Origin: Roseateles subflavus
GTDB taxonomy: Bacteria > Pseudomonadota > Gammaproteobacteria > Burkholderiales > Burkholderiaceae_C
Direction of reading: 5' to 3'
NCBI RefSeq assembly: GCF_030285365.1
Contig: NZ_JASVDS010000003.1
Span: 1 to 64,000 of the forward strand
Length of the DNA stretch: 64,000 nt
Both the position numbers and the translations under genes were made by a program. Below the pieces are notes generated by a model. The model was not told where the DNA came from. It saw nothing but the letters and a program-made list of their open reading frames with translations, and did no database searches. Positions 1 through 64,000 of this stretch are shown here, piece after piece (position 1 is the first letter of the stretch; every line of letters begins with the position of its first letter).

Positions 1-122
1 ACAACGTCGGCATCACCGTGAAGCTGATCGCTCCGATCGCCATGGAAGAAGGTCTGCGCTTCGCTATCCGCGAAGGTGGCCGTACCGTCGGCTCGGGCGT
101 GGTTGCTACCATCATCGAGTAA
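1..122 (+). CDS. tuf: Elongation factor Tu, C-terminal end (partial)
   Basis: The first 40 readable codons, in frame from base 3, encode the end of EF-Tu domain 3, including [20 protein letters not shown] and [14 protein letters not shown] before TAA. EF-Tu is the GTPase that delivers aminoacyl-tRNA to the ribosome. Its 5' part lies outside the window. It lies 89 bases upstream of rpsJ on the same strand, the usual tuf-rpsJ order of a proteobacterial str/S10 region. The residue match leaves little doubt; which of the possible tuf copies this is cannot be told. Confidence 0.97.
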
Positions 123-211
123 TCCCTGCGTGACTTGCGGGCGGCCTCACGGGTCGCCTGTCAACACCATTTACGCGGCCTCGCAGCCGCACGCTCTTTG
201 AAGGAACAGTC

Positions 212-523
212 ATGCAAAAGCAAAAGATCCGCATCCGCCTGAAGGCCTTCGATTACAAGCTGATCGACCAGTCGGCTCTGGAAATCGTGGAAACCGCCAA
301 GCGTACCGGCGCCATCGTCAAGGGCCCCGTGCCCCTGCCGACCCGCCTGGAGCGTTTCGACATCCTGCGTTCGCCGCACGTCAACAAGACGTCGCGCGAC
401 CAGTTCGAGATCCGCACCCACCAGCGTCTGATGGACATCGTCGACCCGACCGATAAGACGGTTGACGCCCTGATGAAGCTGGACCTGCCGGCTGGCGTGG
501 ACGTGGAAATCAAGCTGCAGTAA
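212..523 (+). CDS. rpsJ: 30S ribosomal protein S10
   Basis: A 103-residue protein of normal S10 length. It starts [19 protein letters not shown] and carries the family signature around [21 protein letters not shown]10 sits in the 30S head and, as NusE, is also part of the NusG/NusA antitermination complex. An AAGGAA ribosome-binding site precedes the ATG. Unlike in E. coli, it is cut off from the rest of the S10 genes by a strong terminator and a new promoter, so it probably belongs to the tuf transcript. Confidence 0.98.
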
Positions 524-573
524 TGCGGGCTTGATGCGGGGAGCCTTGCGGCGCTCTGCATCTACAGCGTGAG

Positions 574-602
574 AAGGGCAACCTCCAGGTTGCCCTTTTT
601 TC
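574..602 (+). terminator. Rho-independent terminator after rpsJ
   Basis: A perfect 10-bp stem (AAGGGCAACC, 574-583, with GGTTGCCCTT, 588-597) closes a TCCA loop and runs straight into a T tract. This is a textbook intrinsic terminator 50 bases after the rpsJ stop. It implies that rpsJ and rplC are not simply one transcript. Confidence 0.92.
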
Positions 603-623
603 TTGACCCTCGTGTGACGCCGC

Positions 624-653
624 TTGCGGCCCGCTCAGGGTTGACGCTATACT
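624..653 (+). promoter_or_regulatory. Candidate sigma-70 promoter for rplC operon
   Basis: TTGCGG (624-629) and TATACT (648-653) are 18 bases apart, a fair -35/-10 pair. It lies just after the rpsJ terminator and would start a transcript near 660, leaving an untranslated leader of about 200 bases before rplC. A TTGACG at 641-646 overlaps the -10 and has no good partner downstream. Confidence 0.6.
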
Positions 654-860
654 CGCAGACTTTTCCGCGCTGGTCTTTGCCAGTGCGGCTTTAGTGCATC
701 GCCTAGATGTGCCCTGGGACGCCTTTACCGGCCCGGGAGCGGATTCAAGCGGTGTTTGGTCAGCCCGACCAATCGTTGTCGGGTGTTTGTATATGGCTCT
801 TGGAGCTGCGGGCTTGGGCTTTGGTCTTGGCTTGGCGGTGAAAGGGGCTGGAGAAAAAAC
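654..860 (+). promoter_or_regulatory. Long structured 5' leader of the rplC operon
   Basis: There is no credible gene in this roughly 200-base gap. It contains two stems that cannot form together. TTGGTC (756-761) pairs with GACCAA (767-772), while CCCGAC (764-769) pairs with GTCGGG (778-783). The segment after them is G- and T-rich (about 790-850). Such a leader is where ribosomal-protein operons are often autoregulated: in E. coli, L4 acts on the S10 leader. No known leader family is recognised here, so function is inference. Confidence 0.4.
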
Positions 861-1532
861 ATGAGTCTTAGCAATCGTCTCGGATTGCTGGGCCGCAAGG
901 TGGGCATGATGCGCATCTTCACGGACGATGGCGACGCCATTCCCGTGACGGTGCTGGACGTGTCCAACAACCGCGTGACCCAGGTCAAGACCGAAGAGAC
1001 TGACGGCTACAGCGCCATTCAAGTGGCGTACGGTGCACGCAAGGCCTCTCGCGTGACCAAGCCGGAAGCCGGCCACCTCGCCAAGGCGGGTGTGGAAGCC
1101 GGTGAAATCCTCAAGGAATTCCGTGTCGCTTCTGATGTCGCCGCCGAATACAAGGCCGGCGCTCAGGTGCCCGTGACGCTGTTTGCCGCCGGCCAGAAGG
1201 TCGACGTGCAAGGTACTTCGATTGGTAAGGGCTTCGCCGGCACCATCAAGCGCCACAACTTCAGCTCGCAGCGCGCTTCCCACGGTAACAGCCGTTCCCA
1301 CAATGTCCCGGGCTCCATCTCGATGGCGCAAGATCCGGGCCGCGTGTTCCCGGGCAAGAAGATGTCCGGCCACATGGGCGACGAAACCGTGACCACCCAG
1401 AACCTCGACATCGTGCGCGTTGACGAAGCTCGTCAGCTGCTGCTGGTCAAGGGTGCTGTGCCGGGCGCCAAGAACGGCCACGTGGTCGTGCGTCCTGCCG
1501 TCAAGGTCAAGGTCAAGAAGGAGGCCAACTGA
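861..1532 (+). CDS. rplC: 50S ribosomal protein L3
   Basis: The 223-residue protein begins [20 protein letters not shown]. The start at 861 is preferred over an in-frame GTG at 756 because homologues begin here and a GGGGCTGGAG purine-rich stretch precedes it. The conserved loop around [17 protein letters not shown] contains the glutamine that PrmB methylates in E. coli L3 (alignment by eye). L3 is an early 23S rRNA binder near the peptidyl transferase centre. Its stop overlaps the rplD start (TGATG), indicating translational coupling. Confidence 0.98.
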
Positions 1533-2152
1533 TGCAGCTCGAGCTTCTGAACGAGCAGGGTCAGGCCACCTCCAAGGTGGACGCGCCTGACACCGTCTTC
1601 GCTCGCGAATACAACGAAGCCCTGGTGCACCAGGTGGTCGTGGCCTTCCAGGCCAACGCCCGTCAAGGCACCCGTGCTCAAAAGGACCGCGAACAGGTCA
1701 AGCACTCGACCAAGAAGCCCTTCCGCCAGAAGGGCACCGGCCGCGCTCGCGCCGGTATGACGTCCTCGCCGCTGTGGCGTGGGGGTGGTCGCATCTTCCC
1801 GAACCTGCCGGAAGAAAACTTCTCGCACAAGCTGAACAAGAAGATGTACCGCGCCGGTATGGCCGCCATCCTCTCGCAGCTGGCTCGTGAAGGTCGCCTG
1901 GCCGTGGTGGATTCGATTTCCGTCGAAGCCCCCAAGACCAAGCTGCTGGCAGCCAAGTTCAAGGCCATGGGTCTGGAATCCGTGATGCTGATCGCTGACC
2001 AGGTGGATGACAACCTGGCGCTGGCTTCGCGCAATCTGCCCAACGTGCTGGTTGTCGAGCCCCGTTACGCCGACCCCCTGTCGCTGGTCTTCTACAAGAA
2101 GGTGCTGGTGACCAAGGCCGCAATGGAGCAACTCAAGGAGATGCTGGCATGA
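1532..2152 (+). CDS. rplD: 50S ribosomal protein L4
   Basis: A 206-residue L4 with the conserved core [20 protein letters not shown], whose loop reaches into the peptide exit tunnel. It overlaps rplC by one base and rplW by four (ATGA), so the three are coupled. In E. coli L4 also represses its own operon at transcription and translation. The structured leader at 654-860 would be the place to look for an equivalent here, but no L4 site can be recognised by eye. Confidence 0.98.
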
Positions 2153-2463
2153 GCGCCCCGAAGTTTGCAGAAGGCCGTCTGGCCCAGGTGCTGCTGGCTC
2201 CCATCGTGTCCGAAAAGGCCACTCTGGTTGCTGAAAAGCACAACCAAGTGTTGTTCAAGGTCCTGCGTGACGCCACGAAGCCCGAGATCAAGGCTGCCGT
2301 TGAACTGATGTTCAAGGTTGAAGTCGAGTCCGTGAGCGTGGTGAACACCAAGGGCAAGGTCAAGCGCTTTGGCGGCCGTGTCGGCCGTCGCGACCACGTC
2401 AAGAAGGCGTATGTGTCCCTGAAGGCTGGCCAAGAGCTCAACTTCTCCGGGGAGGCTGCGTAA
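2149..2463 (+). CDS. rplW: 50S ribosomal protein L23
   Basis: A 104-residue L23 with the typical segments [13 protein letters not shown] near the N-terminus and [16 protein letters not shown] near residues 65-80. L23 lines the outside of the peptide exit and docks trigger factor and SRP. The ATG overlaps the rplD stop, and the TAA shares its last base with the rplB ATG. Confidence 0.98.
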
Positions 2464-3287
2464 TGGCCGTCGTTAAAGTCAAGCCAACCTCGCCTGGCCG
2501 CCGTGGCGTGGTCAAGGTTGTGCACAAGCACCTGCACAAGGGCGCTCCTGAAGCGTCGCTGCTGGAGCCGCAAAAGCAGAAGTCCGGCCGTAACAACAAC
2601 GGTCACATCACGATGCGCCACAAGGGCGGTGGTCACAAGCACCACTACCGCGTGGTGGACTTCCGTCGCAACAAGGACGCCATCCCCGCGAAGGTTGAGC
2701 GCATCGAGTACGACCCGAACCGCACGGCCCACATCGCTCTGGTGTGCTATGCCGACGGCGAGCGTCGCTACATCATCGCTCCGCGCGGCCTGGAAGTCGG
2801 TTCGACCATCCTGAGCGGCGCTGAAGCTCCGATCAAGGCTGGCAACACGCTCCCGATCCGCAACATCCCCGTGGGTTCGACGATCCACTGCGTGGAAATG
2901 ATGCCGGGCAAGGGCGCACAGATGGTGCGTTCGGCAGGTGCTTCCGCGGTCCTGATGGCCCGTGACGGCGTCTACGCCCAGGTTCGTCTGCGTTCGGGTG
3001 AAGTCCGCCGTGTCCACATCGACTGCCGCGCCACCATCGGTGAAGTGAGCAACGAAGAGCACAGCCTGCGTCAATACGGCAAGGCCGGCGCCATCCGCTG
3101 GAAGGGCATCCGCCCGACCGTCCGTGGTACCGCCATGAACCCGGTTGATCACCCGCACGGTGGTGGTGAAGGCCGTACCGGTGAAGGCCAGGCGCCTGTG
3201 TCGCCGTGGAACACCCTCACCAAGGGCTACCGCACTCGTAACAACAAGCGCACGCAGACGTTCATCGTTTCGCGTCGCAAGAAGTAA
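2463..3287 (+). CDS. rplB: 50S ribosomal protein L2
   Basis: A 274-residue L2 of normal length. Its C-terminal part carries [18 protein letters not shown], including the conserved histidine implicated in subunit association and peptidyl transfer. The N-terminal half has the RNA-binding [21 protein letters not shown] block. It is translationally coupled to rplW (TAATG) and followed 13 bases later by rpsS. Confidence 0.99.
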
Positions 3288-3300
3288 GGGGTAGACCAAC

Positions 3301-3576
3301 ATGGCTCGTTCCCTCAAGAAGGGTCCGTTCGTGGACCATCACCTGCTGGCTAAAGTCGACAAGGCTGTGGCCAACAAGGACAAGAAGCCCATCAAGACCT
3401 GGTCGCGCCGCTCGACGATCCTGCCCGAGTTCATCGGTCTGACGATCGCAGTGCACAACGGCAAGCAACACGTGCCGGTCTATGTGTCGGACCAGATGGT
3501 CGGTCACAAGCTGGGTGAGTTCGCGCTGACCCGCACCTTCAAGGGTCACCCCGGTGACAAGAAGGCCAAGAAATAA
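3301..3576 (+). CDS. rpsS: 30S ribosomal protein S19
   Basis: A 91-residue S19 beginning [16 protein letters not shown], with the diagnostic [20 protein letters not shown] region and a Lys-rich end. It forms the S13-S19 head complex of the 30S subunit close to the A-site tRNA. The ATG follows AAGGGGTAGACCAAC, which contains a good ribosome-binding site. Confidence 0.98.
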
Positions 3577-3587
3577 GGATTGAGACG

Positions 3588-3917
3588 ATGGAAACCCGTG
3601 CAATCGTTCGCGGTGTCCGCCTGTCGGCCGATAAGGGCCGTCTGGTGGCGGACCTGATCCGCGGCAAGAAGGTGGACCAGGCGCTCAACATCCTGGAATT
3701 CACCCAGAAGAAGGCGGCACTCATCATCAAGAAGGCGCTCGAGAGCGCCATCGCCAACGCCGAGCACAACGACGGCGCTGACATTGATGAGCTGAAGGTC
3801 ACCTCGATCTATGTGGAGCAAGGCACCACGCTGAAGCGCTTCTCGGCTCGCGCCAAGGGCCGCGGCAACCGCATCAGCAAGCCCACCTGCCACATCTTCG
3901 TGTCGGTCGGTAACTGA
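3588..3917 (+). CDS. rplV: 50S ribosomal protein L22
   Basis: A 109-residue L22 with the family motif [20 protein letters not shown] at its end, the part that follows the beta-hairpin lining the exit tunnel (a macrolide-resistance site in other bacteria). It lies 11 bases after rpsS and 16 before rpsC in the same unit, with an AAGGA site ahead of the ATG. Confidence 0.98.
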
Positions 3918-3933
3918 GGCCAAGAGGAAGACT

Positions 3934-4755
3934 ATGGGACAGAAAATCCATCCGACCGGCTTCCGCCTGCCTGTCACGCGTAACTGGGCTTCGCGCTGGT
4001 ATGCGAACAACCAGAACTTCGCCACGATGCTGGCTGAAGATCTGCAGGTTCGTGACTACCTGAAGCAGCGCCTGAAGAATGCCGCCGTGTCGCGCATCCT
4101 GATCGAGCGCCCCGCCAAGAACGCCCGCATCACCATCTTCTCGGCTCGTCCGGGTGTGGTGATCGGCAAGAAGGGCGAGGACATCGAGAACCTGAAGGCC
4201 GAACTGACCAAGCGTCTGGGCGTGCCGGTGGCCGTGAACATCGAAGAAGTGCGCAAGCCTGAAATCGATGCTCAGCTGATCGCCGACTCGATCACCCAGC
4301 AGCTGGAAAAGCGCATCATGTTCCGCCGCGCCATGAAGCGCGCGATGCAGAACGCGATGCGTCTGGGCGCCCAGGGCATCAAGATCATGTCCGCCGGCCG
4401 TCTGAACGGCATCGAAATCGCTCGTACCGAGTGGTATCGCGAAGGCCGTGTGCCTCTGCATACCCTGAAGGCCGACATCGACTATGGCTTCTCCGAGGCC
4501 AAGACGACCTACGGCGTCATCGGTGTGAAGGTGTGGGTGTACCGCGGTGACCGCCTGGCCAATGGCGAGGCTCCCGTGATCAACACCCCCCCTGGCGCTG
4601 AAGACGATCGTCGTCCGCGTCGCAACGCCCGTCCGGGCGCCCCGGGTGGCCGTGGCCGTCCTGGCGCTGACAAGCCCGCCGACGGTGGCGACAAGCCCGG
4701 CGCTAAGCGCGTGGTCCGCAAGGCCCCCGCAGCTGGCGAGGCCAAAGGAGAATAA
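3934..4755 (+). CDS. rpsC: 30S ribosomal protein S3 with extended C-terminal tail
   Basis: The N-terminal KH domain ([20 protein letters not shown], about residues 69-88) and the C-terminal S3 domain are intact. S3 lines the mRNA entry tunnel. At 273 residues it is about 40 longer than E. coli S3 (233). The extra part (about 215-273) is low-complexity, rich in Gly, Pro, Arg, Ala and Asp, and likely disordered. Only 2 bases separate its stop from rplP. Confidence 0.98.
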
Positions 4756-4757
4756 AC

Positions 4758-5174
4758 ATGCTGCAACCCGCTCGTCGCAAATTCCGCAAAGAGCAGAAGG
4801 GTCGTAACACTGGCGTGGCCACTCGCGGCGCCAATGTGTCGTTCGGCGACTTCGGCCTGAAGGCCACTGAGCGTGGCCGTCTGACGGCTCGCCAGATCGA
4901 AGCGGCTCGTCGTGCAATCTCGCGCCATATCAAGCGCGGTGGTCGCATCTTCATCCGCATCTTCCCGGACAAGCCCATCTCCCAAAAGCCCGCCGAAGTC
5001 CGTATGGGTAACGGTAAGGGCAACCCGGAGTACTACGTCGCTGAAATCCAGCCCGGCAAGGTGCTCTACGAGATCAACGGTGTGCCGGAAGCCCTGGCTC
5101 GCGAAGCGTTCACGCTGGCTGCTGCAAAGCTGCCCCTGCGTTGCACGTTCGTGGCACGCCAGGTCGGCCTCTGA
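4758..5174 (+). CDS. rplP: 50S ribosomal protein L16
   Basis: A 138-residue L16 beginning [17 protein letters not shown]. It contains [20 protein letters not shown] and [20 protein letters not shown], the conserved region with the arginine that is hydroxylated in some bacteria. L16 helps to position A-site tRNA on the 50S subunit. An AAAGGAG site lies at the end of rpsC, so the two are probably coupled. Confidence 0.98.
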
Positions 5175-5188
5175 TTGGAGAGATCACC

Positions 5189-5383
5189 ATGAAAGCATCT
5201 GAACTGCGTGGCAAGGATGTCGCTGCCCTGGAAAAGGAAGTGACCGATCTGCTCAAGGCCCACTTCGGCCTGCGCATGCAAAAGGCCACCCAACAGCTGA
5301 GCGACACCACTCAGCTGGGCAAGATCCGCCGCGACATCGCTCGCGTCAAGACCGTGCTGGCCGAAAAGAAGAAGGGGGCCTGA
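5189..5383 (+). CDS. rpmC: 50S ribosomal protein L29
   Basis: A 64-residue L29: [18 protein letters not shown] at the start and the family's [16 protein letters not shown] near the end. The ATG at 5189 is chosen over upstream in-frame codons because it matches homologues and follows GGAGAGATCACC. It is an alpha-helical pair that contacts L23 at the tunnel exit. A single base separates its stop from rpsQ. Confidence 0.97.
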
Positions 5384-5384
5384 T

Positions 5385-5654
5385 ATGACGCAAGCTCAAG
5401 AAAAGAACACCCGCACCCTGGTGGGTCGCGTGGTGAGCGACAAGCGCGCCAAGACCGTCACGGTTCTGGTGGAGCGTCGCACCAAGCACGAGCTCTACGG
5501 CAAGATCGTGGCCCGTTCCCGCAAGTACCACGCCCACGACGAAAAGGGCGAGTACAAGATGGGTGACGTGGTCGAGATCGCTGAAGGCCGTCCTCTGTCG
5601 AAGACCAAGAGCTGGGTCGTGACCCGCCTGGTCGAGAAGGCAGAAGTGGTCTAA
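5385..5654 (+). CDS. rpsQ: 30S ribosomal protein S17
   Basis: An 89-residue OB-fold protein with the S17 signature: [20 protein letters not shown], then [16 protein letters not shown] and [18 protein letters not shown]. It binds helix 11 of 16S rRNA and aids early assembly. It is the last gene of this unit; a strong terminator follows at 5710-5748, whereas in E. coli rplN would come next. Confidence 0.98.
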
Positions 5655-5709
5655 GGCCTCCGGGTCAAAGGCGCAAGATCCCTGGGGTCTTGTGCCGCGC
5701 GACCTGCGA

Positions 5710-5748
5710 ACGGTCGGAACGCTGGGATACTGGCGTCCGACCGTTTTT
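5710..5748 (+). terminator. Rho-independent terminator after rpsQ
   Basis: ACGGTCGGAACGC (5710-5722) pairs with GCGTCCGACCGT (5733-5744) apart from one bulged base, and the stem runs into TTTTT. A smaller hairpin (CAAGATCCC / GGGGTCTTG, about 5673-5691) lies just upstream. This would end the rplC-rpsQ transcript before the peroxiredoxin gene. Confidence 0.9.
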
Positions 5749-5800
5749 CATTTCCGCCCGGCCAGCTGCTGCGCCGGGCTTTGCTTTTGAGGAGAGCCCC

Positions 5801-6307
5801 ATGTTGAAGATTGGCGACAAACTGCCTAGCGCGACCGTGCAGGAATATGTGGAAGTGGAGGGCGATGGCTGCTCCATCGGTCCGAACGGCTTTGACGCGG
5901 CAGCGCAGGCGGCAGGCAAGACGGTGGCCATCTTTGCGTTGCCCGGCGCCTTTACGCCCACCTGCTCTGCCCAGCATGCGCCCGGCTATATCCAGCAGGC
6001 GGATGCCCTGAAGGCAGCGGGCGCCGACGAGATCTGGTGCCTCTCCGTCAACGACGCCTTTGTCATGGGTGCGTGGGCGCGTGAGCTCGGCGCCGGCGGC
6101 AAGGTGCGCTTCATCGCCGACGGCAGCGCTGACTTCACGCGGGCTACCGGCCTGACGCTGGACCTGCAAGCTCGCGGCATGGGTCTGCGCTCGCAGCGGT
6201 ACAGCATGCTCGTCGTGGATGGCGTCGTGAAGACGCTGAACGTCGAGGCGCCGGGCAAGTTCGAGGTCAGTGGCGCTGACACCCTGCTGGCTCAGCTGAA
6301 GGGCTGA
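5801..6307 (+). CDS. Peroxiredoxin (Prx5-type, AhpC/TSA superfamily)
   Basis: A 168-residue thiol peroxidase that would reduce hydrogen peroxide and organic peroxides in the cytoplasm. The peroxidatic cysteine is in PGAFTPTCSAQHAPGY (about residues 48-63), the Prx5/hybrid-peroxiredoxin form of PxxxTxxC. The start at 5801 follows TTGAGGAGAGCCCC and gives the normal family length. It is inserted between rpsQ and rplN, with a terminator before it and the spc promoter after it, so it is probably expressed on its own or by read-through. No resolving cysteine in the usual place is obvious, so a glutathione- or thioredoxin-dependent 1-Cys cycle is possible. Confidence 0.93.
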   Translation: MLKIGDKLPSATVQEYVEVEGDGCSIGPNGFDAAAQAAGKTVAIFALPGAFTPTCSAQHAPGYIQQADALKAAGADEIWCLSVNDAFVMGAWARELGAGGKVRFIADGSADFTRATGLTLDLQARGMGLRSQRYSMLVVDGVVKTLNVEAPGKFEVSGADTLLAQLKG

Positions 6308-6444
6308 GCCTGGCGGGTTTGCCCGCCCTGGCGGCTGCCCTCGCCCGATGGGTGGGGTGCCGCCTGGCATTGCCTGGCCATGGATGTCGGGTACGGGGAG
6401 GCGCTCCGTTAGAGGCGCCTTTCAACTTTCAGCGGATCGGCTGC

Positions 6445-6474
6445 TTGACACGGCATCCGAATCGCTGGCACAAT
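6445..6474 (+). promoter_or_regulatory. Promoter for the rplN (spc) operon
   Basis: A perfect TTGACA (6445-6450) is followed after 18 bases by CACAAT (6469-6474). It lies after the peroxiredoxin gene and would transcribe rplN onward, with a leader of about 180 bases. Confidence 0.7.
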
Positions 6475-6479
6475 CTAAT

Positions 6480-6664
6480 GCTTCGCCGAATGTCGGGCGC
6501 ATCATGCGGTGCGTCTCGGCCTCGGATCCGCCCACAACCGCTGTAGGCGCTGGCTGGTGCACTTGCTGTGCTAGAGAGCGTCAAGGCTTACGGGCCCAAG
6601 ACTGACCGGTTTGGTCTGTAGCGATGGTCGCTGCAGGTCGAGGCGGGAAAAGTTGGGGACAGAC
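6480..6664 (+). promoter_or_regulatory. 5' leader of the rplN operon
   Basis: This stretch holds no recognisable gene; short open frames here start upstream of the promoter and match no family. It contains a small GACC-GGTTT-GGTC hairpin (about 6604-6616) not far from the rplN start. In E. coli the spc operon is repressed by S8 at the rplE site rather than here. Nothing in this leader looks like an S8 site to me. Confidence 0.35.
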
Positions 6665-7033
6665 ATGATTCAAATGCAATCGCGACTGGATGTCGCGGAC
6701 AACACTGGCGCCAAGTCCGTTCAGTGCATCAAGGTGCTTGGTGGTTCCAAGCGCCGGTATGCCGGCATTGGCGACATCATCAAGGTCAGCATCAAAGAAG
6801 CTGCACCGCGTGGCCGCGTCAAGAAGGGCGAGGTCTATAGCGCTGTGGTCGTGCGTACCGCCAAGGGCGTGCGCCGCCAGGACGGTTCGCTGGTGAAGTT
6901 CGACGGCAATGCCGCCGTGCTGCTGAACGCCAAGCTGGAGCCGATCGGCACCCGTATCTTTGGCCCGGTCACGCGTGAACTGCGTACCGAGCGCTTCATG
7001 AAGATCGTGTCGCTGGCGCCCGAGGTGCTGTAA
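6665..7033 (+). CDS. rplN: 50S ribosomal protein L14
   Basis: A 122-residue L14 beginning [20 protein letters not shown], with [20 protein letters not shown] and the C-terminal [13 protein letters not shown] block. The start at 6665 gives exactly the family length; longer in-frame starts are not supported. L14 forms part of the intersubunit bridge to the 30S and binds the silencing factor RsfS. It is the first gene of the spc unit. Confidence 0.98.
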
Positions 7034-7058
7034 GCCTCGTCAAGTCAAAGGTACTGCC

Positions 7059-7376
7059 ATGAACAAGATTCGTAAGGGCGACGAGGTCATCGTGCTGACC
7101 GGCCGCGACAAGGGCAAGCGAGGCCTCGTGGCTTCGCGTGTCGATGCTGACCACCTGATCGTGGAAGGCGTGAACGTCGTGAAGAAGCACGCCAAGCCCA
7201 ACCCCATGAAGGGCACCACCGGCGGCGTGGTCGACAAGACGATGCCGATCCATCAATCCAACGTGGCGATTTTCAACGCCGCTGCCGGCAAGGCCGATCG
7301 CGTGGGCATCAAGCTGCTCGACGACGGCAAGAAGGTGCGCGTCTACAAGTCGACCGGCGAAGAGATCAAGGCTTAA
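7059..7376 (+). CDS. rplX: 50S ribosomal protein L24
   Basis: A 105-residue KOW-domain protein with [20 protein letters not shown] at the start and [20 protein letters not shown] in the middle. L24 is one of the two initiators of 50S assembly, binding the 5' domain of 23S rRNA. It lies 25 bases after rplN and 10 before rplE. Confidence 0.98.
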
Positions 7377-7386
7377 GAGGTTCGAC

Positions 7387-7926
7387 ATGGCTCGTTTGCA
7401 AGCGTTTTATCGCGAAAAAGTCGTTCCCGGCCTGACCGAGAAGTTCGGCTACACCTCCGTGATGGAAGTGCCGCGCATCACCAAGATCACCCTGAACATG
7501 GGTGTCAGTGAAGCCGTCGCCGACAAGAAGGTCATGGATCACGCCGTGGGCGACCTGACCAAGATCGCCGGCCAGAAGCCCGTGGTCACCAAGTCGAAGA
7601 AGGCCATTGCCGGCTTCAAGATCCGTGACGGCGTGCCTATCGGCTGCATGGTGACCCTGCGTGGCGTCCAGATGTATGAATTCCTGGACCGCTTCGTGAC
7701 CATCGCCCTGCCCCGCGTGCGTGACTTCCGTGGTATCTCCGGCCGTTCGTTCGATGGCCGTGGCAACTACAACATCGGCGTCAAGGAACAGATCATCTTC
7801 CCCGAAATCGAATACGACAAGGTGGATGCTCTGCGTGGTCTGAACATCAGCATCACGACGACTGCCAAGACGGACGACGAAGCGAAGGCCCTGCTGGCCG
7901 CGTTCAAGTTCCCGTTCAAGAACTGA
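7387..7926 (+). CDS. rplE: 50S ribosomal protein L5
   Basis: A 179-residue L5 with [20 protein letters not shown] near residue 22 and the C-terminal [20 protein letters not shown] and [20 protein letters not shown] segments. It binds 5S rRNA with L18 and contacts P-site tRNA. An AAGAGGTTCGAC stretch precedes the ATG. Confidence 0.98.
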
Positions 7927-7934
7927 GGTGACCC

Positions 7935-8240
7935 GTGGCAAAACTCTCGATTAAGCAACGTGAGCTGAAGCGCGAACAACTGGTCGCCAAGTTCGCCAAG
8001 AAGTACGCAGATCTGAAGGCCATCATCGACGACTCCAAGAAGTCTGATGAAGAGCGCTACGCCGCTCGCCTGGAACTGCAGAAGCTGCCCCGCAACGCCA
8101 ACCCCACTCGCCTGCGCAACCGCTGCGAGCTGACTGGCCGTCCGCGTGGCACCTTCCGCAAGTTCGGTCTGGGTCGTAACAAGATTCGTGAACTGGCTTT
8201 CAAGGGCGACATCCCCGGTGTCGTCAAGGCAAGCTGGTAA
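7935..8240 (+). CDS. rpsN: 30S ribosomal protein S14 (zinc-free form)
   Basis: A 101-residue S14 starting at a GTG ([16 protein letters not shown]). It ends [20 protein letters not shown]...GVVKASW. The long form without the CxxC...CxxC zinc ribbon is present, as usual in proteobacteria. GTG is chosen because the family begins exactly here, 8 bases after the rplE stop, and GAGGTGACCC supplies the ribosome-binding site. Confidence 0.97.
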
Positions 8241-8263
8241 TCGGCAGGATTAGGAGATTTCGT

Positions 8264-8659
8264 ATGAGCATGAGTGATCCTATCGCCGATATGCTGACTC
8301 GCATTCGCAACGCCCAGAGCGTTGAGAAGGCCAGCGTCGTGATGCCTTCCAGCAAGCTGAAGGTCGCGATCGCCAAGGTCCTCAAGGACGAGGGCTATAT
8401 CGACGGTTTCGCGGTGCGTGGCGATGCAGCCCGTCCCGAACTCGAGATCGCGCTGAAGTATTACGCCGGTCGCCCGGTGATCGAGCGCATCGAACGCGTG
8501 AGCCGTCCCGGCCTGCGCATCTACAAGGGCCGCCACGACATTCCTCAGGTCATGAATGGCCTGGGTGTGGCGATCGTCACCACCCCGAAGGGTGTGATGA
8601 CCGACCGCAAGGCACGTCAAGCCGGTATCGGCGGCGAAGTGCTCTGCTACGTCGCCTAA
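8264..8659 (+). CDS. rpsH: 30S ribosomal protein S8
   Basis: A 131-residue S8 beginning [18 protein letters not shown], with [20 protein letters not shown] and the C-terminal [20 protein letters not shown] signature. S8 is a primary 16S rRNA binder and, in E. coli, the translational repressor of the spc operon. It follows GGATTAGGAGATTTCGT, a good ribosome-binding site. Confidence 0.98.
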
Positions 8660-8678
8660 GCGCAAGGAGAGACAGACA

Positions 8679-9212
8679 ATGTCCCGCGTTGGAAAAATGC
8701 CGGTCGCACTCCCGCAAGGCGTGGATGTGACGATCTCCGCTGAGCAGATCAGCGTGAAGGGCGCCCTGGGTACGCTGGTTCGTGCAGCCAACCCCCTGGT
8801 CGCGATCAAGAACGAAGGCGGCAAGCTGAGCTTCAGCCCGGTCGACGCTTCCTCGGAAGCTGACGCCCTGAGCGGCACCTTCCGCGCGCTGGTGGCCAAT
8901 ATGGTCAACGGCGTGAGCAAGGGCTTCGAAAAGAAGCTGAACCTGGTTGGCGTGGGTTTCCGCGCCCAGGCTCAAGGCCAGAAGCTGAACCTGCAGATCG
9001 GTTTCTCTCACCCCGTGGTGAAGGACATGCCGGCTGGGATCAAGGTGGAATGCCCGACCCAGACCGAAATCCTGATCAAGGGTGCCGATCGCCAAGTGGT
9101 GGGTCAGATTGCCGCCGAAGTGCGCGCCATCCGTCCTCCCGAGCCCTACAAGGGCAAGGGCATCCGCTACGCTGATGAAAAGGTCTCCCTCAAAGAGACC
9201 AAGAAGAAGTAA
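8679..9212 (+). CDS. rplF: 50S ribosomal protein L6
   Basis: A 177-residue L6 made of two repeated domains. It starts [20 protein letters not shown] and ends with the signature [21 protein letters not shown]6 lies near the sarcin-ricin loop where elongation factors bind. Spacing to rpsH is 19 bases and to rplR 11 bases. Confidence 0.98.
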
Positions 9213-9223
9213 GGAGCCGCGCA

Positions 9224-9589
9224 ATGTTGACCAAGAAAGAACAGCGCATCCGTCGTTCGCGCCAGACCCGTGCCCGCATCGCCGTGCAACGCGTCGCCCG
9301 CCTGACGGTTTTCCGCTCCAACCTGCACATCTACGCCAGCGTCATCTCCGAAGATGGCACTCGCGTCCTGGCTGCCGCTTCGACGGCGGAAAAGGACGTC
9401 CGCGCTCAGCTGGGTGGCGATGGCAAGGGTGGCAATGTGGCCGCTGCCACGCTGATCGGCAAGCGCATCGCCGAGAAGGCCAAGGCTGCTGGCGTCGAGA
9501 AGGTGGCGTTCGATCGCGCCGGTTTCGCGTACCACGGCCGTGTCAAGGCCCTGGCCGAAGCTGCCCGCGAAGCCGGCCTGCAGTTCTAA
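9224..9589 (+). CDS. rplR: 50S ribosomal protein L18
   Basis: A 121-residue L18 with an Arg-rich N-terminus ([16 protein letters not shown]) and [20 protein letters not shown]. The C-terminus has [20 protein letters not shown]. It binds 5S rRNA. AAGGAGCCGCGCA before the ATG is a strong ribosome-binding site. Confidence 0.98.
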
Positions 9590-9610
9590 GCGCATAAAGG
9601 ATTGATGAAC

Positions 9611-10129
9611 ATGGCAAAGTTTCAACCCCGCGTGCAGGACGAAGGTCGCGACGACGGCATGCGCGAGAAGATGATCGCGGTGAACCGCGTGACCAAGGTG
9701 GTGAAGGGCGGCCGTACGCTGTCGTTCGCAGCACTGACCGTGGTCGGCGACGGTGATGGCCGCATCGGCATGGGCAAGGGCAAGGCGAAGGAAGTTCCGG
9801 TCGCCGTGCAGAAGGCCATGGAGTCGGCTCGCCGCAACATGGTCAAGGTGAACCTGCGCAACGGCACGATCCACCACAACGTGGTGGGCGAGCACGGTGC
9901 TTCGCGCGTCATGATGGCTCCGGCTCCCGCCGGTACCGGCGTGATCGCTGGCGGCCCGATGCGTGCTGTCTTCGAAGTGATGGGCGTGACCGACATCGTG
10001 ACCAAGAGCCACGGTTCGACCAACCCTTACAACATGGTTCGCGCCACCCTGGACGCCCTGAAGCGCTCGACGACGGCCGCTGAAGTCGCTGCCAAGCGCG
10101 GCAAGACCGTTGAAGATATCTTCAACTGA
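9611..10129 (+). CDS. rpsE: 30S ribosomal protein S5
   Basis: A 172-residue S5 with the N-terminal double-stranded-RNA-binding domain ([31 protein letters not shown]-like) and the decoding-fidelity C-terminal domain. Three start codons lie in frame (TTG 9602, ATG 9605, ATG 9611). The last is chosen because AAAGGA at 9596-9601 is 9 bases from it, while the others are too close. The start MAKFQPR matches homologues. Confidence 0.97.
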
Positions 10130-10151
10130 GTCGCCAGGATTGGAGAGACAG

Positions 10152-10334
10152 ATGTCTGACAAGAAAACTCTGACGGTCAAGCTCGTGCGCAGCCCGATCG
10201 GCTGCCGTGCCTCGCACCGTGCCACCGTGACCGGTCTGGGCCTGCGCAAGCTGAACAGCACTCGTGTCCTCGAGGACACCCCTGCTGTGCGCGGCATGAT
10301 CAACAAGATCGCCTATCTCGTGCAGGTGCTGTAA
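10152..10334 (+). CDS. rpmD: 50S ribosomal protein L30
   Basis: A 60-residue L30: [20 protein letters not shown], then the conserved [20 protein letters not shown] and a C-terminal [22 protein letters not shown] precedes the ATG at 10152; earlier in-frame codons overlap rpsE and are not needed. Between rpsE and rplO as in other proteobacterial spc operons. Confidence 0.97.
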
Positions 10335-10359
10335 GCACGGCGCGAACTGAGGACTAGAA

Positions 10360-10797
10360 ATGCAACTCAACACCATCAAGCCCGCCGCTGGTGCCAAGCA
10401 CGCCAAGCGTCGCGTGGGCCGTGGCATCGGCTCCGGTCTGGGCAAGACTTGCGGCCGCGGCCACAAGGGCCAGAAGTCGCGCGCTGGCGGCTTCCACAAG
10501 GTCGGCTTCGAAGGCGGCCAGATGCCCCTGCATCGTCGCCTGCCCAAGCGTGGCTTCAAGTCGCTGACGCTGCCGTTCAACGCCGAGATCACCCTGAGCG
10601 ATCTGCAAGGCCTGGCCGGTGACGAAATCGACATGCTGACGCTGAAGGCTGTCGGCCTGGTGCCCGAGCTGACCAAGTCGGTGAAGGTCATCCTGTCTGG
10701 CGAAATCAGCCGCAAGGTCACGCTGAAGGGCGTGGGCGCAACGGCTGGTGCCAAGGCTGCGATCGAAGCCGCTGGCGGCTCCGTCGCTGCTGAGTAA
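10360..10797 (+). CDS. rplO: 50S ribosomal protein L15
   Basis: A 145-residue L15. The Gly/Arg-rich N-terminal tail ([40 protein letters not shown]) threads into 23S rRNA, and the C-terminal globular part is normal. It lies 20 bases before secY, which usually depends on it for coupled expression. Confidence 0.98.
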
Positions 10798-10817
10798 AGC
10801 TCAAGGATCAGGCAACA

Positions 10818-12128
10818 GTGGCTACCAACCCGAATCAACTGGCCAAGAGCGGCAAGTTCGGTGACCTGCGTCGCCGGCTTGTGTTCCTGCTGCTGGCGCT
10901 GGTCGTGTACCGTATCGGGGCGCATATCCCCGTGCCGGGCATCGATCCGGTCCAGCTGCAGCAGTTCTTCAAGGGCCAGCAGGGTGGCATCCTGAGCCTG
11001 TTCAACATGTTCTCTGGCGGTGCGCTGTCGCGCTTCACCGTCTTCGCGCTGGGCATCACGCCCTACATCTCGGCCTCCATCGTGATCCAGCTGATGGGTT
11101 ATGTGGTGCCGAGCCTGGAAGCGCTGAAGAAGGAAGGCGAGTCGGGTCGTCGCAAGATCACGCAATACACCCGCTATGGCACGCTCGGCCTGGCAATTTT
11201 CCAGAGCCTCAGCATTGCGCTGGCCCTGGAGAGTTCGCCCGGTCTGGTGCTGGCTCCCGGTTTCGGCTTCCGCCTGACCGCTGTCAGCAGCCTGGTGGCT
11301 GGCACCATGTTCCTGATGTGGCTGGGTGAGCAGATCACCGAGCGCGGTCTGGGCAATGGCATCTCGATCCTCATCTTCGGCGGTATTGCGGCAGGTCTGC
11401 CGGGTGCCATCGGTGGTCTGCTGGATCTGGTGCACAACGGTGCCATGACGATCTTCTCCTGCCTCGTGGTCATTGCCATCGTGATTGGCGTGACCTGGCT
11501 GGTGGTGTTCGTCGAGCGTGGTCAACGCAAGATCCTGGTGAACTACGCCAAGCGTCAGGTTGGCAACAAGGTGTACGGCGGTCAGTCGTCGCACCTGCCC
11601 CTGAAGCTGAACATGTCGGGTGTGATTCCCCCGATCTTCGCATCGTCGATCATCCTGCTGCCGACCACGCTCGTGAGCTGGTTTGCAACGGGTGACAGCA
11701 TGCGCTGGTTGAAGGACATTGCGGACATGCTGCGTCCGGGTCAGCCGATCTACGTGCTGCTGTACGCTTCCGCGATCGTGTTCTTCTGCTTCTTCTACAC
11801 GGCACTGGTGTTCAACAGCCGTGAGACCGCAGACAACCTGAAGAAGAGCGGGGCGTTCATCCCCGGGATTCGTCCCGGTGAGCAGACCGCAAAGCACATC
11901 GACAAGATCCTGTCCCGTCTGACCATGGCTGGCGCCATCTACATCACCGGTGTGTGCCTGCTGCCTGAGTTCCTGACACTGAAGTACAACGTTCCCTTCT
12001 ACTTTGGCGGCACTTCGTTGCTGATCATTGTGGTGGTGACCATGGACTTCTGGGCCCAGGTGCAGTCCTACGTGATGAGTCAGCAGTACGAGTCTCTGCT
12101 GAAGAAGGCAAATTTCAAGGCGAACTGA
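10818..12128 (+). CDS. secY: Protein translocase subunit SecY
   Basis: A 436-residue polytopic inner-membrane protein, the channel of the SecYEG translocon. It shows ten hydrophobic segments, the plug-region motif [20 protein letters not shown] near residue 70, and the cytoplasmic loop [24 protein letters not shown] start follows CAAGGATCAGGCAACA. Together with SecD/SecF/YajC at 32571-35989 it accounts for much of the export machinery visible here. Confidence 0.98.
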
Positions 12129-12186
12129 GTTTCGACTCGGTGGAGCCCATCCATTAACTACCGTACCAACCGAAGCGGCACGAGGC

Positions 12187-12405
12187 ATGGCGAAAGACGA
12201 CGTCATTCAGATGCAGGGTGAGATTCTCGAGAACCTGCCCAATGCCACGTTTCGAGTGAAGTTGGAGAACGGACATGTCGTTCTCGGTCACATCTCCGGC
12301 AAGATGCGTATGCACTACATCCGCATCCTGCCTGGTGACAAAGTGACCGTGGAGCTGACACCGTACGATTTGAGTCGTGCTCGCATCGTGTTCCGGGCGA
12401 AGTGA
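12187..12405 (+). CDS. infA: Translation initiation factor IF-1
   Basis: A 72-residue OB-fold protein: [20 protein letters not shown], with the S1-like core [20 protein letters not shown] and the ending [14 protein letters not shown]. It occupies the A site during initiation. Its place between secY and rpmJ is common in betaproteobacteria. Confidence 0.98.
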
Positions 12406-12464
12406 GCGAATTTGTCCCCCGGACGCGCTGTTTGAGCGAATAGATTTAGGTCAAGGAGCAGACC

Positions 12465-12578
12465 ATGAAAGTTTCGGCATCCGTCAAGAAGATGTGCCGC
12501 AATTGCAAGATCATCCGTCGCAAGGGCGTGGTGCGTGTGATCTGTACCGATCCGCGCCACAAGCAGCGTCAAGGCTGA
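12465..12578 (+). CDS. rpmJ: 50S ribosomal protein L36 (zinc-binding form)
   Basis: A 37-residue protein beginning [20 protein letters not shown]. Two further ligands, a cysteine and a histidine, follow in [15 protein letters not shown]. The C-x2-C...C...H set marks the zinc-containing C+ paralogue. TCAAGGAGCAGACC is a strong ribosome-binding site. No second, zinc-free L36 is in the window. Confidence 0.97.
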
Positions 12579-12612
12579 TTGCTGCACGACACGAGCGAAT
12601 TAGAGGACGCAA

Positions 12613-12978
12613 ATGGCACGTATTGCTGGTATCAACATTCCGCCGCAAAAGCACACCGAGATCGGTCTGACCTCGATCTACGGCATTGGCCGTACGACCG
12701 CGCAGAAGATCTGCAACGCTTGCGGTATTCCCCTCGACAAGAAGGTCAAGGACCTCAATGACTCCGATCTGGAAAAGATCCGTGAGGAAGTGGGCAAGCT
12801 GACCATCGAAGGCGATCTGCGCCGTGAGATGTCGATCAACATCAAGCGATTGATGGATCTGGGCTGCTATCGCGGTTTCCGTCACCGCCGTGGCCTGCCG
12901 ATGCGTGGCCAGCGCACGCGCACCAACGCCCGTACCCGCAAGGGTCCGCGCAAGGCTGCGCCGACCGGCAAGAAGTGA
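12613..12978 (+). CDS. rpsM: 30S ribosomal protein S13
   Basis: A 121-residue S13: [20 protein letters not shown], a helix-hairpin-helix core ([19 protein letters not shown]) and the basic tail [20 protein letters not shown] that touches P-site tRNA. It begins the alpha-type group (rpsM, rpsK, rpsD, rpoA, rplQ). Confidence 0.98.
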
Positions 12979-13007
12979 TCCAGCGGCAACCCTGAAGAGA
13001 GCTCACC

Positions 13008-13412
13008 ATGGCAAAAGCACCTAACAACTCGGCTGCCCAGCGCGTTCGCAAGAAGGTTCGCAAGAACGTGGCTGACGGCATCGCCCACGTCCACGCGTCT
13101 TTCAACAACACCATCATCACCATCACCGACCGTCAAGGCGGCGCCCTGTCCTGGGCTTCGTCGGGTGGCCAAGGCTTCAAGGGCTCGCGCAAGTCGACGC
13201 CTTTCGCAGCCCAGGTGGCGGCTGAAGTGGCTGGCCGTGCTGCTCAAGAGCAAGGCATCAAGAACCTGGACGTCAAGATCAAGGGCCCCGGCCCGGGTCG
13301 CGAGTCTTCCGTTCGCGCACTGGCAGCGCTCGGCATCCGCATCAATTCGATCTCGGATGTGACGCCTGTCCCGCACAACGGCTGCCGTCCGCAAAAGCGC
13401 CGTCGCATCTAA
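13008..13412 (+). CDS. rpsK: 30S ribosomal protein S11
   Basis: A 134-residue S11 with [20 protein letters not shown] and the end motif [18 protein letters not shown]. It forms part of the 30S platform. The 195-base gap after it contains a strong hairpin and is much longer than usual within this operon. Confidence 0.98.
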
Positions 13413-13448
13413 GGCGATTTGCTGCGATAATCGCGGACTGTTTTCCCC

Positions 13449-13483
13449 GCCGGCGGGCACGAAAGTGCCTCGCCGGCTGTTTT
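13449..13483 (+). terminator. Strong hairpin/terminator between rpsK and rpsD
   Basis: GCCGGCGGGCAC (13449-13460) and GTGCCTCGCCGGC (13465-13477) pair with one bulged T around a GAAA tetraloop, followed by TGTTTT. This looks like an intrinsic terminator or attenuator inside the alpha operon. A GATAAT at 13426-13431 could be a -10 box but lacks a good -35. Confidence 0.75.
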
Positions 13484-13607
13484 GCTGAGCACGGCATCGC
13501 TCGTCGCTCATGAAGCCCACCGTTCGAGCCCATAAAAACACGGGCCGGACTCGCGCAGGCACCGCCTTCACGCGGCGCTTGCGTCAGATTGAACAAGGAC
13601 ACGCAAA

Positions 13608-14231
13608 GTGGCACGTTACCTCGGCCCGAAGGCCAAACTTTCCCGCCGTGAAGGCACTGACCTGTTCCTGAAGAGCGCCCGCCGCGCCATCAGCGACAAG
13701 GCCAAGTTCGACACCAAGCCTGGTCAGCATGGCCGCACCTCCGGTCAGCGCACCTCCGACTTCGGCCTGCAACTGCGTGAAAAGCAGAAGGTCAAGCGCA
13801 TGTACGGCGTGCTGGAGCGCCAGTTCCGCCGCTACTTCGCCGAAGCCGAGCGCCGCAAGGGCTCGACCGGCGTGAACCTGCTGACGCTGCTGGAATCGCG
13901 TCTGGACAACGTCGTGTACCGCATGGGCTTCGGCTCCACGCGTGCTGAAGCACGTCAGCTGGTCTCGCACAAGGGCATCACCGTCAATGGTGAAGTCGTC
14001 AACATCGCTTCCTACCTGGTGAAGGCTGGCGACACCGTCGCCGTCCGTGAAAAGGCCAAGAAGCAGCTGCGCATCCAGGACAGCCTGAAGCTGGCCGAGT
14101 CGATCGGTCTGCCCGCCTGGGTGCAGGTCGATGCCACCAAGATGGAAGGCATCTTCAAGAAGACCCCGGATCGCGACGAATTCGGCGCCGAAATCAACGA
14201 ATCGCTGATCGTTGAACTGTATTCGCGTTAA
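13608..14231 (+). CDS. rpsD: 30S ribosomal protein S4
   Basis: A 207-residue S4 of the zinc-free type. It starts at GTG ([20 protein letters not shown]) and carries the S4 RNA-binding domain [20 protein letters not shown] and [21 protein letters not shown]4 nucleates 16S 5'-domain assembly and in E. coli represses the alpha operon. CAAGGACACGCAAA before the GTG provides the ribosome-binding site. Hairpins lie on both sides of the gene. Confidence 0.98.
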
Positions 14232-14244
14232 TTCTTTCGCGCTT

Positions 14245-14277
14245 GCCGAGCGGCCCTTCGTGGGCCTGCTCGGCATT
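14245..14277 (+). terminator. Hairpin between rpsD and rpoA
   Basis: GCCGAGCGGCC (14245-14255) pairs with GGCCTGCTCGGC (14263-14274), one bulge, then ATTTCC. The stem is strong but the T tract is short, so it may be a leaky terminator or an mRNA-processing/stability element. A second small stem (CCAGCG-CTCT-CGCTGG) follows near 14291-14306. Confidence 0.55.
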
Positions 14278-14367
14278 TCCTCGTCCGGGTCCAGCGCTCT
14301 CGCTGGGCTCGGTTGGTCCCTCAGCCTTATCGGTGTAACGAACCGAGGGTATTGAAAGAAAGACCTC

Positions 14368-15357
14368 ATGCAAACCAATCTGCTCAAACCCAAATCCATC
14401 AATGTGGAGCCCCTGGGCGGTCATCGCGCCAAGGTCACCCTGGAGCCGTTCGAACGCGGCTATGGCCACACCCTGGGCAACGCCCTGCGCCGTGTGCTGC
14501 TGTCCTCGATGGTGGGTTATGCGCCGACGGAAGTGACGATCGCTGGGGTGCTGCACGAGTACTCGGCCATCGATGGCGTGCAGGAAGACGTGGTTCACAT
14601 CATGCTGAACCTCAAGGGCGTCGTGTTCCGCCTGCACAACCGTGAGGAAGTCACCCTGGTGCTGCGCAAGGAGGGCGAAGGCCCCGTCACCGCCGCAGAC
14701 ATCCAGACGCCTCATGACGTCGAGATCATCAATCCCGAGCACGTCATTGCCCATCTGTCGCAAGGCGGCAAGCTGGACATGCAGATCAAGGTCGAGAAGG
14801 GCCGCGGCTACGTGCCGGGCACGATGCGCCGTTACGGCGACGAGCCGACCAAGTCCATCGGTCGCATCGTCCTGGATGCCTCGTTCTCCCCGGTGAAGCG
14901 CGTCAGCTACGCCGTCGAGAACGCCCGCGTGGAACAGCGTACCGATCTGGACAAGCTGGTCATGGAGATCGAGACCAACGGCGCCATCTCGCCGGAGGAA
15001 GCGATCCGTGCCTCGGCCAAGATCCTGGTCGAGCAGCTGGCCGTGTTCGCTCAGCTGCAGGGTACCGACCTGGTCGACGCCTTCGACCAGCCGGCCCAAC
15101 GTTCCAGCACCTTCGATCCGATCCTGCTGCGTCCGGTGGACGAGCTGGAACTGACGGTGCGTTCGGCCAACTGCCTGAAGGCCGAGAACATCTATTACAT
15201 CGGCGACCTGATCCAGCGCACCGAGACCGAGCTGCTGAAGACCCCCAACCTGGGTCGCAAGTCGCTCAACGAAATCAAGGAAGTGCTGGCTTCGCGCGGT
15301 CTGACTCTGGGCGCCCGCCTGGAAAACTGGCCGCCGCAAGGCCTGGACAAGCGCTGA
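14368..15357 (+). CDS. rpoA: DNA-directed RNA polymerase alpha subunit
   Basis: A 329-residue alpha subunit. The N-terminal domain ([20 protein letters not shown]) dimerises and holds beta and beta'. The C-terminal domain from about residue 245 ([39 protein letters not shown]) binds UP elements and activators. It begins [20 protein letters not shown] after AAAGAAAGACCTC. A triple-hairpin repeat follows the stop. Confidence 0.99.
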
Positions 15358-15370
15358 TCCCCCACGCCCT

Positions 15371-15429
15371 GCGCGCTTCGCGCGGCCCCCGCCAGGGGGC
15401 GGGCTCGCAGGACCGGCAGAGCCGGATCC
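15371..15429 (+). repeat. Triple-hairpin intergenic repeat, copy 1
   Basis: Three short inverted repeats in a row: GCGCG-CTT-CGCGC (15371-15383), CCCCC-GCCA-GGGGG (15386-15399) and CCGGC-AGA-GCCGG (15413-15425), followed by ATCC. The same order, loop lengths of the last two hairpins, 13-base spacer and trailing ATCC recur at 52910-52966. It lies between rpoA and rplQ, which are normally cotranscribed. Confidence 0.75.
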
Positions 15430-15557
15430 TCGAGCCCCGCGGGGGACTATGGGACAGAGAGTATTTTGAAAGGGGCGGGGTGTTGACAAACCCCGCTCGG
15501 TGCTCCGGCAGTACCTGATACGGCTGCTGGTATTACATCGTAGGAAAGGAAAGCACC

Positions 15558-15947
15558 ATGCGTCATCGTAACGGCCTCCGCAAGCTCAACCGCACCAGCG
15601 AACATCGCAAGGCGATGCTGCGCAACATGTGCGTCTCGCTGCTGCAGCACGAAGCCATCAAGACCACGGTCCCCAAGGCCAAGGAACTGCGTCGCGTCGT
15701 CGAGCCCCTGATCACCCTGGCCAAGGAGCCGACGCTCGCCAATCGTCGTCTGGCTTTCGACCGTCTGCGTGACCGCGACATCGTCAGCAAGCTGTTCAAC
15801 GAGCTGGGCCCCCGTTTCGCCACCCGTCCGGGCGGCTACACCCGCATCCTGAAGATGGGCTTCCGCGTGGGCGACAACGCTCCGATGGCCTATGTCGAGC
15901 TGGTGGACCGCGCCGAAGAGTCGGCTGAGGCTCCGAAGGCTGAATAA
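15558..15947 (+). CDS. rplQ: 50S ribosomal protein L17
   Basis: A 129-residue L17 beginning [20 protein letters not shown], with [20 protein letters not shown] near the end. The 200-base gap to rpoA contains the triple-hairpin repeat and a TTGACA (15483-15488) without a clear -10, so it may have a weak promoter of its own. TAGGAAAGGAAAGCACC is a strong ribosome-binding site. The ribosomal array ends here. Confidence 0.98.
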
Positions 15948-15986
15948 GCCAGCACCGCGGCCCTCGCGGCCGCAGGTGACTTGAAG

Positions 15987-16013
15987 AAGGTCGGCATCCG
16001 CCGGCCTTTTTTT
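15987..16013 (+). terminator. Rho-independent terminator after rplQ
   Basis: AAGGTCGGC (15987-15995) pairs with GCCGGCCTT (16000-16008), with one G-U pair and an ATCC loop, and ends in seven T residues. It closes the ribosomal protein block. Confidence 0.92.
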
Positions 16014-16195
16014 ACGTCCGCGAACCCGTGCGATTGGCTGGCAGGCCCTGTGATTCCGTGGCTTATCGCATGCCGGGTGGCGGCTGGCCTTGGCAGCCGC
16101 TAAGCTGCGCGCTTCGCCGCGGCCGCACCGTGGCGCCCGGCAAGAGCCAACGCCGGGCGCTCTGTGCCGGCGGCCTGGCACGAAGAGAACTCAGC

Positions 16196-18094
16196 ATGAA
16201 CATGATCAAGCAAGCGGTATCGCCCTGGCTGGTGCGGGTGCTCGCACCCCTCCTGTTGGTGGTCGGTGCATGGGCGCCCGCAGCGGCGCAGGCGGACGAC
16301 TTCCTGGAGCCCGAGCAGGCCTTCAAGCTGGCCGCCCGCGTTCAGGGCGACAAGAGCCTCGAGCTGCGCGTCACCATCGCGCCCGGCTACTACATGTACC
16401 GGGAGCAGTTCCAGTTCGCAGCCGACGGCGTGCAACTCAAGCCCGCCATTCCGGACGGCAAGAAGAAGTTCGACGAGACCTTCCAGAAGGAGGTCGAGAT
16501 CTACCGCGACGGGCTCACGATTCGTCTGGACGTGACCCAGGCCCCTGCCAGCTTCGAGCTCAAGGCCACGGGTCAGGGTTGCGCGGACAAGGGGCTGTGC
16601 TATCCGCCCATGACGCGCCCTCTGCAGGTGCAATTGAAGGGCTTTGGGGGTGCCGGGCAGGTGCGCCTGTTGCCGCCGGGCGAAGGGCTCGGCAGCTTCG
16701 GGGATGGCGAGGCGATGGCGCCTGCCACCGAGGGGGCGCCGGCCGGCAGCGATGCCAGCGCCGGTGTGCGCGCGGCGTCGTCCAATGAGCCCGGCGGGCT
16801 CGAGGGGGCGCTGCAGTCCGGGCGCTTCTGGTGGGTCGTCGCGCTGTTCTTCCTGGGTGGCGTCGGGCTGTCGCTGACGCCCTGCGTGCTGCCGATGGTG
16901 CCCATCCTGGCATCGATCATCGTGGGGGGCGGTCAGCAGGTGTCGCGCGGTCGCGGCTTTGCGCTTGCGCTCGCCTACTCTCAGGGGATGGCCCTGGTGT
17001 ACACGGCGCTGGGCGTGGCGGCGGGGCTGGCGGGCGAGGGGCTGGCGGCCTACTTCCAGTCGCCTTGGGTTCTGGGGACGTTCGGCGTCGCGCTGGCGGT
17101 GTTCGCGCTGTCCATGTTCGGGGCCTACGAGCTCCAGCTGCCCAGCCGATTCGCCAATCGCCTGAACGATGCCTCGCAGCGCCTGCAGGGGGGGCGCCTG
17201 GTGGCCGTGTTCGTGATGGGCGCACTGTCTGCGCTGCTGGTCAGCCCTTGCGTCACGGGTGTGCTGGCGAGCGCGCTGCTGTACCTCAGCAAGACGCACG
17301 ACGTCGTGCTGGGCGGCTCGGCGCTGTATGCCATGGCCAATGGCATGAGCGTGCCGCTGCTGCTGCTGGGACTGTCGGCAGGATCGCTGCTGCCCCGTGC
17401 CGGCGCCTGGATGGATGGCGTGAAGCACTTCTTCGGGATGTTGCTGCTGGCGGTGGCGATTTGGACGGTGCAGCCGCTGCTGTCAGATGCCGTCACGCAG
17501 ATTCTGATCGGCGCGCTGGCCGTGGCGGCGGCCCTGGCGCTGGGGCTGTTCAAGGGCTGGCATCCGCATGCGGGCCCGCGCGCCTGGCTGGGCAAGACGG
17601 CGGCACTTGCCGCGCTGGTCTTCGGTCTCCTGCAGTGGGTCGGCGCCGCCGCCGGTGGGACGGATCCGCTCAAGCCGCTGCGCGGCGTCTTCGGTGTGTC
17701 TTCGGCCCAAGCGGCCACGCCCGCTGGGGTCACGCAGGGGCTGGAGTTCCGGAAGATCCACAGTGTCGAGGAGCTCGACGCCGCGCTGAAGTCGGCCGGG
17801 CGCCCGGTCATGCTGGACTTCTACGCGGACTGGTGCAAGTCCTGCAAGGAGATGGAACGCTTCACCTTCACGGACGCGAAGGTGCAGCAGCGTCTGTCCA
17901 AGGCCCTGCTGCTCAAGGCGGATGTCACGGCCAATTCGCCGGAAGATCGCGAGCTGCTCAAGCGATTCAAGCTCTTCGGTCCGCCGGGCACGATCTTCTT
18001 CGATGCGAGCGGTGCAGAGCTGCAGGACCGCCGGGTCATCGGCTTCCAGGACGCCGCTACCTTCATCCGGTCGCTGGAGGCTGCCGGCATTTGA
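16196..18094 (+). CDS. dsbD: Thiol:disulfide interchange protein DsbD
   Basis: A 632-residue inner-membrane protein that passes electrons from cytoplasmic thioredoxin to periplasmic DsbC-type partners and cytochrome c maturation. A signal peptide ends near AAAQA (residue 33). The N-terminal domain has C129 and C135 (GQGCADKGLCYPP). The membrane domain has the redox pair in LTPCVLPM and VSPCVTG within about eight helices. The C-terminal thioredoxin-like domain has C547-x2-C550 (DWCKSCKE). All three redox pairs are present. The ATG at 16196 precedes the signal peptide; another lies at 16202. Its stop overlaps the tRNA promoter. Confidence 0.96.
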   Translation: MNMIKQAVSPWLVRVLAPLLLVVGAWAPAAAQADDFLEPEQAFKLAARVQGDKSLELRVTIAPGYYMYREQFQFAADGVQLKPAIPDGKKKFDETFQKEVEIYRDGLTIRLDVTQAPASFELKATGQGCADKGLCYPPMTRPLQVQLKGFGGAGQVRLLPPGEGLGSFGDGEAMAPATEGAPAGSDASAGVRAASSNEPGGLEGALQSGRFWWVVALFFLGGVGLSLTPCVLPMVPILASIIVGGGQQVSRGRGFALALAYSQGMALVYTALGVAAGLAGEGLAAYFQSPWVLGTFGVALAVFALSMFGAYELQLPSRFANRLNDASQRLQGGRLVAVFVMGALSALLVSPCVTGVLASALLYLSKTHDVVLGGSALYAMANGMSVPLLLLGLSAGSLLPRAGAWMDGVKHFFGMLLLAVAIWTVQPLLSDAVTQILIGALAVAAALALGLFKGWHPHAGPRAWLGKTAALAALVFGLLQWVGAAAGGTDPLKPLRGVFGVSSAQAATPAGVTQGLEFRKIHSVEELDAALKSAGRPVMLDFYADWCKSCKEMERFTFTDAKVQQRLSKALLLKADVTANSPEDRELLKRFKLFGPPGTIFFDASGAELQDRRVIGFQDAATFIRSLEAAGI

Positions 18095-18120
18095 TCGGCT
18101 CTTCAAATTCGTGCTATACT
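18091..18120 (+). promoter_or_regulatory. Promoter for the initiator tRNA genes
   Basis: TTGATC (18091-18096) and TATACT (18115-18120) are 18 bases apart and overlap the dsbD stop codon. Transcription would begin near 18127, only a few bases before the mature tRNA end at 18133, as is common for tRNA genes. Confidence 0.7.
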
Positions 18121-18132
18121 TTTAGCTTCAGT

Positions 18133-18209
<77 letters not shown>

Positions 18210-18379
18210 GAATTCTTGAGGAAGGCGCTGGCATGCAGCCGCGTTTGACTCGAAGCCAGCCGCTGGCCATCCAGGTGATCTGCAGTGATTTCCTGATGTC
18301 AGGCGGCTTGTTTTTTCCTCGGTTCACAACCGGGGCGGCATCCGAAGGGCCCAGGCCCTGATGCTGGCGACAGTTCAGT

Positions 18380-18456
<77 letters not shown>

Positions 18457-18459
18457 ATC

Positions 18460-18493
18460 AAGGCCCGTGAGTCTCCATGCTCATGGGCCTTTT
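18460..18493 (+). terminator. Terminator after the fMet tRNA pair
   Basis: AAGGCCCGTGAG (18460-18471) pairs with CTCATGGGCCTT (18480-18491), including one G-U pair, around an 8-base loop, followed by TTTG. It starts 3 bases after the CCA of copy 2. Confidence 0.85.
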
Positions 18494-18685
18494 GTCTTGA
18501 TGGGCACGCCGTTCGCCCGCTGGGCCGCGATCCTCTCCGTGGGCCCTGCCTGTGTCCGGCGGCGAGCGCAAGCGGGGCGGGTTGGTACTTGTGACGTCGC
18601 GCAGGTGGCCCCACCAACCATGTGCCATGCGGCATGCGGGCCGAGAGTTGGCACAATCCGAGTTTTGCACCTTCGAATCCAATCC

Positions 18686-19450
18686 ATGTCTGAATCGACT
18701 ACTCAGCCGGGCGCTGACCAGCAAGCGCAGCAAGCAGCCTGTGCCGAGCAGCTCAAGGCCCTGTTCCCTGCCTTGTTCACGGGGGCGCCCAAGCCGGTGA
18801 AGCTGCGCATTCAGGCGGATATCCAGGAGCGCGCGCCCGGCCAGTTCAGCAAGCAGCAGTTGTCTGCGTTCCTGCGTCGCCACACCGGCAGCACGGCCTA
18901 TCTGAACGCGGTGATCAAGTCGACGCACCGTTTTGACCTGGATGGACAGGAAGCCGGCGAGATCACGGCCGAGCACAAGCAGGTGGCCCGTGACGAGCTG
19001 ACCCGCCGACGCGCCAAGCACCAGGAGCGGCAGGCGCAGGAAGAGGTCGCGCAGCGTCAGCGCTTCGAGCTGCTGCGTGCCTTCGAGACCACGACGCTGA
19101 CGCGCGCCAACTTCTGCGCACTCAAGGGGCTGGCGGAAGACCAGCTGGACGGCCTGCTGGCCCTGGCCCGGGAAGAGGCGAAAGCCCGTGCCGCCCGTCC
19201 CCGCGCCCAGGAGGGCGGTCGCCCCGGCGCTGGAGATCGACGTGGTGCACCGGGTGCCGATCGCCGCGGCCCGCGTCAGGGACGTCCGGACGAGCGCCGC
19301 CACGGCCGTGGCGGCCCCGCGAAGGGCGCCTCCCCCAAGGTGCGCCCGCCCGCGGCTGGTGGCGATGCTGCGGTCCCTGCAGCGGCCACCGCAGTGACGG
19401 CCGAACCGACAACCGCGCCCGCCGCGGTGCAGGACGCCCAGGAAGGTTGA
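18686..19450 (+). CDS. proQ: ProQ/FinO-domain RNA chaperone
   Basis: A 254-residue protein. The ProQ/FinO fold spans about residues 10-115 (CAEQLKALFPALFTGAPKPV, FSKQQLSAFLRRHTGSTAYL, RFDLDGQEAGEITAEHKQVA). It binds sRNAs and mRNA 3' ends at structured elements. A charged Lys/Gln/Glu helix follows, then a low-complexity tail rich in Ala, Pro, Gly and Arg from about residue 165, which likely gives nonspecific RNA affinity. The ATG at 18686 begins MSESTTQPGADQQ; longer frames run into the terminator region. A CACAAT (18652-18657) may be its -10. Confidence 0.93.
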   Translation: MSESTTQPGADQQAQQAACAEQLKALFPALFTGAPKPVKLRIQADIQERAPGQFSKQQLSAFLRRHTGSTAYLNAVIKSTHRFDLDGQEAGEITAEHKQVARDELTRRRAKHQERQAQEEVAQRQRFELLRAFETTTLTRANFCALKGLAEDQLDGLLALAREEAKARAARPRAQEGGRPGAGDRRGAPGADRRGPRQGRPDERRHGRGGPAKGASPKVRPPAAGGDAAVPAAATAVTAEPTTAPAAVQDAQEG

Positions 19451-19503
19451 CATCCGGGCGGCGGTCGGCGCGAGTTCGCGCGCGATCCAGGCCTGGAATG
19501 CAG

Positions 19504-19543
19504 AAAAGGGGCTGCCAGCCGGTCAAGGCTGCTGCCCCTTTGT
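19504..19543. terminator. Bidirectional terminator between proQ and the facing gene
   Basis: AAAAGGGGC (19504-19512) and GCCCCTTTT (19534-19542) are perfectly complementary, with an inner AGCC/GGCT stem. A runs on the left and T runs on the right make it usable from both strands. It can end proQ (plus) and the small cysteine protein gene at 19625 (minus). Confidence 0.85.
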
Positions 19544-19624
19544 CGTGATTTCGCCGTGCCGGATGTGGCCGGTGCCCAAGCGGGTATCGACGTACGCGCC
19601 CTGCCGGCGCGCCGCGTCATGGCC

Positions 19625-19852
19625 TCAGATGGATGACTTCACGCCGGTCTTTGTGTCACTCGCGCAACTCGGTTTGCAGACCACTTCGTTGCGACCGAGG
19701 ACGCGCTTGGACTGCAGGGCGCTGGGCGGACGGTGCTTGCCGCACTTGAAGCAGGAACGGGTGTGCCCACTGCCAAGAAACGGCGAACCGCCGAGCTTGG
19801 ACTCGTAGCGCAGGCCGTCTTCGCTGACGGCCGTGTATGTATCTTTGCTCAT
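19625..19852 (-). CDS. Small four-cysteine protein, putative zinc ribbon, paralogue A
   Basis: A 75-residue protein of unknown function. Four cysteines, C34-x2-C37 and C59-x3-C63, are arranged C-x2-C-x21-C-x3-C (SCFKCGKHRP ... VVCKPSC), which suggests a metal-binding knuckle. The start MSKDTYTAVSEDGLRYESK is supported by AAGGACAAG a few bases upstream. It is clearly related to the protein at 21249-21488: DGLRY, GSPF, SCF-CGKHRP, SK--LG and VC-PSC are shared at the same spacing. The pair flanks an arsR-type gene and tdk. No signal peptide or membrane segment. Homologues may exist as hypothetical proteins in related bacteria; I assign no function. Confidence 0.8.
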   Translation of the reverse strand: MSKDTYTAVSEDGLRYESKLGGSPFLGSGHTRSCFKCGKHRPPSALQSKRVLGRNEVVCKPSCASDTKTGVKSSI

Positions 19853-20136
19853 TCTTGTCCTTGTCCTGGCCCACCTCTTGCCATGTACAGCGAGGGTGAA
19901 GGGCGAACCGAGAATGTCGAAATCCCTCTGAACCCAATTTAGGCACATGCCGCGGTCGGCCGCTACCTCGCAAACCCACGCTCTTGTCACAAACCGCGTC
20001 ACGGCCTGACTGCCGACATCCCGCGAGCAAGGGAGTCGGGTGACGGGGCCCCGGCCCCGGCGGGCGCATCGCGAACCCGGCGCGGGCTTTTGGTGCATCA
20101 TGGGCGCTTGAACGTCCTTCCCCTGTCATCCCCTCC

Positions 20137-20499
20137 ATGCAAGACCTGCCGCCCGAAGCGCTTCAGCAGATTGCTGCCTATTTCCAGGTGCTGGCCGAGC
20201 CCACACGCCTCAGATTGCTGAATGCCCTTCGCGACGGCGAACGCAATGTGGGGGACCTGGCGGCGCTGTGCGGCTCCACGCCTGCCAACGTGTCTCGCCA
20301 CTTGTCCCAGCTGGCCAAGCAGGGGCTGGTGGAACGGGAGGGCCGCGGCAACAGCGTCTACTACCGCATGGCTGACGCGTCGGTCTACGCGCTGTGCGAC
20401 CTCGTGTGCGGAAACATCGCCCGACGCTTCGAACGCGACGTGCAGGCGCGCGAGCTCTTCCGCGAGGCGCGGGCCAGCGGGCGGGCCAAGGCGGGCTGA
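20137..20499 (+). CDS. ArsR/SmtB-family transcriptional regulator
   Basis: A 120-residue winged-helix repressor. The HTH is at about residues 20-75 (LAEPTRLRLLNALRDGERNV, LCGSTPANVSRHLSQLAKQG) with the wing VEREGRGNSVYYRMAD. The classical metal-sensing ELCVCDL-type motif is absent; cysteines occur only at LCGST and LCDLVCGN. The inducer is therefore unknown, and a non-metal signal or a C-terminal metal site is possible. It lies 80 bases before tdk on the same strand, with no efflux or arsenic gene nearby. Confidence 0.88.
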   Translation: MQDLPPEALQQIAAYFQVLAEPTRLRLLNALRDGERNVGDLAALCGSTPANVSRHLSQLAKQGLVEREGRGNSVYYRMADASVYALCDLVCGNIARRFERDVQARELFREARASGRAKAG

Positions 20500-20579
20500 T
20501 CCCGCCGCCGGGTCTGGCCTCAGGCGCAGGTCGGCGCGCTTGGCGCACAATCCGCGTTTTTGAATTGCCTGCCCCCGCC

Positions 20580-21143
20580 ATGGCCAAACTGTTTTTCCGC
20601 TATGCGGCGATGAACGCCGGCAAGTCCACCGCCCTGCTGCAGGTCGCGCACAACTACGAGGAGCGTGGCCATCGCGTGCGCATCTTCACGGCGCAGCTGG
20701 ACGACCGCTATGGCCGCGGCTACGTCACCTCGCGCCTGGGGCCCCAGCGGGCGGCGGAAGTGTTCACGCCACAGACGGACTTCCTGGCCCTCACCCAGGC
20801 GGATCCCGGCATCGCCTGTCTCCTGGTGGACGAGGCGCAGTTCCTGAGCAAGTCGCAGGTCCATGCGCTGCATGAGATTGCGCACCTGCGCAACCTGCCG
20901 GCCATCTGCTATGGCTTGCGGACGGATTTCAGGGGGGAACTCTTTCCCGGTTCCGCGACGCTGCTGGCCCTGGCGGACGAGATGGACGAGATGAAGACCA
21001 TCTGCGACTGCGGGCGCAAGGCAACCATGAACATGCGGGTGGACGAAAGCAACCGCAAGGTCACCGAGGGGGCGCAGGTGGAAATTGGTGGAAACGCACG
21101 CTACCGCGCGGTCTGCGGGCGCTGCTTCCGGCAGGCGGCCTGA
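20580..21143 (+). CDS. tdk: Thymidine kinase (type II)
   Basis: A 187-residue enzyme that phosphorylates thymidine to dTMP in the salvage pathway. The P-loop is FRYAAMNAGKSTALLQ (about residues 6-21), the Walker B is LLVDEAQFL, and YGLRTDFRGELFPGS is the conserved lasso region. C-terminal cysteines (ICDCGRK and VCGRCFR) form the structural zinc site. The ATG at 20580 gives the family length; CACAAT at 20546-20551 is a likely -10, leaving a very short leader. Confidence 0.96.
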   Translation: MAKLFFRYAAMNAGKSTALLQVAHNYEERGHRVRIFTAQLDDRYGRGYVTSRLGPQRAAEVFTPQTDFLALTQADPGIACLLVDEAQFLSKSQVHALHEIAHLRNLPAICYGLRTDFRGELFPGSATLLALADEMDEMKTICDCGRKATMNMRVDESNRKVTEGAQVEIGGNARYRAVCGRCFRQAA

Positions 21144-21164
21144 GTCCGCGGGGCGTCGCTCCAT

Positions 21165-21196
21165 GGAAAAACGGCCCGGGCAAAGCCACGGGCCGT
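21165..21196 (-). terminator. Terminator for the minus-strand cysteine protein gene
   Basis: ACGGCCCG (21171-21178) and CGGGCCGT (21189-21196) are complementary. On the minus strand the stem is followed by TTTTCC. It lies 53 bases past the stop at 21249 and just past tdk, so it may serve the convergent pair. Confidence 0.75.
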
Positions 21197-21248
21197 CTGG
21201 ACGGTGCGAACGGGGAGGGCGATGCCCGGCCCCGTCGCGGGGGCGCGC

Positions 21249-21488
21249 TCAGCCCTTGGTGTTGAGTTGCTCTTCGAGTTCCTTGCAGGAGGGCGCGCAC
21301 ACCGGCTGGGACTTGCCCAGCAGCTTCTTGGACTTCAGCATGGCCCGAGGGCGGTGCTTGCCGCAAAGAAAGCACGACATCGTGGCCGCGCCAAACGAAG
21401 AGGTGGCCGCGAAAGGCGAGCCGGGAGCTTTTGATCGGTAGCGCAGACCATCGGCGTCGATGGTCGTCTTGGTACTGTCCTTGGCCAC
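21249..21488 (-). CDS. Small four-cysteine protein, putative zinc ribbon, paralogue B
   Basis: A 79-residue protein read from a GTG at 21488, preceded by CAGGACCAGC. The start aligns with paralogue A (VAKDSTKT versus MSKDTYTA). No ATG occurs in the expected place. C39-x2-C42 and C64-x3-C68 keep the same C-x2-C-x21-C-x3-C spacing as at 19625-19852. The block SCFLCGKHRP and the end VCAPSC are nearly the same. It has a slightly longer Ala/Ser-rich linker before the first knuckle and an acidic tail (KELEEQLNTKG). Function unknown; conserved spacing between two diverged copies indicates that the cysteines matter. Confidence 0.75.
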   Translation of the reverse strand: MAKDSTKTTIDADGLRYRSKAPGSPFAATSSFGAATMSCFLCGKHRPRAMLKSKKLLGKSQPVCAPSCKELEEQLNTKG

Positions 21489-21687
21489 GCTGGTCCTGAC
21501 TGATATATGAGTAAAACGACGAGGATCCGGTCTTTCCGAGCTTCCTCTGCCCGAGAAACCGGCCTTTCTACACCCTCTATTTTCCATCATCAGGCGCTGT
21601 TCGGCGCAGACCGGGGGTGAGAATTTCGCCGCAGTCCCCCGCTCATGGGGCGGCCGCCCCGACCGGGCACGGGCGTCGCCCCTGGCC

Positions 21688-22446
21688 TCAGCAGCCGGTG
21701 AAGCGCGGCGTCCGTCGCTCCTGCCAGGCTTGCACGCCCTCGGCCAGGTCCCGCGAGGCGCCGGCACGGGCGATGTCGCGTGCAAGCTGTGCTGGATCGA
21801 GCTCATGGCGGGCGATGGCATTGAGGTGCCGCTTCATGCCGTCCAGCGCCAGCGGGGCCAGCTCGCACAGGGACTGCGCGAGGGCTTGCGCCTCGGCCTG
21901 CAGGAGCGCCCCGTCCTCGTACAGCCGGTCCAGGAAGCCGCAGGCGAGCATGGCGTCGGCATCGAGCGTCTCGCAGGCGAGCAGGATGCGCTTGGCCATG
22001 CCCAGGCCCAGGCGGTTCACATAGCGCGTCATGCCGCCACGGTAGAAGTGCAGGCCGAGCCGGGCGGCCGGCACGAACATCTCGCAGGCGCGGGTGCCCA
22101 GGCGGAAGTCGCAGGCCAGCGCGAGATCGGTGGCGCCGCCGTAGACGCCGCCCTGGATGGCCGCGATCGTGATCGGACGTGCGTTCTCCCAGGCATCCGT
22201 CAGCCGCTCGAACAGCGCGCCCGCATCAACGCCCGGCACGGCGCCGATGTTGAATCCGCTGCAGAAATGCCGGCCCTCGCTCTGCAGCAGCAGCACGCGG
22301 ACATCCGCCGTCTGGTTGACCACTGCGAGGTGCTGCTCCAGCGTCTGCAGGTCCTGGATCTCCAGGCGGTTGGCCACCTTCGGCCGCCGCAGCGTGATGC
22401 AGGCCAGGTGCTGGTCGATGTGCAGACGGGGGGCGAGGTGGGGCAT
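21688..22446 (-). CDS. Crotonase-superfamily (enoyl-CoA hydratase/isomerase-like) protein
   Basis: A 252-residue crotonase-fold protein. The oxyanion-hole segments FCSGFNIGAV and GGVYGGATDLALACD are clear. The two glutamates that activate water in true hydratases are not in their places: GGGCEL is GGATDL, and the second (near VPAARLGLHF) is Ala. It may therefore catalyse an isomerase, hydrolase or other CoA-ester reaction. The start at 22446 is uncertain (another ATG at 22470; neither has a good ribosome-binding site). It is divergent from a Liv-type transporter with a palindrome between them. Confidence 0.8.
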   Translation of the reverse strand: MPHLAPRLHIDQHLACITLRRPKVANRLEIQDLQTLEQHLAVVNQTADVRVLLLQSEGRHFCSGFNIGAVPGVDAGALFERLTDAWENARPITIAAIQGGVYGGATDLALACDFRLGTRACEMFVPAARLGLHFYRGGMTRYVNRLGLGMAKRILLACETLDADAMLACGFLDRLYEDGALLQAEAQALAQSLCELAPLALDGMKRHLNAIARHELDPAQLARDIARAGASRDLAEGVQAWQERRTPRFTGC

Positions 22447-22618
22447 GGCGGCGCAGGAAATCGGTGGCATCGCCAGTGTAGGGGCCGGCGCCCGGCACCA
22501 TTCCCCGACCAAGCCGCTCGGGCATTGGGCGCGCGTCGCGCATCCGACGGGACCAGACTGTCGGTGGGGCGTCAATGTCGGGGCCGGTGAGGCCTCAAAA
22601 GGCCCGCAAATTCATCGA

Positions 22619-22630
22619 CCGACCGGTCGG
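22619..22630. promoter_or_regulatory. 12-bp palindrome, candidate TetR-type operator
   Basis: CCGACCGGTCGG is a perfect 12-bp inverted repeat in the region between the divergent crotonase gene and livH. Palindromes of this look are typical operators of TetR-family regulators of acyl-CoA or aromatic acid catabolism in betaproteobacteria. No TetR gene is in the window, so the regulator would act from elsewhere. The rest of the gap (22447-22720) has no gene. Confidence 0.5.
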
Positions 22631-22720
22631 ACTATTTCTTGAGCCTTGTCAATGCGCGTTGGCACGAAGCGTCGTGTCAGGCGCTTTGTTTAGAGTGGGC
22701 CGCAACTAGAGGCGGTGTCC

Positions 22721-23755
22721 ATGGATTTCACAATAGCAAGCATTCTCGCGCTGGACGGGTTCACCAACGGCGCCATCTATGCGCTGCTGGCCCTGGCCAC
22801 GGTGCTGGTCTTTGCGGTGACGCGGGTGATCTTCATCCCCCAGGGCGAGTTCGTGGCCTTCGGGGCGCTGACGCTGGCCGCGATGCAGCAGGGGCAGACG
22901 CCGGCGACCGTGCACTTCCTGCTGCTCATGACCGCCCTGGTGGCCCTGCTGGATGGATGGCAGGCCTGGCAGGGCAGGCAAGGCCTGCGGGGGCTGATGC
23001 GGGTGGCGCGGCAGGCGCTGCCGGGCTTGCTCATCGGCGTGTTGGCCCTCTGGGCGGCCCCGCGCCAGTGGCCGCTGCCCTTGCAGGCAGCGCTGAGCCT
23101 GGCCATCGTCACGCCCATGGGCGCGCAGGTGTACCGCCTGGCCTACCAATCGCTGGCGGACGCGTCGGTGCTGGTGCTGCTGATCGTCTCGGTCGGCGTG
23201 CACTTCGCCTTGACGGGCCTCGGGCTGGTGTTCTTCGGCGCCGAGGGCTCGCGCAACCCGGCCTTCTGGGACGCGAGCTTCTCTGCCGGGCCGCTGAGTC
23301 TCTCGGGGCAGACCGTGATCATCGTGGCCGCGGCCGGCGCGCTGATCGCCGCCCTGTGGCTCTTCTTCGAGCACAGCCTGCGCGGCAAGGCCCTGCGTGC
23401 CACGGCCGTCAACCGGCTGGGCGCGCGGCTGATGGGCATTTCCAGCACCGCGGCCGGCCAGCAGGCCTTCACGCTGGCGGCGTTCATCGGCGCCCTGTCG
23501 GGCCTGCTCATCAGCCCGACGACGACCATCTTCTATGACAGCGGCTTTCTGATCGGCCTCAAGGGCTTCGTGGCCGCCGTGTTCGCCGGCCTGGCCAGCT
23601 ACCCGGGGGCGGCGCTGGGCGCGGTCCTGGTCGGCCTGCTGGAGTCCTTCAGCTCCTTCTGGGCCAGCGCCTACAAGGAAGTCATCGTCTTCACCTTCAT
23701 CCTGCCCGTGCTGCTGTGGCGCTCCCTGCGCGACCCGCATGGCGAAGAGCATTGA
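22721..23755 (+). CDS. livH: Branched-chain amino acid-type ABC transporter permease (LivH)
   Basis: A 344-residue membrane protein with about eight or nine hydrophobic helices. The family start [20 protein letters not shown] and the end [20 protein letters not shown] mark COG0559-type permeases. An ATG at 22721 with AGAGG 8 bases upstream is preferred to a GTG at 22715. It would form the channel with the LivM half of the next gene, and the operon continues livMG, livF. Substrate is not told by the permease; related clusters carry amino acids, urea, amides or aromatic acids. Confidence 0.93.
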
Positions 23756-23768
23756 GCAGGAGGTCCCC

Positions 23769-25547
23769 ATGTCGCAAAGCAAAGTCCTGCCCGCCCTCGC
23801 GCTGCTGCTGTTCTTCCTGCTGCCGGCCCTGCCGGTGCCGGAGTTCTGGATCACCCAGCTCAACTACATCGGCATGTTCGCCCTGGTGGCGCTCGGCCTG
23901 GTGCTGCTCACCGGGGTGGGCGGCCTGACGTCCTTCGGCCAGGCCGCCTTCGTGGGGCTCGGGGCCTACACGACGGCTCTGCTGTCCACGCACTTCGGCC
24001 TGTCGCCGTGGCTCGGTCTGCTGGCGGGGCTGGCGATCACGGGGGCGGTGGCGCTGGTCCTCGGCCTGCTGACGCTGCGCATGTCCGGCCACTACCTGCC
24101 GCTGGCCACGATCGCCTGGGCGCTGAGCCTGAACTACCTCATCGCCAACACCGAGTTCCTCGGCAAGTACGACGGCCTGCTGGGTCTGCCGGCGCTGCAG
24201 CTCGGTTCCCTCCCCCTGGCCAGCGGCCGGGCGATGTTCGCGCTCATCTGGGCCTGTGCGCTGCTGGCCGCACTGGGCGTGAAGCACCTGCTGGATTCGC
24301 GCCCGGGCCGCGCCATCCGCGCGCTCAACGGCGGCACCACGATGGCCGAGGCCATGGGGGTGTCGACCTTCCGCTACAAGCTCGGCGTCTTCGTGCTCGC
24401 GGCCCTGCTGGCGTCGATGTCGGGTTGGCTGTTCGCCCACTTCCAGCGCACCGTCAACCCGAGCCCCTTCGCGCTGAAGATGGGCATCGAGTACCTCTTC
24501 ATGGCCGTGGTCGGCGGCATCGCGACGGTGCCGGGCGCCTTCGTCGGGGCGGGCGTGGTCAAGTTGCTGGAGGACCAGCTGAAGGAGCTGCTGCCCCGCC
24601 TGCTCGGCAGCAACGGCAACTTCGAGATCATCGTGCTGGGCGTGGTCCTCGTGCTGATGCTGAAGTACGCGCCCAAGGGGCTGTGGCCCTTCGTGCAGGC
24701 CGCGTGGCAGCGCCGCCATCCCGCCCGCGTCCGCCTGCGCGACTGGGAAGGGGCCGCAGCCTTGCCTTCACGCGACAAGCCCCAGCGTGGCGAGCTGCTG
24801 CTCGACGTCGACCGCATCCGCAAGCAGTTCGGCGGCCTCGTCGCGGTGAACGATGTGAGCTTCCAGATCCGCGCGGGCGAGATCATCGGCCTGATCGGAC
24901 CCAATGGGGCGGGCAAGTCCACCACCTTCAACCTGGTCAGCGGCGTGCTCTCGGCCACCAGCGGTCGCGTGCAGTTCCGCGGGCAGCCCGTGGCCGGGCT
25001 TGGTTCCCGCCAGATCGCGGAGCGCGGCATGTCCCGCACCTTCCAGCACGTGAAGATGGTGGCGGACATGACGGTGCTGGAGAACGTGGCCCTGGGCGGC
25101 CACCTGCGCAGCCGTGCGGGGATGGTCGCGAGCATGCTGCGTCTCAACGCGAGCGAGGAGCGCCAGCTCTTTGCCGAGGCGGAGGCGCAGCTGCGCCGCA
25201 TCGGCATGGCCGAGCAGATGCACGAGCTCGCCGGCAATCTGGCCCTCGGTCCGCAGCGCCTCATGGAGATTGCGCGGGCGCTGTGCAGCGACCCCTCGCT
25301 GCTGCTGCTGGACGAGCCCGCCGCCGGCCTGCGTCACAAGGAGAAGCAGGCCCTGGCGGCGGTGCTGAGGCAGCTCCAGGACGAGGGCCTGAGCATTCTG
25401 CTGGTCGAGCACGACATGGAGTTCGTGATGGGCCTCACCGACCGACTCGTCGTGATGGAGTTCGGCACCAAGCTGATCGAGGGCACGCCGCAGGAGGTGC
25501 AGGACAGCCCCATCGTGCGGGCGGCCTACCTCGGCACCGAGCATTGA
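23769..25547 (+). CDS. livM-livG: Fused ABC transporter permease and ATPase (LivM-LivG)
   Basis: A 592-residue fusion. Residues 1 to about 310 are a LivM-type permease (GLVLLTGVGGLTSFGQAAFV, TLRMSGHYLPLATIAWALSL). After a linker rich in Arg, an ATPase domain starts near 340. Its Walker A (GPNGAGKST) is near residue 377, the signature is ALGPQRLMEIARAL rather than LSGGQ, and Walker B is LLLLDEPAAGL. The ATG at 23769 has AGGAGG 5 bases upstream; an earlier in-frame ATG lies inside livH. Fusions of this kind are common in Burkholderiales. Confidence 0.93.
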   Translation: MSQSKVLPALALLLFFLLPALPVPEFWITQLNYIGMFALVALGLVLLTGVGGLTSFGQAAFVGLGAYTTALLSTHFGLSPWLGLLAGLAITGAVALVLGLLTLRMSGHYLPLATIAWALSLNYLIANTEFLGKYDGLLGLPALQLGSLPLASGRAMFALIWACALLAALGVKHLLDSRPGRAIRALNGGTTMAEAMGVSTFRYKLGVFVLAALLASMSGWLFAHFQRTVNPSPFALKMGIEYLFMAVVGGIATVPGAFVGAGVVKLLEDQLKELLPRLLGSNGNFEIIVLGVVLVLMLKYAPKGLWPFVQAAWQRRHPARVRLRDWEGAAALPSRDKPQRGELLLDVDRIRKQFGGLVAVNDVSFQIRAGEIIGLIGPNGAGKSTTFNLVSGVLSATSGRVQFRGQPVAGLGSRQIAERGMSRTFQHVKMVADMTVLENVALGGHLRSRAGMVASMLRLNASEERQLFAEAEAQLRRIGMAEQMHELAGNLALGPQRLMEIARALCSDPSLLLLDEPAAGLRHKEKQALAAVLRQLQDEGLSILLVEHDMEFVMGLTDRLVVMEFGTKLIEGTPQEVQDSPIVRAAYLGTEH

Positions 25548-25566
25548 CCCGCGCAGGAGAGAGACG

Positions 25567-26298
25567 ATGACGCAATTGCTGCAAGTGCGCGGACTGCATG
25601 CCGGCTACGGCCGCGCCGAAGTCCTCAGTGGCCTGGACCTGGACCTGGCGCAGGGACAGGTCGTGACGGTGATCGGCCCCAACGGCGCGGGCAAGAGCAC
25701 GACGCTCAATGCCCTGATGGGCGTGCTGCCCTCGCGCGGCCAGGTCACTTTCGATGGCGAGGACCTGACGGGCTGCGGCCTCGAGGAGCGCGTGATGCGG
25801 GGCATGGCCCTGGTGCCGGAGAAACGCGAGCTCTTCACCACCATGAGCGTGGCCGACAATCTCCTGCTGGGCGGCTTCCGGCCGATGCGGCTCGGGCAGC
25901 GCGAGTGGCGTGACGAGCTGGAGCGGGTCTACCAGATCTTCCCCCGGCTCAAGGAGCGGCGCGAGCAGATGGCCGGCACGCTGTCCGGCGGCGAGCGCCA
26001 GATGCTCGCGGTCGGCCGCGCGCTGATGTCTCGGCCCAAGCTGCTCATGCTGGACGAGCCGAGCCTCGGCCTCGCGCCCTTGATCGTGAAGGAGATCTTC
26101 CGCATCGTGGCGCAGCTGCGCGAGGCCGGCGTGAGCATCCTGTTGATCGAGCAGAACGCCCGAGCCGCGCTGGAAGTGGCGGATTACGGCTACGTGCTGG
26201 AAACGGGGGAGATCGCGCTGCAGGGGCCGGCGGCCGAGCTGGCGCGCGACCCGCGCGTGATCGAGACCTACCTGGGCGCTGCACGCAAGTCCGCCTGA
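25567..26298 (+). CDS. livF: Branched-chain amino acid-type ABC transporter ATPase (LivF)
   Basis: A 243-residue ATPase. Walker A is GPNGAGKST (near residue 37), the signature is TLSGGERQMLAVGRAL, Walker B is KLLMLDEPSLGLAP, and a switch glutamine/histidine segment follows (LLIEQNARAAL). It pairs with the LivG half of the previous gene as the second nucleotide-binding subunit. The gene for the periplasmic binding protein (LivJ/K) is not adjacent. Confidence 0.93.
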   Translation: MTQLLQVRGLHAGYGRAEVLSGLDLDLAQGQVVTVIGPNGAGKSTTLNALMGVLPSRGQVTFDGEDLTGCGLEERVMRGMALVPEKRELFTTMSVADNLLLGGFRPMRLGQREWRDELERVYQIFPRLKERREQMAGTLSGGERQMLAVGRALMSRPKLLMLDEPSLGLAPLIVKEIFRIVAQLREAGVSILLIEQNARAALEVADYGYVLETGEIALQGPAAELARDPRVIETYLGAARKSA

Positions 26299-26443
26299 GG
26301 GCCGGCGCGTTCTCGGCCTGCCCTTTCATCTGCGCAAGGTTCCGCTCGGGGCGACCGGGCTGCAGCCTGTCGCGCCGCACTGGAGAAGGGCCGGCGGGCC
26401 TCGATATCCTGGGGACCAATGACCGTCTTCCAGGAGATGCCCC

Positions 26444-27013
26444 ATGAATGCCCGCTGCTCGTTCCCCGCCTTGCGCCCTCTCTCGTCCCGCCTGATGGCC
26501 GCCCTTGCGTTGCCCGCTGCGCTGCTGCTGGCCCCTGCGGCGATGGCGCAGAGTGACAAGCCCGCCCGCGGCGCCAGCTCCAGCGGTTTCAGCGCCGGCG
26601 TGGAGTTCAGGGCCCAGGCCACACCGGCGGACGTCGGCCTGCCGGCGTATCCCGGTGCCGTGCCGCAGTTCGACAAGAAGGACGATGCGGCCTCGCTGAC
26701 CATGGGCCTGTGGGGCGGCACCTTCGGCTTCAAGCTGGTGGTGACCAAGTTCGCGACGGACGACAGCCTCGAGACCGTCAGCCGCTTCTACAAGGACGCC
26801 CTGGGCAAGTACGGCCCGGTGCTGGACTGCAGCCAGAACACCGGCGGCACGAAGAAGGACGAAAAGATCCTGAGCTGCGATGACGACAAGCCCGAGAAGG
26901 GCGGCCTGCTCTTCAAGGCCGGCAAGCCTGAGGCCTACCGCCTGGTGAGCCTGCAGCAGCGCGGCAGCAAGGTCCACTTCCAGCTCGTGCGCATCGAGGG
27001 TCCCAAGCGCTGA
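26444..27013 (+). CDS. Exported protein of unknown function
   Basis: A 189-residue protein with a clear signal peptide (Arg-containing N-region, hydrophobic ALALPAALLLAPAAMA, cleavage after residue 35). The mature part has LPAYPGAVPQFDKKDDAASL and then a probable alpha/beta domain with VSRFYKDALGKYGPVLDCSQ and two cysteines that could form a disulfide. I do not recognise the family. It lies after livF on the same strand but is not a substrate-binding protein by size or motif. Confidence 0.75.
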   Translation: MNARCSFPALRPLSSRLMAALALPAALLLAPAAMAQSDKPARGASSSGFSAGVEFRAQATPADVGLPAYPGAVPQFDKKDDAASLTMGLWGGTFGFKLVVTKFATDDSLETVSRFYKDALGKYGPVLDCSQNTGGTKKDEKILSCDDDKPEKGGLLFKAGKPEAYRLVSLQQRGSKVHFQLVRIEGPKR

Positions 27014-27040
27014 ACACGGCGGCACGCACCGCCGCGTTCA
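27011..27040. terminator. Convergent-gene hairpin
   Basis: TGAACACGGCGG (27011-27022) and CCGCCGCGTTCA (27029-27040) pair except at one position around CACGCA. The stem includes both stop codons of the converging genes. No T tract follows, so it is a weak or Rho-assisted terminator at best. Confidence 0.5.
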
Positions 27041-28312
27041 GTCCGCGTCCAGCAGGCTGCCGATGGGCAGCGGCTGCAGCGGGAAGCGCACACCACGCTG
27101 CGGATGGGCCTCGGGCCAGCCCAGCAGCTGCTGGGTGATCGGGCCGCAGATCCGCCCCTGGCAGGCGCCCATGCCGCAGCGGGTCTGCAGCTTGGCCTCA
27201 CGCCAGCTGGGCCAGGCCTGCAGCTCGCGCAGGCGAATCCCCTCGCAGCGGCACACGCGCACGTCAGGCGTGCAGCGCGCCCATTGCGCCGGCGTCGGAC
27301 CGAAGTGGCGCGCGAGCCGGTCGGCAAAGCGCAGGGCCCGGCCGTGTGCGCGCCGCAGGGCGCTGGGCGCGGGGGAGCCGAGCATGGCGAGGGCCGCCAG
27401 CTCGCCTTCGATCCAGGCCTTGCGCATGCCGCCGATGCCGGTGCACTCGCCCGCGGCATGCACGCCCGGGACACTGGTGCGCAGTTGCGCATCGACGCGG
27501 ATGTGCCCATCCGGCCCCGTCTCGCAGCCCCGCATGGCGGCCAGTTCGCTGTTGGGGATCAGCCCGAAGCCGAGGCCGAGCGCCTCGCAGGGTTCGTCCC
27601 ACTCGCGTTCGCCGTCTCCCAGCCGCACGCCTTCGACTCGGTCCTGGCCGAGTACACGGAGGACCTGCACACCCGTGCGGTAGGGCACGCCGCGCAACTG
27701 CCACCGCAGGGCCAGCGCCTGGCGCCATTGCGAGGCGTCGAGCCGGCTGGCGAAAAGGGCCAGGTCTTGCCACCGATGCAGCTCGGCGATGCCCTGCAGC
27801 CGGGCACCGGCCTCCTGCAGCGTCTTCGCGGTGGCCAGCAGCAGCGGCCCGCTGCCCGCCAGCATCACGCGCTGGCCGGTGACGGGCCACCCGCCCTTGA
27901 CCAGCGCCTGCAGGCCACCCGCGCCAGTCACGCCGGGCAGCTCCCAGCCGGGCACGGGCACGTGCAGCTCGCGGGCGCCGAGCGCCAGCAGCGTGTGCTC
28001 GCCGTGCAGGGCCCGCAGCGGACCGCCGGCCGGGGCCTGCGCCAGGATGCCGCCGTCCGGCGTGACGCCGACGGCCATGTGCGCGGGCAGGTAGCGCAGG
28101 CGAGGGTGATCCAGCCAGTGCGGGAGGCGGGCGGCCACGCGGCGCGCATGGGCGTCCTGCGCCTGTGGGCCGCCGCGCCAGATCTGGCCGCCGGCCGTCG
28201 CCTGGTTGTCGATCCACAGCACGTCGGCATCGGCCTGCAGCAGGGTCCGCACCGCGGCGAGGCCCGCCGGCCCGCCGCCGACCACGAGATGGGAGGCGTG
28301 CAGCGCGCTCAT
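27038..28312 (-). CDS. D-hydroxyproline dehydrogenase-type FAD/NAD-binding subunit (HcnB-like)
   Basis: A 424-residue flavoprotein. The N-terminal dinucleotide fold (HLVVGGGPAGLAAVRTLLQA) and a second one near residue 155 bind FAD and NAD or a second flavin. The C-terminal domain has a BFD-like iron-sulfur site (VCRCEGIRL ... TRCGMGACQGRICG) with four cysteines. It is the largest part of an HcnABC-like complex with the [2Fe-2S] and FAD subunits upstream. The neighbouring epimerase and deaminase point to oxidation of cis-4-hydroxy-D-proline. The ATG overlaps the previous stop (ATGA). Confidence 0.85.
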   Translation of the reverse strand: MSALHASHLVVGGGPAGLAAVRTLLQADADVLWIDNQATAGGQIWRGGPQAQDAHARRVAARLPHWLDHPRLRYLPAHMAVGVTPDGGILAQAPAGGPLRALHGEHTLLALGARELHVPVPGWELPGVTGAGGLQALVKGGWPVTGQRVMLAGSGPLLLATAKTLQEAGARLQGIAELHRWQDLALFASRLDASQWRQALALRWQLRGVPYRTGVQVLRVLGQDRVEGVRLGDGEREWDEPCEALGLGFGLIPNSELAAMRGCETGPDGHIRVDAQLRTSVPGVHAAGECTGIGGMRKAWIEGELAALAMLGSPAPSALRRAHGRALRFADRLARHFGPTPAQWARCTPDVRVCRCEGIRLRELQAWPSWREAKLQTRCGMGACQGRICGPITQQLLGWPEAHPQRGVRFPLQPLPIGSLLDAD

Positions 28313-28554
28313 GCCAGGGTCTCCACCCGCATGCCGTCGGCCACCAGGCGCATGCAGGCGAGTGACTCGTCCTGGCCGTCGATGCGCACCCGGCAGGCCT
28401 GGCACTGGCCCATGCCGCAGAACACGTCGCGTGCGCCGCCGTGGGCGGTCAGTCCGAACACCGCGACGCCGCTGCGGCGCAGGGCCGCCGCCACGGTGAT
28501 GCCTTCGGGCACGGCGCGCGGGCTGCCGTTGATGTGGAGCGTGAGTGTCTTCAT
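28309..28554 (-). CDS. (2Fe-2S)-binding subunit (HcnA-like)
   Basis: An 81-residue ferredoxin-like protein. The ligand motif is FCGMGQCQACRVRIDG followed by LAC, i.e. C-x4-C-x2-C and a later cysteine, as in HcnA and other oxidoreductase [2Fe-2S] subunits. It begins MKTLTLHINGSPRAVPEGIT. It overlaps both neighbours by four bases (ATGA at each end), so the three products are made together and probably in equal amounts. Confidence 0.88.
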   Translation of the reverse strand: MKTLTLHINGSPRAVPEGITVAAALRRSGVAVFGLTAHGGARDVFCGMGQCQACRVRIDGQDESLACMRLVADGMRVETLA

Positions 28555-29681
28555 CGGTCCTGTGCCGCCAGGAATCGAGCGGGATCGTAGGGCCGGGCGT
28601 CGAGCGCCGCGGGCTGGGCCAGGCTGAGGTCCGCCAGCAGTTCGGCCGTGGCCAGGGAGGTGGTGATGCCCAGCCCCTCGTGCCCGCAGGCGACCCAGGT
28701 GCTGCGCAGCCGGGGGTGCGCACCGATCAGCGGCTGGCCGTCGCCGCTGGCCGGGCGGATGCCGCTCCAGCAGCGCAGCAGGCTCTGCTGCGGCAGCGTG
28801 GGCAGGTAGTCGGCCGCACAGGCCAGCATGCGACGCAGCATGGGCAGGTCGATCTCGCGGTCCTCACGGCCGATCTGCCGCGAGGAGCCGATCAGCCATT
28901 GCCCGGCCGGCCGCGGCTGGACGTTGAAGGACACGGTGTCCTCGTCCACCCGATGCGCCTTCTTGAGGTAGCCCAGCTCGACGAGCTGGTGGCGCAGCGT
29001 CTGCTCGCGGGCCTGGGTGATGGCCAGCTGGCCTTTCTTGGGCACGAGGCAGCCCTCGGGCAGGAAGCGCTGGCTGGCGAGCCCGCCGCACAGCACGACC
29101 ATGGCGGCGCTGACGACCCGGCCATCCCGCAGGCGCACGCGGCCCGGATGCAGGGCCTGCACCTCGCCGCGGATCAGCAGCGCGCGCGCCTCGTCCAGCC
29201 ACTGCTGCACGACCTTGGGCGGGTAGACCCGACCGTCCGCGGGCACGCGCAGCGCTCCCACCAGGCGGTGATGCAGCAGCGGCTCCGCCTGCCGCAGCGC
29301 GGCCGCATCCAGCAGCTCGGCGGCCAGCCCCTCGGACTGCAGCCACTCGGCCTTGCGCCGCGCGATCTGCCATTCCTCGTCATCCGCTGCCAGCCACAGC
29401 GTGCCGCAGCGCTGGAACTCGGCCGTGTGCCCATGGTCCCGGGAGGCGGCCAGCCATTCGGCCCACTTCTGCATGGACCGGCGCGAGAGCCGGTACTCGT
29501 GCTCGTCGCTCGCGCCCTCGGCGTCGACGACGAGCAGATGGCCCATGGACGCCGCCGTCGCACCACCGCCGGGGGCGGCCTGCTCGACGACCGCGACCGA
29601 CAGCCCGCGCTGCGCGAACTCGCGCGCGCAGGCGGCGCCGACGATGCCGGCGCCGATGATCAGCACATCGGCCTGCAGCAT
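28551..29681 (-). CDS. FAD-dependent D-amino acid oxidoreductase subunit (HcnC-like, D-hydroxyproline dehydrogenase)
   Basis: A 376-residue DAO-family flavoprotein. It starts with the FAD-binding fold (ADVLIIGAGIVGAACAREFA) and ends with the conserved WSGIRPASGDGQPLIG and CGHEGLGITTSLATAELLAD. It would oxidise the D-hydroxyproline made by the next-upstream epimerase to pyrroline-4-hydroxy-2-carboxylate. Another D-amino acid or glycine-type substrate is possible, but the context favours hydroxyproline. Confidence 0.88.
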   Translation of the reverse strand: MLQADVLIIGAGIVGAACAREFAQRGLSVAVVEQAAPGGGATAASMGHLLVVDAEGASDEHEYRLSRRSMQKWAEWLAASRDHGHTAEFQRCGTLWLAADDEEWQIARRKAEWLQSEGLAAELLDAAALRQAEPLLHHRLVGALRVPADGRVYPPKVVQQWLDEARALLIRGEVQALHPGRVRLRDGRVVSAAMVVLCGGLASQRFLPEGCLVPKKGQLAITQAREQTLRHQLVELGYLKKAHRVDEDTVSFNVQPRPAGQWLIGSSRQIGREDREIDLPMLRRMLACAADYLPTLPQQSLLRCWSGIRPASGDGQPLIGAHPRLRSTWVACGHEGLGITTSLATAELLADLSLAQPAALDARPYDPARFLAAQDR

Positions 29682-29691
29682 GGCGGTGGTC

Positions 29692-30645
29692 TCAGCGGGG
29701 GATGCCCCAGGCGAACGGGTCGCCGGGCTGGATGATCAGTTGCGCGTCGAGGTTCACGTAGGCGCGGCCGGTGATGGTGGGCAGGATGCGGCCGGAGCCG
29801 TCGCCCGCGGGCTGGAAGCGCCCTTCGAAGACGCTGCCGATCACGCTTTCCTGCAGCCACCGGGCGCCCGGCGCCAGCTGGCCGTCGGCGGCCAGGCAGG
29901 CGAGCTTCGCGCTGGTGCCCGTGCCGCAGGGCGAGCGGTCATAGGCACTGCCGGGGCACAGCACGAAGTTGCGCCCGTCGTTGGCCGGATCCGCCGCCGG
30001 GCCGATCAGCTCGATGTGGTCGATCTCGGCCCCGTCGGCTCCCGTGATGCCCTGCGCCACGAGGGCCTGGCGCACCCGCTCCGAGAAGGCCGTGAGGGCC
30101 ACGGTGCGATCGGGGGTCAGGTCTTGCCCGTGGTCGTCGCACAGGAAGAACCAGTTGCCGCCCCAGGCGATGTCGCCGTGCAGCCGGCGGCCGTCGACGT
30201 CGACCGGAACCTGGTGCGCCAGGCGGTAGGCCGGCACGTTGGCGATGCTCACGCGGCCGTCCTCATGGAGCGTGGCCGTGATCTCACCGACGGGCGTCTC
30301 GATGCGGTGAGCGCCCGGCTGGAGGCGGCCCAGGTAGGCCAGCGTGGCGACGAGGCCGATGCTGCCGTGCCCGCACATGCCGAGGTAGCCGACGTTGTTG
30401 AAGAAGATCACCCCCGCCGCGCACGCCGGGTCGACGGGCTCGCACAGCAGCGCGCCCACCAGCACGTCCGATCCGCGCGGCTCGTTCATCAGCGCTCGGC
30501 GCCAGGCGTCGTGCTCGCTGCGCAGGCGCTGCAGCCGCTCGGCCATGGGGCCGCCGCCGAGGTCGGGGCCGCCGCTGACGACGAGTCGCGTGGGCTCGCC
30601 GCCGGTGTGGGAGTCGATGATGCGGGTGGGGGTGATGGGCGTCAT
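29692..30645 (-). CDS. 4-hydroxyproline 2-epimerase (proline racemase superfamily)
   Basis: A 317-residue enzyme with the two catalytic cysteines C91 (MCGHGSIGL) and C240 ([11 protein letters not shown]) characteristic of the two-base racemases. It starts [20 protein letters not shown]. Within this superfamily, the Cys/Cys pair fits hydroxyproline 2-epimerase or proline racemase, not the Thr-containing dehydratase. The neighbours (D-amino acid oxidoreductase, DapA-like deaminase) support trans-4-hydroxy-L-proline to cis-4-hydroxy-D-proline. The start lies 16 bases after the regulator stop. Confidence 0.92.
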
Positions 30646-30661
30646 GGGGGAAGCAGGGCTC

Positions 30662-31348
30662 TCAGGCGATCACCTGCTGCGCGAACTGCCGCAGGTAATC
30701 CATCAGTTGGTCCGCCGCCGCCGCCGCCGCCTCGCTCTGCCCCTGGGCGATGGCTTCTGCAAGCAGCTGGTGGCAGCGCGCGCCTTCGCTCATGTCGCCC
30801 TGGTGCTGGTAGGCGGTCCAGAAGCGCCGGCACTGGATGACCATGGGGATCACCGCGGCGACGGCAGCCTGGTTGCGGCAGGCGGCGTGGTTGACGTGGT
30901 CCAGGGCCTGGTCGGCCTGGAGGTAGGCAGTGAGGTTGCCGGCCTTGGCGGCGGCCGTCATCTCGGCGGCGCAGGCGAGCAGGGCTTCGCGCTGCGGAGG
31001 CGTCGCCCGGCGCGCGCTGGTGCTGGCGATGAGGCGCTCCAGCGCACGGCGGGCCTCCAGCAGGTCCAGGTGCTGGGCCAGCTGGATGTCGCTGACGAGC
31101 AGGCCGCGGCGCGGCAGCTGCACGATCAGGCCGTTGGCGACCAGACGCATCAGGGCTTCACGCGTGGGCGTGCGCCCGAGGCCGATGCGCTCGATCAGCT
31201 CGGCTTCGACGATGGGCGCGCCCGGCTTCAGGGCCAGCGTGGCGATGAGGTTCTCGATCGCGTCGTAGGCCTGGTCGGCCACGCGCCGCTTGTCGAGGGC
31301 CTCGTCGCCCGCCTCGTGCGGGATGGGGGAGGACGTTGTTGCGTTCAT
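30662..31348 (-). CDS. GntR-family (FadR/FCD) transcriptional regulator
   Basis: A 228-residue regulator. The N-terminal winged HTH is at about residues 25-85 ([40 protein letters not shown]). The C-terminal all-helical FCD ligand domain has conserved Asp/His metal ligands ([11 protein letters not shown] and a later CHQ). It is inside the hydroxyproline operon, so it most likely controls that operon in response to a pathway compound. Confidence 0.9.
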
Positions 31349-31429
31349 GCCCGCATCTTCGCAGCAGAAGCGCGCCTGCCTATGCCGGATTACGCGAAAT
31401 GGCGACAGTCACCGAGGCCGGCTCGGGCG

Positions 31430-32350
31430 TCAGAAGAACTGGCGCAGGTCCGGGCGGGTGTCCAGACCCTTCTGGATGATGGCCTGCACGCGCTCGCGCT
31501 CGGCGCCCACCAGCGGCATGCGGGGGCGGCGGACGTGCTCGGTGCCGACGCCCACCATGGCCTCGGTCAGCTTGATGTTCTGCACCAGCTTGGTGGAGAC
31601 GTCGAGGTGCAGGAGCGGCGTGAACCACTGGTACAGCTTCAGCGCCTCGTCGTAGCGCTTGGCCTGCATCAGGCGGTACAGCGCCACGGTCTCGGCCGGG
31701 AAGGCCGTGCACAGGCCGGCCAGCAGGCCGTCGCAGCCCAGGGCCAGGCCCTCGAAGCTGAGGTCGTCCACGCCGATGAAGAGCTGGTAGCGCGTGCCCA
31801 GGGCATTGCGAAGGTCCGTCAGGCGGCGGATGTTGTCCGTCGACTCCTTGATGGCGACGAGCCATTTGCAGTCGGCCAGCTCGACGAAGTTCTCGGGCGT
31901 CAGGTCGACCCGGTAGGCCACCGGGTTGTTGTAGACCATGGTGGGCAGCTGGGCGGCGTTGGCGATGGTGCGCACATTGGCCATGGCCTCACGGGCGTCG
32001 GCCACGTAGATCACCGAAGGCATGAGCATCAGGCCCTGCACGCCGATCTTGTTGGCGCCCTCCACGTAGCGCAGCGCCTCGCGGGTGCTGGTCTCGGAGA
32101 CATTGGCCAGCACCGGCACGCGGCCGGCCGACACCTTCACGGCGATCTCGGCCACCTGCAGCTTCTCTTCCAGCGTCAGCGTGCTGGCTTCGCCCAGCGA
32201 ACCACCCGTCACCAGGCCGTCGACGCCATTGGCGATGAGGAACTCGAAGTGGCGCTCCATGGCCGGGACGTCGAGGTTCTCGGCGGCATCGAACTTGGTG
32301 GTCACGGCGGGGTAGATGCCGCGCCATTGGGGCAGGGGGCGGGAAGTCAT
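31430..32350 (-). CDS. DapA-family lyase, likely pyrroline-4-hydroxy-2-carboxylate deaminase
   Basis: A 306-residue class I aldolase-fold enzyme. The Schiff-base lysine is K168 (WLVAIKEST) and the conserved tyrosine is Y140 (MVYNNP). GGSLGEASTLTLEEK replaces the GTTGE of true DapA. It is first in the operon and would convert pyrroline-4-hydroxy-2-carboxylate to alpha-ketoglutarate semialdehyde. AGGAGATCCTG precedes the ATG at 32350. The last enzyme, the semialdehyde dehydrogenase, is not in the window. Confidence 0.87.
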   Translation of the reverse strand: MTSRPLPQWRGIYPAVTTKFDAAENLDVPAMERHFEFLIANGVDGLVTGGSLGEASTLTLEEKLQVAEIAVKVSAGRVPVLANVSETSTREALRYVEGANKIGVQGLMLMPSVIYVADAREAMANVRTIANAAQLPTMVYNNPVAYRVDLTPENFVELADCKWLVAIKESTDNIRRLTDLRNALGTRYQLFIGVDDLSFEGLALGCDGLLAGLCTAFPAETVALYRLMQAKRYDEALKLYQWFTPLLHLDVSTKLVQNIKLTEAMVGVGTEHVRRPRMPLVGAERERVQAIIQKGLDTRPDLRQFF

Positions 32351-32366
32351 CAGGATCTCCTGTTTC

Positions 32367-32386
32367 AATATATTTGCAGAATATTC
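32367..32386. promoter_or_regulatory. AT-rich inverted repeat upstream of the hydroxyproline operon
   Basis: AATAT (32367-32371) and ATATT (32381-32385) are inverted, and GAATATTC (32379-32386) is itself a perfect palindrome. This island of AT is 17-36 bases upstream of the first gene of the minus-strand operon and stands out from the GC-rich surroundings. It probably contains the -10 box (TATATT on the minus strand) and may be the site of the GntR regulator. Confidence 0.4.
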
Positions 32387-32570
32387 GTTGAAAAGGGGGC
32401 TGTCAACCCCAGATCCCAGGCACCGGCGTCCGCTGAGCGCCCGACGCCCGGGCCGGCGTCCCGGGCGGGGGCAGGCCCCAGGCTCCGGGGGCCGGCCTGA
32501 CGCATACAATCCGCGATCCGTCCGCGCTGGCACTGCCGTGCGCGCGGGCCATTCCAAGAGGGTTCAGACC

Positions 32571-32897
32571 GTGTTCATTTCTACTGCTTTCGCCCAGACC
32601 GCTGCTCCGGCGGCCCAGAGTCCCGAATCCAGCCTCATGGGCATGCTGCCCCTGGTGCTGATGTTCGTCGTGCTCTATTTCGTGATGATTCGTCCGCAGA
32701 TGAAGCGTCAGAAGGAGCACAAGGCCATGATCGACGCCCTGGCCAAGGGCGACGAGATCGTGACCAGCGGCGGCCTGCTGGGCAAGGTGGCCAAGATGGA
32801 CGACAACTTCCTGAGCGTGGAAGTCGCCAGCGGCGTGGAAGTCAAGGTCCAGCGTTCGGCGGTGGTCCAGGTCCTGCCCAAGGGCTCGGTCAAGTAA
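32571..32897 (+). CDS. yajC: Preprotein translocase subunit YajC
   Basis: A 108-residue single-pass membrane protein. The helix MGMLPLVLMFVVLYFVMIRP is followed by the basic RPQMKRQKEHKAMIDALAKG and the conserved GDEIVTSGGLLGKVAKMDD. A GTG start is chosen because GAGG lies 9 bases before it and no ATG fits. It is an accessory of SecDF. TACAAT at 32505-32510 may be its -10. The tgt/queA genes often found upstream are replaced here by the hydroxyproline operon. Confidence 0.93.
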   Translation: MFISTAFAQTAAPAAQSPESSLMGMLPLVLMFVVLYFVMIRPQMKRQKEHKAMIDALAKGDEIVTSGGLLGKVAKMDDNFLSVEVASGVEVKVQRSAVVQVLPKGSVK

Positions 32898-33026
32898 GAC
32901 ACCCCGGCGGCGCGCCCGGTGGCGGGCCGCCTGTCATTCATCCGGCCCGGGCCGCCCCAGTGCGGTGCCGGGCATGTTTTCAGGGCGCGAGCCCAGGTCT
33001 GGTCCAGACCTCCAGAGGATGCCTCC

Positions 33027-34931
33027 ATGAACCGTTATCCCTTGTGGAAGTACGCGCTGCTCGTCGTCGCGCTGCTGATCGGTCTGATCTACACCCTGCC
33101 CAACTTCTTCGGCGAGGCGCCGGCGGTGCAGGTGTCCAGTGGCAAGGCCACGGTGAAGCTGGACGCGGCCATGGTGGCCCGCGTCGAGGCGGCCATGCAG
33201 GCCGTCGGCGTCAAGGCGGACTCGGTGGCCTTCGAGGGCAATTCCGTGCGCGCCCGCTTCAATGACACCGACACCCAGCTCAAGGCCAAGGACGCCATCA
33301 ACAAGGCGATCAACACCGACCTGAGCGAGCCGTCGTACATCGTGGCGCTGAACCTCGTGTCGCGCTCGCCGGACTGGCTCAAGAGCCTGCGTGCCTTCCC
33401 GATGTACCTGGGCCTGGACCTGCGCGGCGGCGTGCATTTCCTGATGCAGGTGGACATGAAGGCGGCGATCGCCAAGAAGGTCGAGTCCCTTGTGGGCGAC
33501 ACCCGCTCCATGCTGCGCGAGAAGAACCTGCGCCATGCCGGCATCGCCAAGGAGGGCAACGACCTGGTCATCGCCTTCCGCGACGTCGAGACCCGCACCG
33601 CCGCGCTGGGCCTGCTGCAGGACAAGCTGCCGGACATGCAGTGGCTCCCCCAGGGCGAGGGTGCCGAGCTGAGCCTGCGAGGCAGCTTCAAGCCCCAGAC
33701 GCTCGCTGCGGTGCAGGACGCCGCGCTGAAGCAGAACATCACCACGCTGCACAACCGGGTCAATGAGCTGGGCGTGTCCGAGCCCGTGATCCAGCAGCAG
33801 GGCCTGGATCGCGTCGTGATCCAGCTGCCGGGCGTGCAGGACACCGCCAAGGCCAAGGACATCATCGGCCGTACCGCCAACCTCGAGTTCCGCCTGGCCG
33901 ACATGTCCTCCGAGGCCATGGCTGCGCTGGCCGGTACCGGCCCCGTGCCCTTCGGCCGCGAGCGCTTCGGCGTCGGCCGCGGAGCGCCCGTGATCGTCTA
34001 CAAGGACGCCATCGTCACCGGCGACCTGCTCACGGACGCCCAGCCCCGTCAGGACGAGAACCACCAGCCGGCCGTCTCGGTGCGCCTGGATGCCAAGGGC
34101 GGGCGCCTGATGAAGGAGGTGTCGCGCGTCAACGTGGGCAAGCACATGGCCGCCATCCTCTTCGAGAAGGGCAAGGGCGAAGTGCTGACCGTGGCCCGCA
34201 TCAACAGCGAGCTGGGCAGCGACTTCCAGATCACCGGCATGGGCTCGACGGAGAACGCCGCCGACCTTGCCCTGCTGCTGCGCGCCGGCGGCCTGGCCGC
34301 GCCGATGGAAATCATCGAAGAGCGCACCATCGGCCCGACGCTCGGCGCCGAGAACATCGCCAAGGGCATGCACAGCGTGGCCTGGGGCTTCGCCGCGGTG
34401 GCGATCTTCATGTGCATCTACTACATGCTCTTCGGCGTGTTCTCCACGCTCGCACTGGGCTTCAACCTGCTGATGCTCGTGGCCGTGCTGTCGATGCTGC
34501 AGGCGACGCTCTCGCTGCCGGGCATGGCCGCCATCGCCCTGGTGCTGGGCATGGCCATCGATTCCAACGTGCTGATCAACGAACGCGTCCGTGAGGAGTT
34601 GCGCAGCGGCGCGACACCGCAGGCAGCCATCTTCGCCGGCTACGAACGCGCCTGGGCCACCATCCTGGACTCCAACGTCACCACGCTGATCGCCGGCCTG
34701 GCGCTCCTGGCCTTCGGCTCGGGCGCGGTGCGGGGCTTCGCCATGGTGCACTGCCTGGGCATCATGACGTCCATGTTCTCCTCGGTGATGTTCTCGCGCG
34801 CCCTGGTCAACCTCTGGTATGGCCGTCAGAAGAAGCTGAAGTCCCTCTCCGTGGGCCAGGTCTGGAAGCCTGCCGCCGAACCCGGCAGCGCCTCGACCGA
34901 CACCCCCGAAGCGGCCGAAGGCAAGGCCTGA
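33027..34931 (+). CDS. secD: Protein translocase subunit SecD
   Basis: A 634-residue RND-like membrane protein. One N-terminal helix (KYALLVVALLIGLIYTLPNF) is followed by a large periplasmic domain with LGLDLRGGVHFLMQVD (about residues 127-142). A C-terminal group of five helices contains the GMAIDSNVLINERVREEL motif, the proton-path Asp. It uses the proton gradient to complete protein export through SecYEG. An ATG at 33027 after AGAGGATGCCTCC is chosen. It is 20 bases before secF. Confidence 0.97.
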   Translation: MNRYPLWKYALLVVALLIGLIYTLPNFFGEAPAVQVSSGKATVKLDAAMVARVEAAMQAVGVKADSVAFEGNSVRARFNDTDTQLKAKDAINKAINTDLSEPSYIVALNLVSRSPDWLKSLRAFPMYLGLDLRGGVHFLMQVDMKAAIAKKVESLVGDTRSMLREKNLRHAGIAKEGNDLVIAFRDVETRTAALGLLQDKLPDMQWLPQGEGAELSLRGSFKPQTLAAVQDAALKQNITTLHNRVNELGVSEPVIQQQGLDRVVIQLPGVQDTAKAKDIIGRTANLEFRLADMSSEAMAALAGTGPVPFGRERFGVGRGAPVIVYKDAIVTGDLLTDAQPRQDENHQPAVSVRLDAKGGRLMKEVSRVNVGKHMAAILFEKGKGEVLTVARINSELGSDFQITGMGSTENAADLALLLRAGGLAAPMEIIEERTIGPTLGAENIAKGMHSVAWGFAAVAIFMCIYYMLFGVFSTLALGFNLLMLVAVLSMLQATLSLPGMAAIALVLGMAIDSNVLINERVREELRSGATPQAAIFAGYERAWATILDSNVTTLIAGLALLAFGSGAVRGFAMVHCLGIMTSMFSSVMFSRALVNLWYGRQKKLKSLSVGQVWKPAAEPGSASTDTPEAAEGKA

Positions 34932-34951
34932 CCCCCTGACAGGAATCCGAC

Positions 34952-35989
34952 ATGGAACTCTTCCGAATCAAGCGGGACATCCCGTTCATGAAGCACGCGT
35001 TGGTCTTCAACGCGATCTCCTTCCTCACCTTCGCAGCCGCCGTCTTCTTCCTGATCACGCGTGGTCTGCACTACTCGATCGAGTTCACCGGCGGCACCGT
35101 CGTCGAGGTGGCCTACGCCCAGAGCGCGGACATCGAGAAGACGCGGGCCACGGTCGAGCACATGGGCTTCGGCGAGGTCACGGTGCAGAAGTTCGGCACG
35201 TCGCATGACGTGATGATCAAGATGCCGCCCCACAAGACGATCAAGCAGGACAAGGTCGTCGGCCAGGTCTTCGTCGAGCTCTGCGCGGCGGAAAAGGGCC
35301 AGGTCTCCAAGCGCCAGACCGTGTCCGACAAGGGCGAAGGCATCGAGAAGGACGTCTGCACGACGGCCGACGGCGCCGAGCCGGTCAAGCTCTCGCGCAG
35401 CGAGGTGGTGGGCCCCTCGGTGGGTGCCGAGCTGGCGGCCGATGCGGCCAAGGCCCTGGCCATGACGGTCATCGGCATCATGATCTACCTGGCCTTCCGC
35501 TTCGAGTGGAAGTTCGCGGTGGCCGGCATCATCGCCAACCTGCACGACGTGGTCATCATCCTGGGCTTCTTCGCCTTCTTCCAGTGGGAGTTCTCGCTGT
35601 CCGTGCTGGCGGCCGTGCTGGCCGTGCTGGGCTACTCCGTGAACGAGTCCGTCGTGATCTTCGACCGGGTCCGCGAAGCCTTCCGCAAGTACCGCAAGCT
35701 CACCACGCACGAGGTCATCGACCACGCCATCACCTCGACGATGAGCCGCACCTTCATCACCCACGGCTGCACGCAGCTGATGGTGCTGTCGATGCTGCTG
35801 TTCGGCGGCCCGACGCTGAAGTTCTTCGCGGTGGCGCTGACCATCGGCATCTGCTTCGGCATCTATTCCTCCGTGTTCGTGGCCGCGGCCATCGCCATGT
35901 GGCTGGGCGTGAAGCGTGAGGATCTTGTCAAGACCGGCACCTCGGTCAAGGAAGATCCGGACGATCCGAACGCTGGAGCGGTGGTGTAG
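34952..35989 (+). CDS. secF: Protein translocase subunit SecF, with extra periplasmic segment
   Basis: A 345-residue partner of SecD. It has the first helix, the YSIEFTGGTVVEVAY motif and the C-terminal helices with VLGYSVNESVVIFDRVREAF. The periplasmic loop is longer than in E. coli SecF: an insert of about 40 residues (about 108-150) contains two cysteines, C111 and C136, able to form a disulfide. The C-terminal tail is acidic (KEDPDDPNAG). Confidence 0.95.
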   Translation: MELFRIKRDIPFMKHALVFNAISFLTFAAAVFFLITRGLHYSIEFTGGTVVEVAYAQSADIEKTRATVEHMGFGEVTVQKFGTSHDVMIKMPPHKTIKQDKVVGQVFVELCAAEKGQVSKRQTVSDKGEGIEKDVCTTADGAEPVKLSRSEVVGPSVGAELAADAAKALAMTVIGIMIYLAFRFEWKFAVAGIIANLHDVVIILGFFAFFQWEFSLSVLAAVLAVLGYSVNESVVIFDRVREAFRKYRKLTTHEVIDHAITSTMSRTFITHGCTQLMVLSMLLFGGPTLKFFAVALTIGICFGIYSSVFVAAAIAMWLGVKREDLVKTGTSVKEDPDDPNAGAVV

Positions 35990-36027
35990 AGTCGTCCGCA
36001 TGGCCGACTTCCCGTCCCACTTCGCCC

Positions 36028-38508
36028 ATGAGCGGCACTGATCCGCGCCGGCAGGCCCAGGCGGCCCAGGCCCGGCGCGTCTTCACCGAGGCCCTGGTGC
36101 GCGGCATCGCCGCGACCGGGGCCGCGCTCCATGAGGCCGCTGCGCAACTGCTGCTGCAGCCCGCGGAGTACGCCCTCAGCGTGGCGCGCCGTGACGGCGT
36201 CGCCCTGTGGCAGCGGCGGGGCGTGGTGTGGCTGAGCATGCTCCGGGATGCCGTGCGCACGGCCGCCACGCAGGGCGTTCCCGAGCATGTCACCGTCAGC
36301 GGCAGCGCCAGTCTGAGCCTGGTGGATGACGACACCATCGAGCGCCAGATCACGGCCTCGCGCCTCGCGCTGGCCATGATGGACAAGGCGACGTGGGAGT
36401 TCACCGATCTGCGCACCCGCATGCTCCTGCTCGAGGGGCATGAGGAGCTGGCGCCGAACGATCTGGTGCGCGCACAGGCCCTGGCGCGACTTGTCCTCGA
36501 TTGCTGGTACGCCAGTGGGCTCACGCCCACGGAATGGCAGCTGTTCCTGCTGACGCTCAACGAGGAGATGTCGCACCTGCTGCTGGAGGCCTACCACGAG
36601 ACCAATCACTGGCTGATGCAGCAGGGGGTGCTGCCGGAGGTCGACCTGCGGCCCTACATCCGTCGCACGGCCGACAGCCGCCAGGCCTCCGCCGTGCCGG
36701 ATGCCTCCCAGGACCCCGCCTTTGCGCCCACGACGCTCTACGCGCGGGGCTTGGGCGGGGCGGACGGGCCGCCGGGGCACGGCCATGGCGCGGCTTCCGC
36801 CGGGCATCAGGGCCAGGCGGCGGGCTTTGCCAGGACCGGGCAGGGGCAGGCCCTCGGGGCGTCGGCTCCCGCGCAGGGCGTCGTCAAGTCAGCCGTGCGC
36901 ACCTCGGCCGAGCAGGTGATGGCCCAGCTGCAGCGGGTGCTGAATCGCCAGGTGCCCGGCATGTCCGCCGCCATGGCGCCGGCCATGAACGCCCCCACGC
37001 AGCCGATGCCGGCCGATCCGCGCGGCGATCGTGCGGGCCCCGCCACGCTCACCGGCCGCCTCCATGCGGCCATCAACCATGCCCAGGAAATGCTGCGCCA
37101 TCGTGCGCAGCCGTCGCTGGCCAGCGCGCCCGGCGCGCCGACGTCCGGCGGCCTGGCGGGCGGCGCCCCCAGCACGGGCAGCCCCGTGCGCGAGATCCCG
37201 GTTCCCCAGCAGATCGAGGAACTCAAGGCCCGCAACCTGGCCGTCAAGCAGGTCCTCAAGCAGGCCGCCGACACGCCGGCCGAACGCGCCACGATCGAGG
37301 TGGTGGCCTTGCTGTTCCAGTCCATCCTGACGGAGGAGCGCATCCCGGCCTCGGTGCGCGTGTGGTTCGCGCGGCTGCAGATGCCGGTGCTGCGCGTGGC
37401 CATCGGCGAGCCGGACTTCTTTGCCACCACGGACCACCCGGCGCGACGCCTGATCGACCGCATGGGGGCCTGCGTGATGGGCTTCAACACCTCTTCCGGC
37501 GGCGACGTCAGCGAGGCGGTGGAGCGCGAGATCAAGCGTGTCGTGCAGGTCGTCGAGGCCTATCCTGACACCGGTCGCCGCGTGTTCCAGACGGTGTTGA
37601 CGGAGTTCGAGAAGTTCCTCGCCCACTACTTCGAGCAGGAGAACAGCGCCTCCATCAAGGGCGTGTCCCTGGCCCAGCAGGTCGAGCAGCGGGAGACCCT
37701 GGCCATCCAGTACACCATCGAGCTGCGCAAAATGCTCAACGAGGTGCCGGTGCAGGATGGCGTGCGCGACTTCCTGTTCCAGACCTGGGCGGATGTGCTG
37801 GCCGTGACCGCCGTGCGGGCCGGCGCCCAGGCCGAGGTCACCAAGCAGATGAAGCGGGCCGCGGCGGACCTGATCTGGTCCGCGACGGCCAAGGTGTCCC
37901 GCGAGGAACGGGCCGAGGTGATCCGCCGGCTGCCCCCCCTGCTGAAGGTGCTGCGCGAGGGCATGGGCCACGCGGGCCTCTCCGCGCAGAGGCAGGACGA
38001 GCAGATCCGGGCGCTCAACAACTCCCTGGCGGCCGCCTTCACGGCCAAGTCCGCCAGCATCCCGCCGGAACGCCTCGAGGAGCTGATGAGCCAGCTCGAG
38101 ACGCTGGAGGCCATGCTGCCCGACACTGCGGACGGCGAGCTGGACGAGACGCTCATGCGGGACCTGTCCTCGCACGAGTCGGAAGACCTGGAGGTCGTGG
38201 CCGAAGGGGGCGCGCCGCCGTCGGCGGCGATGGTCGCCTGGGCGCAGGAGCTGCAGGTCGGGTCCTGGTACATGCTGGACTACCGCGGCCGCAACGAGCC
38301 GGTGCAGCTGGCCTGGCGCGGCCTGCGGCATCAGTTGACGCTGTTCGTCTCGCCCAAGGGGCGCGGCGTGCTGTTCCAGCAAAGCCGCCTGGCGGCTTTC
38401 CTGCAAGCCGGGCTGCTGCTGCCGGCGCAGGACGAGGCCCTCACCGTCAAGGCCACGCGCAATGCCCTGGCCAAGATCGACGCGGATCCCGATCGCCTGC
38501 TGAACTGA
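36028..38508 (+). CDS. DUF1631 family protein
   Basis: An 826-residue cytoplasmic protein of the DUF1631 family, found mainly in beta- and gammaproteobacteria. Two helical conserved parts (about residues 35-210 and 385-700) flank a low-complexity region rich in Gly, Ala, Pro and Gln (about 225-385). PVLRVAIGEPDFFATTDHPA and RLIDRMGACVMGFNTSSGGD are the most typical segments. The C-terminus has WYMLDYRGRNEPVQLAWRGL and LFVSPKGRGVLFQQSR, a small beta-barrel possibly of PilZ-like type. No signal peptide. Function is not established. Confidence 0.85.
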   Translation: MSGTDPRRQAQAAQARRVFTEALVRGIAATGAALHEAAAQLLLQPAEYALSVARRDGVALWQRRGVVWLSMLRDAVRTAATQGVPEHVTVSGSASLSLVDDDTIERQITASRLALAMMDKATWEFTDLRTRMLLLEGHEELAPNDLVRAQALARLVLDCWYASGLTPTEWQLFLLTLNEEMSHLLLEAYHETNHWLMQQGVLPEVDLRPYIRRTADSRQASAVPDASQDPAFAPTTLYARGLGGADGPPGHGHGAASAGHQGQAAGFARTGQGQALGASAPAQGVVKSAVRTSAEQVMAQLQRVLNRQVPGMSAAMAPAMNAPTQPMPADPRGDRAGPATLTGRLHAAINHAQEMLRHRAQPSLASAPGAPTSGGLAGGAPSTGSPVREIPVPQQIEELKARNLAVKQVLKQAADTPAERATIEVVALLFQSILTEERIPASVRVWFARLQMPVLRVAIGEPDFFATTDHPARRLIDRMGACVMGFNTSSGGDVSEAVEREIKRVVQVVEAYPDTGRRVFQTVLTEFEKFLAHYFEQENSASIKGVSLAQQVEQRETLAIQYTIELRKMLNEVPVQDGVRDFLFQTWADVLAVTAVRAGAQAEVTKQMKRAAADLIWSATAKVSREERAEVIRRLPPLLKVLREGMGHAGLSAQRQDEQIRALNNSLAAAFTAKSASIPPERLEELMSQLETLEAMLPDTADGELDETLMRDLSSHESEDLEVVAEGGAPPSAAMVAWAQELQVGSWYMLDYRGRNEPVQLAWRGLRHQLTLFVSPKGRGVLFQQSRLAAFLQAGLLLPAQDEALTVKATRNALAKIDADPDRLLN

Positions 38509-38654
38509 AAACACCGGCCGAGGCGGGCACCTGGCCGCCGCTTGGCGCCGGCGTGCGGCGGGATGGGGCGTGCGACGCTGGACGTCGCGCCGCCGCGAGA
38601 AACGGGCCGGCATCGGCGCTGCCAAGAAAGCGCGCGGGGAGCGGCGCAGCAATG

Positions 38655-38678
38655 AAAAACGCGCCGGGAGCGGCGCGT
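38655..38678 (-). terminator. Terminator for smg (minus strand)
   Basis: ACGCGCC (38659-38665) and GGCGCGT (38672-38678) form a 7-bp stem. Read on the minus strand it is followed by TTTTT (complement of 38655-38659). It is 24 bases beyond the smg stop. The remaining gap to 38508 has only GC-rich non-coding sequence. Confidence 0.75.
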
Positions 38679-38701
38679 CGGTGGAGCAATGGATCAGTGC
38701 A

Positions 38702-39154
38702 TCAGTGGATCAGCCGATCCTCGGGCGCCACGAAGAGCTCGTCGAGGATGAGGGCGTCCGGCTCCTCGCCCAAGCTCCAGAACACCATCAGCACGATGAT
38801 CTTGAGGTCTTCGAGGTCCAGCGGGGCACCGGGGATGGCCATGGCGCGGTCCACCACCATCTCCCGCATGGGGGGCGGCAGCACGCCGGCCGACTCCAGG
38901 AAGCTGATGAAGCCGACCGAGGCTTCGCCCAGGTGCTCCAGCTCATCCTTGGAATAGATCCGCAGGCTCAGGGCGCCTTGCTCCCCATGATGGGACTGCG
39001 CGGCGACCGCCAGGCCGTCCAGCCAGGAAAGCGCCTCCTGGATTTCGTCGGTCTCGAAGCCTACGGCTGACAATTTGCGAGTCAGCTGGGCGTGATCCGG
39101 ACAGGCATCCGGCCGCCAGTAGGTCTCATAGAGATAGACGAGGACGTCAAACAT
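38702..39154 (-). CDS. smg: Smg protein (DUF494)
   Basis: A 150-residue protein beginning MFDVLVYLYETYWRPDACPD, with SAVGFETDEIQEALSWLDGL and RIYSKDELEHLGEASVGFIS. The C-terminal LEDLKIIVLMVFWSLGEEPD is typical. Smg is conserved next to dprA in beta- and gammaproteobacteria; its role is not known. It follows dprA on the same strand. The stop lies in a CTGATCCACTGATGCACTGATCC-like run of three near-copies of CTGATSCA. Confidence 0.93.
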   Translation of the reverse strand: MFDVLVYLYETYWRPDACPDHAQLTRKLSAVGFETDEIQEALSWLDGLAVAAQSHHGEQGALSLRIYSKDELEHLGEASVGFISFLESAGVLPPPMREMVVDRAMAIPGAPLDLEDLKIIVLMVFWSLGEEPDALILDELFVAPEDRLIH

Positions 39155-39323
39155 GGCTGGACTATACCCCAGCCGTTCCGGACACCGATGCCGCGAAACA
39201 GGCCGCCACGGCAGGGCTTTTACGCAGTCTGGCGAGCCCCAAGGCCCCGTCCGGAAGGGCCGCGGTGGCCCTGCCGGCAGGCCGGCGGCAGGGACCGGCC
39301 CGGCCATGGAGGCCGCGATCGGC

Positions 39324-40481
39324 TCAGGCGCTGTGACGCCGCTGCAGCAGCCCGCCCGGCAGGCGAACGACGAGGCCGTCCAGCTCCAGGTCCAGCAGCA
39401 GCGCTTGCAGCAGCTCGGTCGGCCATCCGCCGCGGGCCTGCAGGGCGTCGAGGCTCACCGGCTCGTGGGACATGGCGGCGAGCAGGCGCTGATGCTCGCT
39501 GGCGCCCGCCAGACTCAGAGGGGCGCTCGGCAAGGCGTCCGACTCGGAGGGCGCGGAGGGCTCGGCTGTGGGGGTGGGGAGCCCGCTGTGCCGGGGCAGC
39601 TCTTCGAGGACGTCGGTGGCCGACTCCACCAGCTTGGCCCCTTGCCGGATCAAGGCATGGCAGCCCCTGCTCAGCGGGGAGTGGATCGAGCCGGGAATGG
39701 CGAACACCTCGCGCCCGGCCTCGCCGGCCAGCCGCGCGGTGATGAGCGAGCCGCTCTGCAGCGCCGCCTCGACGACGAGGCACCCCTCGGCCAGGCCCGC
39801 GATGATGCGGTTGCGCACCGGGAAATGAGGCGCCAGCGCCGGGGTGTCCAGTGCGTACTCGCTCATCAGCAGGCCCTGCTCGACGATGCGCATGGCCAGC
39901 GCGGCGTTGCGGCGAGGGTAGATCTCGTTGAGCCCCGTGCCCAGCACGGCGATGGTGCCGCCCGCGGCGGAGAGCGCGCCCTCATGCGCCGCCGCATCCA
40001 CGCCGAGGGCCAGGCCGGACACGACGCAGTGGCCTCCCTCGCTGAAGTGGCGGGCAAAGGTGAGCGCATGGTCCAGCCCCTGGGGCGTGGCATTGCGGCT
40101 GCCGACGATGGCCAGCATGGGGCGGCGAAGCAGGCCCCGCTGGCCCCAGAGATACATCAGCAGCGGCGGATCCGCGGTCTCGAGCAGTGCCTGGGGGTAG
40201 TCCGGGTCCCCCAGCAGCAGCAGGCTGCGGCGCCCATCTTCCTTGAGCCACAGTCGCGTCTGCTCGAGCAGGGCCTCCAGCTGCTCGGGCGGGCGGCCCA
40301 GGGCCTGAGCGGCCTGCGGGCCGATGATGCGGGACCAGTCGGCCGGGCCGCGCTCAAAGATGGCCCGAGGCTCGCCAAAGGCCGCCAGCAGGCGGCGCAG
40401 GGAGGAGCGGCCGAGCCCCGGCGTCTCCACGAGGCGCAACCAGGCGGAGAGCTCCCCGGGATCACGAATCGGCGCAGGCAT
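39324..40481 (-). CDS. dprA: DNA-processing protein DprA
   Basis: A 385-residue protein that loads RecA on incoming single-stranded DNA during natural transformation. The Rossmann-like core has AIVGSRNATPQGLDHALTFA, VVSGLALGVDAAAHEGALSA, then GTGLNEIYPRRNAALA and FPVRNRIIAGLAEGCLVVEA. An N-terminal SAM-like domain (TPGLGRSSLRRLLAAFGEPR) and a C-terminal winged helix (LDALQARGGWPTELLQALLL) are present. It lies between the LysM gene and smg. Confidence 0.96.
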   Translation of the reverse strand: MPAPIRDPGELSAWLRLVETPGLGRSSLRRLLAAFGEPRAIFERGPADWSRIIGPQAAQALGRPPEQLEALLEQTRLWLKEDGRRSLLLLGDPDYPQALLETADPPLLMYLWGQRGLLRRPMLAIVGSRNATPQGLDHALTFARHFSEGGHCVVSGLALGVDAAAHEGALSAAGGTIAVLGTGLNEIYPRRNAALAMRIVEQGLLMSEYALDTPALAPHFPVRNRIIAGLAEGCLVVEAALQSGSLITARLAGEAGREVFAIPGSIHSPLSRGCHALIRQGAKLVESATDVLEELPRHSGLPTPTAEPSAPSESDALPSAPLSLAGASEHQRLLAAMSHEPVSLDALQARGGWPTELLQALLLDLELDGLVVRLPGGLLQRRHSA

Positions 40482-40549
40482 GCCAGGGACCCTGGAGGGA
40501 AGCGCGGTGGAGGGGCTGGCGATCAGGCCCGGAGATCAGGGCGGCAGCA

Positions 40550-41713
40550 TCAGGGCTGGGAGAGGCGATCGCCCGGCCCGACGGGCTGTTGCGCCGACAG
40601 GATCAGCGCGTACGAGACGCGGCGGAAGGTCTGGAACACGAACAGCTTGCCGTTCTTTTCGTCCGGCAGGCGGATGGCGTCGGCACGACCGGTGCCGCTG
40701 CTGGTGTCACGCACTTCCTGGCCGGTGCGCCACAGGGCCAGCACATGCCCCTGCTCCATGCCGTCCTGCGTGCCCTTGTTGATCGAGACGATCTGGTTCT
40801 GGCCGGCGTTCAGGCCCTCGCCGTAGACCGCAATGACGCGGCCATCGATGGCCTTGCCCGGCGCATGGGGCACGTAGCGGTTGAAGGTGCGGGGCGGCAC
40901 GGGGGCCAGGCGGTCGCCTGCGTTGACCTCCTGACGGATCTGCTTGACCTGGAAGGTGGCAGGCACCTCGAGGGTCTTGCCGTCGGCCGGGGTGCCGGGG
41001 CGGAGGAATTCCAGCGAGCCCACATAGGCGGCCTCATAGCCCAGCACTTCCTTGGTGAGCGGGTCGCGCAGGGGCTTGGCCGTGCGGAAGGCGCGGTAGT
41101 CGCCTTGCGTCGGGAGCGTGCCGCGGACATAGGCCAGATCCCCGCGGCTCAGCAGCACGCGGCCTTCCTGGGCGGCGGCCACGCGGGGGGCCGATGCGAG
41201 GCTGTCCTCGTCGAGGACGATGGCCTCGTTCAGGAAGGGCTCGATCAGGTGCATGGGGATGGCGGGGATGCCGCCGTCGTCCAGGGACTCGGCCCGCGCG
41301 CGGGGCGAGAGCTTCACGGTGCCGTTCGGGCCCGTGATCGACTGGGCCAGCTCCAGTCGCGCACGGCCATCCACCTTGACCAGCACCAGCTGCTGGCCGG
41401 GGTAGATCAGGTGGGGGTTGCGGATCTGGTCCTGGTTCATGCCCCAGAGTTCCGGCCAGCGCCAGGGGCTCTTGAGGAAGAGCGTGGAAATGGCCCACAG
41501 CGTGTCACCCTTCTTCACGGTGTAGCTGTCCGGGGCATCCGGGGCGAGTTCCGACAGGGGCACGCCGGCCTGGGCCACCTTCTGGGCGGTCTCCCGCTGG
41601 GACTGGCTGATGGGGAAGTCGGTGGCCATGGCCGGCGCTGCGCTGAGAAGGGCGGCCGCGGCCCACAGGGCGGTGACGAGGGGGGCGGGGCGCAGCATGG
41701 GCCATGAAGTCAT
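40550..41713 (-). CDS. LysM-domain exported protein
   Basis: A 387-residue protein with a signal peptide (VTALWAAAALLSAAPAMA). The LysM domain is at about residues 58-108 (SYTVKKGDTLWAISTLFLKS, WPELWGMNQDQIRNPHLIYP, GQQLVLV). This peptidoglycan-binding module is followed by a long region of unknown fold with VNAGDRLAPVPPRTFNRYVP. It is typically encoded beside dprA in betaproteobacteria. AGGAGAACGACCG precedes the ATG. Confidence 0.9.
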   Translation of the reverse strand: MTSWPMLRPAPLVTALWAAAALLSAAPAMATDFPISQSQRETAQKVAQAGVPLSELAPDAPDSYTVKKGDTLWAISTLFLKSPWRWPELWGMNQDQIRNPHLIYPGQQLVLVKVDGRARLELAQSITGPNGTVKLSPRARAESLDDGGIPAIPMHLIEPFLNEAIVLDEDSLASAPRVAAAQEGRVLLSRGDLAYVRGTLPTQGDYRAFRTAKPLRDPLTKEVLGYEAAYVGSLEFLRPGTPADGKTLEVPATFQVKQIRQEVNAGDRLAPVPPRTFNRYVPHAPGKAIDGRVIAVYGEGLNAGQNQIVSINKGTQDGMEQGHVLALWRTGQEVRDTSSGTGRADAIRLPDEKNGKLFVFQTFRRVSYALILSAQQPVGPGDRLSQP

Positions 41714-41970
41714 CGGTCGTTCTCCTGCGGGCTGCCGGTGCATCGGGGGAGGCGCCGGACCCGCTGTTTTCTTGCCTGTCGGCATGCAGTGGGAATACTG
41801 AGGGGCGAGCCGGGGAGTGCGGCCGCACGCAGGGTGATCAGCAAGAACGCTGAAGTCCTGCGGCAGATCGGCGAAAATCCCCTCAGCTTGAGATGATTCT
41901 GCCCCTAAAGCGGGTGGACGTTGCAATGAATCCCGCCGGAGCATCGATGCTCTTGCAGGCACTTACAAAG

Positions 41971-41997
41971 CCGCGTTGTGGATTGTCCACAGCGCGG
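41971..41997. promoter_or_regulatory. Near-perfect 27-base inverted repeat before def
   Basis: CCGCG (41971-41975) pairs with CGCGG (41993-41997) and TGTGGA (41977-41982) with TCCACA (41986-41991), around TTG; one T-G pair interrupts. The core resembles two overlapping DnaA boxes (TTGTCCACA differs from TTATCCACA by one base). The repeat ends 15 bases before the def start. The rest of the 299-base gap (41714-42012) between the divergent LysM and def genes has no gene. Confidence 0.6.
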
Positions 41998-42012
41998 CAT
42001 TGGAACTCCGAG

Positions 42013-42528
42013 ATGGCCAAACTGAATATCCTTCGTTACCCCGACCCGCGTCTGCATACTGTCGCTCAAACCGTGGCCGTCGTGGACGACCGTATCCGCC
42101 AGCTGGTGGACGACATGCTCGAGACCATGTACGCCGCCGAGGGCGTGGGCCTGGCCGCCACCCAGGTGGACGTCCACGAGCGCGTGGTGGTGATCGACAC
42201 CTCCGAAGAGCGCAACGAGCCGCGCGTGCTGATCAACCCCGAGATCATCGAGACCGGCGGCGCGCTGCGCGACGGCGAGGAGGGCTGCCTCTCCGTGCCG
42301 ACCATCTACGACAAGGTGGCGCGCCACGAGCGCGTCAAGGTGCGCGCCCTGGATCGCGACGGCCAGCCCTACGAGTTCGAGGCCGAGGGCCTGCTGTCGG
42401 TGTGCGTGCAGCATGAGCTGGATCACCTGAAGGGCAAGGTCTTCGTCGAGTATCTGAGCTCGCTCAAGCGCGACCGTATCAAGACCAAGCTGGCCAAGAA
42501 GGCCCGCGACGAGCAGCCGCGTCGCTGA
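42013..42528 (+). CDS. def: Peptide deformylase
   Basis: A 171-residue metalloenzyme that removes the formyl group from new proteins. All three motifs are present: [10 protein letters not shown] (about 43-52), EEGCLSVP with C92, and [10 protein letters not shown] with H134, E135 and H138. The ATG at 42013 matches the family start [14 protein letters not shown]; an upstream in-frame ATG at 41893 would span the inverted repeat and is not supported. Its stop overlaps fmt. Confidence 0.96.
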
Positions 42529-43502
42529 TGGGACTGCGCGTCGCCTTCGCCGGAACGCCGGAATTCGCGGCCGTCGCCCTGCAGGCCCTGCTGGCCGCAG
42601 GCTTTGAGGTTCCCCTGGTCCTGACGCAGCCCGACCGCCCCGCCGGCCGCGGCATGAAGCTGCAGGCCTCGCCGGTCAAGCAGGTGGCGCAGCAGCATGG
42701 CATCCCGGTCAGCCAGCCGCTGAGCCTGCGCCTGGATGGCAAGCATCCCGGCGAGGCTGCGGCCGGCCGCGAGGCGCTGCTGGCCGCCCGGCCGGACCTC
42801 CTCGTGGTGGCGGCCTATGGCCTGATCCTGCCCCAGTGGGTGCTGGACCTCCCGCGCCTGGGCTGCCTGAACATCCACGCCTCGCTGCTGCCGCGCTGGC
42901 GTGGCGCTGCGCCCATCCACCGGGCCATCGAGGCGGGCGATGCCGAGACGGGCATCACCATCATGCAGATGGACGCGGGCCTGGACACGGGCGACATGCT
43001 GCTCATCGAGCGCCTGCCCATCGCGGCCGATGACACCACCGCCAGCCTGCATGACAAGCTCGCCGTGCTGGGCGGCCGCCTGATGGTCGAGGCGCTGGAG
43101 CTGGCCGCATGCGGCGGGTTCCGGCCGGAGCGTCAGCCCGAGGCCGGGGTCTGCTATGCCCACAAGATCGAGAAGGCCGAGAGCGACATCGACTGGACGC
43201 TGCCGGCCGCCGCCATCGAGCGCCGCCTGCGGGCCTTCGATCCCTTCCCGGGTGGCCTGAGCCATCTGGACGGGGAGGCGCTCAAGATCTGGAAGGCGCA
43301 GCCGGCACCCGGTACCGGCCAGCCCGGCGAGGTGCTCGCGGCCGATGCGTCTGGCCTGCTGGTGGCCTGCGGCGAGGGGGCGCTGCGCCTGACCGAGCTG
43401 CAGCGGGCAGGCGGCAAGCGCCTGCCGGCGGCGGCCTTCCTGCAGTCGCGGCCGGTGCCGGTGGGCACGGTCTTGAAATCGGCAGCGGCCAGCCCCACCT
43501 GA
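42528..43502 (+). CDS. fmt: Methionyl-tRNA formyltransferase
   Basis: A 324-residue enzyme that formylates initiator Met-tRNA, whose genes lie at 18133-18456. It starts [20 protein letters not shown]. The catalytic core has [20 protein letters not shown] (conserved Asn, His) and [18 protein letters not shown] (Asp). The C-terminal OB-like domain ([20 protein letters not shown]) is present. It is coupled to def by a TGATG overlap. Confidence 0.97.
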
Positions 43503-43552
43503 CACCTCAGCCGCGCCGCGGTCCCTGGTCTGTCCTATCGGAGGAGTGAGCG

Positions 43553-44401
43553 ATGTTCAACATGATGAAGACTGCCATCCTGATGGCCGCCATCACCGCG
43601 CTGTTCATGGCGATCGGCTCGGTGCTGGGCGGCCAGCAGGGCATGGTCCTCGCGCTGCTGATCGCGCTGGGCATGAACTTCTTCAGCTACTGGTTCTCCG
43701 ACAAGCTCGTCCTGCGCATGTACAACGCGCAGGAGGTCGACGAGTCCAGCGCCCCGCAGTTCTACCGCATGGTGCGGGAGCTGGCCCAGCGGGCCGGCCT
43801 GCCCATGCCGCGCGTCTACCTGATCGAAGAAGACGCGCCCAATGCCTTCGCGACCGGCCGCAATCCCGACCATGCGGCCGTGGCCGCGACCACCGGCATC
43901 CTGCGCGTGCTGTCCGAGCGTGAACTGCGCGGCGTCATGGCCCATGAGCTCGCCCATGTGCAGCACCGGGACATCCTCATCTCCACCATCAGCGCCACCA
44001 TGGCCGGTGCCATCGGCATGCTGGGCAACTTCGCGATGCTGTTCGGCGGGCGGGACAGCGAGGGCCGCCAGACCAACCCCCTCGTGGGCCTGCTGGTGAT
44101 GATCCTCGCCCCCATCGCCGCCAGCCTGATCCAGATGGCCATCAGCCGCGCCCGCGAGTTCGAGGCCGACCGCGGCGGCGCCGAGATCTCGGGCGACCCG
44201 GCGGCCCTGGCCTCGGCGCTGGACAAGATCCACCGCTACGCCCAGGGCCTGCCCATGGAGGTGGCGGAGCGCCATCCCGAGACGGCGCAGATGATGATCA
44301 TGAACCCGCTCTCCGCGGGCGGCATCAAGGGGCTGTTTTCCACGCATCCGGCCACGGAGGAACGGATTGCACGGCTGATGGAGATGGCGCGCCAGCGCTG
44401 A
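43553..44401 (+). CDS. htpX: Membrane zinc metalloprotease HtpX
   Basis: A 282-residue inner-membrane protease that degrades misfolded membrane proteins. The zinc motif is H131-E-x2-H135 ([13 protein letters not shown]) with a downstream glutamate in [19 protein letters not shown]. Two helices precede it and about two lie between the zinc motif and the end ([37 protein letters not shown]). GGAGGAGTGAGCG before the ATG is a strong ribosome-binding site. It follows fmt by 50 bases, the usual neighbour in betaproteobacteria. Confidence 0.96.
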
Positions 44402-44436
44402 CTCAAGACTGCCGCAGATCAGCCGATAAGCCGGGC

Positions 44437-44868
44437 ATGACGCGCATTTCCCACCCCTTGCGCCGGCGCCTGGCCGTCGGCCTGCTGCTCCTGCCGCTGG
44501 CCGGCTGCGAATGGCTGGGCATCGACGATCCGGCCAAGCTGGCCGCCGCCAAGGAGGCTGAGGGCAAGGCCGTGGGCAGCGCCTGCCGCCATGCGCAGCG
44601 CGCCATCGAGGACTGCTACACGCTCAATCCCAAGGCGCAGAAGGCCGCCGTCTTCTCGGGCTGGAAGGAGATGGACGAGTACATGCGCGAGAACAAGCTC
44701 GAAGGCATCGCGCCCGTGGTGCCCCGTCCTGGCACGAGCAAGCCGGCCGACGAGGAGGCCGCGGGTGGCGATCACGGGGCCGAGAAGGCCGCGGACAAGG
44801 CGTCCGACAAGACCGCGGAGAAGGGCGGCGCCAAGACGGACAAGGCCGCCGCCAAGGGCGGTCACTGA
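44437..44868 (+). CDS. Small lipoprotein with Lys/Ala/Asp-rich tail
   Basis: A 143-residue protein. Its lipobox LLLPLAGC suggests cleavage before Cys24 and lipid attachment. The globular part (about 25-90) has two further cysteines (SACRHAQRAIEDCYTLNPKA). The last 50 residues are a low-complexity run of Ala, Asp, Lys and Gly (KAADKASDKTAEKGG), probably disordered and able to reach through the periplasm. I do not recognise a family. The gene ends in an 11-bp tandem repeat. Confidence 0.75.
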   Translation: MTRISHPLRRRLAVGLLLLPLAGCEWLGIDDPAKLAAAKEAEGKAVGSACRHAQRAIEDCYTLNPKAQKAAVFSGWKEMDEYMRENKLEGIAPVVPRPGTSKPADEEAAGGDHGAEKAADKASDKTAEKGGAKTDKAAAKGGH

Positions 44869-44890
44869 GCGGTCACTGAGCGGCCACTGA
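44858..44890 (+). repeat. Three tandem copies of an 11-bp unit spanning a stop codon
   Basis: GCGGTCACTGA at 44858-44868 and 44869-44879, then GCGGCCACTGA at 44880-44890. The first copy supplies the last codons and TGA stop of the lipoprotein gene. The unit is not a multiple of three, so extra copies fall in the untranslated region and would not alter the protein. Confidence 0.85.
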
Positions 44891-45029
44891 GCGGGGCCGA
44901 AGCGGGGCCCGCGCGGGCTTCCTGCATCTGGTGCCGCCGTTCCTGCATTTCGTCTGAGTCGGCTCGCCAGCGGCGGACGGGCTTTGCATCATGCGTCCAT
45001 CGTCAACGCATGAGACAAGGATCCCCACC

Positions 45030-45800
45030 ATGAGCACCACCACGCGCCGCTTCTTCGCCGTCACGCTGCTGGGCAGCGCCGCCCTGCTGAGCACCGGCGC
45101 CGCGCAGGCCTGGTCCTGGAGCTGGGGCTCCGGCGAGCGTGTCACCGGCGAGGGCGAGATCACCAGCGAGCGCCGTGATGTCAGCGGCTACGACGCCGTT
45201 GCCCTCGAAGGCAGCTTCAAGGTGCAGATCCGCCAAGGCAGCGGCCACAAGCTGGAACTGCGCGCCGAACGCAACCTGCTGCCCTACATCGAGACCCGCG
45301 TGGTCGATGGCAGCAAGGGCCGCACGCTGGAGATTCAGACGCGCCGCGGCTACCACCTGAGCACCAAGCAGGCACCGGTCATCGAGATCGAGATGCCGGC
45401 GCTGCGCGGCGTGTCCATTGCCGGCTCGGGCACGATCAAGGTCGACCCCATCAGCGCGCCTGATCTCAAGGCCAGCATCAGCGGCTCGGGAGACATCCAC
45501 CTGAACGGCGTCAAGAGCGAGCGCGTCGCCATGACCATCTCCGGCAGCGGGGACATCATCGCCAGCGGCTCCACCGCGAACCTGAGCGTCTCGGTGGCGG
45601 GCAGCGGCGACGTCAAGGCCCGCGACCTGCAGGCCGACGAGGCCAAGGTCAGCATCGCCGGCAGCGGCGACGTCATCGTGGCCGCCAACAAGCTGCTGAA
45701 GGTCTCCATCGCCGGCTCCGGGGACGTCGCCTATGTCGGCAATCCCGAGCTGAGCTTCTCGTCCGCCGGCAGCGGCAAGGTGCGCAAGCTCAACAACTGA
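45030..45800 (+). CDS. Exported GIN-domain (DUF2807) protein
   Basis: A 256-residue protein with a signal peptide (MSTTTRRFFAVTLLGSAALL ... GAAQA). The remainder is the putative auto-transporter adhesin head GIN domain, a right-handed beta-helix. It begins with YDAVALEGSFKVQIRQGSGH. The turns are marked by repeated S-G-S-G-D or A-G-S-G-D (about six copies). No anchor or passenger-export domain follows, so it is probably periplasmic or secreted. The ATG at 45030 is chosen for the signal peptide. Confidence 0.87.
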   Translation: MSTTTRRFFAVTLLGSAALLSTGAAQAWSWSWGSGERVTGEGEITSERRDVSGYDAVALEGSFKVQIRQGSGHKLELRAERNLLPYIETRVVDGSKGRTLEIQTRRGYHLSTKQAPVIEIEMPALRGVSIAGSGTIKVDPISAPDLKASISGSGDIHLNGVKSERVAMTISGSGDIIASGSTANLSVSVAGSGDVKARDLQADEAKVSIAGSGDVIVAANKLLKVSIAGSGDVAYVGNPELSFSSAGSGKVRKLNN

Positions 45801-45827
45801 GCCCGACCACCCCGGACCCCTCGCGAC

Positions 45828-45865
45828 AGGGCCGGCCGCCCCTCACCGGGCGCCGGCCCTTTTTG
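45828..45865 (+). terminator. Rho-independent terminator after the GIN-domain gene
   Basis: AGGGCCGGC (45828-45836) and GCCGGCCCT (45852-45860) are perfectly complementary and enclose a second GCCC/GGGC stem, then TTTT. It isolates the next gene. Confidence 0.88.
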
Positions 45866-45971
45866 CTGGGCACGACACGGCGGGGCGGTGCCGGCCTGCC
45901 GCTCCTTAGAATCACGCCCAGTCCCGGGGCCGCAGTCCGACCCCGGCCGCATCAGTCACACGGGGAACGGC

Positions 45972-47873
45972 TTGAGCCAGGTCAGCCAGGGAAAGGCAGC
46001 AGCGAGCGAGGAATGGGGCCTGGGTCGGCTGGTCGCGCTACCGTCCTGGGTCAAGACCGCGCTGCTGGTGGCCGGGGACGCGCTCTTCCTGCCCCTGTGC
46101 ATGTTCACCTCCGTGGTGCTGCGCCTGGGCACGCTGGACGAGGCCGTGCAGACGGCGCTGCCCGCGCAGATCGTCTTCGCCTGGCTGGCGATCCCGGTGC
46201 TGGCCGCGGCGGGGCTGTACCGCTCCGTCGTGCGCTACCTGGACTTGCGGGTGATCGCCCGCTGCAGCGCGGCGCTGGCCGTCGAGGTGCTGCTGGTCTA
46301 CAGCCTCGCCCAGCTGACTGACCTGCGCATGCTGCCGCGGTCGTCGATGCTGATCTTCTGGTTCATCACCTTCGCCTACGTGCTCATCTCGCGCTTTCTG
46401 GCGCGGGCCCTGCTGTGGGGCGCGCTGCAGCGGCACGGGCGGCCGCTGGTGCGCACGCTCATCTACGGTGCCGGGGCCGCGGGCGCCCAGCTTGCGCAAA
46501 GCATGCAGTTCAGCCCCGAATACCGCGCGGTGGGCTTCGTGGACGACGCGCCGGCGCTGCACGGCAAGAAGGTCGCGGGCCTGGACGTCCTGCCCGCCGC
46601 CCGCCTGAAGAGCGTGGCGGACAAGCTCGCCGTCGACCTCATCGTCGTGGCGGTCCCCTCGGCCGGCCCGGTGGTGCGCCGTCGCATCATGGAGCTCGCG
46701 GAGGGCACGGGCCGTCCGGTCAAGACGCTGCCGGGCCTCGTGGACCTGGTGCAGGGCGATGTGCGGGTGTCCGACATCCGCGAGGTGGCGCTGCCCGACC
46801 TGCTGGGGCGTGACGTCGTTCCGCCCGATGCCAGCCTGTTCAGCCGCAACATCCGCGGCAAGGCCGTGCTGGTGACCGGCGCCGGCGGTTCCATCGGCAG
46901 CGAGCTGTGCCGCCAGATCATCAGCCAGCGCCCGGCGGTGCTGATCCTGCTGGACCACTCCGAGTTCGCGCTGTACAGCATCGAGCAGGAGCTGCGCCCG
47001 CAGGCGCAAGACCTGACCCTCGAGACCGTGCTGGGCAGCGTGCTGGACGAGGACCTGCTGATGCAGCTGATGCGCGGCCACCAGGTTGACACCGTCTACC
47101 ACGCCGCGGCCTACAAGCACGTGCCGCTCGTCGAGGCCAACGTGCTGCGCGGCATCTCCAACAACGTCTTCGGCTCGCAGGCCGTGGCGCGCTGCGCGGC
47201 GGCGGCCGGCGTGTCGACCTGCGTGCTCGTGTCCACCGACAAGGCCGTGCGTCCGACCAACATCATGGGTAGCACGAAGCGTGCGGCCGAGCTGATCTTC
47301 CAGGCGGCGGCCCGGGAGGCGGGGCACCGCACCACCTTCGCGATGGTCCGCTTCGGCAACGTGCTCGGATCCTCGGGCTCCGTGGTGCCGCTGTTCAAGC
47401 GCCAGATCCAGGACGGCGGCCCCATCACCATCACGCACCCGGACATCATCCGCTACTTCATGCTGATCCCCGAGGCGGCGCAGCTCGTGATCCAGGCGGG
47501 GGCGATGGCCGAGGGCGGCGAGGTCTTCGTGCTGGACATGGGCGAGCCCGTGCGCATCGTGGACCTGGCGCGGACGCTGATCCGCCTGTCGGGCCTGACC
47601 GAGCGCACCGAGCGCCAGCCGGACGGCGACATCGCCATCGAGTTCGTCGGCCTGCGTCCCGGCGAGAAGCTCTACGAGGAGCTGCTGATCGGGGACGGCG
47701 TCACGCCCAGCGCGCATCCCCGCATCCTGTGCGCCCACGAGCGCCTGCTCGAGCCGGCCGTGCTGGAGCCGCTGCTCGCCGCGTTGCGCGAGGCCTGCCG
47801 CACGGGCGACGCGGGCGGCGCGGTGGCGCAGCTGCGCCGCCTGGTGCCGGAGTACCAACCCGCGGCCCAGTAG
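45972..47873 (+). CDS. WbpM/CapD-type nucleotide-sugar 4,6-dehydratase (membrane form)
   Basis: A 633-residue protein. Four or five N-terminal helices are followed by a first nucleotide-binding fold (LIYGAGAAGAQLAQSMQ) and a second, catalytic SDR domain (VLVTGAGGSIGSELCRQI, about residue 302; YHAAAYKHVPLVE). The catalytic tyrosine is replaced by methionine (NIMGSTK, M-x3-K near residue 430), typical of long PglF/WbpM enzymes, which make UDP-4-keto-6-deoxy sugars. The start is a TTG at 45972 with GGGGA 5 bases upstream. A GTG at 45888 is the alternative, but a likely -10 (TAGAAT, 45907-45912) lies between them. Confidence 0.88.
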   Translation: MSQVSQGKAAASEEWGLGRLVALPSWVKTALLVAGDALFLPLCMFTSVVLRLGTLDEAVQTALPAQIVFAWLAIPVLAAAGLYRSVVRYLDLRVIARCSAALAVEVLLVYSLAQLTDLRMLPRSSMLIFWFITFAYVLISRFLARALLWGALQRHGRPLVRTLIYGAGAAGAQLAQSMQFSPEYRAVGFVDDAPALHGKKVAGLDVLPAARLKSVADKLAVDLIVVAVPSAGPVVRRRIMELAEGTGRPVKTLPGLVDLVQGDVRVSDIREVALPDLLGRDVVPPDASLFSRNIRGKAVLVTGAGGSIGSELCRQIISQRPAVLILLDHSEFALYSIEQELRPQAQDLTLETVLGSVLDEDLLMQLMRGHQVDTVYHAAAYKHVPLVEANVLRGISNNVFGSQAVARCAAAAGVSTCVLVSTDKAVRPTNIMGSTKRAAELIFQAAAREAGHRTTFAMVRFGNVLGSSGSVVPLFKRQIQDGGPITITHPDIIRYFMLIPEAAQLVIQAGAMAEGGEVFVLDMGEPVRIVDLARTLIRLSGLTERTERQPDGDIAIEFVGLRPGEKLYEELLIGDGVTPSAHPRILCAHERLLEPAVLEPLLAALREACRTGDAGGAVAQLRRLVPEYQPAAQ

Positions 47874-47957
47874 CCTTCTGCGGCAGAGAAGGGCGCACTG
47901 CGGGCTTGCGATGCCCGAGTGCCAGCACCGTGAACGCCGGCTGGCGACAATGCAGGC

Positions 47958-48695
47958 ATGAGCAGTACCTTCCTGGCGCTCCGGCGCCGTCCCGAATTTC
48001 GCGAGGGCGCCCGCGACATGCTGGGCATCACGCTCGGCATCTCGGCCTGGGGGCTGGTCACCGGCGTGGCCATGATCAAGAGCGGGCTGTCGCTGCCGCT
48101 GGCGCTGATGATGAGCCTGACCGTCTTCGCCGGCAGCTCGCAACTCGCGGCGCTGCCGCTCCTGGCCGCCGGCGCGCCGCTGTGGGTGCTGTGGGCCACG
48201 GCCTTCTGCGTGAACCTGCGCTTCGTGATCTTCAGTGCGCAGTGGCGCTTCTACCTGGGGCACCTGCCGCGGCGCTGGCGGCTGTTCACCGGCTACTTCG
48301 CGGCCGATCTCAACTACGTCGCCTTCATGCGCCGCTACCCCGAACCCAAGCCCGCCGACGAGCCGGCGCTGGCCTACTTCTGGGGCGGCGTGGCGCTGAA
48401 CTGGAGCGCCTGGCAGGTGCCGTCCATCGCCGGCATCCTGCTGGCGGACCGGGTGCCGACCGAATGGGGACTCGGCTTCGCCGGCGTGCTGGCGTTGCTG
48501 GGCCTGACCTACTCGCTGCTGTCCGACCGCAAGAGCTGGATCTCCGCGGGCGTGGCCGGCTGTGCGGCGGTGGCGAGCTATGCCCTGCCGCTGAAGCTCA
48601 ACATCGTCGTCGCCATCGCGGCCGCCGTGGCCATGGGCCTGCTGCTGGACCACTGGATGCCCGACGCCAGGAAGCCCGAGGAGGCCGTCAAGTGA
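47958..48695 (+). CDS. azlC: AzlC-family branched-chain amino acid exporter subunit
   Basis: A 245-residue inner-membrane protein. It has the AzlC start FREGARDMLGITLGISAWGL, with LALMMSLTVFAGSSQLAALP and CVNLRFVIFSAQWRFYLGHL typical of the family and about six helices. With AzlD it exports branched-chain amino acids or analogues. It overlaps azlD by four bases (GTGA). No Lrp-type regulator is adjacent. Confidence 0.92.
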   Translation: MSSTFLALRRRPEFREGARDMLGITLGISAWGLVTGVAMIKSGLSLPLALMMSLTVFAGSSQLAALPLLAAGAPLWVLWATAFCVNLRFVIFSAQWRFYLGHLPRRWRLFTGYFAADLNYVAFMRRYPEPKPADEPALAYFWGGVALNWSAWQVPSIAGILLADRVPTEWGLGFAGVLALLGLTYSLLSDRKSWISAGVAGCAAVASYALPLKLNIVVAIAAAVAMGLLLDHWMPDARKPEEAVK

Positions 48696-49024
48696 ACGAG
48701 TGGATGACCGCCCTGGCCATCGCCGGGCTGGCCCTGATCACGGTGCTGGCCCGCGGCTTCTTCATGATCCCCGAGCGCGAGATTCCCATGCCGGACTGGG
48801 CGAAGCAGGGGCTGCGCTATGCGCCACTCGCCGCGCTGGCGGCCGTGGTGCTGCCGCAGATCGTGATGACCCCCGACGGCCAGTTGCTGCACACCTGGCA
48901 GGACGCGCGGCTCTACGCGGCAGCGGTCGGGACGGCCTACTTCTTCTGGAAGCGCGGCATCCTGGGCACGATTCTCAGCGGCACGGCGGTGATGCTGGCC
49001 CTGCGCATCGGCCTGGGCTGGTAA
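48692..49024 (+). CDS. azlD: AzlD-family exporter subunit
   Basis: A 110-residue membrane protein starting at a GTG (MNEWMTALAIAGLALITVLA) with AGGAGG 7 bases upstream. It has three or four helices and RGFFMIPEREIPMPDWAKQG and FWKRGILGTILSGTAVMLAL, as in AzlD. A small partner of AzlC, translated with it through the overlap of its GTG with the azlC TGA. Confidence 0.9.
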   Translation: MNEWMTALAIAGLALITVLARGFFMIPEREIPMPDWAKQGLRYAPLAALAAVVLPQIVMTPDGQLLHTWQDARLYAAAVGTAYFFWKRGILGTILSGTAVMLALRIGLGW

Positions 49025-49152
49025 GCGCCTTGTCCTCGGGTACGTGCCCGGTACGCAAGGGCCCCGCCGGGGGGGCTTGGTAAGCTAGAGGGCTTGCGCT
49101 GCCTGGCACCGCCTCGCGCAGCCCCCGAATTCCAATCCCAATCGAGAGACTC

Positions 49153-50346
49153 ATGAACGTTCTGCGTTTTTCCGACCTCGTGGCCGCCGGCAAGGTCGCC
49201 GGCCAGCGCGTCTTCATCCGTGCCGACCTGAACGTCCCCCAGGACGACGCCGGTCACATCACCGAAGACACCCGCATCCGCGCCTCCATCCCCGCGATCG
49301 AGATGGCGCTCAAGGCCGGTGCCGCCGTGATGGTCACCTCGCACCTGGGCCGTCCCACCGAGGGCGAGTTCAAGCCGGAGGATTCCCTGGCCCCCATCGC
49401 CCAGCGCATGGGCGAGCTGATGGGGCGTGAAGTGCCGGTGATCGCCAACTGGGTGGACGGCGTGAGCGTCGAGCCGGGCCAGTTGGTGCTGCTGGAGAAC
49501 TGCCGCGTCAACAAGGGCGAGAAGAAGAACAGCGAGGAGCTGGCGAAGAAGATGGCCGCCCTGTGCGACATCTACGTCAACGACGCCTTCGGCACCGCCC
49601 ACCGCGCCGAGGGGACGACCTACGGCATCGCCCAGTTCGCGAAGATCGCCTGCGCCGGCCCGCTGCTGGCGGCCGAAATCGACGCCATCACCCTGGCGCT
49701 GGCCAATCCGAAGCGCCCGCTCGTGGCCATCGTGGCGGGCTCCAAGGTCTCGACCAAGCTGACCATCCTGCAGTCGCTGTCCAAGAACGTCGACGGCCTC
49801 GTGGTGGGCGGCGGCATCGCCAACACCTTCATGCTGGCCGCCGGCCTGAAGATCGGCAAGTCGCTGGCCGAGCCCGATCTCGTGGGTGAAGCCACGGCCG
49901 TGATCGAGTCGATGAAGGCCCGTGGCGCCGCGGTGCCCATCCCGGTCGACGTGGTGACTGCCAAGACCTTCGCCGCCGATGCGCCGGCCACCGTCAAGGC
50001 CGCGACGGAGGTGGCGGACGACGACCTGATCCTCGACATCGGCCCCAAGACCGCCGCCATCCTGGCCGAGCAGCTCAAGGCCGCGGGCACCATCGTCTGG
50101 AACGGCCCGGTGGGCGTGTTCGAGTTCGACGCCTTCGCCCACGGCACCGAGACCATCGCCCGCGCCATCGCGGACAGCAGCGCCTTCAGCATTGCCGGCG
50201 GTGGCGACACCCTGGCTGCGATCGCCAAGTACGGCATCGAGAAGGACGTGGGCTACATCTCCACCGGCGGCGGCGCCTTCCTCGAGGTGCTGGAAGGCAA
50301 GACCCTGCCGGCCTTCGAGATCCTGGCCAAGCGCGCCAACGGCTGA
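49153..50346 (+). CDS. pgk: Phosphoglycerate kinase
   Basis: A 397-residue glycolytic kinase (1,3-bisphosphoglycerate + ADP to 3-phosphoglycerate + ATP). Conserved blocks: [20 protein letters not shown] (substrate arm), [38 protein letters not shown] and the C-terminal [20 protein letters not shown]. The start [20 protein letters not shown] follows CGAGAGACTC. It begins a group of central carbon genes. Confidence 0.98.
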
Positions 50347-50367
50347 TCTTCGCTCCTGCGCCTGAGG

Positions 50368-50391
50368 AAGCCCGGCTCGCCCGGGCTTTTT
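50368..50391 (+). terminator. Rho-independent terminator after pgk
   Basis: AAGCCCGG (50368-50375) and CCGGGCTT (50381-50388) flank CTCGC and run into TTTTT. It lies 22 bases after the stop. Confidence 0.9.
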
Positions 50392-50571
50392 CTTGCCTGC
50401 ATCGCGGCTCGGCGGAAGCTGGCTTGCCTGGTCGCGAAGGCCAGCAGCCCCGTGTTTGCGATTTGTGCATGAGGGGCAAAGGACTCGGCATCAGCGCGGC
50501 ATGAAACCGTCATGTACCCGGGAGTAAGCTGGTCGGCCCTGCAGTCCATACAGCTACAAGAGGAGACCCGG

Positions 50572-52899
<2,328 letters not shown>

Positions 52900-52909
52900 C
52901 CACCCCCTA

Positions 52910-52966
52910 CGGCCTTCGGCCGCCCCCTCAAGGGGGCACGCCTGACGGCCCGGCTGAGCCGGATCC
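52910..52966 (+). repeat. Triple-hairpin intergenic repeat, copy 2
   Basis: Three inverted repeats: CGGCC-TTC-GGCCG (52910-52922), CCCCC-TCAA-GGGGG (52923-52936) and CCGGC-TGA-GCCGG (52950-52962), then ATCC. Hairpins two and three have the same loop lengths and the same 13-base spacer as at 15371-15429, although the stem-1 sequence differs. It starts 10 bases after the maeB stop. Confidence 0.75.
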
Positions 52967-52984
52967 GCAGGCGTCGCTCTGAAC

Positions 52985-53020
52985 GAACCCCGCCGGGTTG
53001 CGCCGGCGGGGTTCTTTGTT
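52985..53020 (+). terminator. Rho-independent terminator after maeB
   Basis: GAACCCCGCCGG (52985-52996) and CCGGCGGGGTTC (53003-53014) form a perfect 12-bp stem around GTTGCG, followed by TTTGTTTG. The rest of the gap to 53205 has no gene. CATAAT at 53167-53172 is a likely -10 for pyk. Confidence 0.9.
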
Positions 53021-53205
53021 TGTGGGCACGCCGCGTCCTGGCGATGCTCGGTCGTGCACTTGCGCTTCGAGCCTTCCCCGCCCTCCCGAAACCCCTCGCA
53101 GCCGATGCCCTCACCCCGCCCCGCTTGGTAACCTCATGAAATCGACTTCCCGCTCTAATTGCGGCACATAATCGTTTCCTGTAACTTAATTTCAGCGAGC
53201 TGCCC

Positions 53206-54636
53206 ATGACCCGTGCCACCAAGATCGTTGCCACTCTCGGTCCCGCGTCTTCCACCCCCGAGGTGCTGGAGCGCATGATCCGGGCGGGGGTGGACGTGGT
53301 GCGGCTGAACTTCTCGCACGGCAAGGCGCAGGACCACATCGACCGCGCCCGCATGGTGCGCGAGGCCGCCGCCGCCGTCGGCAAGGAAGTGGCCATCATG
53401 GCCGACCTGCAGGGCCCCAAGATCCGCGTCGGCAAGTTCGAGAACGGCAAGATCGAGCTGGTCAACGGCACGAAGTTCATCCTCGACGCGAACCGGACCG
53501 AGCTGGGCAATGAAGAGATCGTGGGCCTGGACTACAAGGAGCTGCCCCGCGACGTGAAGCCCGGCGACACGCTGCTGCTCAACGACGGCCTGCTCGTGCT
53601 GACCGTCGAGGCGGTGCGCGGTGCGCAGGTCCACACCATCGTCAAGCTCGGCGGTGAGCTGTCCAACAACAAGGGCATCAACAAGCAGGGCGGCGGCCTC
53701 ACCGCGCCGGCCCTGACCGCCAAGGACATGGAGGACATCAAGACCGCCATGTCCTTCCAGTGCGAGTACCTGGCCGTGAGCTTCCCCAAGAACGCCACCG
53801 ACATGGAGATGGCCCGCCAGCTGGCCAACGTGGCCGGCGAGCCCTGGCGCCACAAGCCCGGCATGATCGCCAAGATCGAGCGCAGCGAGGCCATTCCGCA
53901 CCTGGAGGCCATCCTCAAGGCCTCCGACGGCATCATGGTCGCCCGTGGCGATCTGGCCGTGGAGGTGGGCAACGCCGCCGTGCCGGCGCTGCAGAAGCGC
54001 ATGATCCGCATGGCCCGCGAGCTGGACAAGGTCGCCATCACCGCCACGCAGATGATGGAGTCCATGATCGTCAATCCGGTGCCCACGCGCGCCGAGGTGT
54101 CGGACGTGGCCAATGCCGTGCTCGACGGCACCGACGCCGTGATGCTCTCGGCCGAGACGGCCGCCGGCAAGTTCCCCGTCGAGACCATCGAGCAGATGGC
54201 GGCCATCGCGCTGGAGGCCGAGATCGCCGAGTTCGTCACCATTGACACCGACTTCACCAACCGCCAGTTCGGCCGCATCGACCAGGCCATCGCCATGGGC
54301 GCGCTGTTCACGGCCCACCACCTGGGCTGCAAGGCGATCCTGGCGCTGACCGAGTCCGGCTCCACCGCGCTCTGGATGAGCCGCCACCGCATCCACGTGC
54401 CCATCTTCGGCCTGACCACCACGCCGCAGTCGCAGCGCAAGATGACGCTCTACCGCAATGTGCGCCCGCTGCTGATGCCCAAGTACGAGGACCGCGACGT
54501 CGCGCTGAAGGCCGCAGAGCAGCTGCTCGTCGAGCGCGGCGTGCTGATGCCCGGCGACACCTACGCCATCACCTGCGGCGAGCCCATGGGCTATCCGGGC
54601 GGCACCAACATGCTGAAGGTCTGCCGGGTCGAGTAA
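53206..54636 (+). CDS. pyk: Pyruvate kinase
   Basis: A 476-residue enzyme converting phosphoenolpyruvate and ADP to pyruvate and ATP. Landmarks: TKIVATLGPASSTPEVLERM, VVRLNFSHGKAQDH, ADLQGPKIRVGKFENG, the catalytic IAKIERSEAI, then ARGDLAVEVGN and TDAVMLSAETAAGKFPVETI. It is of the usual bacterial length with the C-terminal allosteric domain. The gene follows maeB, which also makes pyruvate. Confidence 0.98.
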   Translation: MTRATKIVATLGPASSTPEVLERMIRAGVDVVRLNFSHGKAQDHIDRARMVREAAAAVGKEVAIMADLQGPKIRVGKFENGKIELVNGTKFILDANRTELGNEEIVGLDYKELPRDVKPGDTLLLNDGLLVLTVEAVRGAQVHTIVKLGGELSNNKGINKQGGGLTAPALTAKDMEDIKTAMSFQCEYLAVSFPKNATDMEMARQLANVAGEPWRHKPGMIAKIERSEAIPHLEAILKASDGIMVARGDLAVEVGNAAVPALQKRMIRMARELDKVAITATQMMESMIVNPVPTRAEVSDVANAVLDGTDAVMLSAETAAGKFPVETIEQMAAIALEAEIAEFVTIDTDFTNRQFGRIDQAIAMGALFTAHHLGCKAILALTESGSTALWMSRHRIHVPIFGLTTTPQSQRKMTLYRNVRPLLMPKYEDRDVALKAAEQLLVERGVLMPGDTYAITCGEPMGYPGGTNMLKVCRVE

Positions 54637-54728
54637 AGCTGCACGCGGCGGCCGTGGTCGTCGCGTCCGGCCGCCCCCGCCTGGCGTAAGCTCCCGGCCC
54701 TGCGCGGCATGGGGTCGCGCGCGCCTGC

Positions 54729-55517
54729 ATGCCCGTCTCTCGCCCTCCGTCTGCGCCTGCCGATCTGTCCCGTCGTCGTCTGCTTCAGGGCCTGATGGTG
54801 GCGGGCGCCGGTGCCTGGCCGCGCGTGGGCTGGAGTGCCTCGGCGTCCTCGCCCGACGCCCTGATGCAGGTGCCGCTGGCTGTCGGTGACCACGTCAACC
54901 GGGATTTCGTCCTGCCCCTGCTGAACCTGCTCGCGCAGGCCGCCGGCTGGCGTTGGGACCTGCAGTTCGCCCCCATGGCCCGCGTGCTGGCCCTGCTGGA
55001 GCGGGGTGACTGCCTGGCCTTCGGCCTCGGTCGCACGCCCGCCCGTGAAGGGCTCCTGGCGTTCAGCGACCCGCTCTTCAGCTCGCGCGTCTGGCCCGTG
55101 TACCGCCGGGGCCGGGCGCTGCAGGTACGCAGTCTCGCCGACCTGCAGGGGCGGACCGTCTGCCTCAGCCGGGCCGCGAGCTACGGCGCCCAGGTGGACG
55201 CGGCCAAGGGCCGCGATTTCCGCGTCGAGTATGCCGACGGCGACCCTCGTAACCGGCTGCGCATGCTGCTCGCCGACCGCTGCGACGTCGCGCTGATGAC
55301 GCATCGCAGCGCCGATCCTGCGGCGCTGGAGCGGCGTCTGCGGGAGGAGGGCGGGCTGCCGCTGCAGGTGCACATCGGCCCCGTGCCGCTGGTCAGCGAA
55401 CCCGTTCACATCGCCGGCGCGCTGGGCAGTCCGTGGCTGCGCGTGCTGCCGGCCCTCAACGCGGGTATGCGCCGCCAGCAGCCGGCCATCCAGGCCCTGG
55501 TCGACAGCTCGCTGTAG
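54729..55517 (+). CDS. Tat-exported solute-binding-like protein
   Basis: A 262-residue protein with a twin-arginine signal (LSRRRLLQGLMVAGAGAWPR). The mature part resembles the family 3 extracellular solute-binding fold: an N-terminal lobe (QVPLAVGDHVNRDFVLPLLN), LLERGDCLAFGLGRTPAREG and LADLQGRTVCLSRAASYGAQ. No ABC permease or ATPase is nearby. It may be a stand-alone binding protein or a sensor. Family assignment is by eye and moderate; the ligand is unknown. Confidence 0.75.
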   Translation: MPVSRPPSAPADLSRRRLLQGLMVAGAGAWPRVGWSASASSPDALMQVPLAVGDHVNRDFVLPLLNLLAQAAGWRWDLQFAPMARVLALLERGDCLAFGLGRTPAREGLLAFSDPLFSSRVWPVYRRGRALQVRSLADLQGRTVCLSRAASYGAQVDAAKGRDFRVEYADGDPRNRLRMLLADRCDVALMTHRSADPAALERRLREEGGLPLQVHIGPVPLVSEPVHIAGALGSPWLRVLPALNAGMRRQQPAIQALVDSSL

Positions 55518-55535
55518 CGCCGGGGCCCGGCGCGT

Positions 55536-56555
55536 TCAGGACTTCTGCGCGCTGCGCACGAGCGCCTCGATGCGCGGCGTCATGTTCGTCGGCACCAGCT
55601 CCACTTCCTGGTGGGCGCGGGCGAAGACCCGGAAGAGCTCGTCCGTGAAGCCGTGGCCCACGTCCTCCACGCCCTCGAAGCTGACCTCGGCCCGCTTGAA
55701 CTGCGGCAGCCGGGCGGCCACCCGCCGCGCCTGCGCCCGTGAATCCAGCGCCTGGCCCGGCCCGGCCACCAGGCGCAGGTTGATCTTGGTCTGGTCGAAC
55801 TCGATGCCCGTGCCGTCGGTGCTCCAGGCCTCCAGCACCTGGTCCAGCGTGCGGGAGCTGTCCAGTGCGATGGACATGTAGATCGAGCTGCCCTGTCGCG
55901 GCAGCGGACGCCCCGGCTGCCAGCCCGTCGATTCCCAGGCGCGGCGCTGGAAGGCCGTCCCGTTGGCGTGGATGTCGAACACGTCGGCGAGCTGCGAGCT
56001 GAAGAAGAGCCCGCGGCCGGTGTGCATCTGCGGCTGGCTCGTCAGGCGGCCTTTGGACAGCTCCAGCATCGCGTGCTGAGGGTCGGCGATGTCAAAGGAC
56101 TCGCAGATGCGGTTGAACACGCCGCAGCCGTCGTCCGAGACCAGCAGCTGCACGTGGCTGGGCGTCTGGCGCAGCGAGACCGTGACGCTCGTGCCGCCGC
56201 TGTGGTCCACCGCGTTGTTCACCAGTTCCGTGAAGCCGTGCTGGACCATGCGGGCGACATGGCGGGGCAGGGCGAAGTTGGGCGCGAAGTCCCGCTGCCA
56301 GGGCAGGTCCTCCTGCAAGCCATGCAGCGAGTAGGTCCGCACCACCTGCCGCAGCACGCCCGGGCCATAGACGGGACGGCGCGTGCTGCCTTCACGTGTG
56401 AGCCACTGGGCATCGACCAGCCGGCGCAGGGCCGACAGCACCGCGCGGTGGCTGGCCCCGGTGCGCTCCTCGACGTGCGCCGGCAGATCCAGCGAATGCT
56501 CACGGGCTGCCGCGGTGATCCACAGCGTGAGATGGTCGACGGACAGTCGGGTCAT
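55536..56555 (-). CDS. Winged-helix / HATPase / DUF4325 regulator
   Basis: A 339-residue protein of three parts. A winged HTH (about residues 1-75; HVEERTGASHRAVLSALRRL) is followed by a GHKL-type ATPase domain with N box (HGFTELVNNAVDHSGGTS), G1 box (VSDDGCGVFNR) and G2 box (GRGLFFSSQLADVFDIHANG). The end (about 250-335) looks like DUF4325, a STAS-like domain (VSFEGVEDVGHGFTDELFRV). There is no histidine phosphoacceptor or membrane region, so it is not a normal sensor kinase; it recalls anti-sigma kinase plus STAS pairs in one chain. GGAG is 5 bases before the ATG. A 16-bp palindrome is upstream. Confidence 0.83.
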   Translation of the reverse strand: MTRLSVDHLTLWITAAAREHSLDLPAHVEERTGASHRAVLSALRRLVDAQWLTREGSTRRPVYGPGVLRQVVRTYSLHGLQEDLPWQRDFAPNFALPRHVARMVQHGFTELVNNAVDHSGGTSVTVSLRQTPSHVQLLVSDDGCGVFNRICESFDIADPQHAMLELSKGRLTSQPQMHTGRGLFFSSQLADVFDIHANGTAFQRRAWESTGWQPGRPLPRQGSSIYMSIALDSSRTLDQVLEAWSTDGTGIEFDQTKINLRLVAGPGQALDSRAQARRVAARLPQFKRAEVSFEGVEDVGHGFTDELFRVFARAHQEVELVPTNMTPRIEALVRSAQKS

Positions 56556-56627
56556 GAATGCTCCATGAGAGGGCTGCCAGTGTCGCCGCAAGCCCCCGCA
56601 GGCCAGGCGCGCAACAGCGGGTGCAAG

Positions 56628-56643
56628 GGCGGACCGGTCCGCC
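56628..56643. promoter_or_regulatory. 16-bp perfect palindrome with a repeated half-site
   Basis: GGCGGACCGGTCCGCC is perfectly self-complementary. It is 73 bases upstream of the HATPase/DUF4325 gene (minus) and about 300 bases before fba. The half GGCGGACC appears again at 56670-56677. The remainder of the 394-base gap (56556-56949) holds GC-rich non-coding sequence and a TAGAAT (56825-56830) that may be the fba -10. Confidence 0.6.
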
Positions 56644-56949
56644 GCTTGGGATCGGCGCAACACACCAGTGGCGGACCAGTTGCGAGCCTAGCCCGCAGAC
56701 CGCCCCTTCGCAAGCGACCCAACCCGGCCCCGGCGCCCCCGTGAGCGCCACCCCGGCACCCGACTTGCGGGGGCCGGCGCGAGGCTTGCCGGGGTCGGGC
56801 GCCGGTTTTGGCGGCCCTCGCCGCTAGAATCCCGGGCAGTTACGGCGCGGTTACATGCCTATGCTCAAGCCTGCCCGGTGATCCGGCCGGGCTCCCGGGC
56901 CTGCCGCCAGTCGCGCCAGCAGGATTTTTCACTTCCTCGGAGTTTCATC

Positions 56950-58014
56950 ATGGCCCTCGTTTCCATGCGCCAGTTGCTGGACCATGCCGCCGAGCACGGC
57001 TACGGCATCCCGGCCTTCAACGTCAACAATCTGGAGCAGGTGCAGGCCGTGATGGCCGCCGCTGACGAGGTCGGCGCCCCGGTGATCCTGCAGGCCAGCG
57101 CCGGCGCCCGCAAGTACGCCGGCGAAAGCTTCATCAAGCACCTGATCCAGGCGGCCGTCGAGGCCTACCCGCACATCCCCCTGGTGATGCACCAGGATCA
57201 CGGCACCAGCCCCAAGGTCTGCTCGGGCGCCATCGACCTCGGCTTCGGCTCGGTCATGATGGACGGCTCGCTGATGGAAGACGGCAAGACCCCGTCGTCC
57301 TTCGACTACAACGTGGACGTCACCCGCAAGGTCGTGGAGATGGCCCACAAAGTCGGCGTGACCGTCGAGGGCGAGCTGGGCTGCCTGGGCAACCTCGAGA
57401 CCGGTGACGCCGGCGAGGAAGACGGCATCGGCGCCGCCGGCAAGCTGGACCACAGCCAGATGCTGACCGACCCGGAAGAGGCCGCCACCTTCGTGAAGGC
57501 CACGCAGCTGGACGCCCTGGCCATCGCCATCGGCACGAGCCACGGCGCCTACAAGTTCTCGCGCAAGCCCACGGGCGACATCCTCGCCATCAGCCGCGTG
57601 AAGGAAATCCACAAGCGCATCCCGAACACCCACCTGGTGATGCACGGCTCGTCCTCGGTGCCCGCCGAGCTGCTGGCCATCATCAACCAGTACGGCGGCC
57701 AGATGAAGGAAACCTACGGCGTGCCCGTCGAGGAGATCCAGGAAGCCATCAAGCACGGCGTGCGCAAGATCAACATCGACACCGACATCCGCCTGGCCAT
57801 GACCGGCGCGGTGCGCAAGTTCCTGTTCGAGAACCCGGACAAGTTCGATGCCCGCGAGTGGCTGAAGCCGGCCCGCGAGGCCGCCAAGCAGGTCTGCAAG
57901 GCCCGCTACCTGGAATTCGGCTGCGAGGGCCAGGCCGCCAAGATCAAGCCCCTGACCCTTGTTCAGGTGGCCGAGGCCTACGCCCGTGGCGAACTGGCCC
58001 AAGTCGTGCAATGA
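56950..58014 (+). CDS. fba: Fructose-bisphosphate aldolase, class II
   Basis: A 354-residue zinc aldolase of glycolysis and gluconeogenesis. The start [20 protein letters not shown] is typical of the Calvin-cycle/betaproteobacterial form. Metal and catalytic residues are in [13 protein letters not shown] (H81, D83, H84), with [14 protein letters not shown] and [16 protein letters not shown]. The ATG at 56950 follows CCTCGGAGTTTCATC. A strong terminator follows. Confidence 0.97.
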
Positions 58015-58045
58015 TTGACTGACGAAGACGAAGCTCCACGAACTT

Positions 58046-58081
58046 GACCCGCAGGTCGCGAGACCCGCGGGTCTTTTTTTG
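58046..58081 (+). terminator. Rho-independent terminator after fba
   Basis: GACCCGC (58046-58052) and GCGGGTC (58067-58073) pair around a 14-base loop that has an inner GGTC/GACC stem, and the stem runs into seven Ts. Confidence 0.88.
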
Positions 58082-58126
58082 CCTGCGCCACCCTTAAAAT
58101 CGGCGCCTCTTCGACGGATGCCCACC

Positions 58127-59023
58127 ATGACCGCTGCCCTGCTGAACTCCTCCATCACCTCGCTCCCCCTCCTGGCCCGCGGCAAGGTGCGTGAGAACTA
58201 CGCAGTCGGTGAAGACCGCATCCTGATGATCGCCAGCGACCGCATCTCGGCCTACGACGTCATCATGGGCGAACCCATCCCGGGCAAGGGCGCGCTGCTC
58301 ACGAAGATGGCGCTGTTCTGGTTCGACAAGCTCGACGGCATCGTCCCGAACCACCTGACGGGCGAGGACCCGCTGTCGGTCGTCTCCGAGGCCGAGCGCG
58401 AGCAGGTGCGGGATCGCGCCATGCTCGTCAAGCGCCTGAAGCCCCTGCCCATCGAGGCCGTGGTCCGCGGCTACCTGGCCGGCAGCGGCTGGGCCGAGTA
58501 CAAGGAGAGCGGCAAGGTCTGCGGTGTCGAGCTGCCGGCCGGCCTGCAGAACGCCTCCAAGCTGCCCCAGCCGATCTTCACGCCTGCCACCAAGGCCGAG
58601 ATGGGCGACCACGACGAGAACATCGACTTCGACCGCTGCGTGGCCATCATCGGCCGCGAGCTCGCCGAGCAGGTCCGTGACATCGCGATCCAGCTCTACC
58701 AGCGCGCGGCGGACTATGCCCTGACCAAGGGCATCATCATCGCGGACACCAAGTTCGAGTTCGGCCTGGACGCCGATGGCACGCTCACGCTCATGGACGA
58801 GGTGCTGACGCCCGACTCTTCCCGCTACTGGCCTGCCGAGAGCTACGCCGTCGGCAGCAATCCGCCGAGCTACGACAAGCAGTTCCTGCGCGACTGGCTG
58901 GAGCAGGCCCAGGTGGACGGCAAGCCCTGGGGCAAGGTGGCCCCGGCGCCGCAACTGCCCGCCGAAGTGATCGAGAAGACGTCCGCCAAGTACCAGGAAG
59001 CCCTGGAGCGCCTGACGCGCTGA
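58127..59023 (+). CDS. purC: SAICAR synthetase (phosphoribosylaminoimidazole-succinocarboxamide synthase)
   Basis: A 298-residue enzyme of the eukaryote-like long form, joining aspartate to CAIR in purine synthesis. Landmarks: [60 protein letters not shown] and [20 protein letters not shown]. The ATG at 58127 is preferred to one at 58118 because GACGGA is at the right distance. TAAAAT at 58095-58100 may be the -10. In related genomes purE often follows; here it does not. Confidence 0.96.
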
Positions 59024-59141
59024 ACTTGATCCAGACGAGGCGCGAGGGCGCCGCCGTCTGGCAAGCTGCACCGCTGTCGAATCAACCGCCGCCCTGCAGG
59101 GGGCATGCGTCCGGTCGGGCGCCGAAGTGAGGGAGTCTTGC

Positions 59142-60254
59142 ATGGAGATCAAGTCGCGCCTGCTCAAGCAGCTGGACAAGGAGATTGCCGAGGCCCGGAG
59201 CCCGGTGCCCGCGGCCTGCCTCAAGGCACGACGCGCCATCCTGCTGGCCCGTCATGGCGCCCTCAACGAGGCCCGCGAGCAGCTGACGGTGCTCCACCAG
59301 ATGGCCTTCCAGCATCCGCATCCCGAGGTGGGCGCCTGGCTGCATCTGGCCGAGGGCCTGATGAGCTACTACACCGACTTCGGCTCGAGCGCCCAGGAGA
59401 AGATCCAGCGCGCGCTGAGCATCGCCCGCAACATCCAGCAGGTGGAAGTCGAGGCGCTGTCGCATGCCTGGCTGGCGCAGCTGGCCTATGTGCGCCATGA
59501 CCTGCCCGTCGTGCTGACCCACGCGGCGGAATGCCTGCGCGTGGCCGCCCCCGAGCACCACGTCGCGCGCGGCCGCGTGCACATGGTGCTGGGCGTGTGC
59601 TGGCAGTACGCCGGCCAGCTCGACCAGGCGCTGCCGTGGTTCCAGCGCTCGCGCGCCTATGCCGCGGCGGATGGCGACGACGCCACCATCTCCGCCCTCA
59701 TGTACAACATGGCCGTGATGCGCACGGCGCAGGTGCGCTGGAAGGCCCTGGCCACGGCGGCCGCCCAGGCGCCCGAGCTGCTGCTGGGCGTGGACTCGGT
59801 CAAGCACTACGACGCCGCCGTGGGCGCCGCCGTGCTCGCGGAGCTGACGCCGCTGCTGCGCGCGCAGATCCTCACCATCCAGGGCGACTTCGTGCAGGCC
59901 AAGGCGCTCTACGAGGAGCACCTGCCCCTGGCCATCTCGCGGGGCCTGGCCCGGCTGGGCAGCAGTCTGATGTCCGACCTGGCCTGGTGCCGCCTGAACT
60001 GCGACCAGCCCGAGGCGGCTCTCCAGCAGGCACGCGAGTCCGAGGTGGAGCTGGACCCGCTGTGCGACGTCGACGACCGCGCTGCCACCCACACCCGCCT
60101 GGCGCAGATCTTCGCGGCCGTGGGCGAGGCGGACCGTGCGGCGCACCATGCCGAGCGCGCCGCTGCCGAGTGGGCCGAGTTCGCCCGCCAGCAGCGGGAA
60201 TGGGGCGACGCCCTGGCGGCGTCCGGGCTCAAGGCGGATCCGCTGCGCCGCTGA
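59142..60254 (+). CDS. Tetratricopeptide-repeat-like protein of unknown function
   Basis: A 370-residue, wholly helical cytoplasmic protein. Repeating helix pairs resemble TPR units, for example ARRAILLARHGALNEAREQL and VHMVLGVCWQYAGQLDQALP, then LTIQGDFVQAKALYEEHLPL and RLAQIFAAVGEADRAAHHAE. No signal peptide and no catalytic domain. It looks like the N-terminal TPR scaffold of some diguanylate cyclases and LuxR-type regulators, but here stands alone. GAGGGAG precedes the ATG. Confidence 0.78.
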   Translation: MEIKSRLLKQLDKEIAEARSPVPAACLKARRAILLARHGALNEAREQLTVLHQMAFQHPHPEVGAWLHLAEGLMSYYTDFGSSAQEKIQRALSIARNIQQVEVEALSHAWLAQLAYVRHDLPVVLTHAAECLRVAAPEHHVARGRVHMVLGVCWQYAGQLDQALPWFQRSRAYAAADGDDATISALMYNMAVMRTAQVRWKALATAAAQAPELLLGVDSVKHYDAAVGAAVLAELTPLLRAQILTIQGDFVQAKALYEEHLPLAISRGLARLGSSLMSDLAWCRLNCDQPEAALQQARESEVELDPLCDVDDRAATHTRLAQIFAAVGEADRAAHHAERAAAEWAEFARQQREWGDALAASGLKADPLRR

Positions 60255-60274
60255 GGCCCACGCGCAGGCCGCCC

Positions 60275-60964
60275 TCAGGCCTGGGACGGTGCCGTGCGGT
60301 AGGGCTCGTCGTCCGCGATGAAATCGTGCTCGGCCAGGGCCTGCGTGATCCAGTCACGCACACCGGGTGCGGCGGCAAGGCGATCCACATAGGCCCCCAC
60401 GGCGGCGGGCACGGGCAGGCCATAGGTGCGGATGCGCATGGCCACCGGCGCATAGAAGGCATCGGCCGCGCCAAAGTCCCCGAACAGGAAGGGGCCGCCG
60501 CTCGCGCTCAGCGCGTTCTCCAGCAGCTCGCACACGCGCGCCAGGTCCTTGCGCAGGCCGGCCTCAGCGGCCATCAGCTCGGCGCCCTTGGCCCGCAGAT
60601 CGGCCTCGATGTTCATGGGGCAGTGCGTGCGCAGCTGGCCGAAGCCCGAGTGCATTTCGGCGCAGAGGCTGCGGGCGCGGGCGCGCAGGCGGGCGTCCCG
60701 CGGCCAGACGCCGGCCTCGGGGTGGCGCTCGGCCAGGTACTCGGCAATGGCCAGGGTGTCCCACACGGCGAAGCCGTCATCCTCGATCAGCACGGGCACC
60801 TTGCCGGCCGGTGTGTGCGCGGCGAGGGCCTGGTAGAAGGGCGAACCCTCGCTGAAATCGAAGCGCAGCATCACCTCCTCGAAGCCAATGCCCAGGCCCT
60901 TGGCCAGCACCCAGGGGCGCATGGACCAGGACGAGTAGTTCTTGTTGCCGATGACCAGCTTCAT
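60275..60964 (-). CDS. Glutathione S-transferase family protein
   Basis: A 229-residue two-domain GST. The thioredoxin-like N-domain begins MKLVIGNKNYSSWSMRPWVL with a possible catalytic Ser or Tyr at NYSSWS. The cis-proline is in GKVPVLIEDDGFAVWDTLAI, and Glu/Asp in the last part hold glutathione. The C-terminal helical domain has ELLENALSASGGPFLFGDFG and ADAFYAPVAMRIRTYGLPVP. It probably conjugates or reduces small electrophiles. GAGGAGACTCCCC is a strong ribosome-binding site. Confidence 0.9.
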   Translation of the reverse strand: MKLVIGNKNYSSWSMRPWVLAKGLGIGFEEVMLRFDFSEGSPFYQALAAHTPAGKVPVLIEDDGFAVWDTLAIAEYLAERHPEAGVWPRDARLRARARSLCAEMHSGFGQLRTHCPMNIEADLRAKGAELMAAEAGLRKDLARVCELLENALSASGGPFLFGDFGAADAFYAPVAMRIRTYGLPVPAAVGAYVDRLAAAPGVRDWITQALAEHDFIADDEPYRTAPSQA

Positions 60965-61086
60965 GGGGAGTCTCCTCTCGGGGTTCAATGGGGGAGGCCG
61001 AAGCTTAGGGGCTGAGGCCGCTTCGCAGTGCTGACAAATCGGCAAGTGATTGATGCGCGCCGCGAATGGGTGCGCTCAAGGGCGCC

Positions 61087-62052
61087 TCAGCGGTCCGAAC
61101 GCAGACGCCAGCGGTCGAGCTGCGCGGCCCGCGGTGCCGCCGCCAGGACGCCACGCACGCTGCGGGGTGCAATGCCCAGCTCGTGCAGTCCCGGGAGCTG
61201 GTCGCTGGCCACGTTGGGCACGCGCATCGAGTCCAGGTTGTCGCGGGACATCAGCGGCTCGCCGGGCAGGCACTCCATGAACACCGCCTGCAGCCAGGCC
61301 AGCGGCGCGGGCAGCGGCAGGATGGGGCGTGGCTGGCTGAGGCACTCGCCGGCCAGGTGCACGAGCTCGCGCAGGCGCCGCTCCTCCGGGCCGGCGGCCT
61401 CGTAGACGCGCCCCGCCGTGCCGGGCAGCTCGATGAGCCGGCGCAGCGCGAGGGCCACATCCTCCACCCACACCGGCTGGAAGCGGGCGTCGGCGCCGGC
61501 CAGCGGCACCAGGGGGAAGACGCGCTGCAGGTCGGCGAACAGGTTCAGGAAGCGGTCCTCGGCCCCGAAGATGACCGAGGGCCGCACGATGTGCCAGGGC
61601 AGGCCCGCCGCGCGGATCACCGCCTCGCCCCGCGCCTTGGAACGCAGATAGCGCGAGGGGGCGTCCTCGCTGACGCCCAGTGCGCTGACGTGCAGGATCC
61701 GCCGCCTGCCCGACTCTCCTTCGGCCGCCTCGCAGGCCCGCACCAGACGCTGCGGCCAGCGCACGTGGGCCGCCTCGAAGGCGGCCTCGCTGCCCTGCAG
61801 GATGGCGATCAGGTTCACGACGACGTCGGCCGCCTCGACGAGCCGAGCGAGCGTGGCGTCGTCATGGACATCGGCCTGGAGCACTGTCACGCCCGGCAGC
61901 ACGCTCAGCGACTTGCCATGGGCCGGGCGCCGCGTGGGGACCGTGATGCGCCCGTAGCCGGCCGCGACCAGCTGACGGCACAGGGCACGGCCGACGAAGC
62001 CGGTGCCGCCCAGGATCAGCAGGCGTGGGCCGGGGGCGAGGAACTCGGACAT
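61087..62052 (-). CDS. NAD(P)-binding protein, complex I NDUFA9-like
   Basis: A 321-residue atypical short-chain dehydrogenase with PRLLILGGTGFVGRALCRQL as the nucleotide-binding turn. Further conserved parts are VHVSALG-like ILHVSALGVSED, the YLRSKARGEAVIRAAGLPWH block (Tyr-x3-Lys) and RPSVIFGAEDRFLNLFADLQ. Bacterial homologues of the NDUFA9 subunit are usually annotated without a known reaction. AGGAGTCTGAG lies before the ATG. It follows the lytic transglycosylase by about 50 bases, likely in one unit. Confidence 0.88.
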   Translation of the reverse strand: MSEFLAPGPRLLILGGTGFVGRALCRQLVAAGYGRITVPTRRPAHGKSLSVLPGVTVLQADVHDDATLARLVEAADVVVNLIAILQGSEAAFEAAHVRWPQRLVRACEAAEGESGRRRILHVSALGVSEDAPSRYLRSKARGEAVIRAAGLPWHIVRPSVIFGAEDRFLNLFADLQRVFPLVPLAGADARFQPVWVEDVALALRRLIELPGTAGRVYEAAGPEERRLRELVHLAGECLSQPRPILPLPAPLAWLQAVFMECLPGEPLMSRDNLDSMRVPNVASDQLPGLHELGIAPRSVRGVLAAAPRAAQLDRWRLRSDR

Positions 62053-62101
62053 CTCAGACTCCTGGAAAAAATGCCGGCGACCGTCGAGAACGGTGGCCGA
62101 T

Positions 62102-64000
62102 TCAGGGCAGATCCTGGTTGGCCAGGGGCGCCGCCTGGTCCCGCGGACCGACGGTGCTGCCCAGCCGCTCGCGCAGCGTGGCACGGGGCATGCCCATCAG
62201 GCGGGCATACACCGTGGCGTTGGCCAGCACCTTCTTCACATAGTCGCGGGTTTCGTTGAAGGGCACGTTCTCGGCCCACAGCGAGGCGTCCAGCACCTGG
62301 CCCTCGCGCCAGCGGCGGGGACGGCCGGGGCCGGCGTTGTAGGCGGCGGCGGCCAGGGGCATGGCGCCGCCGAAATCGTCCAGCACCAGCTTCAGGTAGC
62401 CGGTGCCGATGCGCAGGTTGAAGTCCCGGTCCAGCAGGTACTCCGGCCGGTACTCGATGCCCAGCTTCTTCGCCGTCCACTTGGCGGTGGCCGGCATCAC
62501 CTGCATCAATCCGCTGGCGCCCACGTGCGAGCGGGCGTCCTGGATGAAGCGGGACTCCTGGCGGATGAGCCCGTAGACATAGGGCAGATCCAGCCCGACC
62601 TCACCGGCCTTGGCGCTCAGCTCCTTCAGCAGGGGTTGCGGGAATCGCTGGTTGACGTCGATCTCGGTGCGCGTGCGCTCGCTGCTGTTGATGCAGCGGT
62701 CCCAGACCTCGCGGTCGCAGGCCAGCTGCGCCGCGGCCAGCAGCTCGCGGTCGCCCATGCCGCGCAGGCTGAAGTTCCATTCCCTGACGCCTTCGTTGCG
62801 CAGCCCGGTGGCGATCAGTGCGAGGGCGCGGTTCAGCCCGCCGTGCGTGAAGGCGACGCCGCGTTCATGGGGCGTGAGCGGGGCAGGCGCGGGAGGCAGC
62901 GGCAGCGTGAGACCGAGGTCATCGGCCGCCAGCTGGCCATAGAAGTGCAGGGGATTGGCCATGGCCTGCAGCGCGGCGCGGGCCTGCTGGCGCTGGGGCT
63001 CACCCGCGGCACCGGCCGGCGCCTGGCTGAGCTGCAGCCGCGCGCGCCAGTAGGCCCAGACGGGTTCCTTGGCCTCGAAGGCCTGCAGCGCCTCGTGCGC
63101 GGCGTTGTAGAGCGCGGGGCGACCGCGGCCCTGCTCGGCCCGCAGTGCGGCGCGGGCGATCCAGGCCCAGCTGTCCTCGCTCCAGTCCCGCGCCGCGGGC
63201 CGGCCCTGCAGCTTGATCGCCTGCTCGGCGTAGTCCGCGGCGTCAGGCAGCAGACGGAACGCCGCCTGCTTGGCCACCTGCGCCCAGGCCCAGGCCGCCA
63301 GCTCGTTCGGCAGGCCCTGGGCCCAGCGCTGCTGCAGGGCATCGGCGGCCTGGGCCGGGTCGTTGCCGGCGAGCTTGATGACCGCCAGCGTGGCCAGCTC
63401 GGCCTGCGAGCGGCCCAGCGAGGCGACCTTGCGCGCCATGAAGCGGGCGTTGTTGTCCAGCGCCTCCTGGGCGGCGGCCTGCGCGGGCTTGGGCAGCAGC
63501 TCCATCGCCTGGCGGATGGCGCGGGGCCGGGCGTATTCCACGGAGAGCCGCAGCTTGGTCCAGACGTCCGCCGGGCCCAGCTTGCGCGCCTCGACGAGGG
63601 CGCTGGCCAGCGCCGCGCAGCCGTCGTCGCCGTCCTTCTGGGCGAGCCATGCCGCCCGGCCGCGCTCGCGCACGTCGCGCCCCTGTGCGTGCTCGGCGAG
63701 CAGGCCGTAGCAGGTGACCTCGCGGTCGTCGGCCATCTTGAAGCGCGGCAGTTCACGCTGGAAATTGCTCCAGTCCCGGCGGCGGCCGAGTTCCAGCAGC
63801 CAGTCATTGCGCAGGCGATCCTCGACGTAGGTGCCGGGGAAGCGTGCGTAGAAGTCCTCGAGGTCCTGCGGGCCGAGCTCCGTCAGCCGCAGTCCGTAGT
63901 CCCAGTAGGCCACCCAGGGCGCGAGCGGGTGCTGGCTGGCCTGCGCCTGCGCGGACGCCGCCTGCAGGCGCTTGCGGTCCCGGGCCTTGAGCGCATCACG
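62102..64000 (-). CDS. Soluble lytic murein transglycosylase (partial, 5' end outside)
   Basis: The open frame continues without a stop to the right edge, giving 632 residues with the N-terminus missing. The beginning (HPLAPWVAYWDYGL) is the usual start of the alpha-superhelical U domain of Slt70-type enzymes. The catalytic domain lies near the C-terminus: GLIRQESRFIQDARSHVGAS with the catalytic Glu, then GLMQVMPATAKWTAKKLGIE and AAAYNAGPGRPRRWR. It cuts peptidoglycan to 1,6-anhydromuropeptides in the periplasm. Being cut off, its signal peptide cannot be seen. Confidence 0.93.
   Translation of the reverse strand, partial: RDALKARDRKRLQAASAQAQASQHPLAPWVAYWDYGLRLTELGPQDLEDFYARFPGTYVEDRLRNDWLLELGRRRDWSNFQRELPRFKMADDREVTCYGLLAEHAQGRDVRERGRAAWLAQKDGDDGCAALASALVEARKLGPADVWTKLRLSVEYARPRAIRQAMELLPKPAQAAAQEALDNNARFMARKVASLGRSQAELATLAVIKLAGNDPAQAADALQQRWAQGLPNELAAWAWAQVAKQAAFRLLPDAADYAEQAIKLQGRPAARDWSEDSWAWIARAALRAEQGRGRPALYNAAHEALQAFEAKEPVWAYWRARLQLSQAPAGAAGEPQRQQARAALQAMANPLHFYGQLAADDLGLTLPLPPAPAPLTPHERGVAFTHGGLNRALALIATGLRNEGVREWNFSLRGMGDRELLAAAQLACDREVWDRCINSSERTRTEIDVNQRFPQPLLKELSAKAGEVGLDLPYVYGLIRQESRFIQDARSHVGASGLMQVMPATAKWTAKKLGIEYRPEYLLDRDFNLRIGTGYLKLVLDDFGGAMPLAAAAYNAGPGRPRRWREGQVLDASLWAENVPFNETRDYVKKVLANATVYARLMGMPRATLRERLGSTVGPRDQAAPLANQDLP

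Follow-up and report, generated by a model that had tools for sequence, protein, structure and literature searches.

The window considered here, a stretch of 64,000 nucleotides of Roseateles subflavus DNA, carries a gene whose product appears to join a DNA-binding part, an ATPase and a STAS-like part, with a perfect palindrome a short way upstream. A preliminary description of the locus took this palindrome, together with a repeated half-site, for the operator of an autoregulatory protein. This raises the question whether the three parts really occur in one chain, whether the palindrome is an operator, and at which sites a protein of this kind might otherwise act.

One chain joins a predicted winged helix, a GHKL domain and a STAS-like domain

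The gene and the parts of its product are placed as follows.

55536-56555, minus strand: coding sequence of the wHTH-GHKL-DUF4325 protein (P0001), 339 amino acids, ATG at 56555
56361-56534, minus strand: N-terminal winged helix (wHTH), residues 8-65, from the AlphaFold2 (AF2) model and a MarR_2 match (E 0.008)
55857-56351, minus strand: GHKL domain, residues 69-233, with PF02518 and PF13581 above cut-off
55539-55844, minus strand: C-terminal DUF4325 (STAS fold), residues 238-339, from a PF14213 match and a separate AF2 model

The Pfam search proposed in the preliminary description placed both HATPase_c (residues 102-192; 36.9 bits, cut-off 26.4) and DUF4325 (PF14213; residues 275-327; 39.3 bits, cut-off 23) above their cut-offs; Pfam describes the latter as a family of unknown function. 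MarR_2 matched residues 8-57 with 16.7 bits, below its cut-off of 27, and the protein is not assigned to the MarR family. Among the 17 family members scanned (window protein included), MarR_2 matched at E ≤ 0.01 in 10, with a best value of 3.1e-5, and DUF4325 did so in all 17. The coding sequence opens with M(T/A)RL in most aligned clade orthologues.

The full-length AF2 model, built from 57 sequences, had a mean pLDDT of 92.6 and a pTM of 0.88. Its N-terminal region takes up the DNA-binding fold that had been supposed for it, a winged helix in which helices 13-19, 24-32 and 36-48 are followed by wing strands 52-56 and 61-65, with block pLDDT values of 94-97 across residues 11-70. The best structural match of the GHKL part was SpoIIAB (1til_E; Z 14.7, rmsd 2.4, 132 aligned residues), with RsbW just behind (Z 13.8), and the nucleotide-pocket residues E110, N113, N114, D141, G143, G145, G180 and G182 were invariant in the orthologue alignments. 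A full-family profile run against solved chains matched histidine-kinase GHKL domains. Against the RsbA-type anti-sigma factor model NF041045 (NCBIfam) the protein scored 29.5 bits, far from the cut-off of 210.

Modelled alone with AF2, the DUF4325 part (pLDDT 86.9) resembled RsbV (6m36_H; Z 8.9, rmsd 2.2, 86 aligned residues), RsbS (Z 8.2) and SpoIIAA (Z 6.8-7.6). Foldseek returned weak E values for this model (best 0.027), and when the DUF4325 sequence profile was compared with solved chains the best E value was 0.42, which we took as chance. Because no sequence match to a solved STAS domain was found, the STAS register used here is an inferred one. In this register, the phosphosite expected where the second STAS helix begins is G-(H/Q) in 31 sequences, with no Ser or Thr, and the sole invariant Ser in these sequences, S272, stands before helix 1. 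If the register is right, G-H or G-Q at the usual phosphosite argues against simple phosphorylation of the protein's own STAS domain there.

SpoIIAB and RsbW kinases and their STAS partners SpoIIAA and RsbV are separate proteins and are not known to carry a DNA-binding domain; the window protein fuses both kinds of fold to a wHTH. Domain matches, AF2 folds and the invariant nucleotide pocket together indicate that the three-part architecture is right. One chain joins three parts, as the preliminary description had it: a putative DNA-binding, a kinase-like and a STAS-like one. The fusion exceeds chance, being kept across a whole family.

The upstream palindrome is not conserved

56628-56643, no strand: perfect palindrome GGCGGACC|GGTCCGCC (full sequence GGCGGACCGGTCCGCC), judged to be no conserved operator
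56657-56686, minus strand: genus-conserved block with the half-site at 56670-56677, 29 of 30 columns invariant in three congeners

Palindrome and half-site are both present where they had been described, and 72 bases separate the palindrome from the ATG at 56555. Perfect palindromes of at least 16 bp occur six times in the window (shuffled mean 2.9), and when the 400-bp intergenic region was shuffled 2000 times, 53 of the shuffles contained one. In the window GGCGGACC is present 11 times where 6.55 copies would be expected, a count reached by 5 of 100 shuffles; the palindrome exceeds chance only weakly. In the genome, the exact 16-mer is present as a single copy, plus one one-mismatch copy elsewhere (C17:359995) that ends 38 bp before the ATG of a lysine/alanine-rich reading frame, with which we saw no link. 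Copies with up to three mismatches numbered 255 per strand, not above the reversed control (370). Longer perfect palindromes are also found in the window, of 18 bp at 10109-10126 and of 20 bp at 19296-19315.

Upstream of other same-clade loci the palindrome did not occur (0 of 88, or 0 of 83 after five duplicates were dropped), and none of these 88 had any perfect palindrome of this length up to 230 bp from the start. The same held for seven further clade loci (L013 and L015-L020; L016, judged by length, is on the same contig as L091), which are left out of the 88-locus count and of the clade repeat count given below. The 88 include Pelomonas sp. BJYL3 and Mitsuaria sp. WAJ17, in which the protein is 98% identical to that of the window and the palindrome is broken. 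Across three congeners, 11 of 16 palindrome columns were invariant, as were 161 of 230 in the upstream region and 104 of 129 in the leader. With the palindrome absent from the clade loci, an outcome that the preliminary description had itself named as refuting its reading, broken in congeners and of a size that is not rare, we dropped it as an autoregulatory operator; it is probably a species-level accident.

The half-site at 56670-56677 is conserved in the genus only: all eight of its columns were invariant in the three congeners, but outside the genus its exact sequence was found, among the loci counted, only in L050 and at another place. A genus-level site at 56657-56686 is possible, a family-level palindromic operator is not. 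In gene orientation, the window species has half-site copies at -122 and -80, 42 bp or twice 21 apart; this spacing may be the remnant of an array or chance.

Probable promoter and neighbouring genes

56685-56690, minus strand: probable -10 element TAGGCT (TAGGCT/TAGTCT in three congeners)
56708-56713, minus strand: probable -35 element TTGCGA (TTGCAG in one congener), with a 17-bp spacer
56950-58014, plus strand: divergent gene, putatively encoding a class II fructose-bisphosphate aldolase (fba)
54729-55517, plus strand: convergent SBP_bac_3-like protein with twin-arginine leader, Pfam matches below cut-off

The -35/-10 pair is kept in the genus, is recognisable by eye in many Roseateles/Paucibacter loci, and is probably the promoter of the regulator gene. 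If the pair is real, transcription starts close to the half-site and the leader transcript includes the palindrome. Many, but not all, Rubrivivax, Aquabacterium and Rhizobacter loci (among L074-L104) show, by eye, CTTTTC..GCTCAAG and then CCGACACTG in the last 100 bp or so before the start, so that the gene probably has another promoter there.

In 70 of the 80 clade loci compared, the regulator gene and fba are divergent. Next to the -10 element TAGAAT of the fba promoter lies a direct repeat, GTTACGGCGCGGTTAC (11-bp period, 56837-56854), that resembles a site through which a response regulator or similar protein acts on fba. The strict form of this repeat was found in 7 of 120 relatives, all with the regulator gene. 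A looser form, scored at 30 fba loci, stands before fba in 9 of the 10 genomes that have the regulator gene and in 8 of the 20 that lack it, so that the repeat is not specific to genomes with the regulator gene. Kinship may explain this difference. Regulation of fba by the window protein was set aside, without a decision either way, as the repeat also occurs in genomes that lack the gene. On the other side, the neighbour presented earlier as a Tat-exported binding-like protein is indeed a convergent gene, but it stays below the Pfam cut-off for both models, with 21.4 bits for SBP_bac_3 (26.4 required) and 14.1 for TAT_signal (22.7 required). An SBP-like relative stands beside the regulator gene in only 14 of 80 clade loci.

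Direct repeats 21 or 22 bp apart precede the gene in the wider family

In the wide family, meaning loci outside the window's clade, an 8-mer (one mismatch allowed) is repeated 21 or 22 bp apart in the 130 bp before the gene at 43 of 47 loci. Shuffles of these 47 upstreams gave a mean of 4.4 and a maximum of 9, and the same test on neighbouring-gene upstreams (from 32 of the 47 loci) was positive in 17 of 172. The best period within 14-30 bp was 21 or 22 in 42 of the 47, and of the wide loci fetched after the spacing had first been noticed, 14 of 17 have such repeats. The wide set omits L126, L130 and L156 (incomplete), L136, L137 and L141 (duplicates) and a further match to which no locus belonged; L135, which shares its taxonomic family with the window, also stands outside it. 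A second collection, from viral contigs, had the repeat in 21 of 25 distinct loci, some of them near-copies (22 of 26 before deduplication; shuffle mean 3.0, maximum 6); two of its 28 loci came without upstream DNA, and among the other 26 one upstream was identical to another. Some of these viral upstreams are AT-rich and individually weak for repeats. The four wide loci that fail are L021, L140, L143 and L149, and even L143 has three TTTAC units 22 bp apart. By a stricter extension score, 31 of the 47 were significant at 0.05 and 16 were not.

We assigned the motif labels, and the consensus of the units, by eye, which left 9 of the 47 wide rows unlabelled. The four motif classes so defined comprise 33 loci with two to six units, and 60 of the 72 gaps between units are 21 or 22 bp; the others are 9, 11, 13, 23, 29, 32 and 34 bp, with 11 and 32 bp found three times each. 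Units have up to 9-15 identical bases and include TTGTCGAT and CCTTTAAGAAA, which are not promoter-like. Since 21-22 bp is also the distance between -35 and -10 elements, part of the repeat signal could be promoter. In the CCTTTAAGAAA subfamily (L115, L119, L122 and L124) the direct repeats end in an inverted copy, TTTCTTAAAGG, directly before the start codon. L133 and L134 have TTGACAA units with some 11-bp gaps beside those of 21-23 bp, as if single-helical-turn arrays had been partly filled in.

Repeat motifs follow the protein subfamily

TTGTCGA pairs numbered eight, in four of five genomes, and TTTAAGAAA pairs five, in four of four genomes; all of them lie at the gene. The looser TTTACA pairs numbered 21 in eight of nine genomes, with 12 at the gene and nine elsewhere, the latter equal to the reversed-pattern control (nine). 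When the labels (five motifs plus the window's clade, with 9 rows unlabelled) were placed on a tree of 67 proteins they required 8 changes, compared with 33.1 in shuffles, a test that proves only that labels cluster. TTGTCGA, TTATAA and TTTAAGAA took one change each, TTTACA and TTGACAA four each. The TTGTCGA motif was found across five taxonomic families, and two genomes of one genus (g94; L022 and L152) have different protein subfamilies with different motifs. The motif tracks the protein subfamily, not the host. Binding by the encoded protein itself would fit these repeat facts best.

Distribution of the family and relation to known systems

At E ≤ 1e-20 the search gave homologues in 19 of 120 relatives, and at E ≤ 1e-30 in 31 of 369 class, 22 of 300 order and 7 of 398 phylum genomes, where each count includes the window's own genome and the samples overlap. 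The one-chain regulator family is patchily distributed, and its window member is clade-resident and mostly fba-linked. Around 32 wide-family loci no common neighbour family occurred in more than three; among the matches listed for their 108 neighbours, no PADLOC model had more than two and no Pfam family more than three (Pfam tally from the best 25 of 173 families, ORFs called mechanically), so that a STAS gene may still lie next to some of these loci. Beside some family members there is a single gene that matches a defence model (a BrxC, a SoFic) or an integrase. Membership of a defence system was rejected, PADLOC having returned 0 families for the window protein and no PADLOC model exceeding two hits among the neighbours' listed matches. 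On IMG/VR viral contigs we found 28 family loci (L223-L250), so some members may travel on proviruses; one wide-family query gave no match in plasmid and phage collections.

CapK/CapS, the closest system found in the literature, is alike in that HTH, STAS and GHKL domains, with folds of the SpoIIAB/SpoIIAA kind, control a promoter (EMBO J 2026, PMC13373217). According to that paper, CapK is an HTH-STAS-GHKL kinase activated by ssDNA, and CapS, encoded directly downstream, is a STAS-wHTH autorepressor with a conserved phosphoacceptor Ser/Thr opening its second STAS helix; the pair stands mostly beside an immune operon and uses palindromic TTAA sites (PMC13373217). The word DUF4325 does not occur in its main text. 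CapK/CapS are thus two proteins with palindromic sites, whereas the family studied here is one chain with direct repeats in its wider members. The order in the window protein is wHTH-GHKL-STAS, and its gene is flanked by the convergent SBP-like gene and fba instead of capS. Since both domain order and neighbour differ, the window protein is not CapK, although by analogy it may work like a fused CapK/CapS. No CapS or VapS entry was among the structure matches listed for the GHKL and DUF4325 comparisons.

SspH of Streptomyces, a stand-alone HATPase that affects transcription, is not close, having the HATPase domain only; the text on it has neither STAS nor 'DNA-binding' (PMC9137472). A literature search outside which most subscription journals lie returned nothing on DUF4325 function, on such arrays or on the wHTH-GHKL-DUF4325 architecture; in it the name DUF4325 occurred in two papers and the accession PF14213 in none. 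The suggestion that this mode of control is little-described is softened by CapK/CapS (PMC13373217, published in 2026).

A model of autoregulation and its alternatives

We consider it probable that this one-chain wHTH-GHKL-STAS family is autoregulated through a helically phased repeat array, which was lost in the window's clade. The wHTH would most likely bind two to six short direct repeats and thereby repress the protein's own promoter; most of these repeats lie 21-22 bp or two helical turns apart, and a few one or three turns. With a spacing of about two turns, protomers lined up head-to-tail could cover the -35/-10 region from one face of the DNA. The likely switch would be the GHKL-STAS module, with nucleotide state or a bound partner altering the assembly and freeing the promoter. 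For the family, binding, repression, kinase activity and a signal are what we infer. Autoregulation, as first suggested, is in this sense likely for the wider family in view of the upstream repeats, but not with the palindrome as its operator. More tentatively, and with clearly less confidence, the family might be a mobile, self-contained switch whose single polypeptide serves as sensor, as ATP-driven kinase module and as repressor, sits head-to-tail on the phased array of its own gene with an operator code for each subfamily, and uses the abundance set by this loop as an output on host targets via GHKL-STAS.

If an anti-sigma-type kinase, its STAS partner fold and a DNA reader are joined, the product would be a repressor that is soluble, depends on ATP and needs no phosphorelay. 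The family also offers a test bed, with a candidate operator before its own gene that is almost unique in the searched genomes and differs between subfamilies; operator position, near-uniqueness and subfamily difference would make specificity and ATP control testable with one gene and one promoter.

That the 16-bp palindrome and its half-site form the operator of the window protein seems very improbable. The palindrome is perfect, intergenic and present in one exact genomic copy, and the half-site is fully conserved in the genus, with copies separated by twice 21 bp; yet none of 88 other clade loci has the palindrome, it is broken in both congeners and conserved no better than background, palindromes of its size are not rare in the window, and in the wider family it is direct repeats that are candidates for the operator. 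A little less remote, though still quite unlikely, is the idea that the wider family's tandem repeats belong to the promoter or are bound by some other factor of the host. A spacing of 21-22 bp suits -35 and -10 elements, and TTGACA and TTTACAAT resemble promoter hexamers. However, units of 9-15 identical bases in two to six copies, the non-promoter-like TTGTCGAT and CCTTTAAGAAA, whose pairs occur nowhere else in the searched genomes, and a motif that tracks the protein subfamily even inside one genus speak against it.

Another reading makes the family a one-chain counterpart of CapK/CapS, with kinase and repressor in one polypeptide that DNA damage (ssDNA) would free from DNA. The domain types are the same three, CapS represses itself and CapK is activated by ssDNA (PMC13373217), and the BrxC, SoFic and integrase neighbours and the viral-contig loci would suit it; but domain order differs, no neighbour family recurs in more than three of 32 loci, and the expected STAS phosphosite has no Ser/Thr (in the inferred register), and we hold this reading to be unlikely. 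It is a somewhat stronger possibility, if still a doubtful one, that in the window's clade the protein is a partner-switching kinase or anti-sigma-like factor that no longer regulates in a sequence-specific way, its wHTH drifting as a relic or serving for contacts with other proteins. SpoIIAB and RsbW as best structural matches fit this, as does the finding that the CapK HTH was dispensable in the assays of that study (PMC13373217); the repeat array was not found in the clade, and the recognition helix is poorly kept next to invariant GHKL and STAS residues. Against it, the wHTH is retained in the aligned clade sequences and predicted with high confidence, and losing one operator type is not the same as losing DNA binding.

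For the window's clade we return to the probable loss of the repeat array. The clade forms a single group in the protein tree (support 100/100), and the branch that leads to it is long, with 1.02 changes per column. Its upstreams show no excess of 21/22-bp repeats (10 of 84, shuffle mean 8.4), the 84 being those kept of 89, the window's own included, after L006, L007, L010, L012 and L014 were dropped as duplicates of L025, L026, L062, L042 and L069. In recognition helix 36-48 only L46 is invariant in 57 sequences, whereas GHKL and STAS have many invariant residues. Given the absent excess, the variable recognition helix and the conserved GHKL and STAS parts, the clade has probably dropped this operator type, and as no operator is evident in it, the family mechanism cannot simply be carried over to the window protein. 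What selection appears to have kept in the window's clade is, we think, the signalling core, above all GHKL-STAS.
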